This document shows, piece after piece, positions 1-33,546 of a stretch of DNA of 33,546 nt. The notes below the pieces were generated by a model. The model was given only the letters and a program-made list of their open reading frames with translations. It had not been told where the DNA came from and searched no databases. The stretch spans positions 1 through 33,546 of the forward strand of contig JAUXWY010000034.1 in the NCBI GenBank assembly GCA_030681235.1, in the 5' to 3' direction. This DNA comes from Pirellulaceae bacterium. Lineage in GTDB: Bacteria; Planctomycetota; Planctomycetia; Pirellulales; Pirellulaceae. Made by a program: the position numbers and the translations under genes. Numbering within the stretch: the first letter of the stretch is position 1; each line of letters starts with the position of its first letter.

Positions 1-862
1 CTTTGAGAATCCTGCCCGGGTTCTCAATCTCTGCCAACACCGGCACACTCGAACGATCTTCCCGTTGATTCTCTGGACTCACCGAGATCACTCGCCCCTG
101 GTAGATCCGTGCCTCTTGCTGGTGTTCATCGGTCTTGCTCACGATAAACCGAACCGCAGCCCCGCGTTCAATGCGTTCGGCATCGTTCAATGTTACCAAC
201 GCAGAAACTCTCAGCACGTCGTTCTTGACCACCCGAGCGACCGGTTCACCTGCCTGGACGTATTCACCTGGTCGTTTGTAGATTGCCGCCACGACACCTT
301 CGACCGGCGATTGGATCGACAAAATGCTCAACCAATGCTCCGCAACCAAAATCTCGTTTTGCAAGACATCCACCTCGATGGCATTGAGCAATTGGTTCTC
401 TTTGGCTTGTTGTTCTGTCCTGATGGCCCGTTGATACTCGAAATCCGCTTGATCTCGTTCCGTAACAGAAATCGCTTTTTCTGGAAGCTGGTCGTTGCGA
501 TTCTTGTTTTTTTGTGCGAATCGCAGTGCGTCCTCAGCCAATCCTAACTCGACCATACTTTCACTGCGTTTGACGGCGGCTGCGTGACGATGTTTAGCTA
601 ATGCCAATCGCAATTGCGCTTCACGCCAATCCAATTGGGCCAACACCGCATCTTTTTCCACGATGTCCCCTTCTGTCACTTGCAACGTCATCAAGAGGCC
701 TGGCGTTGAAGCCGACAATTGCAAATCTTGCGAAAACAGCGTCAGCGCCGATTCATCGACCGCCACAACCTCTGTTGGAATTTGTTGTGCTACCAATCGC
801 TCGGTCGCCGAGCCAAGCCCTATCACCAACAACAATTCGAGCCACCAACCTAGGTTCTTCAT
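1..862 (-). CDS. HlyD/RND-type periplasmic adaptor protein, 3' end outside window
   Basis: The minus strand reads open from an ATG at 862-860 to the window edge, about 287 codons. It starts with a signal peptide: MKNLGW, a hydrophobic LLLVIGLGS stretch, then a likely cleavage after LVAQ. A lipoyl-type half-motif follows (around TPGLLMTLQVTEGDIVEKDAVLAQLD), then a charged helical hairpin of about 100 residues and a second half-motif (IQSPVEGVVAAIYKRPGEYVQAGEPVARV), then the start of a beta-barrel. This order is diagnostic of membrane-fusion adaptors. Such proteins sit in the periplasm and bridge an inner-membrane machine to the outer layer. It starts 17 bases after the M50 fusion stop, so it is the third gene of that operon. 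The cargo cannot be read from the sequence. Confidence 0.85.
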   Translation of the reverse strand, partial: MKNLGWWLELLLVIGLGSATERLVAQQIPTEVVAVDESALTLFSQDLQLSASTPGLLMTLQVTEGDIVEKDAVLAQLDWREAQLRLALAKHRHAAAVKRSESMVELGLAEDALRFAQKNKNRNDQLPEKAISVTERDQADFEYQRAIRTEQQAKENQLLNAIEVDVLQNEILVAEHWLSILSIQSPVEGVVAAIYKRPGEYVQAGEPVARVVKNDVLRVSALVTLNDAERIERGAAVRFIVSKTDEHQQEARIYQGRVISVSPENQREDRSSVPVLAEIENPGRILK

Positions 863-879
863 TTTTAATCGCTTTCTAT

Positions 880-3108
880 CTACCGAAATCTCAGCAACAC
901 GCTCACCCATCGATAACACCGCTCCGCCAACGATTGTGGCTCGACATGCACTTTTGCTTCGCCACGAAATCCAGGCAACAGCTTGAGATCCTCCGCCTTC
1001 AACAACACCGACACTTGATACCAACGAAAAATCGGCTGCAACGCTCCGGTTGTCGAGTCCGGTTTCACCTCGACCGGACCACCGTTGGTACTCGCCAATG
1101 TTGGAGCCAGAGACCGCAAATGTCCCGGAGCCAATGCCACCACTTCACCACGAATTCGCAGCCCCGGATATTCGTCCAAACGCAAGGTGACAGCCTGCCC
1201 AACCGCCACATCTTGGATTTCCGTTTGCTCAACAATCAATTCCGCCAACATTTTGTCGGCATCCCCAATCCAACAAACTTGTGTTTCCGGATCCAAGGTA
1301 GCCCCCAAGTTGACTGGGTCAAACGGATCGCCCCACCATGTCGGCAACATCTCGGCGGACTCTTTCGCATCGTTGGGCAACGGACGGGGTTGGGGAAAGG
1401 CCGGAATCACTTGACCATCCCGTGGAGCCATCAACTTTAGCGACTCCAATTTCGCCGACTGCTCGCTGAGTTGACTTTCGACCCCTTTCAGCTCAGCCAA
1501 TAGCTGCGTCAAGCGACTGCTATCGGGAGCTCGCCCCCGAGTCTGCCGCTCTTCGTTTTGCAACGATTCCAGCAACTGTTGTAGCTCGCCTTCAAGCGCC
1601 GCCACGGCCAATTTCAACTCCAGATTATCGACCACCAATACTTCGTCGCCCTGCCGAACCGACTGATGCAAGACGACTGGCTGATGCACAATCCGCGCCG
1701 GAGTTTTTACAAACATGCGGACCGCATCTTGAGGTTCAATAACAAACGGGGCCCGCACCGTGCGCGGGAGGGGAACCGCGAAAAAGCCCCCCAACAACAA
1801 CACCACGATCGCCGTGCTGATCAAAAACCGATTTCGCTTCACTTGTCGCCTCCGTCCCGGATGTTCAAAGAACCGATACAACTGCCACGCCGGCATGGCG
1901 ATCATGCCGCCCAGCGACATCACCATCAACGTCTGCCCCACGACCTCCAACCCGTACGGCTCGAACCACTTCGACAGAAACCACAATATCGAAAATACCA
2001 CGAACCAACGATAAACAAAACTCGCCACACTAAAGACCGCAAACAACTCGCGTTGTTTGGTCGGCACCAATCGCGACTTGCTGGCTGGCATCCCCAACAT
2101 CACTCGACGACAGAGGTCCAACAACGCCGCTCGCGATTTCTGAGTCAGATTAGGAATCTCCAACCAATCGCTCAGCATGTAATACGCATCGTAACGCAAC
2201 AACGGATTGCCATTAAATATTAACGCACTGACACCTGACAAAAACATGATGTTCAAACACGCAAAATGCAACCAACCCGGTTGAGTCATCCACCATATCC
2301 AAGTGGCAGCCGATGCCAAAGTCAACTCGACGTACATGCCCGCACCGCCAATCGCGATCCGCTGCCATTTGTTCTTTAAAATCCAAGAATCGCTGGTGTT
2401 GCAGTAAAGCGTCGGCATGAACACCAACAGCATCACGCCAATTTCATGGCATTGTCCCCCAAAATGTTTGCACGTGTAGCCATGTCCCAACTCGTGCAAG
2501 ACCTTTGTCAACACCATCAACCCCGCCAACAACATCAAGTTGGAACCACCAAAGAATGATTGAAAGTCCGGCAATCTTCGATAGAAACCCGGCAAGTCAC
2601 TCAAGAGCAACAAGCCAGCCGAGAGCATCAATCCGACAAACAGAACCGTCATCACACCCGAGTACAACCAACGTACGCTAGGGTAAGTCGCCGTCAAAAA
2701 CCTGTCCGGATCCACGCCCGGAAATCGAATCGACAATAGACTGGCCGCCATCTGCATCACCTTCTGCCGTTGTTGCTTGTGCTTTCGCTCCAACAACGTC
2801 CGCCCCAAACCGATCGCTGGCGATACTAACAAACCCTGTTGCTGAAACGAAAGAATCAACTGCTGTAAATCGTTGAGCCGAAACTCGGCCGCAGGAAACC
2901 GCCTCTGTAATTGTTCTTTGATCTCCCGCAAATTATGTCGTCCATCCAACATCTCCAACACAGCAAACTCGGGCTCCTGCAACCGATAGTACTTCAGCGC
3001 CAACGGATCTTTCAGCACCCAACACCGCTCGGCTTGGTACAGACTCGCTTCGACTTCCAAATCCGCGCGGCGGACCATTTCGATCGGTCGTAGTTCGGTT
3101 GGTCGCAT
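880..3108 (-). CDS. PqqD-like / M50 site-2-protease-type / HlyD adaptor fusion protein
   Basis: A 742-residue, three-part membrane protein. Residues 1-100 resemble a PqqD-type winged domain, which in known systems binds peptides. Residues 145-440 hold several membrane helices and an M50 zinc-metalloprotease core: HELGH at 205-209, and NPLLRYDAYY at 301-310 in the place of the second metal motif. After a last helix near 430-447, residues 450-740 form a biotinyl-lipoyl/HlyD-type periplasmic part with a coiled coil (about 500-560). Family knowledge: such fusions are annotated as putative peptide zinc metalloproteases and occur with secretion adaptors. Inference: it processes or hands over an exported peptide or protein. 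It lies 6 bases after the upstream GAF-adaptor gene and 17 before the next adaptor, so co-transcription is likely. Both zinc motifs look intact. The substrate is unknown. Confidence 0.85.
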   Translation of the reverse strand: MRPTELRPIEMVRRADLEVEASLYQAERCWVLKDPLALKYYRLQEPEFAVLEMLDGRHNLREIKEQLQRRFPAAEFRLNDLQQLILSFQQQGLLVSPAIGLGRTLLERKHKQQRQKVMQMAASLLSIRFPGVDPDRFLTATYPSVRWLYSGVMTVLFVGLMLSAGLLLLSDLPGFYRRLPDFQSFFGGSNLMLLAGLMVLTKVLHELGHGYTCKHFGGQCHEIGVMLLVFMPTLYCNTSDSWILKNKWQRIAIGGAGMYVELTLASAATWIWWMTQPGWLHFACLNIMFLSGVSALIFNGNPLLRYDAYYMLSDWLEIPNLTQKSRAALLDLCRRVMLGMPASKSRLVPTKQRELFAVFSVASFVYRWFVVFSILWFLSKWFEPYGLEVVGQTLMVMSLGGMIAMPAWQLYRFFEHPGRRRQVKRNRFLISTAIVVLLLGGFFAVPLPRTVRAPFVIEPQDAVRMFVKTPARIVHQPVVLHQSVRQGDEVLVVDNLELKLAVAALEGELQQLLESLQNEERQTRGRAPDSSRLTQLLAELKGVESQLSEQSAKLESLKLMAPRDGQVIPAFPQPRPLPNDAKESAEMLPTWWGDPFDPVNLGATLDPETQVCWIGDADKMLAELIVEQTEIQDVAVGQAVTLRLDEYPGLRIRGEVVALAPGHLRSLAPTLASTNGGPVEVKPDSTTGALQPIFRWYQVSVLLKAEDLKLLPGFRGEAKVHVEPQSLAERCYRWVSVLLRFR

Positions 3109-3114
3109 CGCCGC

Positions 3115-5307
3115 TTACCACAAATAAAAGAATACTTGCCGTTCCACGAACTCGAACACGTCCTGCAACCACACGTATCCTAAACTGGCCTTGCCACAGA
3201 TAATCTTGGCCGAAACGTCCGTGTTGGTTTGCAACACGCGCACGTCGTCCGATTCCAGTTCGACGCGGACTTTCACATACGAGCCATCCTCGGTCGAGGC
3301 CCCCGTCACTGGAGCGATGCTCAAAACTCGACCTGTAAACCGCCGCGTCGGCTCGGCAGCCATCACGAATTCAACCGCCAACGGCTCGCTTTGCTGCCGA
3401 ACGGCATTCAACAAATGCCCGACTCGTCGATCCGGCAAGTTCAGCTCCAGTTCCCAACGTCCGTCGGTATCCGCAACTTCCATCAACAGCCGACCCATCG
3501 GAACCGGTCGTCCTTTCAACTCCTCCTGCACGTTCCAAGTCAACACTCGCCCAGAAACTTGACTACTGACGACCGACAACATCATTTGTTGCTGCAACAG
3601 AGACAATTGAGTTTGCAAATTCAATTGCCGCGATTTTAAAACCGCTGGCGGAGTCTCGTTCAATTGATCCGCAAATCCCAACGGCGATTGTGTGGGCGAA
3701 CGATCTCGACGATTTCGGACCTCCATCTGGGCTCGAACCATGGCCAGTTCGCCCTCCACTTGCCGGACTCGAACGTCCAAGTCGTAGTTTTTCATTCGCA
3801 GCAACGGTTGCCCAACGCCCACGGAGTCGTTAGGCCCCACCAAGACCGACTCGATGATCCCGTCCATGGGGGCAAAGACGCGCTGGCGAACTTGTGGGAC
3901 TAGTGTTCCTTCACTCGATACATAAAAAGTCGCGGGAAACAAAGCCAAGGCCAACAGCGAAACGGTAACCAAGCCCACAATCGCCGCCGCTGGCAATCGT
4001 CGAGCCAACGCCATCGCCTTGGTCTGGCCCAAAAAATGCCACAAGGGATAGAACAGCAACTGTCGATGCTGATGAGACAATCGCAAAGCACTGCCACCCA
4101 CTTCTTGAGCCACCGTCAACGTTCGCCCTTGCTCGGCAAGTTGTTTCTCCAACGTCAGCGTCTCGAAAACCAGCACCGCAATCACCGAGTTGGATGTTCG
4201 GCGTTTCTTCTTCAGGTCGACTTGTTCCACGTCCAGAGCAGGATCGCGCTCGAGTACCGGTAGTAGAGTCATCCACCGACTGCGACTCTCCAACAAATAC
4301 GCCTCCAACGGAATATCGATTTGTTTGGGCAACGGTTCAGTCGACGGATACTCCAAGCCACTGCCCGATTTCACGGCCACTCCAGCCAATCGCTCCAATA
4401 GCTGCACCCATTTCGAACGGCGATTGACCGCCGTCTGGCCACTGATCGCCTTGACCACAAAACGGCCACGTCGCCACCACAGGACAGTGACCCGCTCGCA
4501 ACCGATCAACCGCCGGCACTCGTTGGCCACCGCATAAGAAGTCTCCTGTGGGTCCAAAGATCCATGAACCTGCCGCACAAACTCCCGGTATGCGTCAACA
4601 GTGTCGCCGACCGCATTATCGTGAACCACTCTGTCGCGGACCGCTCTGTCGGTCCGATTGTCGCCGATCGCGCTGTCGGTCCGATTGTCGCCGACCTCAT
4701 GTCCTCCATCCCCACTCGGCATTCCCCCGATCCCAAACCCCACCCCATTCCAAACCCAATCGCTTGGCCGATGAGATTCCTTTGCACGCATCTCTTCATT
4801 TGCACGACCACCAACTCGCGCCGCCCACCCGAGACCCGCCAACTCATTCGCCGCCAACTTCAACACTTCGGTTCCGCCCAACTCGGGCACCCCATCGACA
4901 AACTGAAGTTCCAGAACAATTCGCTCAACAGTTTTAGCGAACCCAATACAACTCATTACCAAACTGGCGGCCCCATCAGCTCTTCGCTGTGTCACCAACG
5001 GAACACTGCCCGGTTCCCTGCTCGCTGCCAAGCAACACTCGACCCGTTGGGCCCAAAACAACTGTGAGTTGACCACTCCAGTTTCCGCGATAATTTGGGG
5101 TTCCGCCGACTCGTTAGGTTCCGTCTCCGACATGCTCCAAATACTTGCGTACGACAATTCCGGTACGGTGACCAGTCTCGCCAACAGAGGTTTCCAATAA
5201 CTGGTCCCTGCGCCATCCAGGTTATCCCCGAGGTGCCCATCTATCGAATTCGACAAGTCCGCCCGTTCCATACAAATTCCAACAACAAGATACGACATCA
5301 GCGTCAA
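3115..5307 (-). CDS. GAF-domain/HlyD adaptor fusion, single-pass membrane protein
   Basis: A 730-residue protein and first gene of the minus-strand operon. Residues 1-235 have no family I recognise and include a low-complexity stretch (about 205-225) made by a 27-bp DNA repeat. Residues 240-390 look like a GAF domain (conserved RLIGCERVTVLWWRRG, late core VIAVLVFETL). A membrane helix lies at about 442-463. A lipoyl half-motif (VFAPMDGIIESVLVGPNDSVGVGQPLLRM), a coiled coil (about 510-575), the second half-motif and a beta-barrel end the protein. It therefore joins a cytoplasmic sensor-like domain to a periplasmic adaptor. I chose the TTG at 5307 because a perfect AGGAGG lies six bases upstream (5319-5314); the ATG at 5298 would be 15 bases away. 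The ligand of the GAF-like part is unknown. Confidence 0.8.
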   Translation of the reverse strand: MTLMSYLVVGICMERADLSNSIDGHLGDNLDGAGTSYWKPLLARLVTVPELSYASIWSMSETEPNESAEPQIIAETGVVNSQLFWAQRVECCLAASREPGSVPLVTQRRADGAASLVMSCIGFAKTVERIVLELQFVDGVPELGGTEVLKLAANELAGLGWAARVGGRANEEMRAKESHRPSDWVWNGVGFGIGGMPSGDGGHEVGDNRTDSAIGDNRTDRAVRDRVVHDNAVGDTVDAYREFVRQVHGSLDPQETSYAVANECRRLIGCERVTVLWWRRGRFVVKAISGQTAVNRRSKWVQLLERLAGVAVKSGSGLEYPSTEPLPKQIDIPLEAYLLESRSRWMTLLPVLERDPALDVEQVDLKKKRRTSNSVIAVLVFETLTLEKQLAEQGRTLTVAQEVGGSALRLSHQHRQLLFYPLWHFLGQTKAMALARRLPAAAIVGLVTVSLLALALFPATFYVSSEGTLVPQVRQRVFAPMDGIIESVLVGPNDSVGVGQPLLRMKNYDLDVRVRQVEGELAMVRAQMEVRNRRDRSPTQSPLGFADQLNETPPAVLKSRQLNLQTQLSLLQQQMMLSVVSSQVSGRVLTWNVQEELKGRPVPMGRLLMEVADTDGRWELELNLPDRRVGHLLNAVRQQSEPLAVEFVMAAEPTRRFTGRVLSIAPVTGASTEDGSYVKVRVELESDDVRVLQTNTDVSAKIICGKASLGYVWLQDVFEFVERQVFFYLW
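4642..4695. repeat. 27-bp in-frame tandem repeat (two units)
   Basis: Units 4642-4668 and 4669-4695 differ at two of 27 bases. The period is a multiple of three, so the frame of the GAF-adaptor gene is kept; on the coding strand each unit gives a GDNRTD-containing nonapeptide. Degenerate partial copies (CTCTGTCGCGGACCG and similar) lie just before at 4629-4645. It sits in the linker before the GAF-like domain. Confidence 0.85.
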
Positions 5308-5481
5308 GAGCAGCCTCCTAGAATAAACACCCCGCCACTCAAATGGAAGCCATGTTCACTCGTTTAACAGTCAGCCGCAGGCGTACTCGTATTTCTATCT
5401 GAAAAGTGAACTCGACCGCCAATCCCGCCCCAACTTCCTCTGGCCCAAACGCCAGTTTGCCGACTGGACAACGAACGTCCC

Positions 5482-5518
5482 TGTCAAAAACCATACCCGC
5501 TCAATTATACTGTTCGCC
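5482..5518 (+). promoter_or_regulatory. Candidate leaderless promoter of the SecA-like gene
   Basis: TATACT lies at 5506-5511, only seven bases before the ATG at 5519, so transcription would begin at or within a base or two of the start codon. A weak -35 candidate (TGTCAA, 5482-5487) is 18 bases upstream. No Shine-Dalgarno sequence is seen before the ATG (bases TGTTCGCC). The -10 match is visible; promoter activity is inferred. The divergent operon starts at 5307. Confidence 0.4.
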
Positions 5519-7501
5519 ATGATCACCTCGATTCGGCAATGGGCCACCACCAGTTCCACCTGGACCGACGACCAGCTCCGCAGCGAAAGTCTTTCGCTGC
5601 GGTACCAAATCACTTCTGGGCAACCGCTTCGCCGGCTCTTGCCGCAAGTCATGGGGCTGACCATCACCGCCATCGTTCGCAGCCATGGACTGGTGCCTCA
5701 CGATGTCCAATGTTTGGGCGGCATGTACATGTGTCAAGGAAAGATCGCCGAAATGAAAACCGGCGAGGGCAAGACACTCACGGCACTGTTCCCCACAGTT
5801 CTATTTGCGTTGCAACGCCAGGGCTGCCACATCGTGACCGTCAACGATTACCTCGCTAGTCGCGATGCCGAATTCGCTCGAGCCGTCTTGGCACGGATGG
5901 GGCTCTCCGTCGGAGTCGTCACACACGAATCCGACCCCGCCGCTCGGCACGAAGCTTATCGCTGCGACGTGACCTACGCGACCGCCAAGGAAGTCGGGTT
6001 TGACTTTCTCCGCGATCGATTGGGCCTGCATTCCTCGCCAGTCCTGCGTCCATTGCACTTTGCCTTGGTTGATGAAGCCGATAGTATCTTGATCGACGAA
6101 GCTCGCACGCCATTGATCATCGGTCTCACAACACCGCAAGACCCCACAACCTTGGCCTGCTACGCCTGGGCCGCTCGCCACGCACATGAATTCCAGGCCC
6201 AACGCGACTACCGCATCGAAAAACAACATCGCAACTTGCAGTTGCTACCAGCAGGAATTTTGCGCATTCGCAATTTGCCCCAAGATCAATACACTCGGCA
6301 AGTCTCGTTGCAGACTCTGTATCACCATATCGAAAACGCGATCCGAGCACACAACGACTACCACTTGGATCAACACTACGCGATTGTCGAGGGCAAAGTG
6401 GTCATCATTGATCCATTCACCGGTCGCCCCGCCGAGGGCCGTCAATGGCAAGGCGGCTTGCACCAAGCCGTCGAAGCCAAAGAGAAAATAGAAATCTCGC
6501 CCGACAATCGCAGCGCCGCCCGGATCACGATCCAGAACCTCTTTCTCCGCTACGAACAGTTTACTGGCATGACCGGCACGGCTTGGAGCAGCGGCCGCGA
6601 ATTCCGCCGTGTGTACCGCAAGTCCGTCGTCCGCATCCCCACTCATCGCCCGATAAATCGTACCCAGTTGCCTCCGAGTGTCTTCCTCCAAGATACCGAC
6701 AAATGGGACGCGATTGTGCAAGAAGTGGCTCAAATGCACGCTCTGGGGCGTCCCGTATTGATCGGCACTCGCAATGTCGATGCGTCGGAGATTGTCTCGG
6801 AACGACTATCCCAACGAAACATTCCGCACCAAGTACTCAACGCTCGACACATCGCCAAAGAAGCCGAGATCGTTGCAGCGGCGGGCGGGGCAGGCCGAGT
6901 GACCGTGGCGACCAACATGGCCGGTCGCGGCACCGACATCAAGTTACCCCCAGACGTCGTCGCCCTGGGCGGCCTGCACGTGATCTTAAGTGAAATGCAC
7001 GAGAGCGGCCGTATCGATTGGCAATTGATCGGTCGCGGTTGTCGCCAAGGCGATCCTGGCAGTTACCGTATCTTCGTCTCGTTGGATGATGAACTCCTCC
7101 GCGCCGCCTACCAACGCCTCGGCCACGACCGCCTTCGCCAAAGATACTCGAAGCGAAAGCAAATCAACTCGGTCACTTCCAGTCGACACTCTGCGAATTA
7201 TCAATCTGCAAATATTGAATCTCAAATTTCAAATCATCAAGTTCCAAATCCCGAACTAGAACAGTCAGCCCGGCGCCCTGCTGAAGTTCTCAATTCTGAA
7301 GATTCAAATATTTCAAGCCACAAATTCGTCTATTTTCAACTTCCGCTTCCGCCCAAAAAAATCAAAATATTCCAGCACGCCCAGCGTCTTGTCGAACAGC
7401 GTCATCTCTCCGAGCGGCTAGTGTTGTTACGTCAACAGCACGACCACCGCAAGCAATGCCAAGAAACCGGCCAAGACCCCTACCTTTCCTTCACCGAATA
7501 A
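5519..7501 (+). CDS. Short SecA-like translocase ATPase (accessory SecA paralogue)
   Basis: A 660-residue DEAD-type motor with clear SecA signatures: CQGKIAEMKTGEGKT with Walker A TGEGKT at 81-86, TVNDYLASRDAE, VDEADSILIDEARTPLII with DEAD at 185-188, FTGMTGTAW, TNMAGRGTDIKL, and GRGCRQGDPG near 505-514, where housekeeping SecA has GRSGRQGDPG. It is much shorter than the roughly 850-1000 residues usual for housekeeping SecA. The substrate-crosslinking insertion is reduced, only about 145 residues follow the last motor motif, and there is no C-terminal cysteine zinc finger. Residues 550-600 are an AT-rich, low-complexity insert. It is divergent from three adaptor/protease genes, so it probably powers a dedicated export route, not general secretion. 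I leave the symbol empty because it is unlikely to be the essential secA. Confidence 0.85.
   Translation: MITSIRQWATTSSTWTDDQLRSESLSLRYQITSGQPLRRLLPQVMGLTITAIVRSHGLVPHDVQCLGGMYMCQGKIAEMKTGEGKTLTALFPTVLFALQRQGCHIVTVNDYLASRDAEFARAVLARMGLSVGVVTHESDPAARHEAYRCDVTYATAKEVGFDFLRDRLGLHSSPVLRPLHFALVDEADSILIDEARTPLIIGLTTPQDPTTLACYAWAARHAHEFQAQRDYRIEKQHRNLQLLPAGILRIRNLPQDQYTRQVSLQTLYHHIENAIRAHNDYHLDQHYAIVEGKVVIIDPFTGRPAEGRQWQGGLHQAVEAKEKIEISPDNRSAARITIQNLFLRYEQFTGMTGTAWSSGREFRRVYRKSVVRIPTHRPINRTQLPPSVFLQDTDKWDAIVQEVAQMHALGRPVLIGTRNVDASEIVSERLSQRNIPHQVLNARHIAKEAEIVAAAGGAGRVTVATNMAGRGTDIKLPPDVVALGGLHVILSEMHESGRIDWQLIGRGCRQGDPGSYRIFVSLDDELLRAAYQRLGHDRLRQRYSKRKQINSVTSSRHSANYQSANIESQISNHQVPNPELEQSARRPAEVLNSEDSNISSHKFVYFQLPLPPKKIKIFQHAQRLVEQRHLSERLVLLRQQHDHRKQCQETGQDPYLSFTE
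7166..7325 (+). repeat. Repeat-like AT-rich insert inside the SecA-like gene
   Basis: This stretch is richer in A+T than the codons on either side and is built of short recurring words (AATCTCAAATTTCAAATC, AATTCTGAAGATTCAAATA). It encodes a polar, low-complexity segment (residues about 550-600) between the last ATPase motif and a conserved-looking helical C-terminus that ends in QDPYLSFTE. The open frame is kept across it. Origin from a dispersed intergenic repeat is inferred. Confidence 0.45.
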
Positions 7502-7537
7502 CCCCCAAAAATCCAAAATCCGGCTCTCGAACCCCCC

Positions 7538-7590
7538 AATCCGTGCCAATCCGTGTTCATCCGTGGCTCATCCGTGTTCATCCGTGGCTC
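7538..7590. repeat. Tandem ATCCGTG-type repeat, first copy
   Basis: The phrase ATCCGTGTTCATCCGTGGCT occurs twice in a row here, preceded by AATCCGTGCC, and recurs as a single block at 7936-7968. Such phrases are known as dispersed repeats in some environmental bacteria. No open frame uses them convincingly. Confidence 0.7.
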
Positions 7591-7935
7591 CCATTCTCAC
7601 GGCGTCCCGCGGAACTCGCCTCAGGCTGCCTTTGGCCGTCGTGCCACCAACAATGATTAATGAAAAATGGAAAATGAAAAATGCAGAATGAAACCGACCC
7701 TCGCCCGCGTATCAATACGCTGAACCCAGCCGCGTCCTCTCTCATTTTGCCTTTTTCATTCTCCATTAATCATTCCGCCACCCAAGTCGCATGCTTCATT
7801 CCCAACCAACCCAAAACCACCCACGCAACCCACCCTTGTCTGCGTCCGAACCTTGGAACGCTTACCCAACCCGTAACCAAAAAATCTGCTGTCCTCCCTG
7901 AATCTGCGGATAACCCACCGACCGTTGTCTCGTCC

Positions 7936-7968
7936 ATCCGTGCCAATCCGTGTTCATCCGTGGCTCAT
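7936..7968. repeat. ATCCGTG-type repeat, second copy
   Basis: A single block of the motif seen at 7538-7590 (ATCCGTGCCAATCCGTG, then TTCATCCGTGGCTCAT), about 350 bases downstream and in the same orientation. Confidence 0.7.
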
Positions 7969-8242
7969 TTTCCCTGATTCCCTCCCAAAAAAATCTCTGA
8001 AGATTTTGGCGAAAACATATGCCCACCACTGTTGACACAGGCCTTCTCTTCCCCCCAAATGATTCTATCGCAAGGATTTGGACAGGTCCGAGCTCGGGCT
8101 TTTACTCTTCTTTGTGACGCCAGATTCGTCGCCTCTTTGGACTATTCATCGTTGGGCATTCCAACCTTCACCGCCGCGCTCAGCGCTGCGGCGATCGAAC
8201 TTAGCCACGCAAACAGCAGATGGAGAACCGCGTGGCCAGAGA

Positions 8243-8295
8243 CAATTTGGCGAGTTCTAACTTGGCACCAAAAGACAGATCCAACCGCCAAATTG
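8243..8295. repeat. 10-bp perfect inverted repeat in the putative leader
   Basis: CAATTTGGCG at 8243-8252 and CGCCAAATTG at 8286-8295 are perfect complements with a 33-base loop. The repeat lies about 100 bases before the LEPR-XLL gene start and could form a leader hairpin or an operator. Confidence 0.5.
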
Positions 8296-8396
8296 ACGGC
8301 GGCCCGCGTTCTGCCTGTTGGTGAACGACGCCCCAGAGAAAACGTTCCATCATCACCAATCGAAAGTTTTTTCACCTCGATATCGGAAGGCAGACC

Positions 8397-10662
8397 ATGA
8401 ACAAGCCGATCAGCACGTGGACACAAACATTCTTTTAAACTGGGCTACACACTTCGCCGCATCTGGCACGACGAGCCCGACTACGCCAACAACTACACAC
8501 CCTTAGCGCTTGAAGTCCTAGAAGACCGCCAAATGCTCTCCGGCTTCGGCGGCGACGATCCCATGGGCGGCGGCACAGGCGGCACCGGTGGCGGCTCAAG
8601 CACTGATGGTGGTGCCGGTGGCGGCATAATTGGAGGAGGCGGTTATACCGGACCGACGGCGGGAATCGGTGGCCCAGCAACCAGCGCCGGCTCCGGATTC
8701 AACGACTACAATCACCTCACATTGTCGGCGCACTGGCTCTATGGAGTTTCGGGCGACTACGCGTGGAATCACACGTCGTCCTTGTTGGATTACACAACTC
8801 GCCACGCGAATGAAGACACGAGCGGAGTTTTTTATCGAGCTACGACGAACAAATCTGATAAGGATCTAGGGACTTATTTCGTTACGTTTGCGACTTACAA
8901 CTGGAATGTTAACGTTTCGGCCAGTTCGTCTTCGTCGGGGCCTCAAGGTGGTTCAACGGGCGATGGATCCGGAGCCTGGTATCGCGAAGAATTGTCAGTC
9001 TCGGTAACCGGCTTTACCATTGAAACGACAGACACGAACATTGCCTCTGCTTGGCAAGCGGCAGGAAGTTTTGGCGACTTCAATATCGCAAACTATACTC
9101 AGGTGGCGACAATCGTCCCAAATAGCAACGCGTCATACAGCTATCACGCGACCATCGATCCGAACGACTATTATTCGGCGGTAGATGTGGACGTGGCCGA
9201 AAATCTTGACGTAACAAAAGACTACGACACGTCGCTTGATTGGTTACTTGATCGGGAAGGCTACACGGACCAAAATCGTGTTATAAGTGGCCATCTTACC
9301 ATAAGTGGATCGACGGCGTACACAAAGCAAACCGAGTTTAATGCCACGCGAGCGCAAGACGTTTGGACGTTTGGTTTGGTTGGAAGCGAAACCAGTTATT
9401 CTCAGGAAACCTACACGTACGTTGATGCGCGATTAGTAACAACAACCGTCGGCTACGTCCCGGTCGAAATCGCTCATCACACGACCGCCCCGCGGCGTCC
9501 GAAGCTCGACTCGCAGGGAAACCCGTTGCCTGAACCTCCCGAAGGCACGCGATTTATTTGGGAGAAGGACGGGACGATCGCTTACGAGTCCGATTCAACC
9601 TTGGAATTCCAAGGGTCGGGGGCGTATTCCTATCTGGGTGACCAATGGATTCGCACGGGAGATGTCTATTCAACGTTCTACGACAGCAGTTCGTACGAAA
9701 ACAATTATGAATCTACGATTCAGACCGATGAAACGATGGTTGGCGCCACGATTCTCACGGAAACCAACGGTCGAGATTCATTCGAGTATATCGTAAAAGC
9801 TGGGACAAATTCGGACATCCAACTGGCACTATTCCACGACCGACGTACGATCATTGACCGAAGTGCGGGCGAGTCGCAAAGCGCCTTCCGTTTGAAACGC
9901 AGCTATTTTGTCGATGGCCGTATCGTTACTGAAACTGAATCGGTAACTCTTCCCGGCGAGACCAGCGCACGACCTTCGTTTTCGTCGGAGTCACACAGCC
10001 CGGACCTAACGGTAGATTCGGTAAATGTTGTTCAGTTGCACCGCTACGATACGGAAAAAGACTCCACCGAATACACTCGGTCGTCGAACACAACTCAGCT
10101 GATCGGCCAGTGGGATCGAAACACCACATTCGATACTACCTACACAACCGGCCAGCCCGGTTTTGAGTACGAACGATTGTATGTCGGGACGGTGAACACC
10201 AACGGAAGCAGAAACACGACGGTGGTTTCTGACACGGTTGCCATCGACAGCTACCTCTCGTGGAACCGTGAAAACGACATCGCGGGTTCAATCGAAATCG
10301 GCCTTGAAGGTACGGAAGGCAATGACGATCCGCTGTATGGCGACTCGCTCCTAGTCAATACATTAAACGTCACAGCCGGCAAGTCATTAACCACTTCGGG
10401 CCAATACGAATACCACTACGACTATCGTCCTGACAAGACCATTGTCGTCACCGACACGTCTTCTTTCTTGACTTACTATACTCGACTATCAATGTTGAAA
10501 CTCGATTATGATAAGGGGGGTGGTGACGGTCTGTCGCTGGGGGCGGACACTCCCGGCGCCGGCAACGCTGAGATGCATTTTCGTAGTGGAACTCGCCAGC
10601 ATTCCCGTATCTGTGCGCTGCAAGGGAAATCAAGCGAGTTCCACTACATTCGAAATCCTTGA
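8397..10662 (+). CDS. LEPR-XLL-type surface protein, frame break after codon 13
   Basis: From ATG 8397 the frame reads MNKPISTWTQTFF and then meets TAA at 8436. Shifting +1 at the TTTT run (8433-8436) continues as KLGYTLRRIWHDEPD and on through ALEVLEDRQMLSG without a stop to 10662. LEDRQML fits the N-terminal LEPR-XLL motif known from large planctomycete extracellular proteins. No start codon of the usual kind precedes the motif in the downstream frame; the first ATG there (8533) lies inside the motif. The body is Gly-rich at first, then rich in Ser, Thr, Tyr and Asp with beta-strand-like repeats; no catalytic domain is recognised. It is probably exported and surface-bound. The last 25 residues run through a palindromic repeat, so the natural C-terminus may be lost. 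About 750 residues is small for this class. Confidence 0.65.
10583..10647. repeat. Palindromic repeat with perfect 14-bp arms
   Basis: GTAGTGGAACTCGC at 10583-10596 and GCGAGTTCCACTAC at 10634-10647 are perfect complements. The 37-base loop holds a second imperfect pair (ATTCCC / GGGAAAT). It overlaps the 3' end of the LEPR-XLL frame. Its form suggests a dispersed palindromic element or a fold-back terminator; there is no T-run after it. Confidence 0.65.
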
Positions 10663-10766
10663 CGTTTTCAGGTTCAAAATGCTTCACAGCGTTGCGGCGC
10701 CGGCCCACAAATCTCGTAATTCTGTCGAAGAAGCCGATATCGAAGTCGATGCCGAAAATGACGATG

Positions 10767-10823
10767 AAGAGATTGAGATTGAGATTGAGATTGAGATTGA
10801 GACTGAGACTGAGACTGAGATTC
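10767..10823. repeat. GAGATT/GAGACT hexanucleotide microsatellite
   Basis: About nine six-base units (five GAGATT-like, three GAGACT, then GAGATT) run in tandem. In one plus frame they encode alternating Glu-Ile and Glu-Thr after an acidic stretch (EADIEVDAENDDEE) that ends at 10840. I do not call that frame a gene. Confidence 0.8.
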
Positions 10824-10854
10824 AAGATTTGGATACTTGAGAAAGGACCGCTTG

Positions 10855-11283
10855 ATGTTTGCTCCTGATCAAACCGTTGTTAGGCGAGGCTTCGGAAGGG
10901 GCTTGATCCTGGCTGTCGTTTGCTCGTCTTGGTGCAGCCTGCTGGCCGCTCAAAACTTCGAGTTGGGTGCGAAGTTCGACCACGACATGAACATTGCTTA
11001 CCCTGCCAGCCACGCGGTGGTCGATGTCACCCAGGCCCCGTACTGGGCCAAAGGCGATGGAATCACGGACGATACAGACGCGATCCAGCAGGCGCTGTTG
11101 GATGTCATGGGGAAGCACAAGATGCTCTACTTTCCCAATGGAACTTACTTGGTCTCCAAGACTATAAATTGGTCCAATCGGAACTCGGACGGTGGAGCCG
11201 CTTGGGGGTTTAACATTCTTCAAGGACAGAATGCAGCGAAGACCGTGATTCGCTTTTCTAACCTATTTACGAGACTCGCCTGA
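10855..11283 (+). pseudogene. Truncated pectate-lyase-3 / GH28-related secreted protein
   Basis: ATG 10855 has AAGGA eight bases upstream. A signal peptide is visible (two arginines, LILAVVCSSWCSLLAA, then QNFELG). The mature start matches the pectate-lyase-3 type beta-helix: VVDVTQAPYWAKGDGITDDTDAIQQAL, then LYFPNGTYLVSKTINW. Family members are normally several hundred residues long with a full right-handed beta-helix. This one stops after about 142 residues, just after KTVIRF. The frame ends within a few bases of a dispersed GGGATAGGCTCT repeat, which suggests loss of the 3' part by rearrangement. It is very unlikely to be a working polysaccharide lyase. Confidence 0.7.
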
Positions 11284-11311
11284 GAGGGTCACCCTTTTGG
11301 GATAGGCTCTA
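11284..11311. repeat. Dispersed GGGATAGGCTCT repeat, copy 1
   Basis: AGAGGGTCACCC followed by TTTTGGGATAGGCTCT. The same phrase, with the fuller palindrome GGGTCAGACCCC, occurs at 16480-16513. This copy lies exactly at the truncated end of the lyase-like gene. Confidence 0.7.
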
Positions 11312-11380
11312 AATCACCAACTTCAAGTAGTCCCACTTGATTGGCGAGCGTTACAACAATCGACTAAGCGAAGTGTGCGA

Positions 11381-11702
11381 ATGTCAGACGGTGATTCGGA
11401 GACCAATTTGAATACAATGGTCACTCGGCGTTCGACTCCGGAGGAAAAAATCTCGCTCTTTCGATCTTTGTTTAAGGGACGAGAAGATGTGTACCCACGG
11501 CGGTTCGAAAACCGCACGTCCGGCAAGTCCGGATACGCTCCGGCTTGTGCCAACGAGTGGGTCCGCGGGGTTTGCGAGAAGCCTCGGATCAAGTGCACCC
11601 AGTGTTCACAACAAAAATTTCTTCCCGTGACTGCTCAAGTCATCGGTTGGCACTTGTCGGGTGTCGATGAACTCGGACGCGATTTTGTAGCGGGCATTTA
11701 TC
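11381..11702 (+). pseudogene. TOTE-type primase domain, N-terminal fragment
   Basis: ATG 11381 opens a frame encoding about 107 residues with the start of the archaeo-eukaryotic primase domain of TOTE conflict-system proteins: EEKISLFRSLFKGREDVYPRRFE, SGKSGYAPACANEWVRGVCEKP, KFLPVTAQVIGWHLSG, then GRDFVAGIYPM. A four-cysteine-like pattern is visible (GVCEKPRIKCTQC). After GIYPM the similarity stops and the sequence passes directly into the N-terminal part of the helicase, in another frame. The primase catalytic core, which lies further on in intact proteins, is missing. Inference: a large internal deletion with a frame change. This part alone cannot be an active primase. Confidence 0.7.
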
Positions 11703-11814
11703 CGATGCACTTGGGATCGCGACCGAAGTTCGCGACGAACGCTGTTACGGAGAGGCGCTCGCGGTATCCTTCCAAGGTGAACTTCGCCCTTCTCAATGGA
11801 CGGCCGCACGCAAA

Positions 11815-13392
11815 ATGTTGCAACATGAGACCGGCGTTCTGGCCGCGACGACCGCGTTTGGCAAAACGGTGGTGGCGGCCTGGCTGATTGCCCAACGTCA
11901 GGTGAACACCTTGGTGTTGGTCCATCGTCGTCAGTTGATGGATCAATGGATGGATCGCTTGTCGACGTTTCTGGGCGTCCCGTCCAAGTCCATCGGGCAG
12001 ATCGGCGGTGGTCGCCGAAAAGCTACTGGCGTTTTGGATGTGGCGATGATTCAAAGTTTGGTTCGGCGTGGGTCCGTCGATCCACAAGTGGCAAGTTACG
12101 GCCATCTGGTGGTCGATGAATGCCATCACTTGTCCGCCGTTAGCTTCGAACAGGTCGTCAAACGGGCCAAAGCGAAGTACGTACTGGGACTTTCCGCTAC
12201 GGTCACTCGCAAGGACGGTCATCATCCGATGGTGTTGATGCAGTGCGGGGCAATTCGACATCGTGTCGACGCTAAAGCGGAAGCCGTCGCGAGGCCTTTT
12301 GAACATACCGTGCATGTTCGACCGACGGCCTTTCAATCGAGTGGGGAAACCGATCCTGACCGACGACGACAGTTTCAACAGCTTTATGCTCAACTGGTAG
12401 CCGACGGTGTTCGTAACCAGATGATCTGTGATGATGCCTTAAGTTGTGTTCACGAGGGGCGTTCCCCATTGCTCTTGACCGAGCGCAAAGAGCATCTTGA
12501 ATTGCTTGCGAATCAATTGAAGTCCAAGGTCCGCCATTTGCTTGTTTTGCAAGGTGGTTCGAGTCGAACAGAGAGTCGCCAGATCGCGCAACGCTTGGCG
12601 GACATCGCACCGGATCAACCTCGCCTTTTGTTGGCGACCGGTCGATTCATTGGCGAGGGATTCGATGATGCAAGATTGGATACGCTCCTGATTGCCTTGC
12701 CAGTCTCCTGGCGCGGGACTATTGCCCAGTATGTCGGGCGTTTGCATCGGCTGCGGGAAGGAAAACGAGAGGTGCGGGTCTACGACTATGCGGATTTGAA
12801 TGTCCCGATGCTGGCTCGCATGTTCGACCGTCGTTGTACCGGCTACGAGGCGATTGGTTATTCGATACAACTGCCCGGACATGCGGTTCCCGGTTGGCCC
12901 GTGGAAGTCCCGTTGCCGATTGATGCGCAGTGGAAAGGTCAATACTCTTGCAGTGTCAAACGACTGGTCCGCGATGGCGTCGACGCACCGCTGGCGAAGC
13001 TGTTTGTTCATGTTGCTCGGCCGTTCGAGGCCGATGCGGAGGGAACCTTGCGGGCTAGAAGCGCCAGCGAAGCGTTTCTGTTTCGCCGCTTGGCTTCACT
13101 ACCGGAGTTGGAAGGACGATTCCAATTGAATGCCGAGTTACCGATCCCGTTTGATGGCAGGGGCAACATGGAAGTGGATCTGCTGTGTGCCTCGATCCGG
13201 CTGGTGATTGAATTGGACGGGCCGCAGCATCTGGGTTGCGAAGACGCCTACCGCCGGGACCGACGCAAAGACGCCTTGCTCCAGGAACACGGATACTTCG
13301 TCCTCCGGTTCTTAGCCACGGACATTGGGAAGAACCTCGACCTCGTACTGGATACCATCTTGCGTGCCATGAATCACCGCTCACGAAGGTAA
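11815..13392 (+). CDS. SF2 helicase with C-terminal DUF559-type nuclease (TOTE remnant)
   Basis: A 525-codon frame from the first ATG. Helicase motifs: TTAFGKT at 12-18 (Walker A), DECHH at 101-105, LGLSATVTRKDG near 127, and QYVGRLHRLREGK in the motif VI position. The C-terminal 100 residues look like a DUF559/Vsr-like PD-(D/E)xK nuclease: NMEVDLLCASIRLVIELDGPQH, then RRDRRKDALLQEHGYFVLRF. The same frame is open upstream to about 11699 and encodes ALGIATEVRDER and FQGELRPSQWTAARK, the usual entry to this helicase, so the ATG at 11815 is not the ancestral start. With the fragment at 11381-11702 it makes up one broken primase-helicase-nuclease gene. TOTE proteins are thought to act in conflict with invading DNA. 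If translated, this part keeps the ATPase and nuclease signatures. Confidence 0.75.
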   Translation: MLQHETGVLAATTAFGKTVVAAWLIAQRQVNTLVLVHRRQLMDQWMDRLSTFLGVPSKSIGQIGGGRRKATGVLDVAMIQSLVRRGSVDPQVASYGHLVVDECHHLSAVSFEQVVKRAKAKYVLGLSATVTRKDGHHPMVLMQCGAIRHRVDAKAEAVARPFEHTVHVRPTAFQSSGETDPDRRRQFQQLYAQLVADGVRNQMICDDALSCVHEGRSPLLLTERKEHLELLANQLKSKVRHLLVLQGGSSRTESRQIAQRLADIAPDQPRLLLATGRFIGEGFDDARLDTLLIALPVSWRGTIAQYVGRLHRLREGKREVRVYDYADLNVPMLARMFDRRCTGYEAIGYSIQLPGHAVPGWPVEVPLPIDAQWKGQYSCSVKRLVRDGVDAPLAKLFVHVARPFEADAEGTLRARSASEAFLFRRLASLPELEGRFQLNAELPIPFDGRGNMEVDLLCASIRLVIELDGPQHLGCEDAYRRDRRKDALLQEHGYFVLRFLATDIGKNLDLVLDTILRAMNHRSRR

Positions 13393-13410
13393 GTGGAGAA
13401 AAAAAGGAAA

Positions 13411-13783
13411 AAAAGGTGTCAAGTACCGTTTTATTGGTTTAGGACAGCTTCTTTGGGCGACCCTGTGGGCGGATCGTTGATTCAAGACCGCAACGCTCGA
13501 TGGTGGATGCGATCCATGACTCGCTTCCAAAAGGCTTCAACGATAATCCGTTCGAAGGCTTCGTAATCCGCATCTTTGAAGAAAAAGGGTTGTTTCGCGT
13601 TGCCGCGATTGAGTGCATGATAAATTCCACCCGCCTCATCAGCCCGAGGTGCGCGTTCCACAATGTCCTCCAATCGTGATTGCGAACGCTCCGATTACAC
13701 CACAATGAAGCCAGCAAATCAATCAAGAACCTGCCCCTTTGACCAAAACACTACCTAAACAAAAACGGTACCTGACACCTTTT
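13411..13783 (-). mobile_element. Non-autonomous RAYT-derived element, copy A
   Basis: The ends are near-perfect inverted repeats: GGTGTCAAGTACCGTTTT on the left and AAAACGGTACCTGACACC on the right. On the minus strand the inside encodes the first 40 or so residues of a REP-associated tyrosine transposase (ADEAGGIYHALNRG, then DYEAFERIIVEA) joined straight to its C-terminal segment. The join at 13535/13536 corresponds to loss of 446 bp relative to the intact copy at 26015-26816, removing both the HUH motif and the catalytic tyrosine. The right end is followed by an exact 18-bp tandem duplication. It lies between the helicase-nuclease and SEC-C genes. Confidence 0.8.
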
Positions 13784-13807
13784 ATTTTCCTGACACCTTT
13801 TATTTTC
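13772..13807. repeat. 18-bp tandem duplication at right end of element A
   Basis: CTGACACCTTTTATTTTC occurs at 13772-13789 and again, identical, at 13790-13807. The unit joins the last bases of the element to flanking DNA. A similar 19-bp duplication follows the intact element at 26805-26842. Confidence 0.85.
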
Positions 13808-13816
13808 TGCAAACCC

Positions 13817-13984
13817 ATGAGTAAACGACGACGCGGTTTCCCATCGGAAACCAATGTCAAACGTGGCATACGCATCGTCCACGGAGAGAAATTGCTCGAG
13901 GAAAAGCTTGGGCGAAACGACCCGTGTCCTTGTGGCAGTGGCAAACGATTCAAACGCTGCTGCCTCCAATCGGGCTGCTTTTGA
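13817..13984 (+). CDS. Small SEC-C zinc-motif protein
   Basis: ATG 13817 to TGA 13984, 55 residues: a basic start ([17 protein letters not shown]) and a C-terminal SEC-C motif, [18 protein letters not shown], with CxCx8CC spacing. In SecA and other proteins this motif binds zinc; as a small stand-alone protein its role is unknown. The motif is intact. The coding start is a few bases after the duplicated right end of element A, so the upstream promoter region may have been replaced. The short-SecA gene in this window lacks a SEC-C tail, but nothing here shows a link. Confidence 0.7.
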
Positions 13985-14021
13985 TGGTGCCAACCGCGAC
14001 GAGTACTTTTAGAGAGAAAGA

Positions 14022-14186
14022 ATGAATCTTCGCACGGAATTTCGTTGGAACTGCCGGTCGGGAGTCCATGACGGTCCTAAGGTAGCGATCGCTGGGCGAC
14101 CAGCTAGTGAATGGCGGGAAGATCTCAGCCAGATCCTTTCTGCCTGTCAACGGTCTGCGTATGACGCAGAAGACGGACGGCCGTAA
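14022..14186 (+). CDS. Possible small protein of 54 residues, unrecognised
   Basis: ATG 14022 to TAA 14186, preceded by AGAGAGAAAG as a weak ribosome site. The product is polar, with a middle part GVHDGPKVAIAGRPASEWRE and an acidic end. I do not recognise a family. The same DNA contains an 18-base phrase, ACGGTCCTAAGGTAGCGA (14076-14093), identical to a conserved part of bacterial 23S rRNA, and several short hairpins (for example GCTGG-GCGA-CCAGC). It could therefore be a structured RNA and not a gene. It lies between the SEC-C gene and the putative Y RNA. Confidence 0.3.
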   Translation: MNLRTEFRWNCRSGVHDGPKVAIAGRPASEWREDLSQILSACQRSAYDAEDGRP

Positions 14187-14232
14187 CGCCAAAAGCAACT
14201 CTCGACCAAGCCTCGTGCCAACAACATTCTAT

Positions 14233-14382
14233 TTGAACCAAGCGACCAACTGACGATTCGGAGTACATGAAATTCGAAGGTTGTGGGTTCGATTCCCACC
14301 GCAGACTCGCATGAGTTTGTGTAGCTCAATTGGATAGAGCGTCGAAATACCTCTGATCACAACTTCGTTGGTCGCTTCTTTC
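14233..14382 (+). ncRNA. Putative Y RNA with a circularly permuted tRNA-like domain
   Basis: Order in DNA: anticodon-stem 3' strand TTCGA (14273-14277), variable loop AGGTT, T arm GTGGG-TTCGATT-CCCAC (14283-14299), acceptor 3' strand CGCAGAC (14300-14306), loop TCGCATGA, acceptor 5' strand GTTTGTG (14315-14321), TA at tRNA positions 8-9, D arm GCTC-AATTGGATA-GAGC (14324-14340), G26, anticodon-stem 5' strand TCGAA (14342-14346). All stems pair, with G-U pairs only in the acceptor. In place of an anticodon loop both strands run outward into a long bulged helix: CGGAG/CTCTG, GAT/ATC, then an 11-bp perfect stem AAGCGACCAAC (14240-14250) with GTTGGTCGCTT (14367-14377). Known biology: bacterial Y RNAs are encoded beside Ro60 and carry tRNA-like domains. 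The TROVE gene follows at 14642. The ends of the transcript are estimated. Confidence 0.8.
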
Positions 14383-14641
14383 GTTACGCCAAAGACATCG
14401 ATCACAACGCGTTCCGACAGGGCTAAAGTAATCGCATCGTGAACCTTTGTCACACAACGAAGTCTTTATTTTGAATCAATCATCCAAAGGGAACAAGGGG
14501 AAGCGGTGTGAGCGAGTGCTAACTCTGCTTTGCGATTCTTGTTCGACTGCCAGTTGGGATTACATCGTCTGCTAAACGATGGCGAAAGCCATACTCTCAA
14601 CCACCCTTCGTCGAACAGTTATTATTTTGGAGTCTATAGAG

Positions 14642-16294
14642 ATGGCAAACAAATCGTTATTCGCAAGCTTACTGGGCCGATTGCCGAAGGCGAACGCCGT
14701 TAACGAAGCGGGTGGCCGAGCGTTCCAGCTCGAGCCGAAGCACGCATTGGCTCAGCTCGCGTCGACCGGCACGTTCGGCAACGCATTCTACAGCACGGCT
14801 GAGACGCAATTCGACGAGGTCCTGAAGTTGATCGACGAAGTTGACGACAACCAATACCTGGCGAAGCAGGCATTGTACGCACGTGAGAAGGCGTTCATGA
14901 AGGACATGCCGGCGGCATTGTTGGTCGCGCTGTCGGTTCGTGATACCGAACTGATGCACCGAGTCTTTGATCGCGTGGTCGATAACGGTCGCGTTCTGCG
15001 CACGGTGTTCCAAATGATTCGTTCGGGTCAGTTCCAGAACAAGGCAGGCAAGGGCCGCGTGGGCTTGTCAAGCTCAGTGCAGCGAGCGTTCCAACGCTGG
15101 TTGAACACCGCCTCGGTTGGAAAACTGTTGAGCGCGTCGATCGGTAACGATCCAAGCTTACGGGACATCCTGCGTATGGCTCGACCGACGCCAAAGGATA
15201 ACGCTCGCCGAGCGTTGTTCGGTTGGTTGACTGATAAGGAGGTCGAGAAGTGGGCGCCGGCAACGGAAGCCGATTTGCCGGCTGAAGTTCAGTCGCTGAA
15301 TGCGTACCGCAATTCGGAGAGCGACGAAGCCCAAGCCTTGATCGCCGGTGAATTGGACAACGTCCGTTGGGACTTGCTGTCCGATGCTGCCAAAGGACCA
15401 AAAGTTTGGGCGGCACTGGCGCGCAAGATGGGGCCACAGGCTCTGCGTATGAACCTAAACACTTTACTGCGACACGGAGTGTTCAATGTAATCAGCGACA
15501 ATGGCGATAATCTAAGCGCCGACGTCGCTGACCGGATCGCGGACGAGTCGAAGATTCGCCGATCGAAGCAGTTCCCGTACCAGTACTTTGCTGCCTACTT
15601 GAACGCTGAAGACGACGTTCCGCAGAAGATCAAGACGGCACTGCATAAAGCCGCCGAGATCGCCTGCGGAAACGTAGCAGAGCTGCCGGGACCGGTCGTG
15701 ATTGGTCTGGATACGTCTGGATCGATGAGTTGTGCGGTCATGGGTAACCGTGGCCGAGGAGCAACTTCGAAGATGCGCTGCATCGACGTGGCTGCACTGT
15801 TCGCGGCGGCAATTCTGCGACGCAACCCGGACAGCGTTGTGATTCCGTTCGATACGTTGGCTTACGATGCCAAGATCGATCCGAACGATTCGATCCTAAG
15901 CATTGCTGAGCGGTTGGCAACGTACGGTGGTGGTGGAACGAATTGTTCGCTGCCGTTGGTAGCTGCCAACCAAAATTATGCGAATCGCAAGTTCGCTGGC
16001 ATTGTTCTTGTTAGCGATAACGAGAGCTGGGTCGGAACAGGACGGAACGGTTCAACCGGTGTGATGACGGCTTGGGAGGTGTTTGTTGCCAACCAGCGCA
16101 AGCTGGCAGGTAAGGACGCCAATCCGAAGCTGATCAACATCGATCTTCAGCCGTACCAGACGGTTCAGGCTTGCGAGCGAGCGGATATCATGAACATTGG
16201 TGGCTTCAGTGACGCCGTATTCAACGTCATCAGTGCATTCCTCGCCGACAACAACCAGCGATTCGTCGCCGAGGTTGAAGCGATCGAACTGTAG
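14642..16294 (+). CDS. rsr: Ro60-family TROVE-domain RNA-binding protein
   Basis: 550 residues from ATG 14642, chosen over the upstream start at 14579 because GGAG lies about ten bases before it and [15 protein letters not shown] fits the family start. The N-terminal two thirds match the TROVE HEAT-like ring ([35 protein letters not shown]). The C-terminal third is a von Willebrand A domain with an intact MIDAS motif ([11 protein letters not shown]) and [11 protein letters not shown]. Ro60 proteins bind Y RNAs and misfolded RNAs; in Deinococcus the Y RNA tethers Ro60 to an exoribonuclease. Here a tRNA-like Y RNA lies 260 bases upstream on the same strand, which supports the assignment. A hairpin terminator follows. 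Confidence 0.92.
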
Positions 16295-16339
16295 ACGTGG
16301 GTTTGACTCATGTCCAATTGCTGGGTACTTGAAGCATGC

Positions 16340-16376
16340 ATAACACCCGCGGGTCGCAAGCCGGCTCGCGGGTTAT
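16340..16376. terminator. Probable bidirectional terminator between rsr and hflC
   Basis: ATAAC and CCGCG pair with CGCGG and GTTAT, giving a GC-rich stem flanked by A/T. It follows the TROVE stop by 45 bases and faces the convergent hflC gene. Confidence 0.5.
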
Positions 16377-16479
16377 TGTATGCGCTAGTGCCTTCATGTC
16401 GCCCAAACCAACCGGCCAAACGTAACCAACTCCGCGTCTGCTGGTGTCCCTGAATCTCCTGGAGATGAAATTAGCCTCC

Positions 16480-16513
16480 AAAGGGTCAGACCCCTTTTGG
16501 GATAGGCTCTTAA
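16480..16513. repeat. Dispersed GGGATAGGCTCT repeat, copy 2
   Basis: AAAGGGTCAGACCCCTTTT is an almost perfect palindrome, followed directly by GGGATAGGCTCTTAA. A shortened copy is at 11284-11311. It lies in the hflC 3' intergenic space. Confidence 0.75.
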
Positions 16514-16528
16514 GACATACACGATTGA

Positions 16529-17518
16529 TTACTCGATTCCGCCCGAGCGTAAAAACTGGAAGTACTCTGAATCCGAGCCGATCACTAAGGTGACCTCTTT
16601 GCCTAGAGATTTCGAATAGCTGTCCAGTGTCCGATAGAAGGTGTAGAAGTCCGCGTTGCTACCAAAAGCCTGGTTGTAAATTTTCGTCGCCTCGGCATCT
16701 GCCAAGCCGCGAATAATCTCGGCGTCGCGTTCCGCCTCCGACTTGATTTCTGCCAGCAAACGTTCCGTTTCACCAAGGATTTCTGCCGCTCGGCCTTGGC
16801 CTTCGCTGCGAAATTGTTCGGCAATCCGTTGGCGTTCAGCAATCATGCGTTGAAACACCTGGGTTTGGACGGATTCGACGTAGTTGATCCGTTTGATCCG
16901 AATGTCGACCAACTCAATCCCGTATTGTGGCATTTGTAACTGAGCCGTTTCCAAAATGGAATTCACCAATTCTTCTCGCCCGAATTCCACTGCTTGCAAC
17001 AATATCTCCTCATCCCCTTCACCCGCCATGGCGCGTTTCAAGTCTTCTTTTGACACCTTCCAATCTTTGGACCGGACAATGTCCACAAGTGGACTGGAAG
17101 CAATCTTGTCCCGTACCACCGAATCCAGAATATCGTTCAACCGACTTTGCGCGCCCACTTCGTTTTGCACGCTTTGCAAGAACTTCAAAGGATCAACAAT
17201 CCGCCAGCGGGCTGTGGTATCCACCGAAATGAACTGCTCCTCGACCGTTGGAATCTGGTTTGGATCACCATCCCATGACAACACGCGTTTATCGAAGCGT
17301 CGGACCTCTTGAATAAACGGGAGTCGAAAATGCAAGCCCGGTTCGACAACGGGGTCACTGATCGGTGCTCCGAATTGCACGACGATCACCTGTTCGCTCT
17401 CGTCGACGGTGAACATAGAGGCATAACAAGTGATCGCGATTGCAATCGCAACCATGGCGATCAAAATCTTGCCGGCATTACCGGAACGAGAGCTCAGTTG
17501 TGGACTTCGATTGTTCAT
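16529..17518 (-). CDS. hflC: HflC-like SPFH/band-7 membrane protein
   Basis: 329 residues. One N-terminal membrane anchor (about 18-36) is followed by an SPFH domain: VDESEQVIVVQFGAPISDPVVEPGLHFRLPF, then SVDTTARWRIVDPLKFLQSV. A long charged coiled coil comes next (AERQRIAEQFRSEGQGRAAEILGETERLLAEI) and a C-terminal FYTFYRTLDSYSKSL segment typical of HflC. In E. coli HflK and HflC form a complex that surrounds and modulates the FtsH protease at the membrane; the same role is inferred here. Its ATG overlaps the hflK stop by four bases (ATGA), so translation is coupled. FtsH itself is not in the window. Confidence 0.88.
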   Translation of the reverse strand: MNNRSPQLSSRSGNAGKILIAMVAIAIAITCYASMFTVDESEQVIVVQFGAPISDPVVEPGLHFRLPFIQEVRRFDKRVLSWDGDPNQIPTVEEQFISVDTTARWRIVDPLKFLQSVQNEVGAQSRLNDILDSVVRDKIASSPLVDIVRSKDWKVSKEDLKRAMAGEGDEEILLQAVEFGREELVNSILETAQLQMPQYGIELVDIRIKRINYVESVQTQVFQRMIAERQRIAEQFRSEGQGRAAEILGETERLLAEIKSEAERDAEIIRGLADAEATKIYNQAFGSNADFYTFYRTLDSYSKSLGKEVTLVIGSDSEYFQFLRSGGIE

Positions 17519-18648
17519 TGATTTGCTCCTCGGCGTGCAGGTGCCTGTGTGGATCTCTGACCTGAGCCCTGTGATGAGCCCTGTGTTGAGCCCTGTGTTG
17601 AGCCCTGTGTCCGAGTCGTTCCCGAGGGCACTCCACTGGACTGTCCGTCTAAATTCAAGAACGGTATTGGACTCATCTGTCCTTCCTCGACCACGATCAC
17701 TCGGCCTAGTTCCGGCAAGACACGGTCGAGCATTTCCAGATACAGTCGGCGGCGAGTCACATCGGGAGCATTGCGGTACTCTTCAACAATGGAGAGAAAG
17801 CGTGCGGCTTCGCCGGTCGCGCGATTGACTCGTTCGGCGCGATATCCTTCGGCGGCTTCGAGCACTTGCCGTGCTTCGCCGCGAGCGCGTGGCACGACTT
17901 GGTTGCGGCGTTTCTCCGCCTCATTGATCATTTGCTCTTTTTCCTGCTCCGATTGATTCACCTCATTAAATGCCGGCTTGACCGGATCAGGCGGTGTCAC
18001 ATCTTGCAGTTCGACCGTTCCGATTGTAATTCCCATATCGAACGAGTTTAAAATCTGTTGCAATTCCTGTTTTGCAGCCATCGCAATTTGGACACGCTTC
18101 ACCGTCAGAACGTCGGAGCCTAAGGAGTTGCCAACAATTCGACGATTAACCGCCTCCGAGACATCTCGAATCGTGCCGCTCACATCGCGAACGCGGTGCA
18201 AATATTTGGCAGGATCGTCAACGCGGTACTGCACCACCCATTCGACGTCAACGACTTTGAGGTCGCCGGTCAGCATCAACGACTCCGCTTGGTCAGCCGC
18301 GCTTTTGCGATAAGTCGAACCCTTGGTCTGCCCCTTGTCCAGGCTACGAAAGCCGAACTCCTGCTTGAGTACGCGAGAAGTCGGCACAAAAGTCTGCGTG
18401 TCGATGCCAAACGGGAGCTTGAAGTGCAATCCGGGAGGTTTCGTGGCAATGACCTTACCAAAACGCTTGACAACCGATTGTCCCTCGGGCTGAACCGTAT
18501 AAATTGACGTGCTGCCACCCCACACAATCAAAACGGCGGCAGCCAACATGCCAACAACGAAGAAATGGCGACTCCAGTTTTGGTGCTGCCAATCAATGTT
18601 GTCAAGCCAATTCTGGATTGGATTAGCTCCCTCGTTATTTCTACGCAC
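17515..18648 (-). CDS. hflK: HflK-like SPFH/band-7 membrane protein
   Basis: 377 residues starting with GTG. A cytoplasmic leader is followed by a membrane helix (about 29-48), then the HflK-type SPFH domain (IYTVQPEGQSVVKRFGKV, PPGLHFKLPFGID, LTGDLKVVDVEWVVQYRVDDP). A coiled coil follows (QEKEQMINEAEKRRNQVVPRARGEARQVLEAAEGYRAERVNRATGEAARF) and the conserved RRRLYLEMLDRVLP. The C-terminal tail is Ser/Gly/Gln/Thr-rich, built by a 12-bp DNA repeat. First gene of a two-gene operon with hflC. The GTG start is taken because the reading frame and leader length fit the family; the ribosome site is weak. Confidence 0.88.
   Translation of the reverse strand: MRRNNEGANPIQNWLDNIDWQHQNWSRHFFVVGMLAAAVLIVWGGSTSIYTVQPEGQSVVKRFGKVIATKPPGLHFKLPFGIDTQTFVPTSRVLKQEFGFRSLDKGQTKGSTYRKSAADQAESLMLTGDLKVVDVEWVVQYRVDDPAKYLHRVRDVSGTIRDVSEAVNRRIVGNSLGSDVLTVKRVQIAMAAKQELQQILNSFDMGITIGTVELQDVTPPDPVKPAFNEVNQSEQEKEQMINEAEKRRNQVVPRARGEARQVLEAAEGYRAERVNRATGEAARFLSIVEEYRNAPDVTRRRLYLEMLDRVLPELGRVIVVEEGQMSPIPFLNLDGQSSGVPSGTTRTQGSTQGSTQGSSQGSGQRSTQAPARRGANQ
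17563..17610. repeat. 12-bp tandem repeat in hflK tail
   Basis: Four units of TGAGCCCTGTGT (the first ends in GA) run from 17563 to 17610. On the coding strand they give a repeated Thr-Gln-Gly-Ser phrase. Copy-number change would keep the reading frame. Confidence 0.85.
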
Positions 18649-18976
18649 TATTACCTATCCTATCGGCTGGAACCCTGGATATTTGGAATAACCGCTACGG
18701 CTAAACTTTACGTTGTTCCAACCACCCCGTCAAACCAATATCGCGAATTCGCATGAAAATGGCTGACTCCCGTTGGTTGTAAAGCGGTCGATTCACTGAG
18801 GCCACCTCCATGTGCAGAGGACCGATCAAGATGGTTGTAATATCGCTTGAATATTCTACTTTTTGCGTGACAATTTTCGTTTCTCGCGCGACAGGTATCA
18901 CACCGAATCGCCTGGTCTGAAAAAATCACTTGGCTCTGCTTCGGTCCAGGAACCTAGAAACGAAGGGAACCATCAG
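18649..18976. other. Divergent intergenic region hflK / propeller lipoprotein
   Basis: About 330 bases between two divergent genes. It must hold both promoters, but I see no strong -35/-10 pair. Short frames here lack a ribosome site or protein features. Confidence 0.5.
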
Positions 18977-21148
18977 GTGCTTATTCAACGCTTTAGACCT
19001 TCGATTCTTTCTGTCATCGTGGCACTTTGGCCGACGTCAATCGTATCGTGTGCTCCGTCTCAGGAAACAGAGCCTGCGTCGGACGACTGGGTTCAACAGG
19101 TGGCACCCGGTATTCGAATCGTGGGTCAGTCGAACCTCAGTGCGATGCACTTCACGAACAGTAATTACGCGATGACAGAAGATGGCAACTTTTTGCTTGG
19201 TTGTCGTGGACGTCGTTTGGTCTTGCTCGATTGGGAAGCGCAAAAGGTGGTTCGGGAGATTGACTTGCCAACCAGAGCCATCTCCGGTCACGTTCGGTTC
19301 ATGTGTTGGTCGCAGGACAGAGAAAATGTGATCGTGGTCGTCAATTGGCAAGGCCGACCTTACCAGGAGGACGACGGCACGGATCTGGACGACGAAGACA
19401 TTGGTAAACAATTTCAGGAATATTCCCCGTTCAAGTTTTACGGAACTCGCGTATTAGTGTATGGTCGAAATTGGCAGCTAAAACACGACATCGAATTGAT
19501 TCCACCGTCAGGAAAGGAACGTGAAGCTGGACCAATCGGGCGACAACAAGATTACGAATCGTTCCGATTGTTGTCCGACGATCGAACTCTGGTTGCAATC
19601 GGCGGTCCAGAGGCAAAAGTCATCGATATCCAACAAGGAAAAGTCACGGCGGAACAACCGGCAGTCCGTGACGCTCAACGAATATCCGCTGCCGAGTTTG
19701 GATTTGGCCATCCGCTCAGGATATGGAATGTCAAGACCAACACGATTCAAAGCGCAGACTCGCTCAACCTTCCACCAAACTTTCGTTTGGGCCAAGTTGA
19801 TCCGACCAACAACCTGCTTGTTTATCAACAAGCACCAAGCAAAGAAACGTACATCTGGAACCGTCGCACAGGAACTCGGACACTTATCTCGAAACAGTCC
19901 GCATTCAATGGATGCTTTTCGTCTTCTGGCGACTTGTATTTTTTCTCGGCTCCCAATCCGGACAACAACACGACCACCGCCAGCGTCTATGATACCGTCC
20001 GCGAAGAAGTCATAACTCAAGTCAATATCGATGGCTATTTCGGCCAACGTTTCTTTCGACCGGGTCACCGTTCCCTCATGGTTCGAAACTGGAATGACGC
20101 CAGTTTGAGCGAAGTTTCCATCGACCAACATTTTGCCGCTAACCTCAGTCGCAGTGTCAATCGATTGCCGAATTTTAGTCAACTTGGATATATTGATCGG
20201 GACCAGAAGTTGATTCTTCGAGAAGGCAATTGCTGGCTGACCACCGATTCGAAGTGCGATGTTCATCGAGGCTCTGTCTGGGGCCGTGCTTTTTCTCCAA
20301 CGAATCCGCAACTGATCGTGGTGCTCCGTGAATTGTCGGGCGGTTCAGGGAATGGTGAACACGAAGTCGCCATTGCTGACTTGGACGATATGACTGGGAA
20401 GAAAGTTCGTAAGTTGTATTCGATCAGCCCGATTCGAACCCTGGAGACCGTCAAATCTTTACTCAACATTCCCCAGGAATACCGTCCTGGGATCACGTCT
20501 TATAAACTGGAGTTTGATCCCACAGGGGAGATCGTTCGTGACTTGTACGCCGAGGGGCATCATATGCTTCGCCTGCGGCAGTCGGATGCCAAATCGGGGC
20601 GAAAGATATCCGAGGTCCTTTTGAATTCGCGGTTGCGACTTACACCCGCTGCCGCTGGTGCGATATCGCCCAACGGGCTCCGCGTCGCCGTCGGACAACA
20701 AAACAACATCGAATTGTTTGATGCGACGACAGGAGACTTGCTTCGCGAGTTGACCTTACCCGATTCCGGGCAGCGAATCGCTTCATTGAAACTTGATCGC
20801 CGGGGCGAATATATGGCGACGGCTCTGTTCCAACCTCGCACGATCACTCAAGTCATGGTGCATCGCGTTCTTGATGGCCAAGAAGTCTTTTCTTACTCGG
20901 GAAAAGATACGGTCTCAATCGGTTTCCAACCTGGCACCGATCGGTTCTACATACTGACCAGCGACGAGCAAAACCAATTGCGATTCTTCGATCGAGACAC
21001 GTGGCAAGAAACCTGGAGGCACGCCACGACCCGCGCACCCGCCTACGGCATGGCCATGTCTAGTACCGGGCAAGAAATCGCCATCGGCCTCAAAGATTCG
21101 CGAGTCGAGTTCTGGACGTTAAGCGATATCCGTGCAGACAAACCCTGA
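18977..21148 (+). CDS. Secreted beta-propeller (WD40-like) lipoprotein
   Basis: The frame is open from 18863, but I choose GTG 18977: GAAGGGAA lies just upstream and the product then begins with a signal peptide (LIQRFRPSILSVIVALWPTS) and a lipobox, IVSC. About 723 residues. The body shows recurring propeller-blade patterns such as MTEDGNFLLGCRGRRLVLLDW, AAGAISPNGLRVAVGQQNNIELFDATTGDLL and GMAMSSTGQEIAIGLKDSRVEFW. Such domains are protein-binding scaffolds; no enzyme motif is seen. A membrane-anchored, periplasm-facing or surface protein is inferred. It ends six bases before an A-rich lead into RAYT-derived element B, which has taken the place of any natural downstream sequence. Its function is unknown. 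Confidence 0.7.
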   Translation: MLIQRFRPSILSVIVALWPTSIVSCAPSQETEPASDDWVQQVAPGIRIVGQSNLSAMHFTNSNYAMTEDGNFLLGCRGRRLVLLDWEAQKVVREIDLPTRAISGHVRFMCWSQDRENVIVVVNWQGRPYQEDDGTDLDDEDIGKQFQEYSPFKFYGTRVLVYGRNWQLKHDIELIPPSGKEREAGPIGRQQDYESFRLLSDDRTLVAIGGPEAKVIDIQQGKVTAEQPAVRDAQRISAAEFGFGHPLRIWNVKTNTIQSADSLNLPPNFRLGQVDPTNNLLVYQQAPSKETYIWNRRTGTRTLISKQSAFNGCFSSSGDLYFFSAPNPDNNTTTASVYDTVREEVITQVNIDGYFGQRFFRPGHRSLMVRNWNDASLSEVSIDQHFAANLSRSVNRLPNFSQLGYIDRDQKLILREGNCWLTTDSKCDVHRGSVWGRAFSPTNPQLIVVLRELSGGSGNGEHEVAIADLDDMTGKKVRKLYSISPIRTLETVKSLLNIPQEYRPGITSYKLEFDPTGEIVRDLYAEGHHMLRLRQSDAKSGRKISEVLLNSRLRLTPAAAGAISPNGLRVAVGQQNNIELFDATTGDLLRELTLPDSGQRIASLKLDRRGEYMATALFQPRTITQVMVHRVLDGQEVFSYSGKDTVSIGFQPGTDRFYILTSDEQNQLRFFDRDTWQETWRHATTRAPAYGMAMSSTGQEIAIGLKDSRVEFWTLSDIRADKP

Positions 21149-21154
21149 AAGAGA

Positions 21155-21437
21155 AAAAGGTGTCAAGTACCGTTTTTTTGGTTTAGGACAGCTTTTTTGG
21201 GCGACCCTGTGGGCAGATCGTTGATTCAAGTCCGCAACGCTCGATGGTGGATGCGACCCATGACTCGCTTCCAAAAGGCTTCAACGATGATCCGTTCCAA
21301 GGCTTCGTAATCCGCATCTTTGAAGAAATAGGGTTGTTTCGCGTTGCCGACCTTGAGTGCATGATAAATTCCACCCACCTCATCAGCCCGAGGTGCGCGT
21401 CCCATAATGGCCTCAAAAAGGGTACCTGACACCTTTT
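21155..21437 (-). mobile_element. Non-autonomous RAYT-derived element, copy B
   Basis: It has the same ends as copy A (left GGTGTCAAGTACCGTTTT, right GGTACCTGACACC). The inside is the same fused transposase remnant, with the join at 21279/21280 at exactly the position seen in copy A. Copy B has also lost about 90 bases between the transposase start region and the right end, and has several substitutions. No tandem duplication follows its right end. It lies between the propeller lipoprotein and the sugar porter. Confidence 0.78.
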
Positions 21438-21485
21438 TTCTCTAGAACTATTGCGATCCTTCAACTTTCCCTCGGACGCCACGAC

Positions 21486-22814
21486 ATGTCTCGCCGACTT
21501 CTGCTTTGGTCACTGACTTCTGCTCTGGCAGGATTTCTCTTCGGGTTCGACACGGTCGTGATTTCCGGGGCCGAGAAAACGATCCAGACCGTTTGGGGCC
21601 TTAGCGACGAGTTGCACGGGTTGGCCATGGCGGCCGCACTTTGGGGCACCGTGTTGGGAGCACTACTGGGTGGGTGGCCATCCGAGAAATTCGGACGCAA
21701 GAAAACGCTTATTTGGATCGGCGTGCTGTATTTTGTCTCCGCCGTTTGGTCGGCGCTGGCTACGGACGTCTATTCATTCATGATCGCTAGATTAATCGGA
21801 GGAATTGGAGTCGGCATTTCGACCGTTGCCGCACCGATGTACATCTCGGAGATTGCTCCGCCCGGATCGCGGGGACGCTTAGCGGGCATGTTCCAGTTCA
21901 ACATCGTCTTCGGAATCCTCGCGGCGTTTCTCTCGAACGCTCTCTTGTCTGGAATCAGCGAAAACGACTGGCGGTGGATGTTGGGTGTCGAAGCAATTCC
22001 AGCGTTGATTTACACCGGCCTCTGCTTGGCCATTCCGGAGAGTCCTCGGTGGTTGATTGGCCGTGCGGGCAACGTTGCAGAAGGCTTGAGAGTGCTGACA
22101 ATGATCAACCCGGACCGATCATTGGCTGTTCATCAGGCCGAAGCCGAAGTCATCGCGGCTTCCTACGCCGGTCATTCGAGTTCCGCACGCTTTTGGACAA
22201 AAGGTCTCAGGCTTCCAATTCTGTTGGTGTTCTTGATTGCGTTCTTCAATCAAATGTCTGGCATCAACGCCATCCTCTACTTTGCCCCGCGTATCTTCGA
22301 GCTGACCGGACTGGGCGCGCGAGCCGCTCTGCTACAGTCAATTGGTATCGGCATCACCAACCTGGTTTTCACATTCATCGGACTCTGGCTCATTGACCGT
22401 CTAGGGCGACGCACGCTGCTCTATATTGGCTCGATTGGGTACATCGCCTCGCTTGGTCTCTGTTCGTGGGCGTTCTTCACGGAGAACTACGTGATTGTCC
22501 CGGTGTGCATTTTCGCCTTCATCGCCGCACACGCGATTGGCCAGGGAGCGGTCATCTGGGTTTTTATCTCGGAGATCTTCCCCAACCAACATCGGGCTGC
22601 CGGTCAAACTCTGGGAAGCTTTACGCATTGGATTTTCGCCGCGGCGTTGACGACGTTCTTTCCCAAGATGGTCACAGCCTTCTCGCCAGGATACGTGTTC
22701 CTGTTCTTCTGCGGTATGATGGTTTTGCAACTGATCTGGTTGAAACTGATGGTGCCGGAGACGAAAGGGGTTCCATTGGAGGAGATACAGAAAAAACTGG
22801 GGACCGTATCATGA
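21486..22814 (+). CDS. MFS sugar porter (major facilitator, sugar:H+ symporter type)
   Basis: 442 residues with twelve membrane helices in the sugar-porter pattern. Signatures: GFLFGFDTVVISGA in the first helix, EKFGRKK in the loop between helices 2 and 3, APMYISEIAPPGSRGRL, PESPRWLI, QMSGINAILYFAPRIFELTG in helix 7, DRLGRR, and PETKGVPLEEIQ at the C-terminal end. Family members take up hexoses or small oligosaccharides with protons. The next gene on the same strand is a GH32 fructan/sucrose hydrolase, so fructose or a short fructan is the likely substrate (inference). The start lies about 50 bases after the end of element B; the ATG is chosen by position, as no strong ribosome site is seen. 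Confidence 0.88.
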   Translation: MSRRLLLWSLTSALAGFLFGFDTVVISGAEKTIQTVWGLSDELHGLAMAAALWGTVLGALLGGWPSEKFGRKKTLIWIGVLYFVSAVWSALATDVYSFMIARLIGGIGVGISTVAAPMYISEIAPPGSRGRLAGMFQFNIVFGILAAFLSNALLSGISENDWRWMLGVEAIPALIYTGLCLAIPESPRWLIGRAGNVAEGLRVLTMINPDRSLAVHQAEAEVIAASYAGHSSSARFWTKGLRLPILLVFLIAFFNQMSGINAILYFAPRIFELTGLGARAALLQSIGIGITNLVFTFIGLWLIDRLGRRTLLYIGSIGYIASLGLCSWAFFTENYVIVPVCIFAFIAAHAIGQGAVIWVFISEIFPNQHRAAGQTLGSFTHWIFAAALTTFFPKMVTAFSPGYVFLFFCGMMVLQLIWLKLMVPETKGVPLEEIQKKLGTVS

Positions 22815-22979
22815 AACCACGGTGTCCTCCGCAGCCTCCCTTTGGACGACATCAACCGCTGGGCGAGCGACGTGGCGGCATTTGTCTGTACGCAAGCAGG
22901 CGCCACGCCGCGTCTGCCGGCAAGTTTATGCTTGCCACAAGAGACTCTTCAATAAACAAACACATTTAGGACCACTGCC

Positions 22980-24992
22980 ATGATGATCCGAATCGCGACT
23001 TGTATTTTGACCCTGCTCATCATCGGCTCGCATGCACGCGGGCAAGACATTGTTGTCGCGGATTTCGAGTCCGACTCGTATGGCGAGTGGAAGGTCGAAG
23101 GGGACGCCTTTGGCACCAGGCCGACCGACGGTCACAAGCTGCAGGTGACCGGCTACCGCGGACGCCGGCTGGTCAATTCATTCGGGGCTGGCGATGCGGC
23201 CACCGGAGCGATCACTTCGCCTCCATTCGAGATCAACCGACGGTTTCTGGCGTTCTTGATTGCCGGCGGGCGGCATGCCGAGGAAACCGGCGTGGAACTG
23301 CTCGTCGATGGCAAGTCCGTTCGTTCCGCCACCGGCGCGGATTCTGGCGAGCTCCGTTGGGAGTCCTGGGACGTTGGCGCGCTCCAAGGAGAGCAGGCGA
23401 CGCTCCGCATTTTCGATCGTGCAAAGGGCGATTGGGGGCACATCAACCTCGACCAAATCCTGTTGACCGATCAGCCGCGAACCGGAACTGGATTGTGGAG
23501 GCTCGACGAATATCGACGCTCGAAAGAGTATTACCAAGAGCCGTTTCGGCCGGCCTATCATTTCACGCCGGAACTCAACTGGATGAACGACCCCAACGGG
23601 CTAGTCTACTTCGCGGGCGAATACCACTTGTTCTATCAGCACAATCCACTAGGGAACGAATGGGGTCACATGAGTTGGGGGCACGCCGTCAGCAAAGATC
23701 TGCTGCATTGGGAGCATTTGCCGATCGCGTTGCGGGACGAGTATGGCGTCATGATGTTCTCGGGATGCACGGTCGTTGACGTACACAATTCGAGTGGCTT
23801 CGGTACCGGGGAAGACCCGCCGTTGGTTGCGATTTTCACGGGTCATGGCCAAGACCGTCAGACGCAAGACCTCGCCTTCAGCAACGACCTTGGTCGCACC
23901 TGGACAAAGTACGCGGGCAACCCGGTGCTGGATGTCGGCGAGAAAGACTTCCGCGATCCGAAAGTGTTCTGGAGCGAACCGACGAAGCGCTGGGTCATGG
24001 TGGTCTCGTTCGCCGTGCAGAAGCGGCTGCAATTTTTCAGCTCGACCGATCTTAAGACGTGGACGCTGCTTAGCGAGTTCGGTCCGGCTGGAACGCCGGA
24101 AAAGCTGAACTGGGAATGCCCCGACATGTTTGAATTGCCAATTGAAGAGGAGCCTGGGAAAACTCGCTGGGTGCTGGAAGCCGATATGGGCAGCGGCTCC
24201 ATCGCCGGGGGTTCGGGGGGCGAATACTTCACGGGCGTTTTTGACGGCAATCAGTTCGTCGCTGATTCGACGACGTCGCAATGGGTCGATTTCGGCCGCG
24301 ACTTCTATGCGCCAATCTCATGGTCGGACATTCCGGCCAGTGACGGCCGACGAATCTGGATCGGCTGGATGAACAATTGGGAGACTTGTCTGAACCCAAC
24401 CTATCCGTGGCGTAGCGCCATGTCGATTCCGCGTGAACTGACATTGCGGCGGATCGACGGCACGTTGCGACTATGCCAGAAGCCGGTGCGTGAGTTGCAA
24501 ACGCTGCGAGACAAGATGTGGGAGATCAAAGATCGGTCACTCTCCACCGAGTCCATGTCGGTCGATGTTCGGGGACAACAACTGGAAATCATCCTGGAGG
24601 TTCAGCCCGAGTCGGCCACAGAATTTGGCGTACGCGTTCTCCTAGGCAATGAGGAGCAGACGGTCGTTGGGTACAGCACAAAGTCTCGATCGATGTTTGT
24701 TGATCGTACCAAGTCGGGAAACGTCGCCTTTCATCCGGCCTTTTCCGGTCGGCACGCGGGTCCGCTTGAGCCAAATGACCAAGGCAACATCCGGTTGCAG
24801 ATTTTCGTCGATGCTTGCTCGGTTGAAGTGTTTGGCAATGCCGGGGAGACCGTGATCACCGATCTGGTGTTTCCTGATCCCAGCAGTAACGGTGTCGAAC
24901 TCTTTGCCGCAGGTGGCACTTGCCGAATCGTGTCCTGCCAGATTCACACGATAAAGTCTGTTTGGCCAGCGCACCAATCACCGCAGCCCTGA
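22980..24992 (+). CDS. Secreted GH32 fructan hydrolase (levanase/exo-inulinase type)
   Basis: 670 residues. A signal peptide (ATCILTLLIIGSHARG) is followed by a beta-rich N-terminal module (about 22-165) and then the GH32 five-bladed propeller. Catalytic motifs: WMNDPNG at 201-207 with the aspartate nucleophile, RDP at 325-327 (transition-state stabiliser), and EC at 379-380 (acid/base). The C-terminal beta-sandwich includes LRLQIFVDACSVEVFGNAGE, typical of GH32. It hydrolyses beta-fructosyl bonds outside the cytoplasm; levan, inulin or sucrose cannot be told apart by eye. It lies 165 bases after the sugar porter, with which it forms a likely fructan-use unit. ATGs at 22980 and 22983 are both possible. 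Confidence 0.92.
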   Translation: MMIRIATCILTLLIIGSHARGQDIVVADFESDSYGEWKVEGDAFGTRPTDGHKLQVTGYRGRRLVNSFGAGDAATGAITSPPFEINRRFLAFLIAGGRHAEETGVELLVDGKSVRSATGADSGELRWESWDVGALQGEQATLRIFDRAKGDWGHINLDQILLTDQPRTGTGLWRLDEYRRSKEYYQEPFRPAYHFTPELNWMNDPNGLVYFAGEYHLFYQHNPLGNEWGHMSWGHAVSKDLLHWEHLPIALRDEYGVMMFSGCTVVDVHNSSGFGTGEDPPLVAIFTGHGQDRQTQDLAFSNDLGRTWTKYAGNPVLDVGEKDFRDPKVFWSEPTKRWVMVVSFAVQKRLQFFSSTDLKTWTLLSEFGPAGTPEKLNWECPDMFELPIEEEPGKTRWVLEADMGSGSIAGGSGGEYFTGVFDGNQFVADSTTSQWVDFGRDFYAPISWSDIPASDGRRIWIGWMNNWETCLNPTYPWRSAMSIPRELTLRRIDGTLRLCQKPVRELQTLRDKMWEIKDRSLSTESMSVDVRGQQLEIILEVQPESATEFGVRVLLGNEEQTVVGYSTKSRSMFVDRTKSGNVAFHPAFSGRHAGPLEPNDQGNIRLQIFVDACSVEVFGNAGETVITDLVFPDPSSNGVELFAAGGTCRIVSCQIHTIKSVWPAHQSPQP

Positions 24993-25065
24993 GGCTTGAT
25001 TTCACGAGTGACGCAAAAAAACAGCAAACGAACAACCCGCAAATTCATTTGAAAGGTGGTTGGCC

Positions 25066-25812
25066 ATGGGAAAAGTACTATCAATCCTTCTCAAACTTAT
25101 TATCTCAGCCGCCTTTGTGATTTTCAGCACGTACGTAGCATGGGTGCTTACACTTAGCGCACTGGATTGGATTCGGTCGCTCTCGCCCCCGAGTTCCGGA
25201 GGCCCCTTGGAGGGGACGATGGGACCCGGCGGGGCGATTTTCATCGTGATAGCGGGGATGGCCATTGGCACGTTCATGGGAATCCTGATACTGCCCTTCC
25301 TCTTCAAATTGTTTCGATATTGTTTTATTAAACGAGAGATACAATCTAGGGATTTCGGTGAATCCTCTGATCACTCGGCGACCGGAAAGACTGCCGTGAC
25401 GGCGCGTCGACCAGCAAATGCCAAACAATCGTTTCTCGCCAGTTCCACGGTTCTTTCAGTCACTGCCATATCAGCTGGTCTCGGACTTACGTGCCTTGAT
25501 TCTGTTCTCGGATTGTGGACGTACCCCAATCACTTTTCACTTCGCGCGTCCGTCTTTGCAATTGGCTGTCCCTTTGTTGCCATGCTGATCCTCGCTGGAT
25601 CTTCCGGCAATCAGCGGAAAAACGTGGTCCTCTTTAGTTCATTGATTTGGCTAATGATTGGAGTTTTCATGTTCTGCTATTTTTTCCTACTGCTCTACAA
25701 TCCGCAGAGCTGGCCGATACAATTTGGCATGTCGATGGTAGTCTCCGGAGTTATTAACTGGACATTAGTCCTCTTAGCGCCCGCGATCGCGTTTGCGAAG
25801 AAAAGGATGTGA
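25066..25812 (+). CDS. Multi-spanning membrane protein of unknown function
   Basis: 248 residues from ATG 25066, chosen because AGGTGG ends six bases before it. About six hydrophobic helices: two at the start, one around FIVIAGMAIGTFMGILILPF, then a hydrophilic cytoplasmic-looking loop (KREIQSRDFGESSDHSATGK), then three or four more to a basic end (AFAKKRM). I recognise no family and no conserved polar motif. It follows the GH32 gene by 73 bases on the same strand, but nothing suggests a shared function. Confidence 0.6.
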   Translation: MGKVLSILLKLIISAAFVIFSTYVAWVLTLSALDWIRSLSPPSSGGPLEGTMGPGGAIFIVIAGMAIGTFMGILILPFLFKLFRYCFIKREIQSRDFGESSDHSATGKTAVTARRPANAKQSFLASSTVLSVTAISAGLGLTCLDSVLGLWTYPNHFSLRASVFAIGCPFVAMLILAGSSGNQRKNVVLFSSLIWLMIGVFMFCYFFLLLYNPQSWPIQFGMSMVVSGVINWTLVLLAPAIAFAKKRM

Positions 25813-25868
25813 CTTTTTCGAGCCGCAATCATTGGTGGACCACATGGCTCGGCCCGTCCACTACTGCT

Positions 25869-25954
25869 TAGGGAGCCCAAATTGGTGCCACCCAACAATC
25901 GGAGCCCGGATTGGTGCCACCGGTGCGGTGCCACCTAACGGGCTAGTCTAGCCC
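25869..25954. repeat. Short duplicated motif and palindrome in intergenic DNA
   Basis: GAGCCCAAATTGGTGCCACC and GAGCCCGGATTGGTGCCACC lie side by side, with a third GGTGCCACC. They are followed by GGGCTAGTCTAGCCC (25940-25954), a perfect palindrome around one T. No gene is visible between 25813 and 26014. Confidence 0.55.
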
Positions 25955-26014
25955 AGTCTAAAGCGAGAATAGCAAAATAGATGGGTGGCATCTGGTGAGA
26001 GCACCTTGAAGAGA

Positions 26015-26816
26015 AAAAGGTGTCAAGTACCGTTTTGTTGGTTTAGGACAGCTTCTTTGGGCGACCGTGTGGGCGGATCGTTGATTCAAGTCCGCAACGC
26101 TCGATGGTGGATGCGATCCATGACTCGCTTCCAAAAGGCACGCCTCGCTTCATACTTCGCGTCAACGCTTCCAGTTCCTTCTCCGTCAACGCTGCATTGA
26201 CCCGCTCGACCCAATTGGTCAAACGACGCACTGGCCAGACCGCCAAATTGATCGGCGAACCGCCGTTCAGCCAATTCGAGAGGCTGCCCCAGCGGTAAGC
26301 TTCGGCTCGCGCGACCAAATTGGCCGTCAAGGCATTTCGTTCGACATAGCGGCAGACGACATGCATGTGCGAATTGCCTTCGATTGGAAAGCTCTTGAAG
26401 CGTCCCTGGTAGACATGCCCAAGACCTACCGTCCCATAGTGCGCATGATGTCGCTGAGTATGAGTCAGTGTGACCCAGCCCAGAAACGCTCCCATCGCAC
26501 CGTCCTCGTGCGGCGAAAGCACCATGTGCCAGTGATTGTTCATCCATTGGTAAGCGAGTAGATCGATGGGGAATTTTTCCAAACCTTCAACGATGATCCG
26601 TTCGAAGGCTTCGTAATCCGCATCTTTGAAGAAAAAGGGTTGTTTCGCGTTGCCGCGATTGAGTGCATGATAAATTCCACCCGCCTCATCAGCCCGAGGT
26701 GCGCGTCCCATAATGTCCTCCAATCGTGAATTCGAACGCTCCGATTACACCACAAAGAAGCCAGCAAATCAATCACAAACTTGCCCATTTTTCCAAAACG
26801 GTACCTGACACCTTTT
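26015..26816 (-). mobile_element. Complete REP-associated tyrosine transposase element, copy C
   Basis: About 800 bp bounded by GGTGTCAAGTACCGTTTT on the left and AAAACGGTACCTGACACC on the right, which are inverted copies with one mismatch. It contains one full transposase gene on the minus strand. Copies A and B in this window are deletion derivatives with the same ends. Family knowledge: RAYTs are single-copy or low-copy Y1 HUH enzymes that move palindromic REP sequences. The element has split or replaced a gene whose 3' part remains at 26843-27174. Confidence 0.85.
26043..26711 (-). CDS. REP-associated tyrosine transposase (Y1, HUH)
   Basis: 222 residues from ATG 26711, with GGAGG six bases upstream; a longer reading from TTG 26723 would overlap that site. 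The N-terminus APRADEAGGIYHALNRGN matches the RAYT/IS200-like fold. The HUH motif is NNHWHMVLS (H60, H62). The catalytic tyrosine is Y122 in CRYVERNAL, followed by RWGSLSNW. The C-terminal tail SESWIASTIERCGLESTIRPHGRPKK is the basic segment often seen in this group. All catalytic residues are present, so it could be active and could mobilise copies A and B in trans. Confidence 0.88.
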   Translation of the reverse strand: MGRAPRADEAGGIYHALNRGNAKQPFFFKDADYEAFERIIVEGLEKFPIDLLAYQWMNNHWHMVLSPHEDGAMGAFLGWVTLTHTQRHHAHYGTVGLGHVYQGRFKSFPIEGNSHMHVVCRYVERNALTANLVARAEAYRWGSLSNWLNGGSPINLAVWPVRRLTNWVERVNAALTEKELEALTRSMKRGVPFGSESWIASTIERCGLESTIRPHGRPKKLS

Positions 26817-26842
26817 GCTCCTTCTGACACCTTTTGCTCCTT
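26805..26842. repeat. 19-bp tandem duplication at right end of element C
   Basis: CTGACACCTTTTGCTCCTT is present twice without change (26805-26823 and 26824-26842). The unit joins the element end to flanking DNA, like the duplication beside copy A but with different flank bases. Confidence 0.85.
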
Positions 26843-27174
26843 CCGATAAGATCGTTGTCAAGGATCAAGAAGTCTATCGCTTGACGATCGTGCCAGAGAA
26901 AACACTGCGGCCCGACAGACTACTGTACCCTGGGCCCATCGAATTGCATTTTGACGTTCAGACCGGTTTATTGCGAACAGCGATTTACATGGGTTAACGA
27001 GTCGAGTACGAGGACTATCGCGCCGTCGGTGACATTGTGGTTGCCCATCGGCGCAAGCTGGTCGTGACTATGGAAGGCTTCCCTGGACTGCGAGGTGTTT
27101 GGGACGTCAAGTTGATCGAATTGAACCCGGAGCTACCGCCGGGGGCGTTGGAACCCGAAGTCTCGCCAAAGTGA
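26843..27174 (+). pseudogene. 3' remnant of an unrecognised gene with in-frame stop
   Basis: Directly after the duplicated end of element C a frame reads DKIVVKDQEVYRLTIVPEK, LHFDVQTGLLRTAIYMG, a TAA at 26995-26997, then in the same frame RVEYEDYRAVGDIVVAHRRK, FPGLRGVWDVKLIELNPELP and TGA at 27174. The pattern (strand, FDVQTGLL, then EDYRAVGDIVVAHR) resembles the C-terminal part of LolA-like or outer-membrane lipoprotein-sorting-type domains, but I cannot name the family. The 5' part is not found on the far side of the element. It is dead by truncation and a stop. Confidence 0.6.
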
Positions 27175-27255
27175 AGTGGGGCTCAGGGGGCCGGAGTAAC
27201 GGGGAAATCAAGTCAGAGCTCGCAGATGTGTTGAGACAAGGAATAGAAGACTCCA

Positions 27256-28767
27256 ATGAAGATACTTTGTGTTTTGCTGACGATGTGCGGTCTGTTTGGG
27301 ATGTGCCCTCGGACGTTGGCGGATGAACCGAAACGACCGAACATCGTGATCCTGTACGCCGACGATATGGGCTATGGCGACCTGGGGGCGAACAATCCGG
27401 GGTCGAAAATTCCCACGCCGAACCTGGACCGGCTCGCGGCTCAGGGGATGCGGTTCACCGATGCGCACAGTTCGTCGGGGATCTGCACTCCGAGTCGATA
27501 CGCGCTACTCACCGGCCGATTTCATTGGCGAAAGTTCCATGGCATCGTCAATTCGTTTGATCCACCGGTGCTGGATGATGCCGAACTAACTCTGCCCGAA
27601 TTGCTCAAGACGAAGGGGTATCAAACGGCTTGTATTGGAAAATGGCATCTGGGTTGGAATTGGACCGACATTCAGAACACCCGCGCGAAACTCGCAGAAG
27701 ATAGCAACGGTCGTATCAAAGTATTTCCCCCAGACGCCTTCGATTGGACAAAGCCTGTTTCCGGCGGGCCGCTGTCGCATGGTTTTGACTATTACTTCGG
27801 TGATGATGTACCGAACTTCCCTCCATATGCTTGGATCGAAAACGATCGTGTGATCACAGTCCCTTCCGAATTGCTAACGGTCACTGCACAGACCAAAGAA
27901 GGAGAATGGGAGGCTCGACCTGGCCCGATGACGCCCGACTGGGACTTTTACGCGGTTGTTCCACGTCTCGGTGGTGAAGCGGTCAAGTGGATCGGCAACC
28001 GACGCGGTCAGTCCGAGCCGTTTTTTCTCTACGTGCCATTCAACTCGCCGCATGCTCCGATCGTTCCCACTGATGAATTTACCGGCAAATCGCAGGCGGG
28101 CGGTTTTGGCGATTTCATGACGCAAACGGACGATGTGGTCGGTCGCATCCTTCAAGCGTTGACTGAAAATCATTTTGCCGAAAACACCTTGGTCATCTTC
28201 ACCGCCGACAACGGAGCCGAACACTACGCTTACCAACGGATCCGTGACTTCGACCATCGCAGTTCTGGATCGCTGCGTGGCTTGAAACGTGACCTGTACG
28301 AAGGTGGTCACCGCGTGCCGTTTATCGTGAGTTGGCCCAATGTCGTACAGCCAGGCAGTGTCAGCGAGGCGCTGATCAGTCAAGTGGATCTCATGGCGAC
28401 GTTGGCCGCAGTGGTTGGTGCCGACCTTCCTCCTAACACCGCTCACGATAGTTACAACCTCATGGATGTCTGGCGCGAAAATTCGTCCAGTCCCCGCCGC
28501 AGCATCGTTCATAACACCTTTGAAAATGCCTACGCCGTCCGCCATGACGACTGGCTACTGGTCGCTGCCAAGACCGGCGCACACAGCAACGTCCCTCGCT
28601 GGTTCGACCAAGAAAATGGATACTCGGATGACGAGTTGCCCGGCGAACTGTACGACCTGAGCAACGATTTGGCGCAGAAGGTGAACCTGTATGCCAAAGA
28701 ACCCGACAAAGTCACCGAACTGACCAAAATCCTCGACACCATTCGTGCTGGCGGACAAGTACGCTGA
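27256..28767 (+). CDS. Secreted sulfatase (arylsulfatase-type, Cys-formylglycine)
   Basis: 503 residues. A signal peptide (MKILCVLLTMCGLFGMCPRTLA) is followed by the sulfatase core. Metal ligands lie in ILYADDMGYGDLG (D36, D37). The active-site signature is CTPSR at 77-81, whose cysteine is converted to formylglycine by a separate enzyme; then YALLTGR. ACIGKWHLGW and FTADNGAEH carry further conserved residues. It hydrolyses sulfate esters, probably on algal polysaccharides, in the periplasm or outside. Planctomycetes are rich in such enzymes. The ribosome site is AAGGAATAGA about ten bases before the ATG. No formylglycine-generating enzyme or partner glycosidase is in the window. It stands alone after the gene remnant. 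Confidence 0.92.
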   Translation: MKILCVLLTMCGLFGMCPRTLADEPKRPNIVILYADDMGYGDLGANNPGSKIPTPNLDRLAAQGMRFTDAHSSSGICTPSRYALLTGRFHWRKFHGIVNSFDPPVLDDAELTLPELLKTKGYQTACIGKWHLGWNWTDIQNTRAKLAEDSNGRIKVFPPDAFDWTKPVSGGPLSHGFDYYFGDDVPNFPPYAWIENDRVITVPSELLTVTAQTKEGEWEARPGPMTPDWDFYAVVPRLGGEAVKWIGNRRGQSEPFFLYVPFNSPHAPIVPTDEFTGKSQAGGFGDFMTQTDDVVGRILQALTENHFAENTLVIFTADNGAEHYAYQRIRDFDHRSSGSLRGLKRDLYEGGHRVPFIVSWPNVVQPGSVSEALISQVDLMATLAAVVGADLPPNTAHDSYNLMDVWRENSSSPRRSIVHNTFENAYAVRHDDWLLVAAKTGAHSNVPRWFDQENGYSDDELPGELYDLSNDLAQKVNLYAKEPDKVTELTKILDTIRAGGQVR

Positions 28768-29063
28768 GCATCGTCGGTGGTTGACGCGATAACGGTTGCA
28801 ACCCCAAAAGATATTCGCGACGACGAGCTTCGCGTTCTTTGTATTGGCTGGCCAGCAGCATTCTGTCGACGACCGTGCGGGGTGTGACCGAATATTCGGG
28901 CTGTCCTTGATGATTCGGCCCAAGGCGAGCCGCGTTGGGATCGCTTCGATATTCCAGAAAACCGCTGGAGTTCAACCCCCGCCCCGAAGACTTTCATGCA
29001 CCAGGAAGACCCCCGTCCCCTTTCCTTTGCAAACCATCGCTTCTAAGGGTAACCGGGGGCCAA
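28768..29063. other. Intergenic region with possible minus-strand gene debris
   Basis: On the minus strand, about 28960 down to 28775, an open stretch reads LEYRSDPNAARLGPNHQGQ, then VTPRTVVDRMLLASQYKERE and an Arg-rich end. It looks protein-like but has no start, no ribosome site and no family I can name. It may be the tail of a lost gene. Otherwise nothing is seen. Confidence 0.25.
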
Positions 29064-30386
29064 TCAGCCAGTCTCATCGAGGACACGGGATAGACGCAAC
29101 CATGAGGCGTGGATGCCCGCTAAATCGTGCGTCGACAAAATCGTGCGCTCGGCCACAGCAACGATCAGTTCTGCTTGTTGTCGCAGCGTCTGCCTTCGTT
29201 GACGTTTCGTTGTCTGGTCAGCGATGATTTCTAGAGCATGAAGCAAGCGAGTAAGAACCGCGACATTTCCCTTTGCATTCTGCCGGATCTGGTCATAGGC
29301 TTCGGCCAACAGGCTCGCGAAGCTCGGGCCTCGGGCAATCACGCGCAGCTCCCCATCGTCCAGGCGGCGAACGGTGGCGATGGGGCGCGACGCAAGCCGG
29401 ACCAGGATCGCTGCCAAGTAGTTCACGCACATCACTGCGGTCGTTGTGTCGTTGATACCTGGCGATAACGCTTTCAAGGCGATGTCCACGAGTTGCCGAA
29501 TACCAAAGCTGGCATCCTGTTCCACAGTGCGGTGGGGACTGATGACGTAGATGGCGTTGAGTTCGTTCGCGGCGTCGTCGTCCATCCCAGCCGAGGTGGC
29601 CACGGAGATCAGCGCCGTCCCCTGGACGATGAATTCGCCAATGCCACATTCCATACGCAAGATGGTGTCTCGATCTCGAGCGAACTTCAATAGCGAGTCA
29701 CCGTCGATACTTTGAATGTAACCGGTCTTGTGGGCCGTGACGGCAAACCATGCTTGGTTGGGAAGCAACACTTCCAAGTCGCCAACTGCGGCTTCCTCAA
29801 CGTCCTCTCCCATTCCCTGGGGAAACAATTTATCGACAGCCGCGATGGTCTCCTCGGCGGCCGCCGCAATAATGCTCGACGACTGAATGGACATTGAAAT
29901 ATAGTGAATGAAAAAGATCAGGTAGCCGATGCCGACAAACGCCAGGATCAACCCGCCCAGCACGGCCAGTGACGGGACAAACGCCCCTTCGTCACCACCT
30001 CGAATGACCCGGAGTACCACTAGACAGTAGGCAAAGATGCCGACGAACACGCCCAACACCACCTGATTGTTCCGGTCGCGCATGAAGTTGCGGAGGACCC
30101 GCGACGTGTATTGACTCGAAGTCAGCGAGAGGGCGACAATGGTGATTGAGAATACCACTCCGGCCACCGTGATCATCGAACTGGCGACCGCTGTAAGCAA
30201 GCCGCGGGAACCGGCCGCACCAGCGCCGAAGAGCAGCGGCCACTTCTTTTCTACATTCAGTTCGACGTTTGCATCTATCATGATCAAAACGGTGGCAAGG
30301 CCCACCGCGGCCAGAACAATGACCCCGGGAACGAACCAGAAACTCGAGCGAGTTTCGTTCCACACATGCCGCAGTTTCGTAATCAA
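29064..30386 (-). CDS. DUF2254 family membrane protein
   Basis: 440 residues. The N-terminal RSSFWFVPGVIVLAAVGLATVLI, then SMITVAGVVFSITIVALSLTSSQYTSRVLRNFMRDRNNQVVLGVFVG, are hallmarks of DUF2254. Four membrane helices occupy the first 185 residues and a soluble region follows, with ALSPGINDTTTAVMCVNYL near residue 310. The biochemical role is unknown. The start is a TTG at 30386-30384 that overlaps the stop of the upstream MscS-like frame, so translation is likely coupled; no better ATG is in frame nearby. Confidence 0.85.
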   Translation of the reverse strand: MITKLRHVWNETRSSFWFVPGVIVLAAVGLATVLIMIDANVELNVEKKWPLLFGAGAAGSRGLLTAVASSMITVAGVVFSITIVALSLTSSQYTSRVLRNFMRDRNNQVVLGVFVGIFAYCLVVLRVIRGGDEGAFVPSLAVLGGLILAFVGIGYLIFFIHYISMSIQSSSIIAAAAEETIAAVDKLFPQGMGEDVEEAAVGDLEVLLPNQAWFAVTAHKTGYIQSIDGDSLLKFARDRDTILRMECGIGEFIVQGTALISVATSAGMDDDAANELNAIYVISPHRTVEQDASFGIRQLVDIALKALSPGINDTTTAVMCVNYLAAILVRLASRPIATVRRLDDGELRVIARGPSFASLLAEAYDQIRQNAKGNVAVLTRLLHALEIIADQTTKRQRRQTLRQQAELIVAVAERTILSTHDLAGIHASWLRLSRVLDETG

Positions 30387-31576
30387 TTGGCGGACTCATT
30401 TCCGTTAGCGCTGGGGTTCGCGCCCTTTTTTCCGCTGGCGGCCGTGACGGATGAAACCTTCAACAGATTCTCCCCATCGATCGCCGGTTGTACCTGCCGG
30501 GCCTGTTCCTTGATGACACTCGCATCGCTGTATAAACCTGCCTCCGCTTTGGTGGACACCGCACTGAGTTCTTCATGCGGCGGTTCGCCGGGGAGCGGTT
30601 TTCTAACCATCGTGTCTTGCGGCTCACGCGACTTCCGGTCGAGCGTGATGACCGGGATGCCCTGCGGAAAGATAACCTTTCTGGCCTCGTCAGGCATCGA
30701 AATGCCATGCTGCTGCAAGGCTCGTTTCACCAACCGGGTCACCGAGGATCGCACCTTTAGCCAACTGTGTTCGCGGCCGTTTAACCAGAAATACACCCGC
30801 AGGTTAAGCGTCGATGTCCCCAAGCTGTCTGCCAGCACCGATGGTTCGGGATCGTTCAGTACGGCCGGATGGTCCACCAGCACTTTCCGGGCGATCTCTT
30901 GGGCCTCGGTGATTGAGTCGTTGTAGCCAATGCCGACCACAAAGTCCTCACGCCGATTGGCGTTCGTTGTAAAGTTGCGCAGGTTATTCTTGTAAATACT
31001 GGCGTTGGGGATCTGCACCAAGTTACCATCAAGCGTCATCAGGATCGTCGTTCGCACGTTTAGTTGCTGCACGTAACCAGTCACTCCGGTGACTTCGATC
31101 ATGTCACCAGTCTCGAAGGGCCGCTGTAGGCTGAGAAAGATGCTGGCCAGAAAGTTCTCGGTAATCTCGCGAAAGGCAATGCCCACGGCCAGACCGATCA
31201 AACCAGTGCCGCCCACAACGGTCAGAGCCAGTTGCGTTAGGCCGAATTGACGTCGATCTTGGCCGGCGCCGGGCCCAGGTCTTCCTTTTCCGCAGTTGAG
31301 ACTTTCGCTGGTCCATCGGTCCCGCCGCCTGGAGATTACGCCATCAATGACGTCGGCGTAACACCCGAAACATAAACGATCATCGCCATGGTCAGCGTCA
31401 AGTGAAAACAACGGATCGCCAAACGCAACGTGGATGTCCATAGGTCGAAGTGCCATACCGTCGCTTGCCGCTTCATGCTTGCTCTCGTTCCCTGTTGATG
31501 GTTCATCCCAATCCTGTTTGCTTCGTCCAACAACGACCGACACATGCATCTCCCTAGATGAAACGACCAAGCTCAA
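30383..31576 (-). CDS. MscS-family mechanosensitive channel, N-terminus disrupted
   Basis: A 397-codon frame. The conserved MscS part starts near residue 110: FGLTQLALTVVGGTGLIGLAVGIAFREITENFLASIFL (pore helix), RPFETGDMIEVTGVTGYVQQLNVRTTIL (beta domain), then VYFWLNGREHSW and the C-terminal domain. The first 110 residues are not membrane-like and carry no MscS features. In another frame the same DNA (about 31476 to 31339) encodes a helix-like HLTLTMAMIVYVSGVTP, followed by TAA at 31338-31336 and a further plausible coding stretch to about 31240. So the first two membrane helices are probably lost or out of frame. Channels of this family release solutes when membrane tension rises; this one may be inactive. 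It is coupled to DUF2254. Confidence 0.7.
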   Translation of the reverse strand: MSLVVSSREMHVSVVVGRSKQDWDEPSTGNESKHEAASDGMALRPMDIHVAFGDPLFSLDADHGDDRLCFGCYADVIDGVISRRRDRWTSESLNCGKGRPGPGAGQDRRQFGLTQLALTVVGGTGLIGLAVGIAFREITENFLASIFLSLQRPFETGDMIEVTGVTGYVQQLNVRTTILMTLDGNLVQIPNASIYKNNLRNFTTNANRREDFVVGIGYNDSITEAQEIARKVLVDHPAVLNDPEPSVLADSLGTSTLNLRVYFWLNGREHSWLKVRSSVTRLVKRALQQHGISMPDEARKVIFPQGIPVITLDRKSREPQDTMVRKPLPGEPPHEELSAVSTKAEAGLYSDASVIKEQARQVQPAIDGENLLKVSSVTAASGKKGANPSANGNESAN

Positions 31577-31963
31577 AGTCTCAGTTCAGATCAACCTATT
31601 CAACATCCGTTCGTCCGCCAATTTCTAATAGCGGATTCCACGATCGACTGCGGTTGCTGCGGCCACGGAATTTTGATCGGGGAAATGTCCTTATCTGTCA
31701 ATCACGCCCTGTGCTTTAGCAATGATCATTCATTGATACCACAAATTTGATGGATTGCGACCCCTCGCCATGTTTGGGTCTTGTGCCCGCTCATTGGGCT
31801 ATCGGTGCCCCACTCGATCATACGTTGATCTGCGGACTGGTAGATTTCACCATGTCCTTTTAATTAATCCCCTGATGCTCCTCAAGGCTTCGCCGCTCTA
31901 CAAATACGGTTGAAGTGGACGTTAACGATAGGCAGTAACCCCTAAAAAAGGAAAGTAACGAAA
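31577..31963. other. Intergenic region without visible gene
   Basis: About 390 bases between the divergent MscS-like and CsbD genes. I see no open frame with protein features. The only clear signal is the CsbD ribosome site (AAGGAAAG) at its end. Confidence 0.5.
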
Positions 31964-32146
31964 ATGAGTGGCAAATCGGACATTGTTAAAGGCCGCATCA
32001 AGGAAGCCGCGGGAGCATTGACTGGCAACGACGCACTTCGTGACGAAGGCAAAACGGATCAAGCGGTCGGCAAAGCGAAACAAGTTGTGGAAAACGTAGC
32101 GGATGACATCAAGAAAAAAAATGATAAGACCATCAAGAAGGCATGA
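31964..32146 (+). CDS. CsbD-family stress protein
   Basis: 60 residues, all charged and helical: SGKSDIVKGRIKEAAGALTG, then LRDEGKTDQAVGKAKQVVE and a lysine-rich tail. This is the CsbD-like pattern (KGxxKEAAGxLTGxxxLxxEGK). In Bacillus csbD is a general-stress gene; the molecular role is not known. AAGGAAAG lies nine bases before the ATG. A hairpin terminator follows 15 bases after the stop, so it is a single-gene unit. Confidence 0.9.
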   Translation: MSGKSDIVKGRIKEAAGALTGNDALRDEGKTDQAVGKAKQVVENVADDIKKKNDKTIKKA

Positions 32147-32161
32147 ACGGAAGTCTGGAGG

Positions 32162-32197
32162 AGAAAAGGGGACGGGGGTGCCCCCTACGCCTTTTCT
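32162..32197 (+). terminator. Terminator of the CsbD gene
   Basis: AGAAAAGG (32162-32169) pairs with CCTTTTCT (32190-32197), and GGGGG with CCCCC inside it around a TG turn. The 3' arm supplies a short T-rich end. Confidence 0.65.
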
Positions 32198-32213
32198 TTG
32201 CCACTCTCAAGAC

Positions 32214-32242
32214 TTGACTATTGACCCGCACGTGCCTACAGT
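32214..32242 (+). promoter_or_regulatory. Sigma-70-like promoter of a candidate small RNA
   Basis: TTGACT (32214-32219) and TACAGT (32237-32242) are separated by exactly 17 bases. A start near 32249 is predicted. No coding start follows before the terminator at 32314-32361. Confidence 0.5.
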
Positions 32243-32248
32243 TTCAGA

Positions 32249-32361
32249 AGTTGCCTTCGGATGATTTGATAACGGGCATCTCAGCGGTGCTGAGAGGCTT
32301 ATTAAAAAAATAAACCGACGTGCTCGATGCCGTAAATGGATCGAGCACGTCGGTTTTTTTA
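32249..32361 (+). ncRNA. Candidate small RNA of about 110 nt
   Basis: A promoter-like pair at 32214-32242 and a strong terminator at 32314-32361 bracket a short stretch without an open frame. It contains a small hairpin CTCAGC-GGT-GCTGAG (about 32280-32294). Alternatively this is the leader of the Cys-rich copper-protein gene at 32468, with the terminator acting as an attenuator. Both ends are inferred. Confidence 0.4.
32314..32361 (+). terminator. Strong intrinsic terminator, 14-bp perfect stem
   Basis: ACCGACGTGCTCGA (32314-32327) and TCGAGCACGTCGGT (32341-32354) pair perfectly and are followed by a T-run. An A-run before the stem makes it usable on the other strand too. It lies 167 bases after the CsbD stop, which already has its own terminator. 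Confidence 0.85.
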
Positions 32362-32467
32362 TGCCGTTTTTTGTTGTGAAGGTGACTCGAGCAGATCACT
32401 CGATAGCGAAACGACAACTTCTGTCGTTTGCGTCGATGTGACACACTCATGAAAAGGACTGACTGTT

Positions 32468-32941
32468 ATGAAGAATCGCATTTCTGGGATCGTCACCGCA
32501 GTAGCGATGGCATTGACGTTAGTGATTGTGAATGGAAGCGCGTTTGCACAACAAACAAACACAAAGGAGAAACAGACCCAACACATGGATCAAATTGAAA
32601 TGATGCAGGAGTGTGCCAAAGCTTGCTCGGATTGCCAACTTGCCTGCGATCGCTGTGCCGCCCACTGCGCGCAGTTGCTAGCCGACGGCAAAAAGGAACA
32701 TTTGGCATGCCTGAAGACCTGTCAAGACTGTGCATCCTGTTGCGTTGCGTGCGCCCAGATTTGTTCACGAGGTGGCCCGCTGGCGGCTGTGATGGTCGAA
32801 TGTTGCGCCAAGTGTTGCGATCAGTGTGCCAAGGCGTGCGAAGCGTTTCCTAACGATGCTGAACTGAAGAAGTGTGCTGAAGAATGTCGCAAATGTGAGA
32901 AGTCATGTAAAGAGATGACCAAGCACATGTCGCACAAATAA
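32468..32941 (+). CDS. Secreted Cys-rich four-helix copper-binding protein (Csp/DUF326 type)
   Basis: 157 residues. A signal peptide (SGIVTAVAMALTLVIVNGSAFAQ) is followed by a helical region with 23 cysteines in CxxC and CxxxC spacing: ECAKACSDCQLACDRC, CLKTCQDCASCCVACAQIC, ECCAKCCDQCAKAC, and KCAEECRKCEKSC. This is the pattern of Csp-type copper storage proteins, where cysteines line the inside of a four-helix bundle and bind many Cu(I) ions. Being exported, it resembles Csp1 more than cytosolic Csp3. It would buffer copper in the periplasm. AAAAGGA lies upstream. A YHS-domain protein follows downstream, which fits a metal-handling neighbourhood. Confidence 0.85.
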   Translation: MKNRISGIVTAVAMALTLVIVNGSAFAQQTNTKEKQTQHMDQIEMMQECAKACSDCQLACDRCAAHCAQLLADGKKEHLACLKTCQDCASCCVACAQICSRGGPLAAVMVECCAKCCDQCAKACEAFPNDAELKKCAEECRKCEKSCKEMTKHMSHK

Positions 32942-33030
32942 AGTTTCGGAAGGGGGAGCGCAAGTCTTTGGCCAAGATACCAAGTCCGCCGTTAGCGGCG
33001 GGGCGTCATGGAATACACAGTGATAAAGGC

Positions 33031-33115
33031 TATACTCACTGGGCTCGGTGGTGGAAAAAGTTCCTGCCCCCGATCACTGACCACAGAACCGGCGCTGGCC
33101 GGTTCTGTTTTTTTT
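33031..33115 (+). ncRNA. Possible short transcript before the YHS gene
   Basis: A -10-like TATACT is at 33031-33036, with no clear -35. The transcript would be about 70 nt, ending at the perfect hairpin at 33084-33107 and its T-run. It could be a small RNA, or an attenuated leader for the YHS gene at 33198. Confidence 0.25.
33084..33115 (+). terminator. Intrinsic terminator with 10-bp perfect stem
   Basis: CAGAACCGGC (33084-33093) and GCCGGTTCTG (33098-33107) pair around GCTG and are followed by eight T residues. It ends the transcript from the copper-protein gene or from a promoter near 33031. Confidence 0.85.
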
Positions 33116-33197
33116 AAAGACTCGAACAGCATGCAAGTTCATCCGACCAGTCCCGCCGTATTGCTATCGCAGTTATCGTATTGCCACAGGAGGCGTA

Positions 33198-33500
33198 ATG
33201 GCTATTGACCCGATTTGCGGGATGACTGTTGATGCAGCTACCGCCCGAAGTGCCGAGCGTGACCGTCAGACCGTCTACTTTTGCAGCGAGCATTGCCGCC
33301 AGAAATTCCTCGGTAGCGACTCACAAGAAAATCGAAAGGGTGCCCAGGAGCACAAGGTCCATGAGCACAAGGTCCATGAGAACAAGGGGCACGCACAAAA
33401 TCTGGCTACCGAGGGAGCCGCATCAGGAAAGTCCACCTGCCCGAGGAAACCAGTGGAAACCAGGGGGACACCCATTGTTCCGATCACAGGAGCACGGTAG
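33198..33500 (+). CDS. Small YHS-domain protein with His-rich tail
   Basis: 100 residues. AGGAGG lies five to six bases before the ATG. The N-terminal half is a YHS domain: DPICGMTVDAATARSAERD, then TVYFCSEHCRQKFLG, with the CxxxC-type metal ligands. Next comes a His-rich repeat (EHKVH twice, then ENKGH) from a 15-bp DNA duplication, and a short tail with STCPRKP. In copper-exporting P-type ATPases this YHS domain opens the protein and is followed by a TCPMHP-like motif. Here the frame stops soon after that point and no ATPase frame follows in the remaining bases. So it is either a stand-alone metallochaperone-like protein or the stump of a P-type ATPase gene. Confidence 0.7.
   Translation: MAIDPICGMTVDAATARSAERDRQTVYFCSEHCRQKFLGSDSQENRKGAQEHKVHEHKVHENKGHAQNLATEGAASGKSTCPRKPVETRGTPIVPITGAR
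33348..33377. repeat. 15-bp tandem repeat encoding EHKVH
   Basis: GAGCACAAGGTCCAT occurs twice without change (33348-33362, 33363-33377), with a degenerate third unit after it. It builds the His-rich segment of the YHS protein. Confidence 0.85.
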
Positions 33501-33546
33501 TCGTCCGGTGTTGGCCGGTGAAAACTAGTGGATCGGTGGCGAGTTG

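What the first reader, a model, noticed from the sequence alone, without database searches (positions are those of the whole stretch)
14233..14382. Complete circularly permuted tRNA fold inside a putative Y RNA beside Ro60
Every tRNA element can be traced (U8-A9, D loop with GG, G26, five-base anticodon stem, five-base variable loop, T loop TTCGATT, seven-pair acceptor), but the 3' half comes before the 5' half and the acceptor ends are joined by an 8-base loop. The anticodon loop is replaced by a long bulged helix with an 11-bp closing stem. Known bacterial Y RNAs carry tRNA-like domains next to Ro60. This one appears unusually faithful to a real tRNA, so it may be a substrate for tRNA-modifying or processing enzymes. 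It is easily missed by tRNA finders because of the permutation.
Basis: partly seen in the sequence, partly recalled or inferred. Interest (0 to 1): 0.75.

Follow-up and report, generated by a model that had tools for sequence, protein, structure and literature searches.

The report
Ro60 RNAs mimicking tRNA and rRNA
Beside a bacterial Ro60 gene lies a row of three small RNAs that share one stem; the flagged one copies a tRNA with its halves swapped, which is a known kind, and its neighbour appears to do the same with a piece of 23S ribosomal RNA, for which I found no description.

Summary
The flagged element is real: 14240-14377 is a circularly permuted tRNA on a Ro60-type stem, 0.26 kb upstream of a Ro60 gene (rsr, 14642-16294). 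It matches Rfam YrlA below the curated cut-off (43.3 bits, E 3.4e-8), and ARAGORN calls it a tRNA only when its halves are put back in order. That kind of RNA is known, and it is not unusually faithful: 59 of 93 such planctomycete RNAs pass the same test.

Three tandem Y-like RNAs share one frame. The first (14039-14228) carries a circularly permuted copy of the 23S rRNA domain IV junction (helices 67-68-69-71), opened at the helix-69 loop and closed beyond helix 67, as the tRNA module is opened at the anticodon loop and closed at the acceptor. It covaries strongly (30 of 46 pairs with double changes in 22 sequences), occurs in at least two planctomycete orders, and lies within 2.6 kb of rsr, same strand, at 36 of 49 places. 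No Rfam match and no paper (7 searches) covers it. Best reading: Ro60 RNAs with exchangeable mimic modules, one aimed at 23S rRNA factors. Expression, Ro60 binding and partner are untested.

The parts
14240..14377 (+). Y2: the flagged RNA, circularly permuted tRNA mimic (YrlA type); closing stem 14240-14250/14367-14377, second stem 14255-14263/14351-14358, tRNA-like module 14270-14346
   Evidence: sequence; YrlA 43.3 bits; ARAGORN when un-permuted, 0 of 93 shuffles; covariation of tRNA-type relatives
14039..14228 (+). Y1: 23S rRNA domain IV mimic on the same frame; closing stem 14044-14048/14218-14222, second stem 14056-14064/14199-14207
   Evidence: covariance model R1, 165.6 bits (built partly from this sequence); covariation over 22 sequences; fold z -2.97, 0 of 200 shuffles
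14071..14076 (+). Y1, helix 69 3' strand (ACGGTC), comes first
   Evidence: pairs with 14179-14184; compensatory changes at three of six pairs
14077..14088 (+). Y1, helix 69-71 linker CTAAGGTAGCGA, letter for letter as in 23S
   Evidence: 21-base exact match 14068-14088 to 23S of relatives; 30 of 30 23S loci found by a profile of this half, E 2.8e-7 to 3.6e-6
14091..14104 (+). Y1, shortened helix 71 (GCTGG-GCGA-CCAGC)
   Evidence: 98.2% of cells paired, 2 of 5 pairs with double changes
14113..14118 (+). Y1, helix 67 3' strand (GGCG..)
   Evidence: pairs with 14139-14144; 3 of 6 pairs with double changes
14120..14138 (+). Y1, new hairpin that closes the domain where the rest of 23S would be
14139..14144 (+). 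Y1, helix 67 5' strand
14146..14178 (+). Y1, helix 68 analogue: base GTC/GAC plus shortened hairpin
   Evidence: spacers to helix 67 (1 base) and helix 69 (0 bases) equal to 23S in 22 of 22 mimics and the six distinct 23S segments measured
14179..14184 (+). Y1, helix 69 5' strand (GGCCGT), comes last
   Evidence: un-permuted model scores 23S better than native order in 26 of 26 23S loci
14535..14623 (+). Y3: short third RNA with the same frame, in the rsr leader, 18 bases before the rsr start; stem 14540-14547/14610-14617
   Evidence: R1 43.4 bits; frame motif; fold
14642..16294 (+). rsr, Ro60/TROVE protein, 550 aa
   Evidence: Pfam vWA_Ro60 50.2 bits and TROVE 36 bits, both over cut-off; PDB 2nvo 'Ro sixty-related protein, RSR' E 4.6e-19
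13817..13984 (+). small SEC-C protein (55 aa) just upstream of the array
   Evidence: Pfam SEC-C 39.6 bits; also at other array loci

Best explanation
The stretch 14039-14623 encodes three Ro60-type Y RNAs in tandem upstream of rsr. Each has the same frame: closing stem, ACUGC(C/A), second stem ending GGA(G/U)U(A/C)CAU, effector, second stem 3' strand, (C)UUCGU, closing stem. By analogy with Deinococcus and Salmonella Y RNAs the frame holds Rsr (inferred). The effectors differ: a circularly permuted tRNA (the flagged element, YrlA type) and a circularly permuted 23S rRNA domain IV junction (H67-H68-H69-H71), plus a short one in the rsr leader. Both mimics follow one building rule: open the host RNA at a hairpin loop (anticodon loop, H69 loop), graft that stem on the Ro60 frame, and close the far end. 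Most likely mechanism: the particle tethers Rsr to whatever normally grips tRNA or the 23S domain IV core, so that Ro60-assisted RNA processing or decay (with PNPase, as in print for Deinococcus) is steered to tRNA-like and 23S-like substrates or borrows their maturation factors. Shown: sequences, covariation, permutation by model comparison, gene neighbourhood. Inferred: transcription, Rsr binding, partner, role.
For: Frame: exact motif three times in the window, all on + at this locus, none on -, 0.0 per shuffled strand; a model of the 23S mimic also finds Y2 (35.1 bits) and Y3 (43.4 bits). tRNA module. 23S module: profile of its 5' half finds all 30 23S loci tested and nothing comparable; RNAalifold, given no structure, pairs the H69 strands across the module, 25 of 41 pairs with double changes; given structure 90.9% of cells paired, covariation 0.445 against 0.179 (sd 0.011) shuffled and at most 0.110 when slid. 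Permutation: same letters as a model in native order score 18.2-21.2 bits on 26 23S loci, un-permuted 20.8-33.3 bits, higher in 26 of 26. Junction spacers H67-H68 (1) and H68-H69 (0) equal in mimic and 23S. Neighbourhood: rsr within 2.6 kb, same strand, at 36 of 49 places; of 117 relatives, 15 of 17 with the mimic have rsr against 25 of 100 without, Fisher 1e-6. Host tracking: the H69 C/G swap of host 23S is mirrored in the mimic in 19 of 21 genomes. Rsr with Y RNA and PNPase degrades 23S in Deinococcus (PMC6181284, passages).
Against: No expression or binding data. The 3' half alone finds no 23S match with a sequence profile. Rotating whole effectors against a 23S profile gains only 2.6 bits on average, over 5 bits in 1 of 22. 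The 26 23S loci are closely related and partly near-identical, so 26 of 26 is not 26 independent tests, and the native-order model had 24 pairs against 26. Host tracking is one swap on the tree, with 2 of 21 discordant. The window RNA folded alone does not form the H69 stem. 13 of 49 places show no rsr within 2.6 kb of the position used (some at locus or contig ends, one with the position misread), and G051 and G060 have the mimic but no rsr. No terminator-like site, and one promoter-like site on the wrong strand.
Confidence: 0.7

Rival explanations
1. The 23S-like module is a decoy or sensor: it titrates free 23S-binding factors (or is itself modified) and needs no Ro60-guided decay. The tRNA modules would do the same for tRNA enzymes.
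For: YrlA is a substrate of DusA and TruB (PMC8394870, passages); a competitive-inhibitor role for the YrlA tRNA-like domain was proposed by others (PMC7790460, passages). Fits the strict conservation of CUAAGGUAGCGA.
Against: Association with rsr and the shared frame say that the Ro60 part matters.
Confidence: 0.25
2. The 23S-like stretch is a decayed 23S fragment that happened to land beside rsr.
For: Some copies are broken: own paralogue 57.3 bits, L114 53.1 bits, L106 28.3 bits.
Against: Consistent covariation over 22 sequences, a shortened H71 of its own, the Y frame around it, two orders.
Confidence: 0.03
3. The module is a ribosomal-protein-type leader: rRNA mimicry that regulates the adjacent rsr or SEC-C gene in cis.
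For: rRNA mimicry is known for r-protein leaders (PMC7247131, passages); the RNA lies upstream of rsr at most places seen.
Against: It has a closed Y frame, lies 0.4 kb upstream of rsr with two other RNAs between, and lies downstream of rsr in G011 and G012.
Confidence: 0.08
4. Y1 is a plain structured RNA and the permuted reading of its 3' half is over-interpretation; only the H69 3' strand to H71 part is 23S-like.
For: The 3' half has no significant sequence match by itself, and the GGCCGU strand could be dictated by pairing.
Against: Un-permuted model beats native order at 26 of 26 23S loci; identical junction spacers; H69 pairing with double changes.
Confidence: 0.15

Closest known systems
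YrlA bacterial Y RNA (Rfam RF02553; Salmonella YrlA, PDB 6CU1 named in PMC8394870)
   Same: Ro60-type stem plus tRNA-like D, T and acceptor arms; beside rsr. Y2 matches it at 43.3 bits.
   Different: Under the Rfam gathering score of 69; here it is one of three tandem RNAs with different effectors. Y1 carries rRNA instead of tRNA.
Deinococcus Y RNA / RYPER (Rsr, Y RNA, PNPase; PMC6181284 passages)
   Same: Rsr homologue; a Y RNA whose effector reaches a partner; role in rRNA decay and 23S maturation.
   Different: Its effector is said to resemble a tRNA T arm; no 23S-like module is mentioned in the passages seen.
rRNA mimicry by ribosomal protein leaders (L20, S15, S4; PMC7247131 passages)
   Same: An RNA outside the ribosome copies a piece of rRNA.
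   Different: Short protein-binding sites in mRNA leaders of r-protein genes; not permuted, not on a Ro60 frame.
23S rRNA domain IV, helices 67-71 (Rfam RF02541)
   Same: H69 stem, CUAAGGUAGCGA, H71, GAAnGGCG, H68 base and junction spacers.
   Different: Strand order permuted, H69 loop replaced by the Y frame, H68 and H71 shortened, no rest of 23S.

Membership tests
YrlA (bacterial Y RNA), for Y2 | match to the Rfam covariance model at the gathering score | tested here: not met
   43.3 bits against 69; E 3.4e-8 in 801 bases. Of 117 relatives only 2 have a match over the cut-off
YrlA (bacterial Y RNA), for Y2 | T, acceptor and D arms in permuted order | tested here: met
YrlA (bacterial Y RNA), for Y2 | gene beside a Ro60/Rsr gene | tested here: met
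Y RNA in general, for Y1, Y2, Y3 | closing stem from 5' and 3' ends with conserved internal motifs | tested here: met
Y RNA in general, for Y1, Y2, Y3 | bound by Ro60/Rsr | not testable with these tools
   needs pull-down or binding assay
Y RNA in general, for Y1, Y2, Y3 | transcribed as a small RNA | not testable with these tools
   no transcript data; promoter and terminator scan uninformative
23S rRNA mimic, for Y1 | sequence match to domain IV | tested here: met
   5' half: 30 of 30 23S loci; 3' half alone: no match
23S rRNA mimic, for Y1 | same helices and junction in permuted order | tested here: met
23S rRNA mimic, for Y1 | recognised by a protein that binds 23S domain IV | not testable with these tools
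   no binding data
tRNA gene, for Y2 | called as tRNA in native order | tested here: not met
   ARAGORN 0 genes; Rfam tRNA 15.1 bits, T arm only

The most novel reading that the evidence does not exclude
Planctomycete Ro60 particles use a set of circularly permuted mimics built by one rule, of several tRNAs and of the 23S rRNA domain IV junction, as exchangeable targeting modules. The 23S module is a new kind of RNA mimicry: a permuted rRNA domain that competes for or recruits the factors that act on 23S helices 67-71, and so steers Ro60 to large-subunit maturation or decay.
Probability: 0.4. Interest if true: 0.92.

Novelty: new variant of a known kind. Interest (0 to 1): 0.8.

Why it matters
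Why Ro60 and its RNAs act on 23S rRNA in bacteria (maturation and starvation decay, known from Deinococcus) is open. A Ro60 RNA that carries a piece of 23S gives a direct, testable handle: whatever binds the module is a candidate link between Ro60 and the large subunit. It also shows that circular permutation is a general way to graft a mimic on a carrier stem, not a peculiarity of tRNA-like Y RNAs. Such RNAs are missed by tRNA finders, and this one has no Rfam match.

Tried and rejected
Intrinsic terminators and promoters: none useful. Rotation of whole effectors against a 23S profile: weak, not used as main evidence (shuffles gave no reported hit). Sequence profile of the 3' half against 23S: no match. 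Host tracking of the H69 swap as proof of co-evolution: rejected as proof, one event on the tree. First script for the rotation test failed on an option and was rerun. A search for anticodon hairpins in T-arm RNAs: 7 of 100 against a shuffled mean of 1.2 and maximum of 6 in 200, only suggestive. In one search the frame test was too lax to use (49 of 49) and is not cited; in the same call the L199 position was misread (the model places that copy at 4242-4433), and it counts among the 13 without rsr. Chance matches of the collection scan: 9 of 31 stretches have no frame and no mimic. Dropped before the 22-sequence alignment: 8 of 30 copies (L148 and L163 for insertions, L155 for lack of the frame motif, L161 cut by the locus end, L171, L173, L115 as near copies, L112 as divergent).

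Full report
What is at the finding. Rfam finds YrlA there at 43.3 bits, E 3.4e-8, under the gathering score of 69; the gathering-level scan of the whole window lists nothing and ARAGORN finds no tRNA. The RNA lies 0.26 kb upstream of a Ro60 protein gene, Pfam vWA_Ro60 50.2 bits and TROVE 36 bits, closest by sequence among solved structures to 'Ro sixty-related protein, RSR' 2nvo (that this is the Deinococcus protein is recalled). A 24-base stretch of its D-arm side is identical to a tRNA of the same genome (tRNA at L007; by my reading of its loop, anticodon ACG, arginine).

Is it unusual? I collected frame-bearing RNAs from the fetched loci: 136 distinct effectors, 93 with a T arm, 13 23S-like, 30 other (loose regular expressions). 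Native order: ARAGORN of 93. Un-permuted, with an invented anticodon loop and 63 trims each: 59 of 93, including the window's. Shuffled and treated alike: 0 of 93. RNAalifold on 23 tRNA-type RNAs pairs both Y stems and the T, acceptor and D arms, 21 of 31 pairs with double changes. So the flagged element is a real member of a known kind and typical of its relatives. The isotypes printed by ARAGORN mean nothing, since the loop was invented.

A search of the own genome with 13985-14580 showed that 14025-14122 is 95% identical at a second rsr locus, and it reads as 23S rRNA. In 117 relatives it has 17 strong matches; 16 further genomes match only by 21 bases (39.2 bits), which I take to be their 23S genes. 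Looking at the contexts showed a strict frame around it, shared with the tRNA-type RNAs. In the window the frame motif occurs exactly three times, at 14050, 14249 and 14546, all on +. Arrays of relatives hold up to nine frame motifs on one strand of a fetched locus.

The 23S mimic. A pattern scan of 84,980 species genomes gave 31 stretches: 21 with frame and mimic, one with the mimic and no strict frame, nine chance matches. Titles of the 21 name planctomycetes except one that says only 'bacterium'. I aligned 22 copies (8 of 30 dropped, see Tried and rejected). RNAalifold without guidance gives 41 pairs, 25 with double changes, including the H69 strands joined across the module. My structure: 46 pairs, 90.9% of cells paired, 30 pairs with double changes, covariation 0.445 against 0.179 (sd 0.011) in shuffles, 0 of 500 as high, and at most 0.110 when slid. 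The weak spots are pair 78-115 (12 of 22 unpaired) and the outer H69 pair 33-165 (8 unpaired, 2 gaps).

Match to 23S. The Rfam structure of domain IV was read from a relative's 23S. In order, the mimic has H69 3' strand, CUAAGGUAGCGA, a short H71, GUGAAnGGCG with the H67 3' strand, a new hairpin, the H67 5' strand, a short H68, and the H69 5' strand. Profile of the 5' half: all 30 23S loci, E 2.8e-7 to 3.6e-6, next best E 6. Profile of the 3' half: no match there. As a model of sequence and structure, the same letters in native order score 18.2-21.2 bits on 26 23S loci and un-permuted 20.8-33.3 bits, higher in every one; the margins are from 0.7 to 14 bits and many loci are near-identical. Spacers H67-H68 (1) and H68-H69 (0) are the same in 22 of 22 mimics and in the six distinct 23S segments measured; H69-H71 is 13-14 against 20 and H71-H67 8 against 10. 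One divergent copy (L216) carries CGTAACTATGACGGTCCTAAGGTAGCGAA, the whole H69 loop of 23S, in normal order, which supports the 23S origin and shows another layout.

Host tracking. Host 23S H69 has a C/G swap in some genomes; the mimic has the host's letter in 19 of 21 (TBK1r and G129 differ). On a 23S tree the swap happened once, so this is suggestive only. The window's own 23S was not found in its assembly by the pattern used.

Distribution and neighbourhood. Model R1 in 296 genomes of the order: 21 with E up to 1e-3, of which 17 over 110 bits; the other four are weak (34 to 43 bits) and likely share the frame only. In 392 genomes of the phylum: 10 at E up to 1e-6, six of them in a family of another order of the class. 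Both samples are parts of larger groups and used strict filters. rsr was found within 2.6 kb on the same strand at 36 of 49 places examined (one is an rsr fragment); the other 13 include places at the ends of loci or contigs and orphan arrays. Of 117 relatives, rsr is in 15 of 17 with a strong mimic match and in 25 of 100 others, Fisher 1e-6, not corrected for kinship.

How it most likely works. [quoted passage not shown] Passages of PMC8394870 say that YrlA has tRNA-like arms and is modified by DusA and TruB. The titles of two works in those reference lists speak of 23S maturation and starvation-induced rRNA degradation by Rsr. I propose that the planctomycete particle has exchangeable modules and that Y1 is the one for 23S. 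Identity of the parts I hold at about 0.85, the tethering role at about 0.4; the overall confidence given is 0.7. The partner could be PNPase or a 23S factor; the H69 loop itself is absent from Y1, so enzymes that act on that loop are less likely.

Novelty. Searches of the paper library found no Y RNA with an rRNA module and no planctomycete Y RNA study in their listings; the library lacks the main Y RNA papers, so prior description cannot be excluded. Rfam shows no family over Y1. I rate the flagged element itself a new member of a known kind, and the locus as a whole a new variant of a known kind.

Noticed in passing
L006 (G000:C300) 217-2954, minus strand: Second rsr locus in the same genome: rsr 93% identical, SEC-C gene, a degenerate 23S mimic (57.3 bits) and a degenerate tRNA-type RNA; a long palindrome sits between SEC-C gene and mimic (2650-2741).
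   Followed up: partly
13817-13984; L006, L092, L093, L097, L099, L111, L115, L118: A 55-aa SEC-C protein is conserved beside the arrays: found in 9 of 51 searched sequences.
   Followed up: no
14535-14623; L088 2109, L089 3685, L102 2989, L107 3710: A short frame-bearing RNA lies just before the rsr start in several loci; it may let Rsr bind its own leader and regulate itself.
   Followed up: no
L090 2324, L093 2100, L097 3355, L173 2376, L200 2205, L201 2391, L202 2354: Seven tRNA-type RNAs keep what looks like a whole anticodon hairpin (loops such as CTTCTAA, CTGTTAA, CTTTTAA); 7 of 100 against a shuffled mean of 1.2, maximum 6.
   Followed up: partly
L216 1501-1694: A divergent 23S mimic with the whole H69 loop in normal order.
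   Followed up: partly
L123, L124, L125, L126, L127, L129: A distant rsr type (about 40% identical, 42-44%) showed no intact 23S mimic core in these loci; four of the loci overlap YrlA matches of 53 bits or more.
   Followed up: no
13400-13800: Inverted AAGGTGTCA...ACGGTACCTGACACCTT repeats flank a non-coding stretch upstream of the SEC-C gene, as in mobile-element remnants.
   Followed up: no
G000:C184:22764-25135: A dense cluster of tRNA matches in the same genome, some low-scoring.
   Followed up: no
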